IMG/VR virus record: IMGVR_UViG_3300031658_003780
Coordinates: 1 to 43,925 of that record
Origin: a virus
Direction: 5' to 3' (one strand)
Length of the DNA: 43,925 nucleotides
In this document: one piece after another, positions 1 through 43,925 of the stretch
Layout: every line of letters starts with the position of its first letter
Position numbering within the stretch: position 1 is the stretch's first letter
Program-made: the position numbers and the translations under genes
The notes under the pieces: generated by a model
What the model was told of the DNA's origin: nothing
What the model saw: the letters and a program-made list of their open reading frames with translations, nothing else
Databases searched by the model: none

Positions 1-521
1 CTTATACATAAGTCTTTAGTTTTTTGGTTATTAAATTTTATTATACCAACATTACAAGCTAATGCTCCATCATGTACATATTCTTTTATAGTATCTCCTA
101 TAGGATATTTTTTAAATATATTAAGCAGATAAATATAACCAATGTAGATAGCTCTTTTAGCATTTAAAGCATTTGCTCTTGTTTCTGGGTATTCAAATAT
201 AACGTCTTTGTCTCTGTATTCATCAAAAGGTAATTTAGATTTTAAAATTAAGTCTCCATCAATAGTAGCGCAATTAAGATCTTCTCTTTGATGAATGTAA
301 ATTTTTAAATCATCTGTAAGTACAAACTCTTCTTTTTCTACATTGAAAGAATTATCGTAATGTCCTTTGAGATATTTTAATGTATAGTCGCAACCGTATA
401 GCTTTATACCGTAGCCTAATTTCTTAGCCCTGATCATAGAAGCTTTGTAAAGCTGCAATACAGGATTAGGGTCTTTATACCCGCCCTCCATTTTAGTAGT
501 AAAGCTCCATATTAGTATCAT
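1..521 (-). CDS. Glycosyltransferase-like protein, C-terminus cut by window edge
   Basis: The reading frame is open from an ATG at 521 to the left edge (about 173 codons), so the C-terminus is missing. The start overlaps the stop of the sulfotransferase gene as ATGA (518-521), which fixes it. The protein begins MILIWSFTTK and contains ATIDGDLILKSKLPF followed later by CNVGIIKFNN. An acidic DGD stretch after a short hydrophobic strand, then a GxxxFN-like segment, is the pattern of GT-A-fold transferases of the DUF6734 kind. That assignment is by eye. It sits with a sulfotransferase and an SGNH hydrolase, so a role in glycan synthesis or decoration is inferred. No metal-site or acceptor evidence can be read from this fragment. 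Confidence 0.6.
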   Translation of the reverse strand, partial: MILIWSFTTKMEGGYKDPNPVLQLYKASMIRAKKLGYGIKLYGCDYTLKYLKGHYDNSFNVEKEEFVLTDDLKIYIHQREDLNCATIDGDLILKSKLPFDEYRDKDVIFEYPETRANALNAKRAIYIGYIYLLNIFKKYPIGDTIKEYVHDGALACNVGIIKFNNQKTKDLCI

Positions 522-1102
522 ATCATTGACCGTTTACCGTTGCGTAATCTTCTTGCTGGGTTTAATTCTGCTTTTGCTTTAGAAGTAAACTCTAATCCCA
601 TTTCTGAGAATTCATTTTTAGTATCTCCGTAAAATAAAGCTTCATAAGATGTAATAGGTACGTTAACAGATCTAGATAATTTTACTAGTATCTCTTTAAG
701 ACCCTTTAGTTCTTCTGTGTGTACTTCTGGTGAAGTAGTATAATCCTTATCTTCATAAGGTACCATTATTTCAATTCCGTTCTCATTGCAATATTTCAAT
801 CTAGCATAAGCAATAAGGTGATCATTAAAATCGAACCTGTCTATTAAAAGAGTTTTATCAAATAAAGATACTAACCTTTTCCAAAATCTAGCTCTCTTAA
901 TATCAGAAGTACAATCTAATGGGTACTGTTCTACAGTTAGCTTTATGTTATTATCTTTTTCTAATAAGTCTTCAATCATACTGATAGCATCGTTGCTATG
1001 CTCGAACCTATTATAGAATGGTTCACTAACGTATTTATCTGACACTGCTTTTATAAGGCTTGTTGTACCGGATCTAGGTACTCCTATAACTAATAATTTC
1101 AT
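518..1102 (-). CDS. Sulfotransferase-like protein
   Basis: This 194-residue protein starts MKLLVIGVPRSGTTSL. The GVPRSGTTSL segment (7-16) is the 5'-PSB loop that binds the 5'-phosphosulfate of PAPS in P-loop sulfotransferases. A conserved-looking DRFDFNDHLIAYA segment lies mid-protein. It is short for the family, where 250-300 residues is usual, so it is a compact member. Established for the family: transfer of sulfate from PAPS to a hydroxyl or amine of a glycan or small molecule. The start overlaps the preceding SGNH hydrolase gene by 4 nt, so the two are co-translated. An APS-kinase-like gene near 24.5 kb could supply PAPS, which is an inference. The substrate is unknown. Confidence 0.7.
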   Translation of the reverse strand: MKLLVIGVPRSGTTSLIKAVSDKYVSEPFYNRFEHSNDAISMIEDLLEKDNNIKLTVEQYPLDCTSDIKRARFWKRLVSLFDKTLLIDRFDFNDHLIAYARLKYCNENGIEIMVPYEDKDYTTSPEVHTEELKGLKEILVKLSRSVNVPITSYEALFYGDTKNEFSEMGLEFTSKAKAELNPARRLRNGKRSMI

Positions 1103-1791
1103 AATATTCTTTTTGGAATGAGAGTTGACATAAACTCTTTAGCTATAAAAAGATGTCCTTTTGCATTAGGGTGTAAGTCTTCTTCTGATATGTTAAGCTT
1201 ATTACTGTATATTATATCAACCCAACCAACTTTACCTTCATTAGATAGAGGTGTCCATAAATTTGTAGAAATAGTAGATGGTGATTCAGATACATTATCA
1301 TTAAACCTTGAATCGTTGTCTGTATTATTTAACGCTGTAAGGTTCCATAGTATAACTTTAGCTCCTATATTTTTATCTATAAAGTTAACTAAGTTAATTA
1401 TATTATTTATACATCTATCAGTTTCTACAATTTCCGGAAGGTACTGTGTATCGTAATACCACTGAATGCTTTTCTGTTCTTTAAATGTAAGTTTCTGCTT
1501 ATTACTGTCATCTACAGACAAAAAGAAATCTTGGTCGTTAAACCAAGACTTCCTGCTGTTTGCTCCTATCGGCAATCTTCCTTGACCTGATAGGTTAATA
1601 ATTATAATGTCATTGCTTGTGATTGACGGTAACTGTTCTATTATCGTATGAAGAATGTATAGATTAGTAGCTCCTGCTTTTGCAACGTTAAGTAACGGTT
1701 TGTTTAAAGTTCTTTCAATAATAGAAAACCATTGATTTTGGTGGTGATCCTTAATGATAGCAGAGAACGAGTCTCCAAAAACTTTTAACAT
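1099..1791 (-). CDS. SGNH/GDSL-family hydrolase
   Basis: The 230-residue protein has the family's block I at the very N-terminus (GDSF, residues 6-9, with the nucleophile Ser8). Near the C-terminus is DLHPNAKGH, with Asp205 and His207 in the catalytic DxxH-like position. NLSGQGRLP in the middle could be the Gly block. SGNH enzymes are esterases or acetylhydrolases that often act on acylated sugars. The gene overlaps the downstream sulfotransferase by 4 nt and forms a short glycan-related run with it and the glycosyltransferase-like gene. The leader AAATGTTATG before the start matches the start-site motif seen at many genes in this window. There is no signal peptide, so cytoplasmic or virion-associated action is likely. 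Confidence 0.7.
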   Translation of the reverse strand: MLKVFGDSFSAIIKDHHQNQWFSIIERTLNKPLLNVAKAGATNLYILHTIIEQLPSITSNDIIIINLSGQGRLPIGANSRKSWFNDQDFFLSVDDSNKQKLTFKEQKSIQWYYDTQYLPEIVETDRCINNIINLVNFIDKNIGAKVILWNLTALNNTDNDSRFNDNVSESPSTISTNLWTPLSNEGKVGWVDIIYSNKLNISEEDLHPNAKGHLFIAKEFMSTLIPKRIL

Positions 1792-1818
1792 AACATTTAC
1801 AATAAAATTAGTACTCCT

Positions 1819-1977
1819 TTATGAACTGTGCTTTACTACGATCTGGCTTAGCAATGCTTCAACCGTATTACGGATTGTCGATTGCTCTGCTTCAGTAGCA
1901 GGTACAAATGTTCTAATGTCATTAGTATCTTTTCTTTTATATACTAGTGCTTCTACTTGTGCTTTAGTTAATGCCAT
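1819..1977 (-). CDS. Small hypothetical protein (52 aa)
   Basis: A 52-codon frame starts MALTKAQVEALVYKRKD and ends SQIVVKHSS before a TAA at 1819. It fills the gap between the virion protein (2044-3450) and the SGNH hydrolase (start 1791), and no other frame on either strand explains the gap better. The composition is soluble and predicted helical. The function is not recognised. The short size and position directly downstream of a virion gene suggest a small accessory phage protein. Confidence 0.6.
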   Translation of the reverse strand: MALTKAQVEALVYKRKDTNDIRTFVPATEAEQSTIRNTVEALLSQIVVKHSS

Positions 1978-2043
1978 ATTATTCTATTTGTTAATTATAG
2001 GTCTTGTAAAAAACCTCTTAAAATATCTCATTTTTGTTAAATT

Positions 2044-3450
2044 CTAAATAAATCCATAACCTTTTGCGTTGTGAGTTACGAATGCAAAAGATTGATCTCC
2101 AACCAATAAGTTATCTACTGACTCTACATCTGCTGTAAAGAAGCTACCTGTTGCTACAGATAACTGTAACAGTTCAGATTTTACAATAGGGATTTTAGAT
2201 CCATCTAGAGCTATAAGTGAGTGATAATCTTGATTGATTTCAAATACAGGTGTATACCTAGTTACTCCAACTTCAGTAGATTCATAATTGTGGGCTAATA
2301 CTGCTGTACTACCTCCAATGTAGAAATCTGTATCTGCTGTTTCTATTCTATACAATTCACCGCTAAGGTTTTTACTAGTAAATACTGCAGTTTGTACTAC
2401 TGAAGATGTAACTGCTGTTCCTTCTGGCCATTGAGAACCTGTCATATTCCATGATAAGTAAACATCTGGTATATCTGTATCAGGTAAACCTGGTACATAA
2501 AAGGTTTTAAGGGTCTGTCCAACTCTAATGTCGTGAATACCTACTGCTTCTTCTGCTGCAGATGCTGAAGTATATGTTTCGTTTTCAAACATTCCGTCTT
2601 TAACATCTTTTGTTTTCCATGTAGAAGTAGAATACTCCATTCTGTGTTTAATTCCAAACTTCCAGTTAGATGTTCCATCCCAGTCTAGTCCAGCTGCTGA
2701 AGGTATATCAAATTTAGCTTGTGAAGTAATGGTACCTAAATCTATATAATTTAATCCACCACCATATGCGATTCCGTAGTTTCTATAAGACTTCATTATA
2801 CCTGCTGCAATATCATCAGCATGTGTTTCGTAGCTAGTCATATAATAACTACCTGTTAATTCACTTTTTGCTGTATCCCAGTCTCCTACTTTTCCAAATT
2901 CAATAGGTCCGAATACATCCATCTTAGGTTTGTAAACTACATCTGGAATATTAGCTGCATTTGAGGAACTTACTAACGTAGATGTTACAATTCCTTCGTC
3001 TACTGAGTAGAACGGTACGGCTAATGAACCAGATCCATTCTCTTCAAAAAGAGCTAAAGGATTGATTGCTGACGCTGCATAGTAAGAATCTAAGATTGCA
3101 TTCTCATCATATGCTAAACGTAAAATAAATTTGTTTGCTGCATCTTCTACTGCTGTAGGAAATGAATTGTGTAGATTCTCGTTTTGTAAAGTTATAGTTG
3201 TTATACCTGAACATCCTGCTGCTACTTTGCTTTTTATATCTTGTACAGCTGCTAAGTGAAGTTCTGCTTTGTATATAATATGTAATGTATTAAAGCCTGC
3301 ATCTGCATTTAAGAAGCTTACTAAAGCTTGCCAATCTGCATCATGTCTTAAGAAGTTACCGTATAACACGGTATCAGTGTTCATTTCAAGAAATTTTAAG
3401 TCGCCATTTCTATCTTTGACAAAATCGTTTGATATTAGTGTTCCTTTCAT
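2044..3450 (-). CDS. Virion structural protein with ATP-grasp-like N-terminus and Hint-like C-terminus
   Basis: The protein has 468 residues. Residues 20-26 (FLEMNTD) and 107-122 (a KFILRLAYDENAILDS segment) match a family I remember from T4-like marine phages, whose members carry an ATP-grasp-like front end. Around residues 300-320 is GIHDIRVGQTLK, the kind of 'xxDIxVGD' turn seen in Hint modules. The end runs ADVESVDNLLVGD and FVTHNAKGYGFI, with His460-Asn461 in the place of a Hint/intein C-terminal HN. No catalytic Cys precedes the Hint-like part, so splicing or self-cleavage is doubtful. A TATTTATT-type element lies upstream. Virion location is inferred from the family and from Thr/Ser/Gly-rich beta composition. 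Confidence 0.55.
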   Translation of the reverse strand: MKGTLISNDFVKDRNGDLKFLEMNTDTVLYGNFLRHDADWQALVSFLNADAGFNTLHIIYKAELHLAAVQDIKSKVAAGCSGITTITLQNENLHNSFPTAVEDAANKFILRLAYDENAILDSYYAASAINPLALFEENGSGSLAVPFYSVDEGIVTSTLVSSSNAANIPDVVYKPKMDVFGPIEFGKVGDWDTAKSELTGSYYMTSYETHADDIAAGIMKSYRNYGIAYGGGLNYIDLGTITSQAKFDIPSAAGLDWDGTSNWKFGIKHRMEYSTSTWKTKDVKDGMFENETYTSASAAEEAVGIHDIRVGQTLKTFYVPGLPDTDIPDVYLSWNMTGSQWPEGTAVTSSVVQTAVFTSKNLSGELYRIETADTDFYIGGSTAVLAHNYESTEVGVTRYTPVFEINQDYHSLIALDGSKIPIVKSELLQLSVATGSFFTADVESVDNLLVGDQSFAFVTHNAKGYGFI

Positions 3451-3510
3451 AATTTGTTTTATTGTAAATCTACGTTATTAATAAATATCACGTTTTAACC
3501 AATTCCATTG

Positions 3511-3741
3511 TCAATTTAGCAGTTCATCACAAGCAACTTGTAAACCCAGTAGTAAGGAGGCTCCTCCAAACATTTTTTGTACCTCCGTGGCACGAATTTG
3601 CACTGCTGCTAATTTATTTTGTTTAGCTGCTTCGGCTAATAATCCCATAATCTTATCATCACGGTCTTTCAGGGGTATCCTCTTAGGATCTATCTTCCCT
3701 TGTTCTACTAGTTCCTGATATTTTTTTATTGAATCTGACAT
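3511..3741 (-). CDS. Small hypothetical protein (76 aa)
   Basis: The protein starts MSDSIKKYQELVEQGKIDP and ends LQVACDELLN. It is charged and mostly helical, with no membrane segment or metal motif. The leader AAATGTTATG before the ATG is the same start-site motif used at the SGNH hydrolase and others, which supports the start. The upstream region holds TCTATATATTAA, a weak match to the TCGTATATT promoter-like motif. It stands alone, with no overlap with its neighbours. The function is not recognised. Confidence 0.6.
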   Translation of the reverse strand: MSDSIKKYQELVEQGKIDPKRIPLKDRDDKIMGLLAEAAKQNKLAAVQIRATEVQKMFGGASLLLGLQVACDELLN

Positions 3742-3877
3742 AACATTTATTTTTAATTAACTCGGTTAATATATAGATTAATAAGCCCGTAGGATTATTT
3801 GATATTTTTAGTCTAGTGCGTACTCTTAATGCCTTCATTAGTCTTCATCCTGCCAATTATTACGCTTATGCTTTGGC

Positions 3878-4147
3878 TTACGCCTGTAAAGACTTTCGTC
3901 CCCGTGGTTCTTTTGAATCATCTTTCGTCTTATCAACTGGCTCAACTCTCGTTGCCCGTACTGCTCGTCCCCGACCAGGTTCTTCTTCTTCTTTTTCATT
4001 CCAACTATCTTCGAAATAAATAAATTGCGGTTCCATACTTGTATAAATATAAGAACCTTTTGGTTCCGATGCAACTAAAGCACCATGTTTAATGTAATTA
4101 ATATATGCCCATATTTGAGCTATAAGTAGTAAAAACACGCCCCCCAA
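3878..4147 (-). CDS. Small membrane-anchored protein (about 89 aa)
   Basis: The frame encodes an N-terminal hydrophobic helix (GVFLLLIAQIWAYINY) followed by a polar, acidic then mixed-charge tail (WNEKEEEEPGRGRAVRA), as in single-span inner-membrane proteins. No ATG is available: the start shown is TTG at 4145-4147, and GTG three codons later is an alternative. The frame is open upstream as far as the TAA of the histone-like gene and is in frame with it. A second frame on the same strand (3838-4074, start MHRNQKV, end NNWQDED) overlaps most of it. The frame chosen here has third positions more like the rest of the genome. The base composition is more GC-rich than the neighbours. Function unknown. 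Confidence 0.4.
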   Translation of the reverse strand: MGGVFLLLIAQIWAYINYIKHGALVASEPKGSYIYTSMEPQFIYFEDSWNEKEEEEPGRGRAVRATRVEPVDKTKDDSKEPRGRKSLQA

Positions 4148-4176
4148 TGAAGGAGGGGTGAATTTAATTCGCGCGT

Positions 4177-4191
4177 GTCGACTTCGTCGAC
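4177..4191. repeat. Perfect inverted repeat in a GC-rich patch
   Basis: GTCGAC TTC GTCGAC is a 6-bp perfect stem with a 3-nt loop. It lies in a GC-rich patch (about 4148-4222) between the histone-like gene and the membrane protein frame, in an otherwise AT-rich region. There is no T-tract, so it is not a standard terminator. Confidence 0.6.
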
Positions 4192-4222
4192 GAGAGAGTA
4201 ATGCTCCCCCGCCGCCTCCATC

Positions 4223-4393
4223 TTACTTGCTTTCCGAAACAGATGCTGCCCTGTAGTCAGTGATTAATTTCTTAATCTCTCCTGCTGCTTTTCTTGCTCT
4301 CTGTTGCGATGCCTTAGTAGAACCACTGTTCTCTTCAGCTAATGTATTGAAGTGACCTTCAATAACTTCGAATAATTCTTGCTTACTTGCCAT
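4223..4393 (-). CDS. Histone H1-like (Hc1-type) DNA-binding protein
   Basis: A 56-residue frame starts MASKQELFEVIEGHFNTLAE and continues with KASQQRARKAAGEIKKL, then ends VSESK. Length, Ala/Lys/Arg content and the pattern 'hExhEaHF...ARKAxxEIKKL' match the small Hc1/histone H1-like proteins common in Bacteroidota. Those proteins bind DNA non-specifically and contribute to nucleoid packing. In a phage it could help package or organise DNA, or mimic a host nucleoid protein; this is inference. It directly follows the NAD synthetase gene (stop at 4396), leaving 2 nt between them. Confidence 0.75.
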   Translation of the reverse strand: MASKQELFEVIEGHFNTLAEENSGSTKASQQRARKAAGEIKKLITDYRAASVSESK

Positions 4394-4395
4394 AA

Positions 4396-5136
4396 TTAAT
4401 TTGATTTAGTGTTTTGACATACGGGTATTGCTACCATCTTATGTCGGTTATTAAAATTAAAACTATAAAAGATTTTTAAGACTTCTTTTTGTCTTTTGTT
4501 TAGCTTACGTTTATCTCCGCCAAAAGTCATTGCCCATTCTAATTCATCATATGTAGCACCTATTTGGTCTTCGTCTGTTCTACCGTCTTCCCATAAGCCA
4601 TCTGTAGGCTGAGCGTTGATGATTTCTAAGAGAATACCTAATTCACAAGCTGCTTCCTTTACTTCTGATTTCATTAGATCAGCAATTGGACTAATATCAA
4701 CTCCTCCATCACCGTATTTGGTGAAGAATCCAATACCAAAGTCCTCTACCTTATTACCGGTACCAACTACTAAGGCGTTAACCTTAGCAGCGGTGTGGTA
4801 AAGAGTCATCATTCTTAGCCTAGCAGCAGAGTTTGCCGATGCTAAAGCGTCCGGTTCCATGAATAGACCTTCAAAGCTTTTAAATGTATCCGTTAAATCA
4901 AATTCTAACGGTGTTACATTCTCATACTTATTGTCTAACCATTCCATATGATCGTCTGCTAAATCCGACGTACCATTAATTGGAAGAGAAACTACATAGG
5001 TTGGTATACCTGTCTCAGCACATAGCGTTGATGTTACTGCTGAATCTATTCCTCCTGAGATTCCAATTACGAAGCCTTTTTCTTGAGCACCTTTGCTATA
5101 CTCCTTTAGCCAATTTATGATGAATTTATATTTCAT
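4396..5136 (-). CDS. nadE: NAD+ synthetase (ammonia-dependent type)
   Basis: The 246-residue protein carries the N-type ATP-pyrophosphatase P-loop GISGGIDSA (25-33). It also has VVGTGNKVEDFGIGFFTKYGD, the deamido-NAD/ATP site typical of NadE, and ISPIADLMKSEV. No glutaminase domain is fused, so ammonia is the expected nitrogen donor. It converts deamido-NAD (NaAD) to NAD+ with ATP in the cytoplasm. The length fits the short NadE form. It starts 2 nt after the GroEL stop, so it is probably on the same transcript as groES-groEL. A phage NadE may sustain NAD+ during infection or counter NAD-depleting defences; this is inference. Confidence 0.95.
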   Translation of the reverse strand: MKYKFIINWLKEYSKGAQEKGFVIGISGGIDSAVTSTLCAETGIPTYVVSLPINGTSDLADDHMEWLDNKYENVTPLEFDLTDTFKSFEGLFMEPDALASANSAARLRMMTLYHTAAKVNALVVGTGNKVEDFGIGFFTKYGDGGVDISPIADLMKSEVKEAACELGILLEIINAQPTDGLWEDGRTDEDQIGATYDELEWAMTFGGDKRKLNKRQKEVLKIFYSFNFNNRHKMVAIPVCQNTKSN

Positions 5137-5137
5137 A

Positions 5138-6799
5138 TTATCCCATTAACATTGCTGGATCGATTCCTCCTGGCATACCTGCTGGTTCACCGTCTTTTGG
5201 TGGATCGATTGATACAACTGCTTCCGTCGTTAACATTGTAGCTGCAACTGATGCTGCATTTTCTAATGCTAATCGTGTAACTTTAGTAGGGTCAATAATA
5301 CCTGCTTTTAACATATCAGTATACTCTTCGAATCTACTATTATAACCGTACCATTGGTTCTTCTTACCTTCTACTACTTCTTTGATCTCTGCAACTTTCT
5401 CTGGTTCTACGCCTGCATTCCATAAGATCTGAGTAAATGGTGTTGTAAGTGCTTCGGTTAGAATATCTAATCCTATCAATTCACTCACAGTAAAGTCTTT
5501 AAACTTTCCTTTTCCTCGTTGCTTAGTTAAGTCTAAAGCAGAGTTCAATAAAGCGATTCCACCTCCAGGTAGTATACCTTCTTCTAATGCTGCTTTTGTA
5601 GCATGTAAAGCATCGTCTACTCTATCTTTCTTCTCCTTCATTTCGATTTCAGTATGACCTCCTACGTGAACTACTGCTACTCCTCCGATAAACTTAGCTA
5701 ATCTAGCTTGTAAGTTTTCAATTTCGAATGGTGAATTTGCTTCATCAATTTGAGTTTTAATCTCTTCAACTCTTGCTGTAATAGCTGCATCTTCTCCTTT
5801 AGCATCAATAATCGTAGTAATATCTTTACTAACTGTAACCTTTCCGGCTTTACCTAACCATTTAGGATCAAATCTATCTAATCGCATTCCTTTTTCACTA
5901 GAGATTACTTGTGCTCCAGTCATAATAGCAATATCTTCTAAGATAGCTTTCTTACGATCACCAAAATCAGGGGCTTTAACAGCTACTGCTGGTAATATAC
6001 CTCTCATCTTGTTTACTACTAAGGTAGACAGTGCCTCTCCATCAAGATCATCTGCAATTAGTAATAGTGATTTGTTCTGTACTTGTACTGCTTCTAAGAC
6101 GGGTAATAACTCTTTAATACTACTCAACCTCTTATCTACAATTAGTACATACGGTGATTGAAGAACAGCTGTCATTGATGGATTGTCTGTTACGAAGTAT
6201 GGAGACTTATAACCACGATTAAATTGCATTCCTTCTACTGTTTCTAGATAGGTTTCTCCAGTTTTAGATTCTTCGATTGTAACAACTCCATCACGGCCAA
6301 CTTTTTCCATTGATGTTGCAATTAACTCACCAACTTCTTTATCGCTATTCGCTGATATAGTAGCTACTTGTTTTAACTGCTCTTCATCCGTAATATCTTT
6401 AGATAGATTTTCTAAATACTCTACAATTACTTTTGTACCTTTTAGAATACCTCTCTGTACTTCAACTGCATTATAGTCTCCGATAGTACCTAGTCCTTTA
6501 TTATAAAGCTCTCTAGCTAATAATGTTGACGTAGTTGTACCATCTCCAGCTTGTTCTGCAGTTTTAATAGATGCTTGCTTAACTAGCTGAGCTCCTATAT
6601 TTTCTAACTTATCTTCTAAGTCTATTGATTTAGCTACTGTAACTCCATCTTTAGTAGACTGTGGGTTACCCATTGCACTTTCAATAATAACATTACGTCC
6701 TGATGGTCCTAATGTGCTTATAACTGCTTGAGCTAACTTCTCAATTCCATCGCTAAGACCTTGTCTTGCTGCATGGTTAAATGTAATACTTTTACTCAT
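5138..6799 (-). CDS. groEL: Chaperonin GroEL (60 kDa)
   Basis: The 553-residue, full-length chaperonin has the nucleotide-binding [10 protein letters not shown] segment near residue 31, [13 protein letters not shown] near 88, and [13 protein letters not shown] in the second equatorial part. The C-terminal tail is [13 protein letters not shown], shorter and less repetitive than the GGM repeats of many hosts. It forms the ATP-driven folding chamber with GroES. groES lies directly upstream and overlaps by 8 nt, giving the standard operon order. Phage GroEL is known in some large phages. The expected clients are phage capsid or tail proteins, which is inference. Confidence 0.97.
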
Positions 6800-7112
6800 T
6801 GTCTTCTTTTTCTTTTACAACCGCTAGTATTTCTCTATCTTGAGCTAAATAGTATTCTTCTCCTTCAAAGTCAATACGTAAAGTACCAATTTTAGGAACC
6901 AATACCACATCGCCTGCTTTACATGAACGTACTGTGATTAATTTACTTGGATCTAATTCGGACTGACGTCCAGGACCTACTGCTAGTACAGTGCCCATTT
7001 CCGGTTTTTCTTTTCCTAAATCTGGAATTACTAAGTTTCCATACATTTGTTCGCCTTCATCTATAGGCTTGATAAGAATCCGATCATTAGTCGGAGATAA
7101 CTGTTTTGTCAT
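6792..7112 (-). CDS. groES: Co-chaperonin GroES
   Basis: The 106-residue protein starts LSPTNDRILIKPIDEGEQ with the mobile-loop region around MYGNLVIPD. It has the core GTVLAVGPGR and ends in a beta barrel (GDVVLVPKIGTLRIDFEGEEYYLA). It caps the GroEL ring. The TCGTATATT motif lies 22 nt upstream of the leader AAATAAAGTTATATG, so groES begins a transcription unit. It overlaps groEL by 8 nt. The length is slightly above the usual 95-100 residues. Confidence 0.95.
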   Translation of the reverse strand: MTKQLSPTNDRILIKPIDEGEQMYGNLVIPDLGKEKPEMGTVLAVGPGRQSELDPSKLITVRSCKAGDVVLVPKIGTLRIDFEGEEYYLAQDREILAVVKEKEDNE

Positions 7113-7134
7113 ATAACTTTATTTGTTAATTATT

Positions 7135-7143
7135 AATATACGA
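7135..7143 (-). promoter_or_regulatory. TCGTATATT promoter-like motif before groES
   Basis: The minus strand reads AATTAATCGTATATTAATAATTAA, followed by the start motif and groES ATG at 7112. The same 9-mer, or a one-base variant, recurs at other unit starts. It lies just downstream of the hairpin that follows hsp20, as expected for a terminator-promoter junction. Confidence 0.55.
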
Positions 7144-7149
7144 TTAATT

Positions 7150-7177
7150 TATAAAAGAAACAACCCTAGAGCGGGTT
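7150..7177 (-). terminator. Hairpin terminator after hsp20
   Basis: On the minus strand AACCC GCTCTA GGGTT forms a perfect 5-bp stem (7162-7166 with 7173-7177), followed by the T-rich GTTTCTTTTAT. It begins 3 nt after the hsp20 stop codon. The short stem makes it a weak or partial terminator. Confidence 0.6.
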
Positions 7178-7180
7178 AAT

Positions 7181-7594
7181 TTAGCTAATTTTCAAAGTTT
7201 TTGATTCTTTTCCTTTAGCATACGGTATTGTAACTTGCAATAAGCCATTTATAAACTCAGCTTTTGCTTTTTGTAGATCAAATCTACTGTCTATCTTCCA
7301 ACCTAAGTTAAATGATCGTTTGGCTATACCTTTATGTATATAGTCAGTTGCTTCACCTTCTAAGGTTGGTTTGTTGTAATTGATTTTAATAATATTACCC
7401 TCAATTAAGATTTCGATATCTTCTTTTGGAATTCCGGTACAGGCTATATCTAAGCCAAGGCCGTTTTCTACTTCGTAAATATCTACTGGGTGGGGTAATT
7501 TTGACTCTTCTAACGTTTGGTAGTTGTGAGTCTTTTGCAAAAAATTGCGGACTAAAATGTCGAACGGATTACGTTCTTGAAAAATGTTACTCAT
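7181..7594 (-). CDS. Small heat-shock protein (Hsp20/alpha-crystallin family)
   Basis: The 137-residue protein has a short N-terminal arm (NPFDILVRNFLQ), then an alpha-crystallin domain from about residue 35 (VDIYEVENGLGLDIACTGI). The IEILIEGNIIKINY strand pair and the FNGLLQVTIP-like ending (INGLLQVTIPYAKG) follow. It is an ATP-independent holdase that prevents aggregation. It is encoded upstream of groES/groEL but separated by a hairpin and a new promoter-like motif, so it is a neighbouring unit rather than the same one. The roughly 100-nt leader contains short inverted repeats (GGAG/CTCC); a thermosensor role cannot be claimed from that. Confidence 0.9.
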   Translation of the reverse strand: MSNIFQERNPFDILVRNFLQKTHNYQTLEESKLPHPVDIYEVENGLGLDIACTGIPKEDIEILIEGNIIKINYNKPTLEGEATDYIHKGIAKRSFNLGWKIDSRFDLQKAKAEFINGLLQVTIPYAKGKESKTLKIS

Positions 7595-7695
7595 AATGAT
7601 ATAAAATTGTGGAGTCCTAAGATCTCCGGTTAATAAAAATAAAAATTGCTCTAGGGTCGATCTTTATTCTTTAAATAAATAGGTTTAATTTAAGT

Positions 7696-10059
7696 TTAAT
7701 GCCCTTCACTCCAGTTATTAGCGATTTCAGGAGGTGCTTTTAAAGTAACTCCAGGTAGTACTGTAGTATCTTCCATAATCTGTTGAACATGAGGAGCAAA
7801 CATTGCAGCATCCTTTTCAGATACGTTAATAATCAATTGATCATGAACCTGAGCTTGAACAATAGCATCTATGCCTAGTTCTTTTGCTTTACGGTTAATC
7901 ATTACAGCAGCTCTATTTACTACGGCGGCTGCTAGTGACTGCAATTGAAAGTTAAGACAGTTATTAAGTCCGTTACGGTAATCTCTATAAGCTTGCATAA
8001 CAGCTTCTTTACCGTATTGAGGAGTAATACTTTGTCTGAATCTCCAATCCATCATTTGATCTCCGTACTTGCCAAAGATCTTTTTCACTTTAGGTAAGTG
8101 CCTAACTCTACCAACATAGTTTTTAATATAACCATGATCTTTAACTTGAGTTCTAGAATCTAACCTCCATTGCTTAAGTTGAGGAAATCCATCTAGATAA
8201 CCTTTTACTAATCCTTCAGCAGACTTTTGATCAATACCTAAAGTCATTTTAAGAGCATAAGCTTCCATACCGTATGCAATACCTAATGAATAAGCTTTAG
8301 CTTTATTACGAGCAGGCCCATCTAACTTCTTTAAGTAGTTATCTGCTTTCTTATCTGCAGATACTCCGTTAGGAAAACGAGATTTCTGATCGTCTAACTT
8401 CTCAGTTTTAATAGCTACAGTAGAGTAGAAGTCCCATCCTTTATTAAAGATCTCTTGAAGAGCAGTATCACCAGTAACAGAAGCAAAGCAATGAGGCTCT
8501 AGAGATTCGTAATCGGCATCGATTACTTTTCTACCTTTACCTGCAATCATAAATTCTCTAACTATATTAGTATACTTAACGATAATAGGAGCATCCTCAC
8601 CTTCTTCTTTAGGTTTAGGAAGCTGCTGAGCATCAGAACCATATCTACCGGATACAGTACCGTTCTGCTTATAGTAGAAGTAGTATCTACCGTCCTCTTG
8701 ACGATCTCTAAAACGATCTACATAAGTAGATTTAATCTTAAGAAGCTTATTGTATACACGTAAATTTTCAGCCCAAGAATAAGTCTTCGCTAAATCTTCT
8801 ATCATATCCATATCGAATTGAGCTCTACCGCTTTTAGTCTGACCAGCAGCTTTTAGAGGTTTAATGCCCATATACCCAAATACTATTTCACCTAAATGCT
8901 TTTTAGATTGAATATTTAAGTATTCACCGTCGTTAGACTCTTTCCACATAGCCATAGATATTCTAGCTTGCTCTACTTCTTCGATAAGATCTACGTTACC
9001 AGTCATTAAGAACTCTTTTACTTTTTCTTCTTTATCGTTAGACGGTTCATAAGCTTCTATATTCTTCTGAGTAAGAGAGTACTTGCCAGTCTTTTCAGAT
9101 TTCGGTAAAGGTATAGAGTAACGAGTAACTAGGTTCTGAGCCCAATTACCTTTATGGGATACGGGATATTGATCTAATGCAGTAGCTACTATCCAACTCT
9201 TAGTTTCATCTAAAGCTAATAAAGACTTCATTACGATCTCTTTATTATTAATCAAATCTGCTGCAATAGCAGTATAAGTAGATTCTATTAAGTCCATATC
9301 TAAATCAACTCCTTCAGCTTCCATAGGTACAGTAACTTCTCTGTAGATAGGCATTACCTCATCCTCAAAGAAGAACTTCTCTAGTCCTTCCTCTTTAAGT
9401 TTCTTTAAATATAAATTACATATACGTAAAGTTAAATCCGTATCTGCCGATGCATACTTACTAAGTATATCTAAATCAGCTTTAAAGATTTCATAGAGTA
9501 GTTTAGTAGTAGAACCACCATTCTTCTTAATAGACTCTTTAAGCTCTATTTGCTCTTGGTTAGCAGCTTCCTGAACATCTAATCCTAACTCTTTTTGATT
9601 CATTATAGCAATAGACTTTAATCCAAAAGGATTACCAAATCCAAAAGCTCCTTCTTCGTATACCGTATGAACTAATAGTCCAGTATCGACATATATATCT
9701 TCTATCAAATCTACTCCGAAGTAGTTCTTAATAAACTGAACATCAAAGGAAGCATTATGGAAGACTAGTTTCTTACCTTTAAGTAACTTAAGTAAATTCT
9801 TAGATAATAGTTCAGTAGAAGTACCGTCAATCTCTTGCAGCACTAATTCATCTTTCTCATAATCAAAAACTAAGGTTGGTAGATAAAAACCTACTCCTTC
9901 ATCTCCAGATACAGACCATCCAATGATCTTATTCTTTCTAGGGTTTAAACCAGTAGTCTCAGTATCGACTGCTATTACGTCAGAGTCAATAATGTGTTGA
10001 TGTAGTAGTTCAAGAGTTTCTTTATCTTGAACCGTGTAATACTTTTTTTCTAATTGCAT
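7696..10059 (-). CDS. DNA polymerase, family A, with 3'-5' exonuclease domain
   Basis: The 787-residue protein carries an N-terminal DnaQ-like exonuclease (Asp32-Thr-Glu34 in DTETTGL; HNASFD near 102). Then comes a polymerase domain with motif A around Asp516 (IDADYESLEPH), an O-helix RNKAKAYSLGIAYG (Arg584, Lys588) and motif C VHDQ (739-741). No 5'-nuclease domain is fused; a separate FEN-like gene is at 32.2-33.2 kb. Two departures stand out: the residue equivalent to E. coli Pol I Phe762 is Leu592, and the usual HDE of motif C is HDQ. It is probably the main replicative polymerase. A TCGTATATT motif and a GGTTATA leader precede it. Confidence 0.95.
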   Translation of the reverse strand: MQLEKKYYTVQDKETLELLHQHIIDSDVIAVDTETTGLNPRKNKIIGWSVSGDEGVGFYLPTLVFDYEKDELVLQEIDGTSTELLSKNLLKLLKGKKLVFHNASFDVQFIKNYFGVDLIEDIYVDTGLLVHTVYEEGAFGFGNPFGLKSIAIMNQKELGLDVQEAANQEQIELKESIKKNGGSTTKLLYEIFKADLDILSKYASADTDLTLRICNLYLKKLKEEGLEKFFFEDEVMPIYREVTVPMEAEGVDLDMDLIESTYTAIAADLINNKEIVMKSLLALDETKSWIVATALDQYPVSHKGNWAQNLVTRYSIPLPKSEKTGKYSLTQKNIEAYEPSNDKEEKVKEFLMTGNVDLIEEVEQARISMAMWKESNDGEYLNIQSKKHLGEIVFGYMGIKPLKAAGQTKSGRAQFDMDMIEDLAKTYSWAENLRVYNKLLKIKSTYVDRFRDRQEDGRYYFYYKQNGTVSGRYGSDAQQLPKPKEEGEDAPIIVKYTNIVREFMIAGKGRKVIDADYESLEPHCFASVTGDTALQEIFNKGWDFYSTVAIKTEKLDDQKSRFPNGVSADKKADNYLKKLDGPARNKAKAYSLGIAYGMEAYALKMTLGIDQKSAEGLVKGYLDGFPQLKQWRLDSRTQVKDHGYIKNYVGRVRHLPKVKKIFGKYGDQMMDWRFRQSITPQYGKEAVMQAYRDYRNGLNNCLNFQLQSLAAAVVNRAAVMINRKAKELGIDAIVQAQVHDQLIINVSEKDAAMFAPHVQQIMEDTTVLPGVTLKAPPEIANNWSEGH

Positions 10060-10076
10060 ATATATAACCGTTTTAT

Positions 10077-10622
10077 TTATTTAATAATATACGAAAAATT
10101 ATTCAGAATAAAAAATTCTTGAACAGCTTTTTTTCCGTCTTTTATATTTAACTTGTCTTGGTACATTTTTTCTATTGTATCCAATCTTGGAGTATAATCT
10201 ACTTCTATATCATCGTCCATTTGCGTAATTTTATCATCAAATGCTCTAGTATAAATTTCAAATTCTCCTCCAAACTCTTTTAAGAATTCATGCATTGCTG
10301 GAGCTAGCCATCCTGTATTGGCTCCTGATCCTTGTAAGTAGTTTCTTCCTATTCTCTGGTAAAGTTTCTGTGTACATCCTATTTTAAAATGTTGCTGTTT
10401 TCCGTCAGGAGCTTTATACACAAGGTCATAAATTGCTCTTTGCATAGGAAAGTCTGTTGGGACCATAGTAATATGATCTTTAGTATCTCTTCTGACTTTT
10501 AGTTTAAGGAAATACTTGTATCTATTTACTTCTGTAATATGCTCTGTTAGAGCTCTTTTGCTTTGTTCTAGTTCTCTCGGCAAAACAAATGAGTCTAGGT
10601 ACTCAAAATTCTTTGGAATCAT
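10077..10622 (-). CDS. GIY-YIG-like nuclease-fold protein
   Basis: The 181-residue protein has YDLVYKAPDGKQQHFKIGCT (65-84) followed by QRIGRNYLQGSG (Arg90). This matches the 'Y-x-h...hKIGhT...R...' core of GIY-YIG-related families such as T5orf172/MUG113, in which the YIG is replaced by KIG. A C-terminal Glu that would complete a nuclease site cannot be fixed by eye. If active it would cut DNA; it could also be a non-catalytic binding version. It lies upstream of the DNA polymerase gene, and its last codons overlap the polymerase's promoter-like motif. The function is therefore a fold-level guess. Confidence 0.5.
   Translation of the reverse strand: MIPKNFEYLDSFVLPRELEQSKRALTEHITEVNRYKYFLKLKVRRDTKDHITMVPTDFPMQRAIYDLVYKAPDGKQQHFKIGCTQKLYQRIGRNYLQGSGANTGWLAPAMHEFLKEFGGEFEIYTRAFDDKITQMDDDIEVDYTPRLDTIEKMYQDKLNIKDGKKAVQEFFILNNFSYIIK
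10086..10094 (-). promoter_or_regulatory. TCGTATATT promoter-like motif before DNA polymerase
   Basis: The minus strand reads ATTTTTCGTATATTATTAAA at the end of the preceding gene, about 27 nt ahead of the polymerase ATG at 10059. The start has the leader AACGGTTATATATATG. Confidence 0.55.
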
Positions 10623-10651
10623 TATAACCTTTTTAATTATTAATATACCTT

Positions 10652-10660
10652 AAGATACGA
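10652..10660 (-). promoter_or_regulatory. TCGTATCTT promoter-like motif before the GIY-YIG-like gene
   Basis: The minus strand reads ATTTCGTATCTTAAGGTATATTAATAA, a one-base variant of the recurring motif with a second TATATT 10 nt on. The gene start follows with leader AAAAAGGTTATAATG. Confidence 0.5.
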
Positions 10661-10666
10661 AATATA

Positions 10667-11245
10667 TTACAACTTACCAACTAATTCTTCAGGTAAATCT
10701 TCATCTTTTATCTTAATATTATTTTCTTTTTCTATCTGAACCAGACACATACGTTTCATATTAATGTCTCCTGTAGAATATGCCCAAATAATAGAAGCTT
10801 TAAGTCCTTCTATTTTATTGCCAAAACTTGAACAGCTTTTTTCTAGAAGCTCTTTCTCGTTTTCAGATACTTCAAAAGTAATATCATTGTTAGTAGCCCA
10901 ATTGAGCAGTCCCATAAAATCATTAGAGTCATAGTAATCTTTTATTTCATTGAAATCTTCCAATGAGCCTCCTTTATCCGGATGAGCTTTAATTGATACT
11001 TTTCGGTATAATTTTTTTAGCTTCTCTGGTTTCTCTTTCTTTTTAGCTATATTGTCTCCAGGAGGAGTATCTCTCATCTCTCCTGTGTCTTTATTTACCC
11101 AATATTCTTTTTTTACTTTATCAAAGTACTTACCAAAAGTTGACTCCCATATTTTCTCATATTCTTTAAACTCCTCTTGAGTTTCTTCAAACTCTAGTTT
11201 TAAAAATTGGTACTTATGAGAGTACTTCTTTATGAATTTTGACAT
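10667..11245 (-). CDS. J-domain (DnaJ-like) protein
   Basis: The 192-residue protein has a coiled, charged N-terminal third (EETQEEFKEYEKIW). A J-domain core follows at about 73-110: LKKLYRKVSIKAHPDKGGSL, with the diagnostic His88-Pro89-Asp90, then FNEIKDYYDSNDF. The zinc-finger and C-terminal substrate domains of classical DnaJ are absent. J-domains stimulate DnaK-type ATPases, so this protein would direct host Hsp70 to chosen phage or host proteins; no phage DnaK is visible here. T4-like and polyomavirus-like uses of J-domains are known in principle. It starts 1 nt into the stop of the upstream 89-aa gene. Confidence 0.8.
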   Translation of the reverse strand: MSKFIKKYSHKYQFLKLEFEETQEEFKEYEKIWESTFGKYFDKVKKEYWVNKDTGEMRDTPPGDNIAKKKEKPEKLKKLYRKVSIKAHPDKGGSLEDFNEIKDYYDSNDFMGLLNWATNNDITFEVSENEKELLEKSCSSFGNKIEGLKASIIWAYSTGDINMKRMCLVQIEKENNIKIKDEDLPEELVGKL

Positions 11246-11514
11246 TAATATTCTCCGTATAAGTCGAATACCTTAGCTTCCGGAACTTCTTCTTCTACTA
11301 TCCATTCTTTAATTGCAAATAGTTTTCCGTTTAATGGCTCTAACTTATAATGTCCTTTAAATTTAGTTTTTCGTAAGTACTGAGTTAATGCTTCTACTAG
11401 ACCTTCAACAACTGTCTCTTTATCTATTACTAGTTCCCAGTTATCTCCAGGAGGAACACGAACTGCAATTAGTTCGTATTCTTCTTCGATTTTTGTTTTC
11501 TTATCTTCAGCCAT
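11245..11514 (-). CDS. Hypothetical protein (89 aa)
   Basis: An acidic 89-residue protein starts MAEDKKTKIEEEYELIAVRV and contains ETVVEGLVEALTQYLRKTKF, a likely helix, then a beta-rich end (LFAIKEWIVEEE). No recognisable domain. It overlaps queF and the J-domain gene by a single base on each side, so it is co-translated with them. Confidence 0.7.
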   Translation of the reverse strand: MAEDKKTKIEEEYELIAVRVPPGDNWELVIDKETVVEGLVEALTQYLRKTKFKGHYKLEPLNGKLFAIKEWIVEEEVPEAKVFDLYGEY

Positions 11515-12425
11515 TATTGTCTTAATGTTTTCTTAATTCTATAGTCTCTTGAAGTAAAGAATTCAGGTATTAAAGATGAATGGCTAGCTCTAACAGGGTT
11601 AATATCTAAACCTCCTCTACGAGTATACAGACAAGATACCATTAACTGTTCTGGTTCGTATGCGTCTGATAGATGTTTATATACCATTTCGCAAATCTCT
11701 TCATGAAAATGACTTACTGTACGGTGAGAAACTATATACTTAGCTAGTGAATCAGCAGATGGTAATTTCTTACCTACCATTTTAATAAATACATCTCCCC
11801 AATCAGGTTGATTAGTAACTCTACAATTAGATCTAAGTAAGTTAGATTTTAATTTAACCTCTTTAGCTACATCTGATGTATCTTCTACTGCTAATTGAGT
11901 AGCATCAGATTGAAACGATGTAAAGTCAATTTGATCTAAATCTACTAATCCTCCTAAGTCTTCGTAACCTTCAAAAGATAGTTCTAATCCTTCTTCTTCA
12001 CTTGCAAAGAAAGTAACAATTGTATTAGTTTCTAAAAGTTCATCTAAGTCTCTTTTAACAGTAGCTTCTATTCCAGTAATACAGTCCATAGCATTATCAG
12101 CTATTCTAGTCATATTGAAAGAATTCAAATATAACTTAATAGATTTAGACTCTACGTGAAATTCAGAATCAGAAGGGCATGTAATTTTAAGGAGTCCTGC
12201 TACTGGTTGACCTTTAGTCGTAATAGCAGATACTTCATAACAGTTCCATGTATCAACTCCTACAAAACTATCTGATGTTAGGTCGTAGCCTTCTCTATTT
12301 AAGTACCTAGGAATTTTAACTAATAGCTCTCTATTATACTGGTCAGAGTATCCATCTCCACCAACTTTACCTAAGTGCTTTCCAGCAATTGCTACTACTT
12401 CGTCGTAATTTTTTACTTTTTCCAT
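11514..12425 (-). CDS. queF: preQ0 reductase QueF (bimodular type)
   Basis: QueF reduces 7-cyano-7-deazaguanine (preQ0) to preQ1 with NADPH. From the ATG at 12425 the protein has 303 residues, as in the long bimodular form of E. coli. Visible motifs are ESKSIK (92-97), LRSNCRVTNQPDWGD (with the thioimide-forming Cys201), SHFHEEICEMV, and LYTRRGGLDINPVRAS. An ATG 30 nt upstream (12455) would overlap the nuclease gene by 25 nt. I prefer 12425 because it follows the A-rich leader AAATAAATAAAATGG. QueF is the step that commits this pathway to preQ1 rather than preQ0 or archaeosine. Confidence 0.95.
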   Translation of the reverse strand: MEKVKNYDEVVAIAGKHLGKVGGDGYSDQYNRELLVKIPRYLNREGYDLTSDSFVGVDTWNCYEVSAITTKGQPVAGLLKITCPSDSEFHVESKSIKLYLNSFNMTRIADNAMDCITGIEATVKRDLDELLETNTIVTFFASEEEGLELSFEGYEDLGGLVDLDQIDFTSFQSDATQLAVEDTSDVAKEVKLKSNLLRSNCRVTNQPDWGDVFIKMVGKKLPSADSLAKYIVSHRTVSHFHEEICEMVYKHLSDAYEPEQLMVSCLYTRRGGLDINPVRASHSSLIPEFFTSRDYRIKKTLRQ

Positions 12426-12430
12426 TTTAT

Positions 12431-13045
12431 TTATTTTATTATATAATCTATCCACTTTGTTCCTTTAGTATCTATATTAGGAAATTCAAATACTCTTACA
12501 ATAGCGTGTTTATCATCACCAATTGTAATTGTCTTTCTAAACCCTGAGGGTATAGTTGCACCAGTCGGTAAAACTACTTCTTCTCCTTCAAATAATACGT
12601 CTACTCTTACTTTAACATCTTCGTTAAAGAAGTTTGCTGCTGATCTTTCAAAAGCCTCTAATCTACTCCATTGACCTCTATTTAACCCTTGATGCTGTAA
12701 AGCTGAATTAAGGTAAGAGAACGTTTTATACAGCATACCGGTATTACAGCTAAATGATGCTGCAGGTGCTAAATGACCTTTATCCCATATATTGTCTTTA
12801 TAGTCTTCATCATCTGAGGTTACAATCATGTCTGGTTCCCAGAATTCCATACCTACTCTTGAAGCATTTCCATTAGAACAGAGTACTGTATATTCTACCC
12901 ATAATGGTTGCTGTCTCTGTTGATCGTACTCTACTGTGAATATATCGGTTATTATAACTTGTGCGTTAGCAGTAGTTGAAGAAATAATAAAAGCAAAAGC
13001 CAATAACATCATCCAAAACAATTCTAATTTGTCTAATTTTTTCAT
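12431..13045 (-). CDS. Secreted DNA/RNA non-specific endonuclease (NucA/Serratia family)
   Basis: The 204-residue protein has an N-terminal signal peptide: LELFWMMLLAFAFIISSTT, then ANAQ as a probable cleavage site near residue 29. The catalytic motif is DKGHLAPAASF (the DRGH motif with Lys for Arg; general base His91). LNRGQWSRLE supplies the Mg-binding Asn122. Members cut DNA and RNA without sequence preference. Export means it would act in the periplasm or outside the cell, not on intracellular phage DNA. It is encoded between a NadR-like kinase and queF, 1 nt after the former. Possible roles are nucleotide scavenging or degrading incoming competitor DNA; both are inference. Confidence 0.85.
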   Translation of the reverse strand: MKKLDKLELFWMMLLAFAFIISSTTANAQVIITDIFTVEYDQQRQQPLWVEYTVLCSNGNASRVGMEFWEPDMIVTSDDEDYKDNIWDKGHLAPAASFSCNTGMLYKTFSYLNSALQHQGLNRGQWSRLEAFERSAANFFNEDVKVRVDVLFEGEEVVLPTGATIPSGFRKTITIGDDKHAIVRVFEFPNIDTKGTKWIDYIIK

Positions 13046-13046
13046 A

Positions 13047-13565
13047 CTATTTTATAAAGTTTAATATTTGCTCTACTCTTTGCATAGGAGAACCTGTTAT
13101 CGTCAAATAAGGTTGACGTACACCTTCTAATACTGCTTTAAACTCTTCATCAATATCTGTTCTCCACTTTTCATTTACACTTCTTACTCCATCATCTACT
13201 GATTCAAATTCAATAGGGAAGTAAACATAGTGAGTATATTCTCCTTTTACTCTATTCCAAGTATCGTTTATATAGTTATATGTCTTAACAGATAATTTAT
13301 CCATAAACTTAGAATATACGAGTAAATCCATATAACACCTATCTAAGACTAGGTTATAAGGTTGAAGTAAAGCCTCTAAATGAAAACTACTAATAGCTAA
13401 CTGAGTAGCATCAGTACCTTTCTCATTAATAGGAAATCCGTAACTACCTACAGTTCTAGTAGATTCATTTACGAATTCATATTTAGGTAATTTATTTTTA
13501 AGTAATTCATAAACAGTAGTCTTACCTGTACTACTAGCTCCTACTAATGCAATTCTCTTTATCAT
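13047..13565 (-). CDS. NadR-like / AAA_28 P-loop kinase
   Basis: The 172-residue protein starts with a Walker A GASSTGKTT (9-17) on the first strand, then NESTRTVGSYGFP and LVLDRCYMDLLVY, which resembles the Walker B plus lid region of nucleoside and ribosylnicotinamide kinases (NadR C-terminal domain, AAA_28). It probably phosphorylates a nucleoside or nucleotide; nicotinamide riboside is one possibility. The TCGTATCTT motif and the GAGGTTATATG leader mark it as the first gene of a unit that continues into the nuclease and queF. A dNMP kinase role cannot be excluded. Confidence 0.7.
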   Translation of the reverse strand: MIKRIALVGASSTGKTTVYELLKNKLPKYEFVNESTRTVGSYGFPINEKGTDATQLAISSFHLEALLQPYNLVLDRCYMDLLVYSKFMDKLSVKTYNYINDTWNRVKGEYTHYVYFPIEFESVDDGVRSVNEKWRTDIDEEFKAVLEGVRQPYLTITGSPMQRVEQILNFIK

Positions 13566-13585
13566 ATAACCTCTTTATTTACTTA

Positions 13586-13594
13586 AAGATACGA
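13586..13594 (-). promoter_or_regulatory. TCGTATCTT promoter-like motif before NadR-like kinase
   Basis: The minus strand reads AATTCGTATCTTTAAGTAAA, 20-30 nt ahead of the ATG at 13565, which has leader AAAGAGGTTATATG. Spacing to the start matches that at groES. Confidence 0.5.
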
Positions 13595-13614
13595 ATTAAT
13601 TCTCTAATAACCTA

Positions 13615-14157
13615 CTACACACCTGCTTTTCTTAAAAAATGAATCCATAAGTATTCAGATCTCTGCTGTAATGCTTTAAACATATCGTCCTTAGTAATAC
13701 GCCAAGCATTAAATCTTTCCTCTGATATTATTGTACCTTCATCTACTCCTGCAGTTACCTTATGTAATACACATCCCATAACATCATGTTTAGCTTCATA
13801 AGCTCTAATTTGAGGGTCTTTACCTTTTAATTCTGGGTACTCAGTAATGAGGCCTGGATGACCATTATAAATTCCATGCTTTTCGCATATTGATGGAGGA
13901 ATTACTCTTAACCATCCGTGTAAAGTAATTAAACTATCTGGAAAGTATACAAGTAGGTCTTCATACTCTTCTAAGGTAGGTTTATTACTCATAGTGAAAT
14001 AACCTTTCTTTTCTATTCTAGAATCTACTGTTCTAAGGTGTTCAGGTCTATCATTAGTAATTATCCTATCAGGCCAGCGTCCTAAGCTTTCCGCTAAGTT
14101 AGCTATTTCAGAACCTGTTTGACTAAAAAACGCTATCCAAGTATTTGATTTACTCAT
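13615..14157 (-). CDS. Formyltransferase, candidate dPreQ1 formyltransferase (DpdN)
   Basis: The 180-residue protein has the formyltransferase (PurN/GART-like) catalytic set: Asn98 and His100 in YNGHPG, and Asp139 in GVDEGTIISEE. LHGWLRVIP is the strand before the folate-binding loop. It would transfer a formyl group from 10-formyl-THF to an amine. It is too short for Met-tRNA formyltransferase and diverges from PurN at the N-terminus. Its place two genes downstream of dpdA in a phage that encodes QueF makes the amino group of preQ1 in DNA the obvious acceptor. A dPreQ1 formyltransferase named DpdN is known from work on phage 7-deazaguanines; equating this gene with it is inference. Confidence 0.75.
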   Translation of the reverse strand: MSKSNTWIAFFSQTGSEIANLAESLGRWPDRIITNDRPEHLRTVDSRIEKKGYFTMSNKPTLEEYEDLLVYFPDSLITLHGWLRVIPPSICEKHGIYNGHPGLITEYPELKGKDPQIRAYEAKHDVMGCVLHKVTAGVDEGTIISEERFNAWRITKDDMFKALQQRSEYLWIHFLRKAGV

Positions 14158-14779
14158 TTAATGTTGTTGATTTAATTCTAATATTTTCTATCTGTATAGG
14201 TTTTATACCTCTTAGTTTAAAACTCAAACCTAATGCAAGACCTTGTCCATTACCTTTACCGCTAAAACTATTATCTTCAGATCCTATTTCAATCCATAGT
14301 TTTTCAGCTAAAGTTAAGTCTAAAACTATATCCTTAAGATACGAATTATAAGGCAGTATTCCAACTTGTTCTAGTACTGGTGTTACTTCAGTTGGGTCTA
14401 CTCCTAAAGATTCCATATACTTTACTGCTTTGCTCCAGTATGCCTTTGTATACCAAGATCCTTTCCAACCACTTTGTACATAAAAATTATCGTCTGGTGG
14501 TATAAGTGATGCTTTTACAGCATCTTTAAGTTTATCAGCGTCTGCATAAATAACTTGTTGTTTAATACATTGTGATATGAATATTGGCCAATAGTACTGT
14601 TCGAAATAATTAAAAACTCCTTTGTTTGTCGGAGCCATATTAAAGATATTATAACCCTCTACTTCTATGTGAACATCGGTTTGAAGATATATAGTTGACT
14701 TCTTATCAATATATTTTATATTATTTAAAAAATCTTTTCTATGTTCATCTCCTATTGCTATGATACAGTAATTAGCCAT
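14150..14779 (-). CDS. Glycosyltransferase-like protein in the dpdA cluster
   Basis: From the ATG at 14779 the protein has 209 residues and starts MANYCIIAIGDEHRKDF. This start overlaps the dpdA stop as ATGGCTAA, so it is preferred over one 54 nt upstream. The pattern is of a GT-A-type nucleotide-sugar transferase: an opening beta strand, an IYLQTDV strand, an aromatic FNYFEQYYWPIF helix, and YADADKL as a DxD-like metal site. It also has SGWKGSWYTKAYW. No close family is recognised. Lying between dpdA and the formyltransferase, it may add a group to the modified base or to DNA. That is a guess from position. Confidence 0.5.
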   Translation of the reverse strand: MANYCIIAIGDEHRKDFLNNIKYIDKKSTIYLQTDVHIEVEGYNIFNMAPTNKGVFNYFEQYYWPIFISQCIKQQVIYADADKLKDAVKASLIPPDDNFYVQSGWKGSWYTKAYWSKAVKYMESLGVDPTEVTPVLEQVGILPYNSYLKDIVLDLTLAEKLWIEIGSEDNSFSGKGNGQGLALGLSFKLRGIKPIQIENIRIKSTTLNE

Positions 14780-15569
14780 TTGTAAACCATTTAAATTTTT
14801 GTATATTATTTTTAATAGTATCCAACTGCTCAATTGTAAGCTCTGAGTTAATTAGTTCATGAAGTTTCTGACGCTCTTTAGACCATAGCCCATCGGTTCC
14901 GTATGTAATTCCTTTAATTCCATGTACTACAGGATTTGAAGTATCTAATGAGTAGATCCAATCATAGTCAGAATGCTTATAAAAACTAAACTCTTGAGGA
15001 AGTCCACATCCTAATAAGTGATGAGGTTTATCTTTATTAATTACCCCGTCTTTAAGTAAGTCTCCTAGTAGCTTAACACGTCCTAGCATCCAACTAACGT
15101 ACTTGTTATCATGAGGAAAAGAATCGGTGTAATACGAATAATCAAAAGAGATAGCAATCATATCTACATTAGCTATTTCATCCATAGCTTTGTAACATTC
15201 TCTGATTTGCTTATAATTTTTACCTTGAACAACCCCTATACTTTTACCAGGGACATCACTATGGTTTTTAGTCCAATTTGCAGCTTGTTGCATAGTCTTA
15301 TGAGCATCTTCTAAAGCATCCGGAATAATATACCAAGTAGGTCTTATTTCTTTAACCCAATATGCAAATTTATGTGCATCAAACGCTTCTTCTAATTCAA
15401 AGATAGAGTTATCTAAAATAACCTCTCTACCACTAGCTATTGCTTTCTTAAATTGTTCCAAATAAATTGGATCGTCTTCAAAGAGGTGCACTAAGGCATA
15501 ATCGTAATCAGTTAAATACTGTACTTCATCAAAAATACTCTTCGGACTTTCGTGTGCTATTTTAATCAT
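14772..15569 (-). CDS. dpdA: DNA 7-deazaguanine transglycosylase DpdA
   Basis: The 265-residue protein is a TGT-like TIM-barrel transglycosylase. It has ILDNSIFELEE (Asp53), IGVVQGKNYKQIRECY (the barrel strand with GVVQG), HHLLGCGLPQEF, and SLDTSNPVVHG (Asp209). Asp53 and Asp209 fit the base-recognition and nucleophile aspartates of Tgt. The zinc-binding Cys set and RNA-binding C-terminus of bacterial Tgt are absent, as expected for phage DpdA, which swaps guanine in DNA for a 7-deazaguanine base after replication. Together with FolE, QueD, QueE, QueC and QueF in this window, it should insert preQ1. The upstream 62-aa gene overlaps its start by 8 nt. Confidence 0.9.
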   Translation of the reverse strand: MIKIAHESPKSIFDEVQYLTDYDYALVHLFEDDPIYLEQFKKAIASGREVILDNSIFELEEAFDAHKFAYWVKEIRPTWYIIPDALEDAHKTMQQAANWTKNHSDVPGKSIGVVQGKNYKQIRECYKAMDEIANVDMIAISFDYSYYTDSFPHDNKYVSWMLGRVKLLGDLLKDGVINKDKPHHLLGCGLPQEFSFYKHSDYDWIYSLDTSNPVVHGIKGITYGTDGLWSKERQKLHELINSELTIEQLDTIKNNIQKFKWFTNG

Positions 15570-15750
15570 TTATTTCTGTTCTAAAACCTTTATCTAAATT
15601 AACCAATGACTTTTGTACCATATTTACTACCTCATCTAATTTTAAAGTAACTAAATCAATGGCTGCAGTTGCAGTATCAAGAGGTATATACTTTACTCCC
15701 TCTATCTCTTTTACATCTTTCAGTAGATCTATTTGCTTATCTTTACTCAT
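15562..15750 (-). CDS. Small hypothetical protein (62 aa)
   Basis: A charged helical protein starts MSKDKQIDLLKDVKEIEG and ends NLDKGFRTEIND. It contains LVTLKLDEVVNMVQKSL, an amphipathic helix that could form a coiled coil. It is tightly packed, overlapping dpdA by 8 nt and the MazG-like gene by 1 nt. No family recognised. Confidence 0.65.
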   Translation of the reverse strand: MSKDKQIDLLKDVKEIEGVKYIPLDTATAAIDLVTLKLDEVVNMVQKSLVNLDKGFRTEIND

Positions 15751-16334
15751 TATATTCCTATTGATTCGTTTCTAAATTTAGCTAATTCATCATCAGAGAA
15801 GAATTGATGTAAGTCTGGTCTGAAGTAATTAGTTGCTTTCATTACTTTTCGGTCTCTAGATCGATAGACAATATACCGTCCTTCCTTAACCTTCTCAAAA
15901 TGGCAGGCCTCACCTTGCTCCGTACTTCTTTGGCTGACGGCCTGTATGGCTTCTTCTTCAGTAGTACAAGCTTTTGACATATTGCTTGCTTGTACTTCTG
16001 CATATGCGGGCCGTATCTTATCCTTAAGGCCATGTAGCATAACACCGTTCCCAAGGGAAACATAAGTAATGTCGCACAAAGCGTCCAGAACTTCCACAAT
16101 GTCTCCGTTTTCGCAAGCGACTCTATATTCTTCAAGTTCTTCGAGTATGAAGTCGTAAACGAATTGCCACTCTTTCTTAGCTGGTATAGTAGGTTCATAA
16201 TTATTTGGTTTATTAAAAGTATCGTTAAAAATCTCTACTTCATCTACGAAAGGAACTGGGTTGATAGTAACCTTACCATCCGCCTCACTCCAGTTTCCAG
16301 CTTTTTCAGGAAATAATTTTAATTGCTCACTCAT
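15750..16334 (-). CDS. MazG-like nucleotide pyrophosphohydrolase
   Basis: Residues around 60-115 of this 194-residue protein form an all-alpha NTP pyrophosphatase core. FILEELEEYRVACENGD carries the EExxE metal site, EVLDALCDITYVSLG carries the ExxxD second site, and AEVQASNMSK is the typical following helix. The C-terminal part (CHFEKVKEGRYIVYRSRDRK, then a KATNYFRPDL segment) matches phosphoribosyl-ATP diphosphatase-like phage proteins. It hydrolyses (d)NTPs to monophosphates and diphosphate. Near FolE and dpdA it may tune the nucleotide pool; this is inference. The N-terminal 50 residues are unassigned. Other frames over this interval are shadows. Confidence 0.8.
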   Translation of the reverse strand: MSEQLKLFPEKAGNWSEADGKVTINPVPFVDEVEIFNDTFNKPNNYEPTIPAKKEWQFVYDFILEELEEYRVACENGDIVEVLDALCDITYVSLGNGVMLHGLKDKIRPAYAEVQASNMSKACTTEEEAIQAVSQRSTEQGEACHFEKVKEGRYIVYRSRDRKVMKATNYFRPDLHQFFSDDELAKFRNESIGI

Positions 16335-16335
16335 C

Positions 16336-16539
16336 TTAATATACTTTAATAATTCTAGATTCTGTTAAGCTAATAATTTTAAAGTTAGTCTCACTAAGCT
16401 CTTCTAACATTTTATATGTTTTAGCTTCAGCTTCTGTTCCTGTCATTGCATCTACTAGGTAGATCTCTTTAACTTTTTGAATTCTACCTCTATCGTTTTC
16501 TCTTTCAAACTGGGTAGTAACTTGCCAATAATTTGTCAT
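16336..16539 (-). CDS. DUF4494-like small protein
   Basis: The 67-residue protein runs NYWQVTTQFERENDRGR, then KVKEIYLVDAMTGTEAEA, and ends ESRIIKVY. The 'W.V...ye....G...Kv.E.YLVDA.s.TEAEa' pattern is that of DUF4494, a family found mainly in Bacteroidota and their phages. This copy is about half the usual length. No function is known. It lies 1 nt upstream of the MazG-like gene. Confidence 0.7.
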   Translation of the reverse strand: MTNYWQVTTQFERENDRGRIQKVKEIYLVDAMTGTEAEAKTYKMLEELSETNFKIISLTESRIIKVY

Positions 16540-16565
16540 ATTTTTATTTATTTTGGTTTATTATA

Positions 16566-17057
16566 TTAATTATCTAATTGGTAATCATCCGGCGGCAACT
16601 CATTAAGCAAAGATCCTTTAGGCATTGTTAAGCCTCCTATTGTATTTACTTTATCGTATTCTTCTGGCCAAGGACCAGGTTCATCTGCCATTTCTAAAAA
16701 TTCCTGCACATCATCTGCTCTCATATAATCATCTTCTAATCTAACTATATCGTCTTCTCCAAAGTATGTTCCAGTCTGTACTTCTATAAATCTTACTGGT
16801 TTATCTGTTTCATTCCAAGCTCTATGTTTAGCTCCTAATGGTATTTTAATAGATTCTCCTGCTTTTCTAAATACTTTCTCATCATCAAGTATAATAGTTA
16901 GTTCACCGTAGATAACAGTCCACTGCTCTTTACGTTTCGTGTGGTACTGGTAAGAGAGTCTTTGTCCGGGTTCAACTTCTATAATCTTAACTTTAGCTTC
17001 TGAGGTATCATGTAATACTTCATATGCACCCCAAGGTCTATATTCTAATGACGACAT
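16566..17057 (-). CDS. Cupin protein, mannose-6-phosphate isomerase type II-like
   Basis: The 163-residue protein has a cupin core: RPWGAYEVL (7-15), VEPGQRLSYQYHTKRKEQW (metal-binding HxH/E-like set), VIYGELTI, IKIPLGAKHRAWNETDKP, and IEVQTGTYFGEDDIVRLEDD. This matches the C-terminal domain of mannose-1-phosphate guanylyltransferase/mannose-6-phosphate isomerase. It may isomerise a sugar phosphate or act on a nucleotide sugar. Its C-terminal 45 residues are acidic and unassigned. Its start overlaps the 3' end of folE by 13 nt. Confidence 0.8.
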   Translation of the reverse strand: MSSLEYRPWGAYEVLHDTSEAKVKIIEVEPGQRLSYQYHTKRKEQWTVIYGELTIILDDEKVFRKAGESIKIPLGAKHRAWNETDKPVRFIEVQTGTYFGEDDIVRLEDDYMRADDVQEFLEMADEPGPWPEEYDKVNTIGGLTMPKGSLLNELPPDDYQLDN

Positions 17058-17758
17058 ATGCTTGCTAATTCTATATTCTTATAAAACTCTGCTTTTGCAG
17101 AATCCTCATTTAAAAATGCTCCTGTTAACTTAGCAGTCTGCATTGAAGCTCCTTGATGCTTCACTCCTCTACAACTTACACAATTATGTGTTGCAGATAT
17201 CATAACTGCTACTCCTAAATTACCTTCACATATCTTATTAACAGCATTATGAATAGCAACTGTTAATTGTTCTTGAATAGCACCTCTTCTTCCGAATTGC
17301 TCTACTATTCTATTTAATTTAGATAAGCCGACAACCTTCCCGGTCTCTGAAGCTATATAAGCTATGCTCACTTGTCCACCAATATTTTGATGGTGGTGGG
17401 AGCACATAGACGTAACTGGAATATTAGACTCCTGTACAATTCCATCGTAGCCGTCGCTAGGGAATGCTGTAACTCTGTCTAATGGCTCATATCGGCCTTT
17501 CCATAAATCGTTAACGTATGCTTTCGCTACTCTATGGGGAGTCTCAGAAGAGTTCGGATCATTTTTCCAATCCGTACCAAGAGCGGTTAAGAAGTCTCCA
17601 AATGCTTTTTCAGCATTAACTATGATAACTTCCTTCTCTTCTGATGTTAATCTAGCCTCAGGACCGTCGATTGCCTGCTTATCTGCTAGTTGCGTAGATA
17701 TACCGTTTGCATATCCAGCTTTTACTAATTCTGTTCCTTCTATAAACTTCTTTGCCAT
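17045..17758 (-). CDS. folE: GTP cyclohydrolase I (FolE)
   Basis: FolE opens GTP to 7,8-dihydroneopterin triphosphate, the first step to 7-deazaguanines. Seen here are TSMCSHHHQNIGG (zinc Cys and substrate His), VGLSKLNRIVEQFGRR, the helix QEQLTVAIHNAV, and THNCVSCRGVKHQGAS with the second zinc Cys. I chose the ATG at 17758 (MAKKFIEGTE, preceded by AAAGAGAAA). A GTG at 17794 would add 12 residues with no family match. The promoter-like TCGTATATT lies at 17808-17816. The cupin gene overlaps its 3' end by 13 nt. It works with QueD, QueE and QueC encoded elsewhere in the window. Confidence 0.95.
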   Translation of the reverse strand: MAKKFIEGTELVKAGYANGISTQLADKQAIDGPEARLTSEEKEVIIVNAEKAFGDFLTALGTDWKNDPNSSETPHRVAKAYVNDLWKGRYEPLDRVTAFPSDGYDGIVQESNIPVTSMCSHHHQNIGGQVSIAYIASETGKVVGLSKLNRIVEQFGRRGAIQEQLTVAIHNAVNKICEGNLGVAVMISATHNCVSCRGVKHQGASMQTAKLTGAFLNEDSAKAEFYKNIELASICRH

Positions 17759-17807
17759 TTTCTCTTTACTTGTTTTGTAGTGGTGCTTCAACACTTATTA
17801 ATACTTT

Positions 17808-17816
17808 AATATACGA
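17808..17816 (-). promoter_or_regulatory. TCGTATATT promoter-like motif before folE
   Basis: The minus strand reads AAAATCGTATATTAAAGTATTAATAA in the short gap between the phosphoribosyltransferase stop and folE. With the ATG start chosen for folE, the leader is about 50 nt, longer than at other units. Confidence 0.5.
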
Positions 17817-17824
17817 TTTTATTT

Positions 17825-18250
17825 TCATTTAACCAAATAATCTTGTATAGGATTTGAATTATCTTTTTCCCATGGATAAACTATCCACCCATAATCATCT
17901 GCTATTTCTTGTGCATAGTACTCTGGTTTTGCTACTGATGTTGTCTTATAGTGAAGAGTAGCAAATTTAGGGTTAAACATAGTACCTCTTAAATCAAAGA
18001 TTGTTTTACCGCTATCTGCTATATCATCTATAATCAATAGCTTAGGATAGTGGTTACTTGTGTACTTCATATAAGGTACTTCAAACCTATGTGAGTACAT
18101 TATTGCTAAAATGGTGCCTCCTCTTGGTATTCCAGTAACGTAGTCTATACTACCTTTACATTGTTCGTGTACTTTATCTAATAGTTCATAGACATCATCC
18201 CAAGTTAAGAATATTTTTTTTATTTCTCCCATGTTGTTGTTGTTGTCCAT
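17825..18250 (-). CDS. Phosphoribosyltransferase (purine PRTase-like)
   Basis: The 141-residue protein has the PRPP-binding loop LLIIDDIADSGKT (71-83) and VTGIPRGGTILA (38-49), as in xanthine-guanine and hypoxanthine phosphoribosyltransferases. YPWEKDN near the end is like the hood ending of Gpt. It would convert a purine base and PRPP to the nucleotide. In this context it could salvage guanine released by DpdA base exchange, which is inference. The start at 18250 follows an AAC repeat; an internal ATG at 18232 (MGEIKKIF) is an alternative. It overlaps the small frame at 18220-18360. Confidence 0.8.
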   Translation of the reverse strand: MDNNNNMGEIKKIFLTWDDVYELLDKVHEQCKGSIDYVTGIPRGGTILAIMYSHRFEVPYMKYTSNHYPKLLIIDDIADSGKTIFDLRGTMFNPKFATLHYKTTSVAKPEYYAQEIADDYGWIVYPWEKDNSNPIQDYLVK

Positions 18251-18360
18251 ATCGTAGGATCTATTACGTAGTTAAGTTCTTTCTCAAAGTTTAATTCTCT
18301 TACTTTTTTGCCTAATTCTTGATCATTAGGTGTGTCGTGTATTATTTGTTTAAGGTTCAT
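18220..18360 (-). CDS. Small hypothetical protein (46 aa)
   Basis: A 46-codon frame starts [20 protein letters not shown] and ends TTTTTWEK. It bridges the ferredoxin gene, whose stop it overlaps by 11 nt, and the phosphoribosyltransferase, whose start it overlaps by 31 nt. It fills a gap left otherwise empty in a densely coding region. The poly-Thr end comes from an ACA run in the overlap. Function not recognised. Confidence 0.5.
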
Positions 18361-18661
18361 ATTTTAATCCAAAAAATTTATAATTATTTATAACTGCTTC
18401 TTTTTCTCCGTCGGCGATTGCATCTTCTTCTGTTTCGTATATTGCGTCTACTGGGCATTCTGGTATACAGGCTCCACAATCAATACATTCGTCTGGGTTG
18501 ATATAAAGGCTTTTGCCTATTAGTTGTGATTTGGTCATTTCTGCAACTTCTGCTCCTGCTCCTGTTATATCTATAGGACCATGTATACAGTCTACAGGGC
18601 AAACTGTTACGCAAGCTGTATCGCAGGTACTAATGCACGGACTTCCTATTATATAACTCAT
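18350..18661 (-). CDS. Ferredoxin with two 4Fe-4S-type Cys clusters
   Basis: The 103-residue protein has Cys9, Cys13, Cys17 and Cys21-Pro (spacing x3,x3,x3) with an extra Cys25, and the canonical Cys59-x2-Cys62-x2-Cys65-x3-Cys69-Pro. This is the layout of a bacterial 7Fe/8Fe ferredoxin with an altered first cluster. It transfers single electrons in the cytoplasm. Its start overlaps the stop of queE by 1 nt, so it is co-translated with a radical SAM enzyme. I infer that it reduces the [4Fe-4S] cluster of QueE. Confidence 0.9.
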
Positions 18662-19440
18662 TATACTTCTCTTTGATCTTCAAATGCAATGATATGGGGT
18701 CTCCAAGTCATTCTATACCCATTATCTCTAACCCAATCAAACAATACAGGGTAAGACTTAAATAGAGATTCTCTTGAGTCTCCTGCAGGCATAAACCATA
18801 CTTTATCTTGAGGTGCTTCTAAAGTATCTATACATTCCATTATTTCTTTTAATGCTGCTTTATCTTTACCATCCCATACCGGCTTTAAGTGGTAGTTAGA
18901 ATGGTATGCAATACTTTTTTTCATTGCTTCATAATTAAGTCTAAACTTATTATGTTGTTTAATCATCCTTTCATCAGTAATCTTACCTTGTGGTGTTGCC
19001 ACTCCAAGTACAGGTACCGAGTTAGAGAATTTGGGACTGATAGAAAGCAAATTGATAGGATAATCCGTAGGTAGAAAATGACTACCTTCGTTCTCCATAG
19101 TAATAAAAATATCTTTTTCATTAGCAAAATGTGTTAATTCATTAACTAGTTTTCCATGCATTGAAGGTGATCCTCCAGTAAGCATCATTTCTTTAATATG
19201 AGGATTCTTCTCATATGCTTTAATTATATCATTAAAGTTATATTGACCTTTATCTGGATGAATAGATGTATACCAGCTATCACACCAGCCTCCTTCTCCA
19301 AAATAACATCTATGAGTACATCCTGTAGTTCTAATCACTACCGTTGGATAACCTGCTCTACTACCTTCTGACTGTACCGCTGTATATATTTCTACAATCG
19401 GTAAATTTTTATCGTAATCTTCTACTCTACCTAGGGACAT
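18661..19440 (-). CDS. queE: 7-carboxy-7-deazaguanine synthase QueE (radical SAM)
   Basis: QueE converts 6-carboxy-tetrahydropterin to 7-carboxy-7-deazaguanine. The 259-residue protein starts with the QueE signature [20 protein letters not shown], then [10 protein letters not shown] and GGWCD. The cluster cysteines 41, 45 and 53 are spaced x3 and x7, not the usual x3 and x2. [10 protein letters not shown] is the SAM-binding GGE-like loop, and [13 protein letters not shown] resembles the family's SPK motif. It overlaps queD upstream by 14 nt and the ferredoxin downstream by 1 nt. The unusual Cys spacing looks like a loop insertion and not a frameshift, since the frame is intact. Confidence 0.92.
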
Positions 19441-19894
19441 ATATTGCTGAGTTTTTGCCGTGTTCTCTAAATTCTACTTTTATAACTTTTACTCTACCTT
19501 CAGTTTCCGTTTCTATGAATGGAGCTAACTTTTCGTATATATACTGTGAGAACTTCTCTGCTCCTGTAGCAGGTACTACTCTAACCTGTGCTATACCTAT
19601 TTGATTAAGCCTCATTGCTTCAGGTAGAAATGGATCGTCTTCTGCTATTAAGTAGGTATGGTCAAACATATGATCCATCCATACTTTTGGAGACATTCCA
19701 TCTATTAAGGTCTTAGCTCTTTTCATTCCTCCGAAATCCCATACCCAGTTTCTTTCATCTAAATCTCCTTCAAACCATAGTTTAAAAGATACTCCATAAC
19801 CGTGTAGAAATCTACAATGAGTAGTTTCGGCTTTCCATTGTCGAAAGACTGTACTGAATCCATCGAATACTTTTGTTGATTGATATTTTCCCAT
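19427..19894 (-). CDS. queD: 6-carboxy-tetrahydropterin synthase QueD-like
   Basis: The 155-residue protein is PTPS/QueD-like: FSTVFRQWKAETTHCRFLHG (13-32) with the catalytic Cys27, WVWDFGGMKRAK, MFDHTYLIAEDDP with Asp78-His79, and KVEFREHGKNSA with a catalytic-type Glu/His. Two zinc positions differ from the classical form: the AAH histidine is replaced in FRQWKA, and HGH is HGY (Tyr33). A marine QueD-like family with FRQW and HGY is known to me by sequence. It makes the QueE substrate from dihydroneopterin triphosphate. It overlaps queE by 14 nt. Confidence 0.85.
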   Translation of the reverse strand: MGKYQSTKVFDGFSTVFRQWKAETTHCRFLHGYGVSFKLWFEGDLDERNWVWDFGGMKRAKTLIDGMSPKVWMDHMFDHTYLIAEDDPFLPEAMRLNQIGIAQVRVVPATGAEKFSQYIYEKLAPFIETETEGRVKVIKVEFREHGKNSAIYVPR

Positions 19895-19902
19895 AATATA
19901 AT

Positions 19903-20154
19903 TTAAACTAATTCTTCCCCAATTCCAACTAATTCAGCTAAAAATAATAAAATAAAGCCTACCTCAAATAATCCGAAGAATCCAAAAGCACATGCTCCTA
20001 GTCGAATTGCGGATTTAATAAAAGATATTTTTTGGTGTAAACTAGGATCGGGTATTTTTTGACCGTTGACCTCTAATGACGGTTTCATAACTACTTGCCC
20101 TCGATCGTCTCTGTAATAAAGATCATCGTTCAATTTCTCTTGTAACTTTTTCAT
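19903..20154 (-). CDS. Small membrane protein (83 aa)
   Basis: The N-terminal half is charged (MKKLQEKLNDDLYYRDDRGQ). Then comes a long hydrophobic C-terminal stretch (LGACAFGFFGLFEVGFILLF, ending VGIGEELV), enough for one span or a hairpin. This is a C-terminally anchored topology. No family recognised. It is the first gene after the fibre terminator, and it precedes queD by 8 nt. Confidence 0.6.
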   Translation of the reverse strand: MKKLQEKLNDDLYYRDDRGQVVMKPSLEVNGQKIPDPSLHQKISFIKSAIRLGACAFGFFGLFEVGFILLFLAELVGIGEELV

Positions 20155-20202
20155 TTCGTGTTTTTAAAGTGGTACTGTGACACTATCGCCTTATATTAAT
20201 AC

Positions 20203-20211
20203 AATATACGA
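20203..20211 (-). promoter_or_regulatory. TCGTATATT promoter-like motif abutting the fibre terminator
   Basis: The minus strand reads TTTTTTCGTATATTGTATTAAT. It starts in the T-tract of the terminator after the fibre gene and would drive the small membrane protein, queD, queE and following genes. Confidence 0.55.
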
Positions 20212-20240
20212 AAAAAGGAGATAGTAACCAACTATCCCCC
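20211..20240 (-). terminator. Rho-independent terminator after the fibre gene
   Basis: On the minus strand GGGGGATAGT TGGT TACTATCTCC forms a stem (GATAGT/ACTATC core at 20220-20225 and 20231-20236, with flanking G-C pairs), followed by TTTTTT. It lies 20 nt after the fibre stop codon. It is the clearest terminator in the window. Confidence 0.85.
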
Positions 20241-20260
20241 TTAATCTTCTGTATTTTATT

Positions 20261-21877
20261 TTATAAAGCTGCTATAGATGCTGTAAATGCATTATAGCTT
20301 GGAGCTGCTGCAACCAAATTCTTTAAAGCTGTTATGCTTATATAGTTAGCAGATAGTGCATAAGAGCCTGTAGCTGCGTTAAGAGCATTAACTGATGGTA
20401 AACTAGTAGTTAAAGCGTATGAACCTGTGGCTGAGTTAAGAGCTGTTAGGTCTACGTTAGTTAATACTGTTGAACCTGATAATAGTAAAGATCCTGTAAC
20501 GTTTAAAGTTGTTGTAACATTTACTTTCTTATTGAATAGCCATCTCTTATTAGATCTAACATATCCATCTTTTCGTGCTTGAAGTACTACATCAGTTCCT
20601 CCTAATGACCCTGTTCCACCTCCTGTAAGTTGCATAGCAGGTTGTGTAGAGCCTGAGATAGCATACGAAGTTATAGAGATACCTGCATTTGGACCTGTCT
20701 TGTCTGAAATGGTATAACCAGCGTAACGTTGTGCTGATCCGCTTTCTGTATCTAAATAAGTCTGTACTCCAATTGAATTTCCTGGCTCTGCATAGGAGTT
20801 AATAGAAAAGTATCCTGAACCAGATATTGTCTGGTTACCTGTAAATTGATTTCCTCCAGTTAAAGTAGCATGTGAACTAGTAGCTGCATTTAAAGCAGTT
20901 ACATCTGGTATATTACTTGCTAAAGCATACGAGCTTGTAGCTGAGTTTATACTACTAACTGCTGTAGCTACTTGTGCATCTGTAGCAAAGGTAGCATCTA
21001 ATGACCCTGTAAATGTATTAAGTGCTGTTAGATCTGCGTTAGTTAATACTGTTGAACCTGATAATAATAGAGATCCTGTAACGTTTAGTGCTCCTGTAAC
21101 GTTTACTTTTTTATTGAATAGCCATCTTTTATTAGATCTAACATATCCATCTTTTCGTGCTTCAAGTACTACATCAGTTCCCCCTAATGACCCTGTTCCA
21201 CCTCCTGTAAGTTGCATAGCAGGCTGTGTAGAGCCTGATATAACATATGAATTAATCGAAATACCTGCATTTGGACCTGTCTTATCTGAAATGGTATAAC
21301 CAGCGTAACGTTGTGCTGATCCGCTTTCTGTATCTAAGTAGGTCTGTACTCCAATTGAATTTCCTGGCTCTGCATAGGAGTTAATAGAGAAGTATCCAGA
21401 TCCTGATATTGTCTGGTTACCTGTAAATGAATTTCCTCCAGTTAAAGTAGCATGTGAACTAGTAGCTGCATTTAAAGCAACAACTGCATTTGCTAATTGT
21501 GCATCAGTCGCATATGTAGCATCTAATGAACCTGTAAATGAATGTAAATTTTGTATGTGGCTATTTGCTGTTGCAATATTAGAATCAATAGACCCTGTTT
21601 TTGTATTTAAAGAACTTACTGCTGTTGATACTTGAGCATCAGTCGCATATGTTGCATCCAGAGAAGCACTAAATTGATCTAGCTTCTGTATAGCTGCAGT
21701 TACGTTTGAATATCCTTCAATACCTAATGAACCGGTAACACTAAGGCTACCTGTAACTTTCAAAGCTCCAATAGATCCAGATACTAGTTTTCCTAGTCCA
21801 TCTTGAAATTGAGCATTGTCAACTTGTACCAATCGCTGGTACGTCTTGTTTATCTTATTGCTTGTGAAATTTGCCAT
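20261..21877 (-). CDS. Tail fibre-like repetitive structural protein
   Basis: The 538-residue protein is rich in Ser, Thr, Gly and Ala, with repeated TGSLxVTGSL and SLDATYATDAQ units typical of trimeric fibre shafts. A block of about 152 residues occurs twice with a 194-residue period; it contains GYFSINSYAEPGNSIGVQTY and SNKRWLFNKKVNVT. No signal peptide and no recognisable chaperone tail; it ends FTASIAAL. A receptor-binding or shaft role is inferred from composition. A TATTTATAA element lies 15 nt upstream of the ATG, and a strong terminator follows, so it is its own unit. Confidence 0.75.
   Translation of the reverse strand: MANFTSNKINKTYQRLVQVDNAQFQDGLGKLVSGSIGALKVTGSLSVTGSLGIEGYSNVTAAIQKLDQFSASLDATYATDAQVSTAVSSLNTKTGSIDSNIATANSHIQNLHSFTGSLDATYATDAQLANAVVALNAATSSHATLTGGNSFTGNQTISGSGYFSINSYAEPGNSIGVQTYLDTESGSAQRYAGYTISDKTGPNAGISINSYVISGSTQPAMQLTGGGTGSLGGTDVVLEARKDGYVRSNKRWLFNKKVNVTGALNVTGSLLLSGSTVLTNADLTALNTFTGSLDATFATDAQVATAVSSINSATSSYALASNIPDVTALNAATSSHATLTGGNQFTGNQTISGSGYFSINSYAEPGNSIGVQTYLDTESGSAQRYAGYTISDKTGPNAGISITSYAISGSTQPAMQLTGGGTGSLGGTDVVLQARKDGYVRSNKRWLFNKKVNVTTTLNVTGSLLLSGSTVLTNVDLTALNSATGSYALTTSLPSVNALNAATGSYALSANYISITALKNLVAAAPSYNAFTASIAAL
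20441..20896 (-). repeat. Intragenic direct repeat, copy 2 of fibre gene
   Basis: About 456 bp nearly identical to 21023-21478 with an exact offset of 582 bp. Differences are mostly single bases, many at third codon positions. It encodes the C-proximal copy of the duplicated fibre block. Confidence 0.9.
21023..21478 (-). repeat. Intragenic direct repeat, copy 1 of fibre gene
   Basis: This is the N-proximal copy of the 582-bp-period duplication; the reading frame is kept because 582 is divisible by three. The spacer between copies encodes shaft-like FTGSLDATFATDAQ units. Confidence 0.9.
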
Positions 21878-21892
21878 GTATCTGAGTATATC

Positions 21893-21902
21893 TTATAAAT
21901 AG
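21893..21902 (-). promoter_or_regulatory. CTATTTATAA element before the fibre gene
   Basis: The minus strand reads CTATTTATAAGATATACTCAG 15 nt ahead of the fibre ATG. The same 10-mer precedes the structural genes at 27977 and 41462. It is a candidate late promoter or start-associated element. Confidence 0.4.
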
Positions 21903-22019
21903 CTAAAAGTTCTTATAATTAAATGGGTCTCTGTTTTTTAACTCACGAATCTTTTTCTTATACGCTCTTGACGCTTTCCATGCGGTATAGTATTCTTTTA
22001 TTACTTTAAGTATTCTCAT
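21903..22019 (-). CDS. Small basic protein (38 aa)
   Basis: A 38-codon frame: MRILKVIKEYYTAWKASRAY, then KKKIRELKNRDPFNYKNF. Its ATG overlaps the carbamoyltransferase stop as ATGA (22016-22019). The ending 'KxxRDPFxYKxF' recalls short proteins in T4-like marine phages. Function unknown. The tight overlap and lysine-rich helical composition argue that it is real. Confidence 0.6.
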   Translation of the reverse strand: MRILKVIKEYYTAWKASRAYKKKIRELKNRDPFNYKNF

Positions 22020-23686
22020 TTTTTCATTATTAAATAATTGTTAATAACAAGATAAGGGATATCACTATTAATAAACCTTGTTACAGCTTGTTCTGGTGTT
22101 CTAGTTATCGTCTGATCTTTAAGGTTAAACGATGTATTTAGTACAACACCATGTCCTGATACTCTTTTTAGTTCCTGTAGTAATAAATAGTACTTTTTGT
22201 TCCTTTGTTTAGTAACTGATTGAATCCTAGCTGTATTATCTATGTGAGTAGCAGAAGGAAATAAGTTTTTAGCAGTCTCTTTTACTTTAACTACTTGATT
22301 CATATAAGGGACAGCTTCATTAGCGTCAAAATACTTATGTACATCCTCATTAAGAACTGATGGAGCAAAAGGTCTAAACCCTTCTCTCTTTTTTATTGTA
22401 TAGTTTAACTTATCTCTCATTTTAGCATTTGTTGGGGAAGCTAGTATACTTCTATTACCTAATGCTCTAGCTCCAAATTCCATACGGCCTTGAAACCATG
22501 CTACAATATTCTGGTTGTTAATTAGTGAAGCTGTTCGTTTTAGTAAAACTTCATAATCTAGTTTTAAAAAAGAAACTTTCCCTACGTTGTCCTCTAGTAC
22601 TCCCTGTATATACTCATCTGTATAATGGTTTCCTAAATAAGGTGTAATATTGGTATGTTTAGGTCCTAAATAAGCAACTAGACAAGCTCCTATAGCTGAT
22701 CCAGCATCTGAAGGTGCAAAAGGTATGTGGATATTTTTAAAGTACTTATAAGCTTTATTATTTGCTACTCCATTATATGCACATCCTCCTCCTAAACATA
22801 AATTGTCAGAATTACATATTAGTTTAGCTCTTTCTACTAATTTTAAAAACTCTCTTTCGTAAATATTCTGTAAAGCGCAAGCTAAATCTTTATGTTCTTG
22901 AGTAACTGGTTCTTCCGGTAAACGAGGTGCTAACTGAAGTAATCCTGCAAGGTGTTTCGTGAACATTATACTATCTGAGTATTCCCAGGTAAAGTATCCT
23001 TGGTCTATTTCGAATTTATTAGAAGTTACATTAATAAATACTTGGTCTAATTTTTCATAGTATGTATTAGGATTTCCATACGGTGATAACCCCATTACTT
23101 TGTATTCTCCTTCATTTGGCTTAAACCCTAAAAAAGCTGTTATAGTTGAATATAACATTCCTAATGAATGCGGGAAGTCTATACTTAATTTCTTATCAAT
23201 ACCTTTTTCATCTCCTTTACTTATAGTAACAGTTTCAAATTCTCCAACTCCGTCTACTGTTAAAATTGCTGCGTCTTTATAAGGGGAAGTATAAAAAGAA
23301 AAAGCAGCGTGAGATAAATGATGATCTATATATTTAATTTTACCCTTATATCCGTAGTTTTCTTTTAATAAAGTTTCTGGGTTATTTGCTTTATACTCTT
23401 TAAGGAATTTTCTGCGTTTAAAAAATGTTCTTATTGGCCTTTTTGCAAAAGACTTAAGAACTCTTTGTTTCTTCTTTTCCGGAACTTCATACCAGCATAC
23501 TTCATTAACTTCTTCCATACTAATGCCAGTATCTTTAAGGCACCAATTAATTGAATTTGTGGGAAAACTATAATCATGTTTAATCTCTGTAAATCTTTCT
23601 TCTTCTACAGCTGCTACTACTTTTCCGTCTATTACTAAACAAGCAGCACTATCATGGTAAAAAGCAGATATTCCTAATTGTATCAT
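22016..23686 (-). CDS. Carbamoyltransferase (NodU/CmcH/TobZ family)
   Basis: The 556-residue protein has the two-domain layout. A Kae1/ASKHA-type N-terminal domain shows GISAFYHDSAACLV (5-18), VEEERFTEIKHD, HHLSHAAFSFY with metal-binding His, TVDGVGE, LGGGCAYNGVANN and the following acidic FAPSDAGSAIGAC. A C-terminal YrdC-like domain has FGARALGNRSILASP and REGFRPFAPSVL. These enzymes make carbamoyl-AMP from carbamoyl phosphate and transfer the carbamoyl to a hydroxyl of a sugar or base. The acceptor in phage is unknown. The gene sits at the end of a run with an APS-kinase-like protein, a nucleotidyltransferase and DUF2061, so decoration of a sugar or modified base is inferred. Confidence 0.92.
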   Translation of the reverse strand: MIQLGISAFYHDSAACLVIDGKVVAAVEEERFTEIKHDYSFPTNSINWCLKDTGISMEEVNEVCWYEVPEKKKQRVLKSFAKRPIRTFFKRRKFLKEYKANNPETLLKENYGYKGKIKYIDHHLSHAAFSFYTSPYKDAAILTVDGVGEFETVTISKGDEKGIDKKLSIDFPHSLGMLYSTITAFLGFKPNEGEYKVMGLSPYGNPNTYYEKLDQVFINVTSNKFEIDQGYFTWEYSDSIMFTKHLAGLLQLAPRLPEEPVTQEHKDLACALQNIYEREFLKLVERAKLICNSDNLCLGGGCAYNGVANNKAYKYFKNIHIPFAPSDAGSAIGACLVAYLGPKHTNITPYLGNHYTDEYIQGVLEDNVGKVSFLKLDYEVLLKRTASLINNQNIVAWFQGRMEFGARALGNRSILASPTNAKMRDKLNYTIKKREGFRPFAPSVLNEDVHKYFDANEAVPYMNQVVKVKETAKNLFPSATHIDNTARIQSVTKQRNKKYYLLLQELKRVSGHGVVLNTSFNLKDQTITRTPEQAVTRFINSDIPYLVINNYLIMKK

Positions 23687-23892
23687 TCTTTATTTATTCC
23701 GTATTTACTGTACTTATACCAAGCTCTCTCATGAAAATAGTAAAGTATCATTTTTGTTATTACTTCTACTCCGCCAATTGAAAGTCCTATTTTCCAACTT
23801 CCTGTAATTAACCAAGATAGTATAAATGTATCTATAGTTCCAACTATTCTCCAAGATATAGTTTTAGCTAAATGTCTTTTATAATTTACCAT
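23683..23892 (-). CDS. DUF2061 membrane protein
   Basis: The 69-residue protein runs HLAKTISWRIVGTIDTFILS, then WLITGSWKIGLSIGGVEVITK and YYFHERAWYKYSKYG. Two hydrophobic helices and the 'KtisWRi.gt.dT.~~~~~itG....a..~g..e~~tK...yy.HER.W' pattern are those of DUF2061. In bacteria this family often neighbours sulfate-activation genes such as cysC, cysD and cysN. It overlaps the nucleotidyltransferase by 14 nt and the carbamoyltransferase by 4 nt. Confidence 0.88.
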   Translation of the reverse strand: MVNYKRHLAKTISWRIVGTIDTFILSWLITGSWKIGLSIGGVEVITKMILYYFHERAWYKYSKYGINKE

Positions 23893-24235
23893 CCTCCTTC
23901 ATTTGGTTTCTGATCTTAGTAGCTGAGATATCATGTATGTCCTTGGGAGGTACGTGCTCTATTACTTCGTATCCTACTCCCCTACCGTAATTAATTGACT
24001 CAATATCCGGAATCTTAATTACCTTAACTCTTCCTTCTTCTATTAAATCTTTAAGCTCTTCTGCTAAATTCATTAGGACTTCTTCTGCAGTCCAAGGTTG
24101 TGACGAATTAGGCTCTACATCTCTAATGCAAACTAATACGTTTTTACCTATTTTTAATCTTTGTTCGATTAACCATCTATGGCCTGGATGCCAAGGTTGC
24201 CATCTACCGATGTACATTGAAAATTGTTTGCTCAT
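23879..24235 (-). CDS. HxGH nucleotidyltransferase (adenylyl/cytidylyltransferase family)
   Basis: The 118-residue, single-domain protein carries YIGRWQPWHPGHRWLIEQ (8-25) with the HxGH motif at 16-19, VCIRDVEPNSSQPW, IPDIESINYGRGVGYEV, and DISATKIRNQ (103-109, the ISSTxIR motif). This is the catalytic core of HxGH nucleotidyltransferases such as NMN adenylyltransferase and cytidylyltransferases. The substrate cannot be read from sequence. Its operon with an APS-kinase-like gene favours sulfate or glycan activation; NadE elsewhere in the window makes an NMNAT role possible. It overlaps both neighbours by 4-14 nt. Confidence 0.85.
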   Translation of the reverse strand: MSKQFSMYIGRWQPWHPGHRWLIEQRLKIGKNVLVCIRDVEPNSSQPWTAEEVLMNLAEELKDLIEEGRVKVIKIPDIESINYGRGVGYEVIEHVPPKDIHDISATKIRNQMKEDGKL

Positions 24236-24672
24236 AATCCGAATACTATATGTTCTATTAAATTATATGATGCTTCTGGGGTATCTATTGTTGTGTTGAT
24301 AGCAATGAAGTCTTTTTTAGGAGCTATATAAGCTTCTGCTTTAAAATGATCTCTTTCTCTAGGTTCAGTAGTATAGACGTAAAATTCACAAATATTTTTT
24401 TCACCTATTAATGTTTTAAAATCCTCTCTTTGGTCAATATAAGGAGCTATTAAAGAAACAATAACTGTTCTTCCTTTTTTATGTAGGTAGTGTGCTATTT
24501 TTTGTGCTGTAGTTACGTTTTCTACTCTTCCTTTTATTGAATAGTCTTTATTAGTTGTTAACTCTCTTAAATCGTCTCCATCAATATGAAAAGAGCCTGG
24601 TATTGCTGTATGTAGCTTTTTAGCTAATGTAGTCTTTCCAGCTGCTGGCTGGCCTGTAAACCAATATATCAT
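24232..24672 (-). CDS. Adenylylsulfate kinase-like protein (CysC family)
   Basis: The 146-residue protein has Walker A GQPAAGKTT (7-15), then HIDGDDLRELTTNKDYS (29-45) with the APS kinase DGD(D/N)LR motif. VIVSLIAPYIDQREDF fits the 'VS.iaPyr..R' helix. Family function: ATP plus APS gives PAPS. It is about 30 residues shorter than typical CysC. It overlaps the nucleotidyltransferase gene by 4 nt. A PAPS-using sulfotransferase is present at 518-1102. Phosphorylation of a different small molecule is possible, since phage members diverge. Confidence 0.85.
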   Translation of the reverse strand: MIYWFTGQPAAGKTTLAKKLHTAIPGSFHIDGDDLRELTTNKDYSIKGRVENVTTAQKIAHYLHKKGRTVIVSLIAPYIDQREDFKTLIGEKNICEFYVYTTEPRERDHFKAEAYIAPKKDFIAINTTIDTPEASYNLIEHIVFGL

Positions 24673-24673
24673 A

Positions 24674-24868
24674 TTACTGTTTTGTTTTAGCTATTCTAGC
24701 TGCTTCAATTATTGCTTCTGTTGAATATTTAGTTAGGATTGTATAAGCTTCCTTAACCTCTTCTGGGGTAGGTATATAGTTGTTTATGTACCTTACTGAA
24801 GGAATGTTCTGTATGAGACTTGTTGTCTCATCATTATTTTCATACCATTTACTAATTGTATCGCTCAT
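24674..24868 (-). CDS. Small hypothetical protein (64 aa)
   Basis: The protein runs MSDTISKWYENNDETTSL, with PTPEEVKEAYTILTKY and a helical end (AAIEAARIAKTKQ-like). It is soluble, probably helical. The leader AAAGTTATG at its start is the common start motif. It is the first coding gene downstream of the structured RNA region and begins the APS-kinase/carbamoyltransferase unit, 1 nt before the next gene. Function unknown. Confidence 0.65.
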   Translation of the reverse strand: MSDTISKWYENNDETTSLIQNIPSVRYINNYIPTPEEVKEAYTILTKYSTEAIIEAARIAKTKQ

Positions 24869-24890
24869 AACTTTAAATCTTTTCTAATAT

Positions 24891-24933
24891 CTTTTTTTAC
24901 TAATTAATTCTCTCTACTTCTCAATTACAGCTT
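24891..24933 (-). repeat. 43-nt repeat, copy 2, in the structured RNA region
   Basis: It differs at two positions from 25360-25402. On the minus strand it starts AAGCTGTAATTG and ends TTAATTAGT plus an A-run. Similarity continues more weakly for about 25 nt upstream. Confidence 0.85.
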
Positions 24934-25063
24934 CACTACTTCTCTTAATAAAAAATTAATCACGGGCTATATAAAACGACAAAGTTATTATTTCAAACTT
25001 CCAAGTAGTTGCCAAGACTACGATTCCCTCCAACTAAGGAGTATCTTATTAAATAGTGATTAG

Positions 25064-25136
25064 TAACCCGTATGGGATTTGAACCCATGATCTTTTCCAT
25101 GAAAGGGAAACGACTTAACCACTTGTCCAACGGGTC
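25064..25136 (-). tRNA. tRNA-Glu (anticodon TTC)
   Basis: A full cloverleaf reads on the minus strand. The acceptor is GACCCGT with ACGGGTT (first pair G-U). The D stem is GAC/GTC. The anticodon stem is TTTCC/GGAAA with loop CTTTCAT, giving anticodon TTC for GAA/GAG. The T arm is ATGGG TTCAAAT CCCAT, followed by discriminator A. CCA is not encoded. The 73-nt length fits. It is embedded in the structured RNA region. Confidence 0.93.
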
Positions 25137-25359
25137 ATTTTGAAACTAAATGTGTTATGGGGCGATTGGGTTCAACGAACTTGCAATCACAACATACAAA
25201 GGCCGATTCTTACGTGTAACCTCTCGAGTGGTGCCAGCGCAACGCCATTTAGTTTCCAATTAAATACCGAAGTACTTAATTGTTTAATATAAGAGAGATG
25301 TTTCGGGTCTTTCAAGGTTTCTGATTGGGTGCAATTAGAGGCGTCTAGCTACTATAAAC

Positions 25360-25402
25360 CTTTTTTCACTAATTAATTCTCTCTACTTCCCAATTACAGC
25401 TT
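25360..25402 (-). repeat. 43-nt repeat, copy 1, in the structured RNA region
   Basis: It matches 24891-24933 with an offset of 469 nt and two differences. In both copies a small hairpin (ACAG/CTGT in this copy, wobble-paired in the other) and an outer pairing to an upstream GATTAA element are possible. Confidence 0.85.
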
Positions 25403-25518
25403 TACTGTCTCTCTTTAATATTTGTTAATCCCGTAGATTAACTGAGCATCTTAAGGGAATGCCATTGATAGAATTAAATTCTAACCCAAGTCCTTTACCC
25501 TTTGGGTAATGACGATCT

Positions 25519-25671
25519 TTAAATAGAACGATGTCTTCTTTTACTGTCCCATTCTACTTTTCTTGTACTACCCAACATGGATAGTCTTGCTACTTTACTG
25601 TTAAAGGAATCCCTCATACCGTTTACTTGGGTATTTCCGTTTTGCTGACTACTTGAATCTACTTTTACCAT
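25519..25671 (-). CDS. Possible small protein (50 aa) at the head of the RNA region
   Basis: A 50-codon frame starts MVKVDSSSQQNGNTQVNGMR and ends WDSKRRHRSI. It is polar and basic, with an A-rich leader (AAGTAAGTAAAAGTAATG). It lies between QueC and the hairpin-rich region and is the only frame of note in the first part of the 879-nt gap (24869-25747). It may be a real leader protein or simply the 5' part of a structured RNA. No family recognised. Confidence 0.35.
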   Translation of the reverse strand: MVKVDSSSQQNGNTQVNGMRDSFNSKVARLSMLGSTRKVEWDSKRRHRSI

Positions 25672-25718
25672 TACTTTTACTTACTTAATTAATATATATT
25701 GTTATTTACGAACATATA

Positions 25719-25727
25719 AATATACAA
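25719..25727 (-). promoter_or_regulatory. TTGTATATT promoter-like motif before the RNA region
   Basis: The minus strand reads TTTTTTGTATATTTATATG, one base off the recurring TCGTATATT. It lies 48 nt ahead of the 50-codon frame, just after the QueC stop. It would start a transcript through the structured RNA and tRNA into the 64-aa gene. Confidence 0.4.
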
Positions 25728-25747
25728 AAAATATTTTATGTCCCTAA

Positions 25748-26563
25748 TTAATCTCTTCCTTTAATAACGGCTGAATTATGGTCTGAAAGTATAAGCTCTA
25801 CATGCGTTTTCGCAACGTTGTATTCAACTTCTCCACTTTCATCCTCATATTGTACAGGGTCATCCACACCCAACATGATAAATGCTTCAATTCTTTCAAC
25901 AGATGATGCTGATTTATAGTCGCTATTACCGCTAGGATAAGGCTTATAGGAAGTATTAGTACGTTTGTACACTTCATTAAAATCAATTCCCAACTCTTTA
26001 ACCAGTTTCTGTCCATCTTTTAATATTCCAAATTTGTCTGTATCTAAGTAAGGAGTAAAATACCCTACTCTTTCTGCATCCCAATTCCCTTCTCGAAATG
26101 CTAAATCATCCGCGTCTCTAAACTCTTGTCTACAGTCCGGATATACTGCATGATCACCTGCGTGAATACCTAAAGCAATATCACAGGTCTCTTCTGCTTT
26201 ATTAGCTACTGATAATGCTACAGCTTGTGTAATAGAAGCAAATATCTTATTCCTATTAGGTACTACTGTTTCTTTCATATTATCATTCTCATAATGTCCT
26301 TCAGGTACATCATCTCCTCCTTCAACTAATGCTGAATCTAGAAGGCTTGCAAGACCGTCTAGTTTAATTTGACGATAATTAACTCTATGACCATTATCAG
26401 CTAGATAATTAATTAAAGATTGAGCCTTTTCTAACTCTACTCTATGCTTTTGACCATAATCAAATGAAATACCAGTTACGGTATCGTACTCTTTTAATGC
26501 TCTTAATAATAATGTGGAACTATCCATTCCACCGCTTAATGATACTACTACATGCTTTGCCAT
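25748..26563 (-). CDS. queC: 7-cyano-7-deazaguanine synthase QueC
   Basis: QueC converts 7-carboxy-7-deazaguanine to preQ0 with ATP and ammonia. The 271-residue protein has the PP-loop SLSGGMDSSTLL (8-19), GISFDYGQKHRVELEKA, VVPNRNKIFASIT and GIHAGDHAVYPDCRQEF, all QueC hallmarks. The usual C-terminal zinc site is missing. The region that should read like CY...CGxCxSCxxR is TSYKPYPSGNSDYKSASSVER (about 204-224), with Ser or other residues at the Cys positions; RIEAFIMLGVDDP then follows normally. It is not an assembly break, since the frame is intact. It is separated from the other que genes but completes the pathway. Confidence 0.93.
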   Translation of the reverse strand: MAKHVVVSLSGGMDSSTLLLRALKEYDTVTGISFDYGQKHRVELEKAQSLINYLADNGHRVNYRQIKLDGLASLLDSALVEGGDDVPEGHYENDNMKETVVPNRNKIFASITQAVALSVANKAEETCDIALGIHAGDHAVYPDCRQEFRDADDLAFREGNWDAERVGYFTPYLDTDKFGILKDGQKLVKELGIDFNEVYKRTNTSYKPYPSGNSDYKSASSVERIEAFIMLGVDDPVQYEDESGEVEYNVAKTHVELILSDHNSAVIKGRD

Positions 26564-26651
26564 GTTCTATTATTTTTTAATTTGCCAGGTATTGATAACG
26601 TATAGGCGGACGTTTTATTTAATATATGAAATATACTTCTATATTCCAACC
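26564..26651 (-). promoter_or_regulatory. 88-nt queC leader with a short hairpin
   Basis: The minus strand has TTCATATATTAAA, a weak match to the promoter-like motif, then AACGT CCGCCTAT ACGTT, a perfect 5-bp hairpin, then an A-rich run to the ATG. The leader is longer than most here. I do not see a convincing preQ1 aptamer, but the position before queC makes it worth a covariance search. Confidence 0.3.
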
Positions 26652-26957
26652 TTATACTTCTAAAACTGAGGTTAGTGAATTACTAACAGTTTTCCATTTA
26701 GCAGCATACTCTTTTAAACTGTATACTTTTTTAGTAGGGTCACCATTAAGTAACTCTTTAGCAACTGTTTTTAAAGCTCCACCGAAGTGGGCTGGGTAGC
26801 ATATGGTTTTAATGTATTCGGTATCGTTATCTCCTTTGATAACTCTTTCGTAAACCGTATAACCTCCTGATTGAGATTTAGCGATAAAAAACGGTTCCAT
26901 TACCGGATCTTGAATCACGGTATCTCCTGCGGGTATTGAATCTGGTTTTCTTAACAT
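26652..26957 (-). CDS. Hypothetical protein (101 aa)
   Basis: The protein starts MLRKPDSIPAGDTVIQDPVM, with a beta-rich middle (GGYTVYERVIKGDND, then EYIKTICYPAHFGG) and a helical end (KEYAAKWKTVSNSLTSVLEV). Not recognised. The leader ends CAGTTATG, the common start motif. It lies 18 nt downstream of the thioredoxin gene on the same strand, in the nrd-trx neighbourhood. Confidence 0.65.
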   Translation of the reverse strand: MLRKPDSIPAGDTVIQDPVMEPFFIAKSQSGGYTVYERVIKGDNDTEYIKTICYPAHFGGALKTVAKELLNGDPTKKVYSLKEYAAKWKTVSNSLTSVLEV

Positions 26958-26975
26958 AACTGATTTTAGTTTATT

Positions 26976-27239
26976 TTAAAATAATATTAACTCTTTTAGG
27001 GCTTGCTCTCTTAATTGCCCTACTTCTTTCTTTACTTCTTTACCTTCCTGTAGTACGACTGTAAAAGGAATACTCTTAACTTTATATTCTGCTGCTAATC
27101 CAGTAGTATCCGTTTCAATATTTACATTAACGAATTCTACCTTATCTTTTAGCTCTTCAGCTACTTTATCAAAAGTTTTAGCATAGACTTTACATGGTCC
27201 ACACCAATCGGCGTAGAACTTAATTACTTTTGTTCCCAT
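26976..27239 (-). CDS. Thioredoxin/glutaredoxin-like protein
   Basis: The 87-residue protein has a thioredoxin fold with the active site ADWCGPCKVY (Cys13, Cys16), NVNIETDTTGLAAEYKVKSI, and the cis-Pro IPFTVV. It is shorter than E. coli thioredoxin (108). It probably reduces ribonucleotide reductase, which is encoded just upstream (NrdB, NrdA). Its start overlaps a 50-aa frame by 20 nt. Confidence 0.93.
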   Translation of the reverse strand: MGTKVIKFYADWCGPCKVYAKTFDKVAEELKDKVEFVNVNIETDTTGLAAEYKVKSIPFTVVLQEGKEVKKEVGQLREQALKELILF

Positions 27240-27372
27240 AAGGCTTGGTGTTGTTGTAAGAATCGGCTTTTGAAAACTTAGCTCGAGGCTTTGAAGTTGA
27301 TGTTGTTCTTGTTGGTTTATCCAACCAGCTCATTAGTTGAGCTACAGTTTGTTTTGCGGAATTTTGCGACAT
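27220..27372 (-). CDS. Small basic protein (50 aa)
   Basis: A 50-codon frame starts MSQNSAKQTVAQLMSWLDKP and continues with RTTSTSKPRAKFSKAD, ending YGNKSN. It is preceded by the TCGTATATT motif (27406-27414) and the leader AATAAGTTATTTATG, matching other gene starts, so it is probably expressed. It overlaps the thioredoxin start by 20 nt. It is polar and basic, with no family recognised. Confidence 0.6.
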   Translation of the reverse strand: MSQNSAKQTVAQLMSWLDKPTRTTSTSKPRAKFSKADSYNNTKPYGNKSN

Positions 27373-27405
27373 AAATAACTTATTTTGTTTATATTCTATA
27401 TATAC

Positions 27406-27414
27406 AATATACGA
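27406..27414 (-). promoter_or_regulatory. TCGTATATT promoter-like motif before the 50-aa gene and thioredoxin
   Basis: The minus strand reads TAGTTCGTATATTGTATATA, with the 50-aa gene starting 33 nt downstream. It separates the thioredoxin/QueC side from the virion gene at 27438-27977. Confidence 0.55.
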
Positions 27415-27437
27415 ACTATAAGGGGTAAAAGCAACTG

Positions 27438-27977
27438 TTAATAGTAATAACTTCCTAATTGATATCTAGCGTACCAGTTAAGGTTTCCGTCGTGGCTACC
27501 AGAAGTAATTGTTATTGGGGAGTTACCTAATGTTGAACCACTAAATGCGTTGTTTGCAAACCATCCAGCAAATTCATATGGGTAGGTTGCTGTAGCTGTT
27601 AGAGTCATTGAAGGGCTACTACCAAAGTCTTGACGGTAACTGACTTGTTCTGTGGTAGTTACTTCTGTTGATCCTACTATCTCTACTGATCCATATGTTC
27701 CAGCGTTTACTGTATAAAAGTAAACGTTTTGTGCTAATTCACCAATACTTCCGGAACCTAAGTTAACGCATGTTGTAAGGTTTTGAACGTAGAACTGTGT
27801 AGTATTGTCTTCAACGGTAAAAAACAGTCCATCATATAGGTCTGCTCCAGTAAATACTCCACTTGCAGAAACACTACTAGTTAGTAGGTTAGATGCAGAG
27901 ATGGAGTTCTGAAATATATTCAGTGTGAGTATATCACCTGAAATTGCTGTGTTTTTTATTTTAACTACTTTGCTCAT
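27438..27977 (-). CDS. Surface-exposed structural protein with InlB B-repeat-like end
   Basis: The 179-residue, Ser/Thr-rich protein starts MSKVVKIKNTAISGDILTL. A TGADLYDGLFFTVEDN beta region follows, then a C-terminal ATYPYEFAGWFANNAFSG unit and DGNLNWYARYQLG. The 'F.GWf.n.afsG....p.tit....~l..yArY' pattern is that of the Listeria-Bacteroides (InlB B-repeat-like) module, used in adhesins. A decoration or fibre-tip role is inferred. A CTATTTATAA element lies immediately upstream, as at the fibre gene. It ends before the TCGTATATT motif of the next unit. Confidence 0.6.
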   Translation of the reverse strand: MSKVVKIKNTAISGDILTLNIFQNSISASNLLTSSVSASGVFTGADLYDGLFFTVEDNTTQFYVQNLTTCVNLGSGSIGELAQNVYFYTVNAGTYGSVEIVGSTEVTTTEQVSYRQDFGSSPSMTLTATATYPYEFAGWFANNAFSGSTLGNSPITITSGSHDGNLNWYARYQLGSYYY

Positions 27978-27980
27978 ATA

Positions 27981-27990
27981 TTATAAATAG
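27981..27990 (-). promoter_or_regulatory. CTATTTATAA element before the 27.4-28.0 kb virion gene
   Basis: The minus strand reads AACCTATTTATAATATATG with the ATG only 3 nt past the 10-mer. If it is a -10 element the mRNA would be nearly leaderless, so it may instead act in translation. Confidence 0.4.
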
Positions 27991-27991
27991 G

Positions 27992-29707
27992 TTAACCATC
28001 ACAACTTAGACAATCAGTAGATGTTCTACTACCTATATCCCCATTAATAACACTATCAGTACGTAAGTAGTATAGTGTTTTGATACCTAATCTCCAGGCT
28101 GTTTGGTGAACTTCGTTAATAAATTTAGGACTATCAGTAGGATCGAAAGCTAAATTAAGTGATTGAGTCTGGTCAATGTACTTTTGTCTAGCTGCTGCTT
28201 GCTCTACTAACTTTAATTGGTTAATTTCAGCAAAAGTAAGGAATATTGGTTTATCCTCTGAAGGCATTACATCTTCGGGTAAATTAGCGATAGAACCTCT
28301 ATCTTTCATAATTTGATCCCAAATTTCTTCACTATTATGACCTCTTTCCTCTAAATAGGATTCTAGAGCTCCGTTTTTACGTATAAAAGTGCCTTTTGCA
28401 GAGTTAAATGTGTATACATTAGCTGGTACTGGTTCTATTCCTGCAGATACTCCTCCTGCTATAGTACTATTAGAAACTGTTGGTGCAATAGCCATAACAT
28501 GAGTATTTCTCATACCAGTACCTTTACACCATAGCGGTTCTCCGTATTCATCTGCTAATTTTCTTGAAGCATTTTCAGCTTTCTGTTTGATATCAGAAAA
28601 TATCTGATGAGTATATGATGTTGCAGCTATAGAATCGAAAGGAATTCTTTCGTTCTGTAAAAATGTATGCCATCCTAATACTCCTAATCCAATTGCTCTT
28701 CCTTTCTTAGCAGATCTATGAGACCTTACTAAAGATTCTTTACCATTAGTTTTAACTAAAAACTCTTCCATTACTCCGTCTAAGAAGTAAATTGCAGTTT
28801 CAATTAAGTCACTATTCTTCCATTCGTGGTATTTAGATAAATTAACAGATGAAAGACAGCATATAAAAGAGTGCTCTTCGTCAGTATGTAATGTAATCTC
28901 AGAACATATATTAGTCATAGATACATCTAAATTATTTTTCTTATATGCTGGTGGATTAGCATTATTAACAGTATCGGAGAACATAATATAAGGTTCACCT
29001 GTTTCTACTCTAGATTTTAGTATTTTTACCCAAGTACCCATTGCCTCAGGGTCTCTATGATCAAGTTTTTGCATAAAGTTATCATCCACTACAACACATT
29101 GGTGTAGGTTTAGACACTGTCTGTTAGGGTCTCCTTTAGGTCGTCTAATCTCTAAGTATTCGTTAATATCTGGGTGATTTATATCTAGGTTTACTGATGC
29201 TGCTCCTCTACGAACTGATCCTTGATTTGTAGCAATTATAGTAGAATCGTATATCTTAGCCCAAGGTACTATACCTTCGGATTGTCCTGTATCTCCGTTT
29301 CCTATTTTACCGCCTCTACCTCTTACCTTAGATAATCCAATTCCGACTCCTCCTCCTAATGAAGTTAGTCTCATTAATTCTGCGTTAGTAAGTCCTATAC
29401 CTCTTATAGAGTCTGGAGTATCTATACCGAAACAAGAGATTGGGAGTCCCTTGTCTGTACCGGTATTAGATAAAACAGGTGAGGCTAAGTTCAACCAACC
29501 TTTCCACATATAACGAAAAAACTTATTTGCTAAGTCAGGTCGATCTAATCTTTTAGCTACTGTATCAGCAACTCTTTTAAATGCTTTTTTAGGAGTTTCG
29601 TCCGAAAGTAAATATCCTTTAGATATAGTTGCAATTGAAACTTCATTCATCCATTCTGGATAATCTTTACCTTTTTCCCACACAGAGGTATCTATTTCTA
29701 TACTCAT
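27992..29707 (-). CDS. nrdA: Class I ribonucleoside-diphosphate reductase, alpha subunit
   Basis: The 571-residue protein reduces ribonucleotides at the C2' position. Visible are PISCFG with the first redox Cys, SLGGGVGIGLSKVRGRGG, TNICSEI (Asn, the radical Cys and Glu), CCLSSVNL with the second redox Cys, APTVSNSTIAGGVSAG-like core, and IKTLYYLRT with the radical-transfer tyrosines. The C-terminus DCLSCDG has the CxxC used by thioredoxin. It lacks an N-terminal ATP cone, so it is shorter than host enzymes and probably escapes dATP control. It lies 14 nt downstream of nrdB. Confidence 0.96.
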   Translation of the reverse strand: MSIEIDTSVWEKGKDYPEWMNEVSIATISKGYLLSDETPKKAFKRVADTVAKRLDRPDLANKFFRYMWKGWLNLASPVLSNTGTDKGLPISCFGIDTPDSIRGIGLTNAELMRLTSLGGGVGIGLSKVRGRGGKIGNGDTGQSEGIVPWAKIYDSTIIATNQGSVRRGAASVNLDINHPDINEYLEIRRPKGDPNRQCLNLHQCVVVDDNFMQKLDHRDPEAMGTWVKILKSRVETGEPYIMFSDTVNNANPPAYKKNNLDVSMTNICSEITLHTDEEHSFICCLSSVNLSKYHEWKNSDLIETAIYFLDGVMEEFLVKTNGKESLVRSHRSAKKGRAIGLGVLGWHTFLQNERIPFDSIAATSYTHQIFSDIKQKAENASRKLADEYGEPLWCKGTGMRNTHVMAIAPTVSNSTIAGGVSAGIEPVPANVYTFNSAKGTFIRKNGALESYLEERGHNSEEIWDQIMKDRGSIANLPEDVMPSEDKPIFLTFAEINQLKLVEQAAARQKYIDQTQSLNLAFDPTDSPKFINEVHQTAWRLGIKTLYYLRTDSVINGDIGSRTSTDCLSCDG

Positions 29708-29721
29708 TTCTTATTTATTTT

Positions 29722-30702
29722 TTAAAACATTGTTTCTGTATCCCAGTCCATATGACCTTTAGCATAATTTGTAACTCTATTAGCAAAGAAATCTGTTTGT
29801 TGTTTACCTGCTATTACAGCATCAAACCATTTCATCGTTTTTAAAGCTCCTTTGTTGATATCCGCTGAAGGAATTAAAGGCTTTAGCCCTAAGTCCCCCA
29901 TTTTAGTATTGACTCTATGTTTTATAAAGTTCTTAAGCTCGTCTTTAGTTAAATTTTCTAAATCACCCATTTCAAATACCTTATCAATAAAGTCAAACTC
30001 TAACTTAATAGCTGCTGTAGCTGCTTCTCTAATATCTTCTTCTAATTTAGGAGTTTTAAACTCAGGATGTTCTTCCATAAGAGTTCTAAATAACCAGCAT
30101 CCAGCATTACTATGAAGAGATTCATCTCTTACTGACCATTCTACTATCTGTCCGACTCCTTTCAATAGGTTTCTCATTTTAAAAGACAGTAACACTGCAA
30201 AGGAACTAAATAAGTTAACACCTTCTGTAAAGGCAGAAAAGATAGCTAGAGAGACAGCTCTTTGATGCCAATCTGGTTTATCATGACTATCACGAACATT
30301 CATTAAGTTCTCTATTTTAGCCATAGTTGCCTCATCTTCCATAAATTCTGCAAAGTTATCTAATCCTAATTGTTCATTGAGGAGTGAATAAGCTTCTGCA
30401 TGAATAGTTTCAAAAGAACCAAACGTTACGCCCATCATAATTACTTCTGGTTTTCTAAACCAAGTGGTAACCAAGTTTGTCCAGTAATCATTTACTACTG
30501 TTTCTGTTTGTGCAAAGCCTTTTAGAATACCTCCTATTAGGTTCTTTTCATGTTCTTTTAGATTAGACTTCCAATCTGTTACATCTTGTGACATGGGTAC
30601 TTCCGTATGTAACCAGTGTGCCTGCTGTTGTTTAAGCCAGTAGTCATATGCTTGTGGGTACTCAAAGGGTTTGTAGACGATTCTTTCGTTTAATAAACTC
30701 AT
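29722..30702 (-). CDS. nrdB: Class I ribonucleotide reductase, beta subunit
   Basis: The 326-residue di-iron subunit shows SFETIHAEAY, giving a Glu-x2-His pair and the radical Tyr four residues on. FTEGVNLFSSFA supplies another Glu, and RDESLHSNAG the last Glu-x2-His. It forms the radical used by NrdA. The first ligand position (TETVVNDYW) is Glu- or Asp-based and not certain by eye. It begins a unit after the terminator at 30735-30767, and is followed by nrdA. Confidence 0.96.
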   Translation of the reverse strand: MSLLNERIVYKPFEYPQAYDYWLKQQQAHWLHTEVPMSQDVTDWKSNLKEHEKNLIGGILKGFAQTETVVNDYWTNLVTTWFRKPEVIMMGVTFGSFETIHAEAYSLLNEQLGLDNFAEFMEDEATMAKIENLMNVRDSHDKPDWHQRAVSLAIFSAFTEGVNLFSSFAVLLSFKMRNLLKGVGQIVEWSVRDESLHSNAGCWLFRTLMEEHPEFKTPKLEEDIREAATAAIKLEFDFIDKVFEMGDLENLTKDELKNFIKHRVNTKMGDLGLKPLIPSADINKGALKTMKWFDAVIAGKQQTDFFANRVTNYAKGHMDWDTETMF

Positions 30703-30734
30703 ATATTCTTATATATTATTGGTTGGTAGTTAGA

Positions 30735-30767
30735 CAAAAACGTCTCCGAAACGTGAATATCGGAGAC
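30735..30767 (-). terminator. Hairpin terminator between helicase and nrdB
   Basis: On the minus strand GTCTCCG ATATTCACGTTT CGGAGAC forms a perfect 7-bp stem (30742-30748 with 30761-30767) followed by GTTTTTG. It lies 22 nt after the helicase stop. Confidence 0.75.
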
Positions 30768-30788
30768 TAAAATAAATAGCATATATAT

Positions 30789-32132
30789 TTAGGTTTTGTC
30801 GAATATTTTTTCCATTTTTTCTTTAGTTAAGCTGTAAATCGGCTTATCGTCGGGAATTAAGTCTGAAGCGTTAGCTTCTCCGTCAAAAGTAATATGACCA
30901 TTATTAGTATCCATTTTAAGATTATAAGTCATACCATCTTGCCCGTATCTGTTCTTCATAACGTGCCATCTACCTGTACCTAGTACTTTATCTTCTTTCA
31001 TTCTAGATAAAGAGAAACACATATCCGCTACCATCATCTTATCGTAAGAACCTGCTGCCTTATCTCCTTCAATTACTGAATCTTTAGCTCCCATACGGTT
31101 AACCTGAGATGGAGTAATGATTGGTATCTTTAATTCTTTTGCTAATCCTTTAGTAGCAATAAATACATCATCAATTTCGTCTTTACGTTCGTTATATTTA
31201 CCTTTAGAAGGAGCTCTTAAATAGTCCACATAGTCAATTACTATCATATCTGGTTTATGATCCATATCCATACATTTCTGTACGTGAGATTTTATAGTAT
31301 TTACTGTAGCCCCTTTAGGTGGGTATTCTTTTACTATTAACTTACCTTTTAATCCGTCTACTAGTATTTGAACTTCACCTCTATGTTTATTTACTTCGTC
31401 AATTGAATGACCAGTAAAATAACAATCAAATCTCTTACCAACATAGTCTTCTCCTAATTCTAAGGTATAGTAGTTAACATTATATCCCATCTTGACTGCA
31501 TGGGCTGCCATTGCTACACAAGTCCAACTCTTACCTCCTCCAGGATTACCAAAAACTATTGCTAAATCACCTGGACCGAATCCACCTTGAATACCTGCAT
31601 TTAATTCAGGCCATGGAGTTGGTATAGTAGGTCTATAGTCTTCTCTATAACGAGTTTCTACATCTTTATTATACTCATGACCCATATTCTTATCCATACC
31701 TGCTTTCATGGCTTTTTCGATCTGGTTTCTAATACCATCGAAATCTCCATCTTTTAATAAGTCGGTAGAATTTAAGATTGCGGCTTTCATTTCTTGATTC
31801 TTACAAAAAGTAGTAAACTCTTCCTGTATATACTCTAGATCATCTTGTGAAGCTTCGTAAGAGTTTCTAAGCTCTTCTTTTAATGCAACTACTAGTACCT
31901 CATTTTCAACCTTTTGAAGTTCTACTTTAAGAACATCCATTGTAATGTTTGTATGGTAATTGTCAAAGTAACTAATTATTTGACTTATAATCCACTTATG
32001 TGAATCTGCGTCAAAATATCCTTCTTGAAGGACGTCTCTTACATTAAGTAAGAACGTTTTGTCGGTCAATAAGGATCCTAATACTTTTAATTGGAACCCC
32101 TTCCCGTACTGCTGTAGCGATTTTAATGTCAT
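30789..32132 (-). CDS. Replicative DNA helicase (DnaB/gp41-like)
   Basis: The 447-residue protein has an N-terminal helical domain (1-150) and a RecA-like motor. Walker A is GNPGGGKSW (195-203), the Walker B-like strand is MIVIDYVDYL, and TPSQVNRMGAKDS follows as sensor, with LSRMKEDK and KNRYGQDGM toward the end (arginine finger region). It unwinds DNA at the fork. No primase domain is fused. It starts a unit with the TCGTATATT motif and leader CAGGTTATAAACAATG. Confidence 0.95.
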   Translation of the reverse strand: MTLKSLQQYGKGFQLKVLGSLLTDKTFLLNVRDVLQEGYFDADSHKWIISQIISYFDNYHTNITMDVLKVELQKVENEVLVVALKEELRNSYEASQDDLEYIQEEFTTFCKNQEMKAAILNSTDLLKDGDFDGIRNQIEKAMKAGMDKNMGHEYNKDVETRYREDYRPTIPTPWPELNAGIQGGFGPGDLAIVFGNPGGGKSWTCVAMAAHAVKMGYNVNYYTLELGEDYVGKRFDCYFTGHSIDEVNKHRGEVQILVDGLKGKLIVKEYPPKGATVNTIKSHVQKCMDMDHKPDMIVIDYVDYLRAPSKGKYNERKDEIDDVFIATKGLAKELKIPIITPSQVNRMGAKDSVIEGDKAAGSYDKMMVADMCFSLSRMKEDKVLGTGRWHVMKNRYGQDGMTYNLKMDTNNGHITFDGEANASDLIPDDKPIYSLTKEKMEKIFDKT

Positions 32133-32160
32133 TGTTTATAACCTGTTTTAATTATACTTA

Positions 32161-32169
32161 AATATACGA
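32161..32169 (-). promoter_or_regulatory. TCGTATATT promoter-like motif before helicase
   Basis: The minus strand reads AATAAATCGTATATTTAAGTAT in the 81-nt gap between the exonuclease and helicase genes, about 28 nt ahead of the helicase ATG. Confidence 0.55.
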
Positions 32170-32213
32170 TTTATTATTGTCTTATACAAGCTAAATCGAA
32201 TAAAAGAATACTA

Positions 32214-33245
32214 TTATTTGAAGACTGTTAAGCTTCTAAAATTCTCTAACCATCCTTCAGTATTTTTTGTAATACCTTCTATCTGGTCTTGTTCTAGCAA
32301 GTGTAAAAAAGCTCCTGTTTGTAAATCCGGAACATTTCCACGTATTATGTTGTGTACTATATCTTTTTCTTTTTCATCTAAAGAAGACTCATGTAAGTCC
32401 ATTAGAGTATAGTTAGTTTCAACACGATCCCATTCAGTAATGATTTTAGGAAAGATCTTTTTTACTTTTGGATCCTCTAATTTTTTAGCACATACATCAT
32501 AGACATATTCTAAAGTAGTTCCCGGTTTATTAACTAAGTCTGGGAATTCTTTTATGATTGTTTTTATACCTAATCCTTTAACACCTGCTAAATTATCTGA
32601 ATTATCACCTAGTAAGGCTTTAACTACGTTATAATTTCCAGGGAGTACTTTTAATTCTTCTTCAATATTTACTGCCGTAAAGACTTTTTTCTTAATTGGA
32701 GCATATACCTCTATTTCATGATTTACTAACTGTAAAAAATCTTTATCTGAAGAAACAATTGTAACCTTTTTACCGGATGCAGATCCTTTTTGTGCTAAGT
32801 ACGCTATTATATCATCTGCTTCTAGTTTTTCCATAACCATAGACTGTACTGGTAGGCATTCTAGGTAGTCCTGTGTTCTGTGTAACTGTCCTATTAAAGC
32901 TTCCATCTCTTCTGCTTTAGAATCGTATAAGCCCCAATGAGTAATTCTTGATGTAGCTCTTTGAGCTTTATAATTAGGGTCTATATTCTTTCTATTAGCT
33001 GATCCTCCTTTTCCGTCCCAAATAATTACTACCCTTGTAGGGTTAAATGTCCTTGTAACAAATCCTAAAGACCTTAAGAATCCAACCGTACCACCTATAT
33101 GGTGGCCGGTCGGGTTCATCGCCTTGAGTAGAGAGAAACTACGAATTAACATATTCATAGCATCTATGACCAATATATGATCATTTAACTCTCGAGGAGG
33201 GGTTTCTTTAAGGTTTTCTAAAATACTTTGTTGTAGTTTGTTCAT
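32214..33245 (-). CDS. 5'-3' exonuclease / RNase H (FEN family)
   Basis: The 343-residue protein has the PIN/FEN fold: HILVIDAMNMLIRSF (Asp near 27), VVIIWDGKGGSANRK (second metal Asp and Arg), LEADDIIAYLAQ, SSDKDFLQLV, and LLGDNSDNLAGVKGLG (the H3TH DNA-binding helix). It resembles T4 RNase H and Pol I 5'-nuclease. It would remove RNA primers, complementing the polymerase that lacks this domain. It overlaps the recombinase stop by 1 nt. Confidence 0.94.
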   Translation of the reverse strand: MNKLQQSILENLKETPPRELNDHILVIDAMNMLIRSFSLLKAMNPTGHHIGGTVGFLRSLGFVTRTFNPTRVVIIWDGKGGSANRKNIDPNYKAQRATSRITHWGLYDSKAEEMEALIGQLHRTQDYLECLPVQSMVMEKLEADDIIAYLAQKGSASGKKVTIVSSDKDFLQLVNHEIEVYAPIKKKVFTAVNIEEELKVLPGNYNVVKALLGDNSDNLAGVKGLGIKTIIKEFPDLVNKPGTTLEYVYDVCAKKLEDPKVKKIFPKIITEWDRVETNYTLMDLHESSLDEKEKDIVHNIIRGNVPDLQTGAFLHLLEQDQIEGITKNTEGWLENFRSLTVFK

Positions 33246-34315
33246 TAATCTAAGATTCCTTTAGTAATAACTTCTTCTTCTAAATCTCCTTCTTCAATAA
33301 GATCGAAATCTATACTACCAACTAACTTTAACCAATGCTCTTTATGTGCATCTCTATACTTGTCAATAGCTTTTTTATCATCTGGTATAAAACCATGTGA
33401 TGTCATTACTACTTTTCCTCTCGATTGTACTCCTCCAATATGATTCTTCTCAACTTGAATATTAGTACGTTTAGCAAACTCTACTTGTAGGCCATTTTTA
33501 ACAGCTTTAATCTTAGATGTTCCCGGGTTAGTAATGTTTCCAAAAGTTACTACTAATGTTGCATCATACCACATTGACATTCCTCCTTTATTCTGTAATT
33601 TAGGTTGTCCCATTGGATGTTCTGGTTTCATGGTCCAAACTTTATTAATAGCTACTAACGTATTAGTATAAGGACTATTTTCCTTACGAGATAATAGTAT
33701 TTTCTGGTTTAAATTATTACCAAATTGAGTAGACATAGCTCCTGCATTCCATTCATTATTGTTCTTATTAGAACGTACTGATAAATCACAAGGTATAGAT
33801 CCAATTGAATCCCAGAAGAAACACATATCGTGAGGTAGATTACCTTTTGATTGCTCATCAATTAGATCAGCCATATGTACTGCTACTTCTTCAATTGTAT
33901 TTAACGTACCTCTGTCTGCGTATAAGAAAAAGCCTTCATAATCTGTTACATTACCATTTTCGTCTTTAACTTCATCAAACTGTAAGCCCATCTCTTTAGC
34001 ATGCTCCCAAGACCATTTCATCTCTGAGATTATAAATACTGGTAGTATGCCTAGCTTTTGAGAATTAACTGCTGCTTCTAATAATGCAGTTGTTTTTCCG
34101 GTATCACTGTGTCCACGTAATAATGTAATGTGACCAGTAGGTATCCCAGGTAGAGACGTAATATCTTGGTAAGCATCAGAAAGAGGTATCCATCCTTGTT
34201 TCTTAAACTTAACCGAAGAATTCGAAAATCCTTTCTTCTTTTTAAAGTTTCCTAAGTTAAAACTCTTCTTCACAGCCGCACTCGCGGCCTCTTGAACTTC
34301 TTTCTTTTTTGCCAT
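33245..34315 (-). CDS. UvsX/RecA-like recombinase
   Basis: The 356-residue protein has LPGIPTGHITLLRGHS leading into Walker A GHSDTGKTT (69-76 region), FIISEMKWSWEHA, the Walker B-like DMCFFWDSIGSIP, and NNEWNAGAMSTQFGNNLNQ like loop 1. NKGGMSMWYDATLVVTF and HGFIPDD at the end fit T4 UvsX. It catalyses strand exchange for recombination-dependent replication and repair. The N-terminal 40 residues are basic. It overlaps the exonuclease by 1 nt and follows the SSB gene by 4 nt. Confidence 0.92.
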   Translation of the reverse strand: MAKKKEVQEAASAAVKKSFNLGNFKKKKGFSNSSVKFKKQGWIPLSDAYQDITSLPGIPTGHITLLRGHSDTGKTTALLEAAVNSQKLGILPVFIISEMKWSWEHAKEMGLQFDEVKDENGNVTDYEGFFLYADRGTLNTIEEVAVHMADLIDEQSKGNLPHDMCFFWDSIGSIPCDLSVRSNKNNNEWNAGAMSTQFGNNLNQKILLSRKENSPYTNTLVAINKVWTMKPEHPMGQPKLQNKGGMSMWYDATLVVTFGNITNPGTSKIKAVKNGLQVEFAKRTNIQVEKNHIGGVQSRGKVVMTSHGFIPDDKKAIDKYRDAHKEHWLKLVGSIDFDLIEEGDLEEEVITKGILD

Positions 34316-34319
34316 AAAT

Positions 34320-35114
34320 TTACTCGTTAAATAAGTCGTCGAACTTGCTTACTGTGTCCTTATTACCTGCAGATGCAGTTTCTAATGTAAAGTCACTTTC
34401 CGTCTTTGCTACTGCTGGTGCAGGAGTTGCCGATGGAGAAGGAGCTGATGCCGGTACTGCATTAGGATCCAAATACATTTGTAATTGTTTCTTAATATAG
34501 TTGTAATCATACTCGTTGTGAACTTCTTCAGGGTTTGGTTGACTCTTTAACCAGATATCTACTTCATCAGCTTTCTCTGACAATCCACTACTATTACGTT
34601 TTGGTCGTACTGATGTTTCTGGGTAAGGATTCCCTTGAGCCATGGTAAGAGTTAAGTCTGTACCGTTTACTGGGTCTGTAATATCACCGTAATCTTCATC
34701 AGCAACGATTGCCAATAGAGCTTTGTAAATAGTAATACCGAATCCCCATAGTCTTACACCTTTCTCTTCTTCACCTCTTACTACTACAGGAGCAAAGATA
34801 CGAGTTTTAGGAGTTAATTTACCTGCTAGAGACCAATTGTCTTTATCAGATGTCTTTTTAAGTTCGGCTACGAACTCTTCTACTGGATCTTGTTTGCCAA
34901 AATTCGATAGTGCTACCATCGGATACTTTCCTACACCGTAATGGAATTTCATTTCCTTAAAAGGCATAGTTGGGTTAAAGGCAGAAGGGACTAATCTAAT
35001 AGTCTGCTCTCCAATACTTGGTTTCCAAAAAATCTTTGTGTAGTCTGTTTTTTCTCTCTCCTGACCATTAGAGTTTAAGGCTTCTAGTTTCGCCTTGATC
35101 GCATTCAAATCCAT
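34320..35114 (-). CDS. Single-stranded DNA-binding protein (gp32-like)
   Basis: The 264-residue protein contains YTKIFWKPSIGEQTIRLVPS, FKEMKFHYGVGKYPMVALS, and LWGFGITIYKALLAIVADED, an OB-fold pattern of T4-like gp32. A Pro/Ala-rich linker (around 220-235) leads to an acidic tail, SKFDDLFNE, the usual protein-interaction tip. The zinc finger of T4 gp32 is not visible. It protects ssDNA and loads the recombinase. The TCGTATATT motif and a CAGTTATATG leader precede it. Confidence 0.9.
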   Translation of the reverse strand: MDLNAIKAKLEALNSNGQEREKTDYTKIFWKPSIGEQTIRLVPSAFNPTMPFKEMKFHYGVGKYPMVALSNFGKQDPVEEFVAELKKTSDKDNWSLAGKLTPKTRIFAPVVVRGEEEKGVRLWGFGITIYKALLAIVADEDYGDITDPVNGTDLTLTMAQGNPYPETSVRPKRNSSGLSEKADEVDIWLKSQPNPEEVHNEYDYNYIKKQLQMYLDPNAVPASAPSPSATPAPAVAKTESDFTLETASAGNKDTVSKFDDLFNE

Positions 35115-35148
35115 ATAACTGTTTTTTAATTGTTTATAACTTATTATT

Positions 35149-35157
35149 AATATACGA
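35149..35157 (-). promoter_or_regulatory. TCGTATATT promoter-like motif before SSB
   Basis: The minus strand reads TTCTTCGTATATTAATAATAAG. The SSB ATG at 35114 follows after 34 nt. It would drive the SSB-UvsX-exonuclease run. Confidence 0.55.
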
Positions 35158-35165
35158 AGAATATT

Positions 35166-35627
35166 TTAATTCTCCAACTCTACTATACGAAATAGTTTAG
35201 TATTAATTCTTTTTAATTCTGGACCCTTTGTTAGGAGAACGCAATTCCTATAATCTGGCCAGTTTACTTTAAAGTTTTTATCCAATTCTCCGCCGTTTAA
35301 CTCTTTTACAAGTGTATTTAGTGCATTAATTGTATATAATGTGTTAGATTCTTTCTTTCTATGTACTAAGATGGTATTCTCTATAAAATTAGATACGTTT
35401 GCGTAGTCCACGTTATATGTACATACATATTCATCTTGACTTTTAGAGTACAATACGAAAATTTTGTTGTAAATGATTTTATACCTTTCTTGTATTTCTC
35501 TTAAAGTAGCATCTAAGGTGCTTTCGGTTGAGAAAGTACAGAATAATTTATTGCTCATGTCTTCATTAATAGTGATATCGTTGAGATCGTAATCAAAACG
35601 ATTATTAGTTCCTATAACATTTTCCAT
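35166..35627 (-). CDS. Hypothetical protein (153 aa) in the replication module
   Basis: The protein starts MENVIGTNNRFDYDLNDITI, followed by LDATLREIQERYKIIYNKIF, a VCTYNVDYANVSNF segment, and ends LFRIVELEN. Mixed alpha/beta, no membrane helix, no motif recognised. It lies between the PolA-like gene and SSB. A GTATAAATAT sequence on the plus strand (35631-35640) is just before its start. Function unknown. Confidence 0.65.
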   Translation of the reverse strand: MENVIGTNNRFDYDLNDITINEDMSNKLFCTFSTESTLDATLREIQERYKIIYNKIFVLYSKSQDEYVCTYNVDYANVSNFIENTILVHRKKESNTLYTINALNTLVKELNGGELDKNFKVNWPDYRNCVLLTKGPELKRINTKLFRIVELEN

Positions 35628-35650
35628 TTAGTATAAATATGTAATTAATT

Positions 35651-36976
35651 TTATAAAAGCAAGTTATTACCTGCTTTATATTTAACGGGGTATTTGCCCC
35701 CTTGGTTTAAAATTTGTTCTAACTCTATTAGCAGTTGCTTTCCCTCTGATTTATCAACATCAAAAAGTAAAGAATCGTAAGTGAATAGAACTACAGTAGT
35801 CTTTTTATCTTTAAGGTACCTAAGTACATCTTTCAATATAAGAATATTTCTTGAGGTTTCCAAGCTTTGCATCATATAGTTCATAAGCTTAGCTGGATGC
35901 ATCTCTCCTAACTTCTTTGTAAACGGTTTACCGGAGACTGGATTGCATACTTCTCCTATTTCTTCATATACCGACCACATATTATCTATAAATTCTTGAA
36001 TCAACTTAAATATCTTCAAATTTTTATGTTTATGAGGTATTTTACCGTATATAGCTTGAAAGTTAATCTGTTTAGCTTCTAAATATTGCTCTTCTGATAT
36101 ATCTTCAGTTCCAAAGTAATGTTTAGCTAATTGTTTATGTGCTGATTCATCTGTTAGTTCATATCCAATCTGTTCGCAAAGTAAACGAAGATGGTAGCCA
36201 TCAAAATCAAATTCAACAAATTTATCATTCTGAGGTGTGAAGCATTCTCGGTGTTCTTCAGTTTTAGGTATAGCTGCGAAATTAACACTATTAAAAGCAT
36301 TAGTAGGTCGAGATGTTGCATTATATAAGTTATACGATGTATATACAGTACTGCCGTCTATGTTATATATGGGATCTTTTGGAGTAAAAGCCGCTTCAAA
36401 CTGGTTATTACGTATACCGATGCCAGGTTGCTCTAATAAGTAAAATACATTTGTAGCTAAGTTATTATAAAACTCAAATCCAGAGGGTACTTTTAGGTTT
36501 ATTACTTTTTTAATTTGTTCGTAAGTTTCCTCACATTTCTCATATATCTTTGATATAGGAATGAGTTGATTAATTTGCTTTTTACCTTTATGTTTGTTGT
36601 AGTACCAGTTGTAAGTAGAGTTTTTACAAGTTATCTCTAACCTATTATAATTTACCATTGAATATAGTAAGGATATGTCTATTGCTCCCTGTATATTAAA
36701 GTGGTATAGTAGCTCCTTCTTATCTTTGGTATATAGTGATTGTACACTGTTAAGAAGACGAGAGACACGTTCTTTATTTACATTAATACCTTCGTCGTGA
36801 TTAATTGGAATTATGTATCCGTGATGGCTTTTATGAAGTCTTATGTATACTGCTGTAGTTTGAGTTAATTTAGGATGGAATTCGTCATTACTAGATATTA
36901 CTTCTACGTAAGCACCTAATTTCATTAACCTCTCTAAATTTTCGAGCTTACGCTCTTCCTCTATTATATAAAACAC
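35651..36976 (-). CDS. Divergent family A DNA polymerase-like protein
   Basis: The 441-residue protein ends in a recognisable Pol I palm/fingers. SRPTNAFNSVNFAAIP is the T-x-R-x-N...N-x-x-IP approach. FVEFDFDGYHLRLL is motif A (Asp257 and Asp259). KQINFQAIYG is the O-helix core (Phe306 in the Phe762 position, Tyr309-Gly310). FTYDSLLFD is motif C with Asp401 but Tyr-Asp-Ser instead of His-Asp-Glu. About 200 N-terminal residues match no exonuclease motif. Start is GTG at 36974-36976, supported by the GGTTATAATTAAGTG leader. The metal aspartates are kept, so activity is possible. It sits upstream of SSB and UvsX. Confidence 0.75.
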   Translation of the reverse strand: MFYIIEEERKLENLERLMKLGAYVEVISSNDEFHPKLTQTTAVYIRLHKSHHGYIIPINHDEGINVNKERVSRLLNSVQSLYTKDKKELLYHFNIQGAIDISLLYSMVNYNRLEITCKNSTYNWYYNKHKGKKQINQLIPISKIYEKCEETYEQIKKVINLKVPSGFEFYNNLATNVFYLLEQPGIGIRNNQFEAAFTPKDPIYNIDGSTVYTSYNLYNATSRPTNAFNSVNFAAIPKTEEHRECFTPQNDKFVEFDFDGYHLRLLCEQIGYELTDESAHKQLAKHYFGTEDISEEQYLEAKQINFQAIYGKIPHKHKNLKIFKLIQEFIDNMWSVYEEIGEVCNPVSGKPFTKKLGEMHPAKLMNYMMQSLETSRNILILKDVLRYLKDKKTTVVLFTYDSLLFDVDKSEGKQLLIELEQILNQGGKYPVKYKAGNNLLL

Positions 36977-37004
36977 TTAATTATAACCTTTAATATTATA
37001 CTAC

Positions 37005-37013
37005 AATATACGG
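37005..37013 (-). promoter_or_regulatory. CCGTATATT promoter-like motif before the PolA-like gene
   Basis: The minus strand reads AAAGTCCGTATATTGTAGTAT, one base off the motif. The GTG start follows 28 nt downstream. It marks the switch from virion to replication genes. Confidence 0.5.
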
Positions 37014-37021
37014 ACTTTTAT

Positions 37022-37555
37022 TTAAACTACAAACTCATCTAATAGAAATAAGTAATTTTTTATTCCACTGACTTTATTATCTGCTGCTTTAATAGCTTTA
37101 ATATGTCTAGTTATAGCTCCGTAATATGTAATTCCATCAAACTTTGTATCCTCTGCTGGACCTTCTAGCCACCAGTTTAACTTAGTAGTAGTATAAGATG
37201 GGTAGTTGGCTGCTTTAGTATGTTCTTTACTGTCTACTTCTACTATTTTACCACTTCTATTATCTTTTACAAAGTACCTAGTAAACTCTTTAGCAATATA
37301 GTCTTTTTTTGTTGGGGATACAACTGTTCCTATAGGTTTAGGTTCTTCTGATGTAGTGTTAAGGCTATTAAGATGTTCACTTTCAAATATTAATTCCTTT
37401 TTAACATTAACTGGGTCGGTTCCTTCAAATAATTGTTTTTTAAAGGTAATAATGTACTGTCCATTGAAAGGTTTTAAAGTATCTTTATACAAGATAGCTT
37501 CAGATCCTCCAGATGCTGTAAATGGTCCTTTATATTTTGATTTCGGTAAATACAT
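37022..37555 (-). CDS. Virion-module hypothetical protein (177 aa)
   Basis: The protein starts MYLPKSKYKGPFTASGGSEA and contains LKPFNGQYIITFKKQLFEGT, then TRYFVKDNRSGKIVEVDSKE, and ends LFLLDEFVV. It is beta-rich, with no signal peptide or enzyme motif. It overlaps the 721-aa tail/baseplate protein by 1 nt, so it is likely a baseplate or tail component. A family cannot be named. Confidence 0.6.
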   Translation of the reverse strand: MYLPKSKYKGPFTASGGSEAILYKDTLKPFNGQYIITFKKQLFEGTDPVNVKKELIFESEHLNSLNTTSEEPKPIGTVVSPTKKDYIAKEFTRYFVKDNRSGKIVEVDSKEHTKAANYPSYTTTKLNWWLEGPAEDTKFDGITYYGAITRHIKAIKAADNKVSGIKNYLFLLDEFVV

Positions 37556-39720
37556 TAAAATTTGCCTTTTAGTACTATTGCTTGCCCTTCAATAGTTGTT
37601 ATCCATTCAGTACCTATCTCATGTGAAATGTTTCCTATTCTAAATCCTACTTTAATTTTACCAAGGTACCAAGTTTCAGGTAAAAATTCTCTAGGAATAG
37701 TAAAATATTCAAGCATTTTTAAACCTGATATTCCTTTCATAGAAACTGTTAGTTTTCCTCCTACTGGTCCTCTCATACCGGTTTCACTTAGAGCTTCATC
37801 AGCATCATTTATTTGCTTTTGTATTAAGCTAGTAAATTGAGAGGTAGTAGACGCTACAGCTTCGCTTGGGTAATGTCCTCCTGCATAGGCTTTTTCTAAC
37901 GTTACTAATGGATCTTCTTCCTCTTCTGGTGCATCTTCTTTTTTATCATTAGATACAGTAGCTTTTTTAGGGCCTTTCCATTTATGAGTTAATCCTTTAT
38001 TAAAAGCAGATAGTCCAACTTGGGTGCTATTTGCAGCATCACCATCGTTAGCAATTGTTCCTGCTGTAATTAAGTTAATAAGATTCGCATTTAATTCGCT
38101 ATTAATAGAAAAAGATTTCACTGTACTACCTAAACCCTGTGGTTGTATAAGTTGTATATCGTCTACATTCTGGTCTATTGATGCAGGAGTGTTAGTATCT
38201 ACTAATCTGGATGGGCCTTCGTCAGATTTTAAGTTTGGGTCGAGCATTATACTAATATCGTTTACATACCCTAATGATCTTCCGATTTCTCTATTAATTT
38301 TAGTTAAAAAAGAACCCAAAGTACCAAAATCTGGATTTGTATTAAGTTTAAGTTCGCTTTCATATAAGTCTTTTACCCATCCTACTCGAATTAGTAACTC
38401 TAATATATCACCTTGTTGATTTGACGGCCCACCTTTACTAGCTGCTGTTGTATCTATTATTCCATCGCTTTCAGTAACTCCACCGATCAAACAAATTGCA
38501 GGGTCATAGCTAAAATGGTCTGGGTATGTAGCGTATAGTTGCTGGTCTGGTGCTAAACCAAAAGAAGTATCTCCTTTACCTGCGTCTTCTCCTCCTTGTC
38601 TTGCTACAAATTGTAGGTTAATCAGGCCTAATAGGTGTTTATATTTTATATAACTAAATTGTCTGTTATCTCTTGATCTAAACCTAATTTGGTACATATC
38701 CATCTCACCTGCATTCTCTTCTAAAGCATCAAACATATCTTTAGACTTTAATTTTGCTTCGAACTTAGCTTTATCAATGGTTTCAAGTTGTGGTTTTGAT
38801 CTATTTCTTTGAGGTGTTGAAGCTTTAATTGCTGCTTTATCTACAGCATCTAGAATTTCATAGAATTGACCATAGTTACTTTTAAATTTTTCTGCTTCAT
38901 CTTTTTCTTCAGCTGTTATTGTCTCTGGTGGAGCCATTAACTGTTGCACTGCTAAGGATACACTTCCTTTACCCATTACTCTTACGTTAATATTGTAAGA
39001 AGAAGCTTCGTATTTCCAACTGTAGTTTGTTATAGTCCCCATCAAGTAGTCATAATTAAATCCAGAATCTTCTCTTAATTGGGAAGCCTCTTCTTTAATT
39101 TTGTATACACTGTTAGAAGTATCTGTTGATTGTTCATCAGTGGTACCCTCTGAAACTAAGTTTAATTTTGTATCAAATTTACCGGCTTTATTAATCTTCA
39201 TTCCATGTCCCCATTCTATAAGCAATTGGAAACCTGGTCTACTAAAGTATTTTTCTAAGTAGTCAAATTGAGCTTTATTAAAACATTTAATGTCAAACTC
39301 TCCTGTTAATATAGCACCTGGTACTGCTCCTCCAAATTGAGAAATATTTAAATTATGTACCATAGGTGTTGGAGTAATACCGTACTTAGCATCATCTACT
39401 GTATAAAGTGAATAGTGTTCAGTAAATAGTTTAGCTTCTGTATCGATACCTTGTCTATGACCTTGAAATTCGTCTGATGCTCCTCCAGACCCTAAAGTTA
39501 TTTTAGTACACCCGTCTGTTTCTGACACTACTCCTGAGGTAATTCTAAAGTAAGGCGAGCTTCCATGAATCAGAGATTGTCTATCATTAGGATCAAGCTC
39601 ACTTGGAGCATTTTCAGTAGAATTAGACATTACTGCCTCTCTATATTTTATTTGTTTTATTACCTCTTCATCTATGGTACTTCTACCTGGAACAGATGGT
39701 GTAGTGAATGCTTTTGACAT
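37555..39720 (-). CDS. Large baseplate/tail hub-like protein (721 aa)
   Basis: The protein has LNISQFGGAVPGAILTGEFD, GFQLLIEWGHGM and YLMGTITNYSWKYEASSYNI, followed by NVRVMGKGSV. The 'h.G.itnysW.y....Y.i.v.v.g.G.l' pattern is one I associate with hub-type baseplate proteins of T4-like phages. The C-terminal part has KMLEYFTIPREFLPETW and IEGQAIVLKGKF. A low-complexity acidic patch (EEEEDP) lies near residue 600. Start has leader AAACGGTTATG. It lies among other tail genes. Exact structural role not proven by sequence. Confidence 0.6.
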   Translation of the reverse strand: MSKAFTTPSVPGRSTIDEEVIKQIKYREAVMSNSTENAPSELDPNDRQSLIHGSSPYFRITSGVVSETDGCTKITLGSGGASDEFQGHRQGIDTEAKLFTEHYSLYTVDDAKYGITPTPMVHNLNISQFGGAVPGAILTGEFDIKCFNKAQFDYLEKYFSRPGFQLLIEWGHGMKINKAGKFDTKLNLVSEGTTDEQSTDTSNSVYKIKEEASQLREDSGFNYDYLMGTITNYSWKYEASSYNINVRVMGKGSVSLAVQQLMAPPETITAEEKDEAEKFKSNYGQFYEILDAVDKAAIKASTPQRNRSKPQLETIDKAKFEAKLKSKDMFDALEENAGEMDMYQIRFRSRDNRQFSYIKYKHLLGLINLQFVARQGGEDAGKGDTSFGLAPDQQLYATYPDHFSYDPAICLIGGVTESDGIIDTTAASKGGPSNQQGDILELLIRVGWVKDLYESELKLNTNPDFGTLGSFLTKINREIGRSLGYVNDISIMLDPNLKSDEGPSRLVDTNTPASIDQNVDDIQLIQPQGLGSTVKSFSINSELNANLINLITAGTIANDGDAANSTQVGLSAFNKGLTHKWKGPKKATVSNDKKEDAPEEEEDPLVTLEKAYAGGHYPSEAVASTTSQFTSLIQKQINDADEALSETGMRGPVGGKLTVSMKGISGLKMLEYFTIPREFLPETWYLGKIKVGFRIGNISHEIGTEWITTIEGQAIVLKGKF

Positions 39721-39726
39721 AACCGT

Positions 39727-40032
39727 TTATCTTTTTTTATTTAGAGACTCATATAATCCTACTATCTTTGATGGTGAACCTGGTATTCTAATCTGTATTC
39801 CTGGTGTAATTACTAATGAGTCTGAGTTTGCTGTTGGATTAGCTGTAGCTATTATCCACCATAATGATAAATCTTTATAGTATTGTTGTGCTAAAGTATC
39901 GTATCTATCTCCAACAGTAGTAATAACATATATATCATCTTCGGATTCTGGAATATCAGGATATATAGCATTCTGAATGTATCTTCTTCCTTCTATTGTT
40001 TTTTCCTTCCCTATTGTGGTATATCTATTCAT
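39727..40032 (-). CDS. LysM-type baseplate protein (gp53-like)
   Basis: The 101-residue protein contains a LysM-like module: YVITTVGDRYDTLAQQYYKD, then LSLWWIIATANPTANSDSL, and VITPGIQIRIP. This 'GDRyDtlA.~yYgd~~lwwiIA.aNp.....~~~~pG~~irIP' pattern is shared by baseplate wedge proteins such as T4 gp53 and by tail protein X families. In phage it mediates wedge assembly rather than peptidoglycan binding. It follows the 411-aa tail protein by 2 nt. Confidence 0.8.
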   Translation of the reverse strand: MNRYTTIGKEKTIEGRRYIQNAIYPDIPESEDDIYVITTVGDRYDTLAQQYYKDLSLWWIIATANPTANSDSLVITPGIQIRIPGSPSKIVGLYESLNKKR

Positions 40033-40034
40033 TA

Positions 40035-41270
40035 TTACTGTAGATTAGAACCTATAAATCTTTGATCTCCTGTTTGTGGAGCAAATTCATGTATTAATGT
40101 TGCAGATACACTTACATCTAGAACATGAGGCAGTATACGTACATCTTCTTCTTTATCTTTACCGGCTTGTATTTCCCATGGGTAATCTTGTTGCCAGCTA
40201 AATTGTACACTATTAATTAGTGCTGTTTGTTTATGCAAATAATCTCCTATAGTTAATCTAACTATTGTACCTCTCATATGAACTCCTGTTACAGAGTCGT
40301 TAAACATATCACGACGTTCATCATCTTTAGTTGCAAACCTTAAATCTTGATATGTAGGTGCTGTAGCACCGGCTAAAAATTGTAGCTTTTCATACATCGG
40401 TAATAACTCTGCTCTATGTAATGCTGCGCATTTAAAGCTGAAGTTAGATGATCTTTGGAAACCTCCATATTGGTATACTGATTCTGCTCTACCTGGAATA
40501 GTAGTTGGGTTCCAGCTTGCGTTATAAGAGTCGTCAAAGTTATCTAAGAAAGCATGAAATCTCATATAATTGTGACTTCCCTCTCCATCATACCCTATCG
40601 TCTGTATAACGAAAGGAATCATTTGATCGTCAAACTCTGTTGGTTCATCCTTTATAACTCCTTCCATGCCTACAGTTGTACCTTCTGCAGTACCTGCTCT
40701 ATAGTCTATGTAGGAACCTAATTTGTCCTCTACCTTAGCTAATTTTAATTTTTCAGCTTTTCTGATTCTACCTGATTTACCAGAGAATTTATGAACATCT
40801 AGATCTCCTTTTCTAATCGACTTATCAAGAGCCCTTACTTCGTAACTCCTAAAGTCTTCTCCTTTTATCTCTTTAAGTCCTTTGTTAAGGTGTACCCCTA
40901 ATCCATTAACTGCTGTTTGACCAATATTTGTTACAGCAGACGCTAATATATCTAATGCAGGTTGTAACACTAACTTAAACATAGAGCTATCCGTTGCAAA
41001 AGATTCTTTTGATTGATTAGCTTGTATTAGTGCTCCAATTGCTTGTTTAGCTGCGAACTCTAGACCTGGACGTGCTACTACTAGCTTTGCCATTCTAACG
41101 ATATCGTCAAGTCTTTTTGATATTAAGATACCTTGAACATCGAAAGTAGAATTTCTACCTCCTTTGCCTATCTTCTTAACAATCGCTGGCTTTGGCTTCG
41201 GATTTGAATCCGATTTAAAGTCATTGAATTTAAGACTAGTTAAGTCTGATGTTAGGTCTCTTAATCCCAT
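40035..41270 (-). CDS. Tail/baseplate structural protein (411 aa)
   Basis: The protein contains YMRFHAFLDNFDDSYNASWN, then PTTIPGRAESVYQYGGFQRS and FKCAALHRAELLPMYEKLQF. LGTIVRLTIGD-like and PWEIQAGKDKEEDVRILPHV segments follow. The 'fRa.l..f.DsYn..W......GR.e..y.Y.gf.R..~fsFk.aa..r.el.p~Y.kL..La' pattern is that of a tail-tube-end or baseplate protein found in marine contractile phages. It is preceded by a 62-aa linker gene and followed by the LysM protein. Confidence 0.65.
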   Translation of the reverse strand: MGLRDLTSDLTSLKFNDFKSDSNPKPKPAIVKKIGKGGRNSTFDVQGILISKRLDDIVRMAKLVVARPGLEFAAKQAIGALIQANQSKESFATDSSMFKLVLQPALDILASAVTNIGQTAVNGLGVHLNKGLKEIKGEDFRSYEVRALDKSIRKGDLDVHKFSGKSGRIRKAEKLKLAKVEDKLGSYIDYRAGTAEGTTVGMEGVIKDEPTEFDDQMIPFVIQTIGYDGEGSHNYMRFHAFLDNFDDSYNASWNPTTIPGRAESVYQYGGFQRSSNFSFKCAALHRAELLPMYEKLQFLAGATAPTYQDLRFATKDDERRDMFNDSVTGVHMRGTIVRLTIGDYLHKQTALINSVQFSWQQDYPWEIQAGKDKEEDVRILPHVLDVSVSATLIHEFAPQTGDQRFIGSNLQ

Positions 41271-41273
41271 TTA

Positions 41274-41462
41274 TTATGCTGGTGCGTTATCTGAGTACTT
41301 TGCTGGAGTTGCTCCGTCTAAGTCTAATTCTGATGCTCCTGTTGCGATAGTCTGTCCATCTGCATGAGTTGTTGATTCTGGTAATGCTCCGCCAAATAAC
41401 GCAGGTGTTTCTCCGCCAAGGCTTAAGTCTTTTTTAGTTGCTAGTAAATCTAATAATCCCAT
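41274..41462 (-). CDS. Small virion-module protein (62 aa)
   Basis: It starts MGLLDLLATKKDLSLGGETP and ends GATPAKYSDNAPA. It is Ala/Gly/Pro/Asp-rich and probably flexible. It sits 3 nt before the 411-aa protein, which also starts MGL. A CTATTTATAA element lies 26 nt upstream of its start, suggesting a new unit after the tape measure gene. Function unknown, possibly a tail linker. Confidence 0.6.
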   Translation of the reverse strand: MGLLDLLATKKDLSLGGETPALFGGALPESTTHADGQTIATGASELDLDGATPAKYSDNAPA

Positions 41463-41488
41463 AGTTTTAGTTTTAGGTGTTTAATTTA

Positions 41489-41498
41489 TTATAAATAG
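41489..41498 (-). promoter_or_regulatory. CTATTTATAA element between tape measure and tail genes
   Basis: The minus strand reads GGACCTATTTATAATAAATT 26 nt before the ATG at 41462. It is the same 10-mer found before the fibre gene and the 27.4-28.0 kb virion gene. Confidence 0.45.
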
Positions 41499-41507
41499 GT
41501 CCGTATT

Positions 41508-43925
41508 TTAGGCCTGATTAAGGTATTTCCCCATTTCAAATCCACTTAACTTAATAATAGGTTTGTCTGGGTTGTTAATTTTATGTAAAGTAACAGTGTT
41601 AAGTAGTTTCAATTCCTTAGACAACTTATTAACTGTTTGTTGTAGTACTACTGTTTGTTTTTTTGATTCTTTTATTTGTTCACCTTCTCGATCCACTGAG
41701 TCTAGTGTTGACTTAAATTCTTTAATTTGATTATCAGCACCTAAAGCAATAGATTTTTGCATTATCATTGCACTAGTCTGACCAGATTTAGCAAGCATCT
41801 GTGCTTGTTTGTCTGTCATAGTGAACTGCTTCATTTTCTCTGCAGCTTTCTTTAATCTTACAAGTTCTTTTTCTGCTGCGGTAGTTTCTTTTTTACCTGC
41901 ATCTTTAGATTTATCATCTCCAGAACCAGATAACCAGCTCCAACCTTTCTTAAAGAAGCTTTTAGCTTTACTAGCTAAACCTCCAGTTACTGCGTCAAGA
42001 CCTGCTGTTAAATACTCACCTCCTTCAGATATTTTATCTCCTATAGAAGAAGCAATAGCTTTTACACCACTAACTGCTGCTGAAGCTCCTTCAGTAAGTT
42101 TATCTTTAAAGAAGCCTCCTACTGCTGCTAATCCTTTACCTGTATCTTTAAGACGGTCAAACATAAAGCCGCCTACTTTACCTAATGCTTCTTTAGTACC
42201 CTCCCAAGCAGTACTTGCAAAGCCTGTAATAGACTCCGCTACTGCAGTTCCTACTTGTTTTGCTTTTTCCCATGCTCCTTTAGCTCCGTCGGCTATTTTT
42301 TGTCCAAATTCTGCTACTCCTTGTCTTAGTTTAGAGTTAGGGTCTGAGAATACTTTAAATCCTTCTGCTGCAGTACCTATTAATCCACCTACGGCTGCTC
42401 CAACTGCTGTACCTATACCAGGTATTATTGAACCAATTGCTGCTCCAACTCCTGCTCCTCTAGCTCCTGCGGCTGCAATACCCATTGCTTCATCTCCTGC
42501 ACTACCTTCTTTTATTCCGACCATGCTACTTAGCATTGATCCTTTATTTGCATTTCCGGTTAAAGCTCCAAGTATACCACCTTCGGTAGCACCCATATCT
42601 TCTCTAATACCAGCTGTTTTCTTTTCTTCTGATGTTTTTCCGGCTACTTGACTAGCTCCAGTAACAGCACCCATTACAAGTTCTAAAGGAGCTAATAATT
42701 TTCCTCCTATACCTTTAAGTGCTGGACCTAAAAATTTACTTGCTCCACCGAGGCTTGCTGCTAGTTTTGGGCCTATTCCTTTAAAAACTCCTCCTAACTT
42801 AGAAACTACGCTAGGTAATTTACCCATTGCTCCTCCTAGTTTAGAAAATACTCCTCCTATTTTACCTGTTATTCCTCCTAACTTGGAAAACACGTTAGGT
42901 AGTTTACCCATGGCTCCTCCAAATTTACCGAGCATCTTTCCAAAGAAACTGCCTTTCATTCTCAAAGCTCTAAACATAAGCTTTGGATTTTTAAATAATG
43001 TTTTAAACTGCTTTAGTATACCAGTTCTTCCACCTCTACCTAACATATCCATTGCTCCACCACCAGATGCTGATTTAGTCCACATTGGGCGTAACCTACT
43101 CCCTAAAGGAATTAACATGCCTACAGCTTTTATTGCTAGTGTTGCTCCTCCTGCTGCTAGTCCAATTGCTCCTAATAGTTTACCCATTGTAGAGCCACTA
43201 ATAGCTTTATCGTCAAAGATGTTTGTAAACCCTTCTTTAATACCTGTCCAAACTTTCTTGAAAAGGTTGGTCATTCCCCCTATAAAACCTTCATCTTTAA
43301 ATCCATTTAGTATATCCATAGCAAAGCTTCCAGCTCCAAGAGCCATGTTCTCTTTAAACTTAGCCATTGCATCTGATAAGCCAGTCATTTTAGATACTGA
43401 TTTATCTATTCCTGCTTGTAGTTCGGCATCTGATTTCTTTGCGTTTGCTGCATTCTTTGCTGCAGTTTCACCTGATTCAGCGGTCATGGTTTTTAAAGCA
43501 TCACCTGTATCTTTAGCTTTTATGTATTGGTCTCTGGTTAATCCAATAGATTTAGCAAAGGCATCCTGAGCCATTACATTATCTCCAATTGAATCTTTAT
43601 TTTCAGAAATTAATCTGTTTATCTCAGCTGCTTGACTTACAACATCTCCATTTGCTGCTGCTGCTCTAAGCTTATCTAAGTTTAATTCTTTTCCAAGCAT
43701 TAACTCTGCTTCCATTTCTTTAGCAAGAGATGATTCAAAGTCTAATGTACTTTCTGCTGCAGATGCTATATCGTCCATTTCTAGACCTAACATTCTGGCT
43801 TGAGTAGCTGCTTGTATTAATGCGTTTTTGTTCTTGCCTATATTGGCTAATACTGAGTCTGATGCATTAGCTATTCCTTCGTATATTACTTTACTAGATA
43901 TTGCTACTTTGTTATTGGCATTGAA
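41508..43925 (-). CDS. Tape measure protein, N-terminus beyond window
   Basis: The frame stays open to the right edge (44 more codons upstream of an internal ATG at 43793), so about 805 residues are visible and the start is outside. Hallmarks are long Ala/Lys-rich helices, membrane-like stretches (LLGAIGLAAGGATLAIKAVG; GAAIGSIIPGIGTAVGAAVG) and tandem GGAMGKLPxVxSKLGG repeats near the middle. The C-terminal part is coiled (LNKLSKELKLLNT-like). Such proteins set tail length and are ejected to help DNA cross the membrane. Ser/Asn-rich and poly-Lys clusters occur after the glycine-rich part. It would be the first gene of the tail module shown. Confidence 0.85.
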   Translation of the reverse strand, partial: FNANNKVAISSKVIYEGIANASDSVLANIGKNKNALIQAATQARMLGLEMDDIASAAESTLDFESSLAKEMEAELMLGKELNLDKLRAAAANGDVVSQAAEINRLISENKDSIGDNVMAQDAFAKSIGLTRDQYIKAKDTGDALKTMTAESGETAAKNAANAKKSDAELQAGIDKSVSKMTGLSDAMAKFKENMALGAGSFAMDILNGFKDEGFIGGMTNLFKKVWTGIKEGFTNIFDDKAISGSTMGKLLGAIGLAAGGATLAIKAVGMLIPLGSRLRPMWTKSASGGGAMDMLGRGGRTGILKQFKTLFKNPKLMFRALRMKGSFFGKMLGKFGGAMGKLPNVFSKLGGITGKIGGVFSKLGGAMGKLPSVVSKLGGVFKGIGPKLAASLGGASKFLGPALKGIGGKLLAPLELVMGAVTGASQVAGKTSEEKKTAGIREDMGATEGGILGALTGNANKGSMLSSMVGIKEGSAGDEAMGIAAAGARGAGVGAAIGSIIPGIGTAVGAAVGGLIGTAAEGFKVFSDPNSKLRQGVAEFGQKIADGAKGAWEKAKQVGTAVAESITGFASTAWEGTKEALGKVGGFMFDRLKDTGKGLAAVGGFFKDKLTEGASAAVSGVKAIASSIGDKISEGGEYLTAGLDAVTGGLASKAKSFFKKGWSWLSGSGDDKSKDAGKKETTAAEKELVRLKKAAEKMKQFTMTDKQAQMLAKSGQTSAMIMQKSIALGADNQIKEFKSTLDSVDREGEQIKESKKQTVVLQQTVNKLSKELKLLNTVTLHKINNPDKPIIKLSGFEMGKYLNQA

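Follow-up and report, generated by a model that had tools for sequence, protein, structure and literature searches.

The T4 species 1 and 2 RNAs (rnaC and rnaD) are small stable RNAs encoded inside the phage tRNA cluster, and tmRNA (RF00023) carries a pseudoknot downstream of its tag frame. GOLLD and ROOL are phage-encoded structured RNAs, often located near tRNA islands, that form large homo-oligomeric cages; GOLLD often exceeds 800 nt (PMC12286853). The specificity domain of RNase P uses interdigitated T-loops to recognize the tRNA elbow (PMC4810234). Here, we describe an RNA module encoded beside a tRNA in a virus contig (IMG/VR record IMGVR_UViG_3300031658_003780; the whole 43,925-nt stretch analyzed is called the window), in which the likely protein-coding genes occupy the minus strand. 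The nearest known RNAs in setting are GOLLD and ROOL, which share with the module the location of a phage structured RNA near tRNAs; unlike them, the module is 90–130 nt long, portable and permutable, and shows no sequence or covariance model (CM) similarity to either. It also resembles the T4 species 1 and 2 RNAs as a small stable RNA in phage tRNA clusters. A closer similarity to rnaC and rnaD was considered and dropped, because no likeness was found: T4 gave no module match at E ≤ 0.001, and the two RNAs lack the module motifs. We rate the module as a new RNA class whose general kind, that of small stable RNAs encoded in phage tRNA clusters, is already known.

Organization of the region downstream of queC

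An earlier note, made from the sequence alone, had read positions 24869–25747 as a candidate ornate RNA in nearly 900 nt holding no convincing gene beyond a doubtful 50-codon frame. The features found there and in the flanking genes are given below in minus-strand order from queC, with the truncated module copy (24946–24899 in the direction of reading) coming after tRNA-Glu and joined to the leader of the 64-aa gene.

25748..26563, minus strand: queC homologue (Pfam QueC, 2.2e-38), upstream neighbour
25519..25671, minus strand: conserved 50-codon gene, its protein kept in many queC-linked phage loci
25426..25515, minus strand: 90-nt conserved stretch, with 93% identity to the sequence preceding the module in L128 and L130
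25291..25415, minus strand: structured RNA module, long subtype (match to CM R1 and covariation over 43 homologues)
25257..25282, minus strand: UUCG hairpin between the two RNA elements (from the sequence; kept in L156)
25142..25256, minus strand: second conserved RNA element (115-nt domain), outer stem 25246–25256/25142–25152
25063..25136, minus strand: tRNA-Glu (UUC) (ARAGORN; Rfam tRNA, 66.4 bits)
24899..24946, minus strand: truncated second module copy (direct repeat; resembles many modules in their 5′ half; without a CM score)
24674..24868, minus strand: 64-aa gene without a Pfam family, downstream neighbour

Several individual features reported in the earlier note were borne out. The hairpins are real, the tRNA is indeed tRNA-Glu(UUC), and the 11-bp stem said to close a 115-nt domain was found with its arms at 25142–25152 and 25246–25256. 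The 43-nt repeat is present in two copies (24899–24946 and 25368–25415) within a 74-nt repeat of 81% identity, and an exact 22-mer in it was observed twice versus 0 expected. This element corresponds to the 5′ half of an RNA of 125 nt, of which 24899–24946 is a truncated duplicate that contains the 5′ half only and ends before the pseudoknot strand. The 50-codon frame, previously considered doubtful, proved to be a real gene conserved as protein, with the pattern NGNTQxNxxR...MLGKxxKVxWDxxRRxRxI in relatives reached via queC. A +1 frameshift of this gene into 25510–25400, where the next frame is open, was rejected because the relatives share the stop position, followed by unrelated sequence.

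The proposal of one ornate RNA did not hold. The region consists of separate parts that occur apart in relatives, and its overall fold was near chance, being no better than that of shuffled sequence on either strand (z = −1.38 for minus and −0.73 for plus). Relatives carry tRNA-Ala, tRNA-Gln or tRNA-Ser at the position of tRNA-Glu. The contig L003, whose QueC is 100% identical, aligns with the window as far as 25518 and resumes the match at 24902, and contains between these points a different module subtype at the same site, tRNA-Ala and an unrelated gene; the stretch is therefore an exchange hot spot rather than one RNA gene. The supposed kinship with GOLLD and ROOL fared no better, as Rfam cmscan of 24600–26000, at the gathering threshold and at E ≤ 5, returned no match to either and the tRNA as the sole significant match. 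Instead of a single several-hundred-nt RNA with a conserved global fold, the region is a mosaic that includes a conserved gene. The earlier suggestion of a new RNA class missed by covariance models was correct in that a new structured, tRNA-linked phage RNA absent from Rfam is present, and incorrect as to its size and kind: a pseudoknotted module of ~90–130 nt, not an ornate RNA of ~900 nt.

The second RNA element has the core GGCGUUGC..GGCACC...AAGAAUCGG.CUUUGUAU...AUAACACA and is 91% identical in L156 and about 71–74% identical in L120/L171 and L142, with no match in Rfam. Both-sided changes in its outer stem (UAAAUG/CAUUUA, UAGAUG/CAUCUA, UGAAUG/CAUUCA) were recognized by eye in too few copies for a firm structure; L316, which shares an 18-mer only, was not counted as a homologue. 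Another conserved hairpin, roughly AGUACUUA..ACG..UA..CAUAAGAACA..CGU.CCAGGGUAAGUCUUUUG, lies just upstream of the module in L004, L120, L139, L188, L257 and L265, and its inner stem seems to covary (CGAU/AUCG, CGCU/AGCG). Near queC in the window, carbamoyltransferase, cytidylyltransferase-like and APS-kinase-like genes are clustered at 22016–23686 and 23879–24672, perhaps forming a nucleotide or sugar modification pathway.

Structure and covariation of the RNA module

The structure was derived by aligning 43 diverse copies of the module, and in the free-standing window copy it comprises the following parts.

25408–25415/25291–25298, minus strand: P1, outer stem
25397–25399/25321–25323, extended by 25389–25394/25324–25329, minus strand: P2, inner stem
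25368–25372/25345–25349, minus strand: P4 hairpin
25356–25362/25314–25320, minus strand: pseudoknot
25302–25313, minus strand: invariant loop GAAAGACCCGAA

The module, ~90–130 nt in size and ~125 nt in the window, consists of P1 and an internal loop together with an H-type pseudoknot, in which the tip of the P2–P4 arm pairs with the strand lying immediately 3′ of P2. Two loops, AG..A.GC and GAAAGACCCGAA, are invariant and present in the window copy, the former on the 5′ strand; in T4-like and T5-like phages they change together to GAGUACGC and GAAACACCCAAA, respectively. CM R1 matched the window at 25293–25414 with 75.8 bits (E = 1.3e-17), a score that is not independent because the identical copy L082 is in the model.

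Covariation in homologues, the absence of which the earlier note had taken as refuting its proposal, was detected for the module. Over the 43 copies, 92.2% of the cells were paired versus 75.1% after shuffling and 36–56% in slid versions, cells with double-sided changes numbered 134 versus 40.6, and the covariation score was 0.504 versus 0.180. Both-sided changes were found in 12 of 17 pairs, including all eight of P1, two of three in P2 and two of six in the pseudoknot (AU/GC in one and AU/UA/CG in the other). The invariance of the 3′ motif and of the four central pseudoknot pairs is partly built in, since the homologue search demanded the exact 3′ motif, a bias that mostly spares P1, P2 and the outer two pairs of the pseudoknot. 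L117 is a natural exception in sequence, with a GGGAU/AUCCC pseudoknot that still pairs. Taken together, these data leave very little doubt that the module is a real new structured RNA. Reading YGAAAG as a GNRA hairpin was disfavoured because T4-like and T5-like phages have YGAAAC without a matching change. A diverged module adjoins tRNA-Cys in Flavobacterium phage immuto (L083, 5783–5910); an extra hairpin separates its pseudoknot strand from the UGAAAGACC loop, and the remainder of the 3′ part is missing.

Distribution, carrier RNAs and tRNA setting

The repeat pattern matched only the near-identical contig L082 in the viral scan, and in relatives a 35-nt piece of the window recurred immediately ahead of tRNAs. 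Scanning IMG/VR for patterns containing the 3′ motif yielded 97 and 108 stretches, and CM R1 located the module in ~190 viral loci, including nearly all of those found by pattern as well as loci not chosen that way; scores were lower in T4-like and T5-like phages, which have other loop bases. CM matches under 30 bits (L030, 968–1050; L295; L298; L314) were taken as chance or motif-only. Among 84,980 prokaryotic genomes, 20 pattern matches led to one real module, located beside tRNAs in a Flavobacterium MAG contig (L312); no match was found among plasmids or in Rfam 15. Cultured carriers include phages of Klebsiella (RaK2, K64-1, KP13-26, KpGranit), of Erwinia and Pectobacterium (Erwinia Hena1, pEp_SNUABM_01, Pectobacterium My1), Pseudomonas Astolliot, Proteus PM135, T5-like phages, and the T4-like E. 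coli Mosigvirus phages mogra and FL31; the Mosigvirus module sits between tRNA-Met and tRNA-Arg. The module itself is not annotated in most of the cultured phages, and in the open-access literature we found no paper on its motif or on phage RNase P RNAs with a module domain.

CM searches of whole records found one copy in 70 of the 71 matching records and two in the remaining one, counts made with a model trained on the same collection, which could miss diverged second copies, and on records most of which may be incomplete. No copy was returned for T4 or for the permuted L101 record. In all, two sources have two copies, G023 and locus L253, and thus a single copy is the rule with exceptions.

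The module stands in the RNase P RNA of five phage loci.

L254, 376–650: phage RNase P RNA
L136, 1280–1560: phage RNase P RNA
L089, 3142–3418: phage RNase P RNA
L123, about 12700–13000: phage RNase P RNA
L242, near its start: phage RNase P RNA

These RNAs show the catalytic-domain pattern and no canonical specificity domain. Rfam RNase P matches span the module in L136 (E = 1.5e-8, 32 bits) and L254 (E = 1.4e-14, 54 bits), both significant yet under the curated thresholds; the L089 match was weaker, and L123 and L242 were recognized by the same landmarks. CR-I, the GCAA strand and UAGAUAAAU are present, with CAGAA..GG in three of the five. The module replaces P8–P14 between GGCAGG and GUACUGC (GUACUGCC), or between CGCAGG and GUACUGCG in L242, which we read from the sequence as the two strands of P7. 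It thus holds the same position on P7 as the specificity domain (P7–P14; RF00010), to which it has no sequence alignment and from which it differs in secondary structure, having an H-type pseudoknot in P1; the Rfam alignments of L136 and L254 did not place it convincingly on the CR-II/CR-III, P8–P12 fold of that domain. The five cases may trace to one event. L136 and L242 have many tRNAs and no extra copy besides that in RNase P.

In the tmRNA of L134 (2893–3362, ARAGORN), the module lies inside, after the tag frame. Thus, one phage tmRNA has the module at the position of a tmRNA pseudoknot, whereas the module also occurs alone and in unrelated RNAs. L169 contains the same kind of sequence adjoining a group I intron, which suggests that its carrier is a tmRNA as well. 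The group I intron of L185 (1328–1632, E = 1.1e-15) carries the module at P6 and adjoins a gene annotated as DNA polymerase. Circularly permuted modules, open at P2 or P3 and not at P1, were found in L169, L101, L193, L210 and L277. Permuted free-standing modules between protein genes (L210, L140, L162, L283 and L091) have a U-run after the closing P2 stem, an arrangement reminiscent of an intrinsic terminator.

A tRNA was found close by on the same strand at 103 of 160 distinct module sites (about two thirds) and at none on the opposite strand; ARAGORN detected no nearby tRNA at the other 57. The invariant motif precedes the next tRNA by a median of 32 nt, and the module often stops a few nt before it. 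Where the module has one tRNA neighbour, it lies upstream of the tRNA at 27 sites and downstream at 12.

Possible functions of the module

The module is used either free-standing, packed tightly between tRNA genes, or as a domain that a helix end joins to another phage RNA. Between tRNAs, it would be cut out by normal tRNA end processing. It may serve as a stable RNA acting in trans, to which the carrier would supply only expression and stability. We lean towards action in trans because usually one copy per genome suffices and the carrier is interchangeable; the single-copy pattern argues against a cis signal at each untranslated unit. Beyond location, the only functional clue comes from the RNase P RNAs, in which the module takes the place of the specificity domain. 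Like that domain, the module loops may dock on tRNAs or on molecules resembling them, most likely on the elbow; we tentatively prefer this mechanism in view of the replacement, the tRNA arrays and the tmRNA. Docking leaves some sites unexplained, given the 57 of 160 without a nearby tRNA and the intron carrier beside a gene annotated as DNA polymerase. On balance, the explanation as a whole, a new class of phage RNA that is free between tRNAs or a domain of a carrier, acts in trans and preferably docks on tRNAs, could equally well be right or wrong. Its narrowest form, a phage-specific, portable and usually single-copy trans RNA docking on tRNAs, either free or in RNase P (as a substitute specificity domain), tmRNA or an intron, is more doubtful.

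About as likely as tRNA docking, and possible without being probable, is a protein-binding or decoy RNA that titrates or recruits a single conserved protein of the host or the phage, be it a nuclease, a defence protein, an RNA chaperone or RNA polymerase, with the tRNA link reflecting where phages keep stable RNAs. The usual single copy regardless of the carrier, the broad range of phage hosts (Bacteroidota, Enterobacterales, Pseudomonas and Rhizobium) and the invariant unpaired bases, which resemble a recognition surface, are consistent with such a role, which however comes without a candidate protein and does not account for the exact substitution of the specificity domain in RNase P RNA. 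We consider it unlikely that the module acts in cis, as a PUT/EAR-like antiterminator or as a stabiliser of long untranslated phage transcripts: every carrier is an untranslated RNA and the module tends to lie upstream of a lone tRNA, but one copy per genome is usual despite several untranslated units, and a cis signal would require neither grafting into RNase P RNA and tmRNA nor circular permutation. A self-cleaving ribozyme freeing tRNAs from the array is quite improbable, since the compact pseudoknotted RNA with invariant loop bases, often ending just before a tRNA, also sits inside RNase P RNA, tmRNA and a group I intron, all of which need to stay whole, and the module region matches no small-ribozyme model in Rfam. 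That the module belongs to a single ~900-nt GOLLD/ROOL-type ornate RNA can practically be dismissed: a hairpin-rich phage RNA adjoining a tRNA would suit it, but Rfam matched neither GOLLD nor ROOL, the parts are kept apart by a coding gene, an independent element and the tRNA, the elements are found separately in relatives, and the global fold has a z of −1.4.

If the preferred reading of a tRNA-docking module is true, the module would be the fourth natural RNA that reads the tRNA elbow, beside RNase P, the T-box and the L1 stalk. To our knowledge, what the stable RNAs of phage tRNA arrays are for has been a question ever since the T4 species 1 and 2 RNAs, and the module provides one whose structure is defined, widespread and covarying, whose carriers are interchangeable and which usually occurs once per genome. 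Its presence in phages growing on E. coli K-12 (mogra and FL31) makes its function directly testable, and the phage RNase P RNAs with a replaced specificity domain constitute a natural experiment on tRNA recognition by RNase P.
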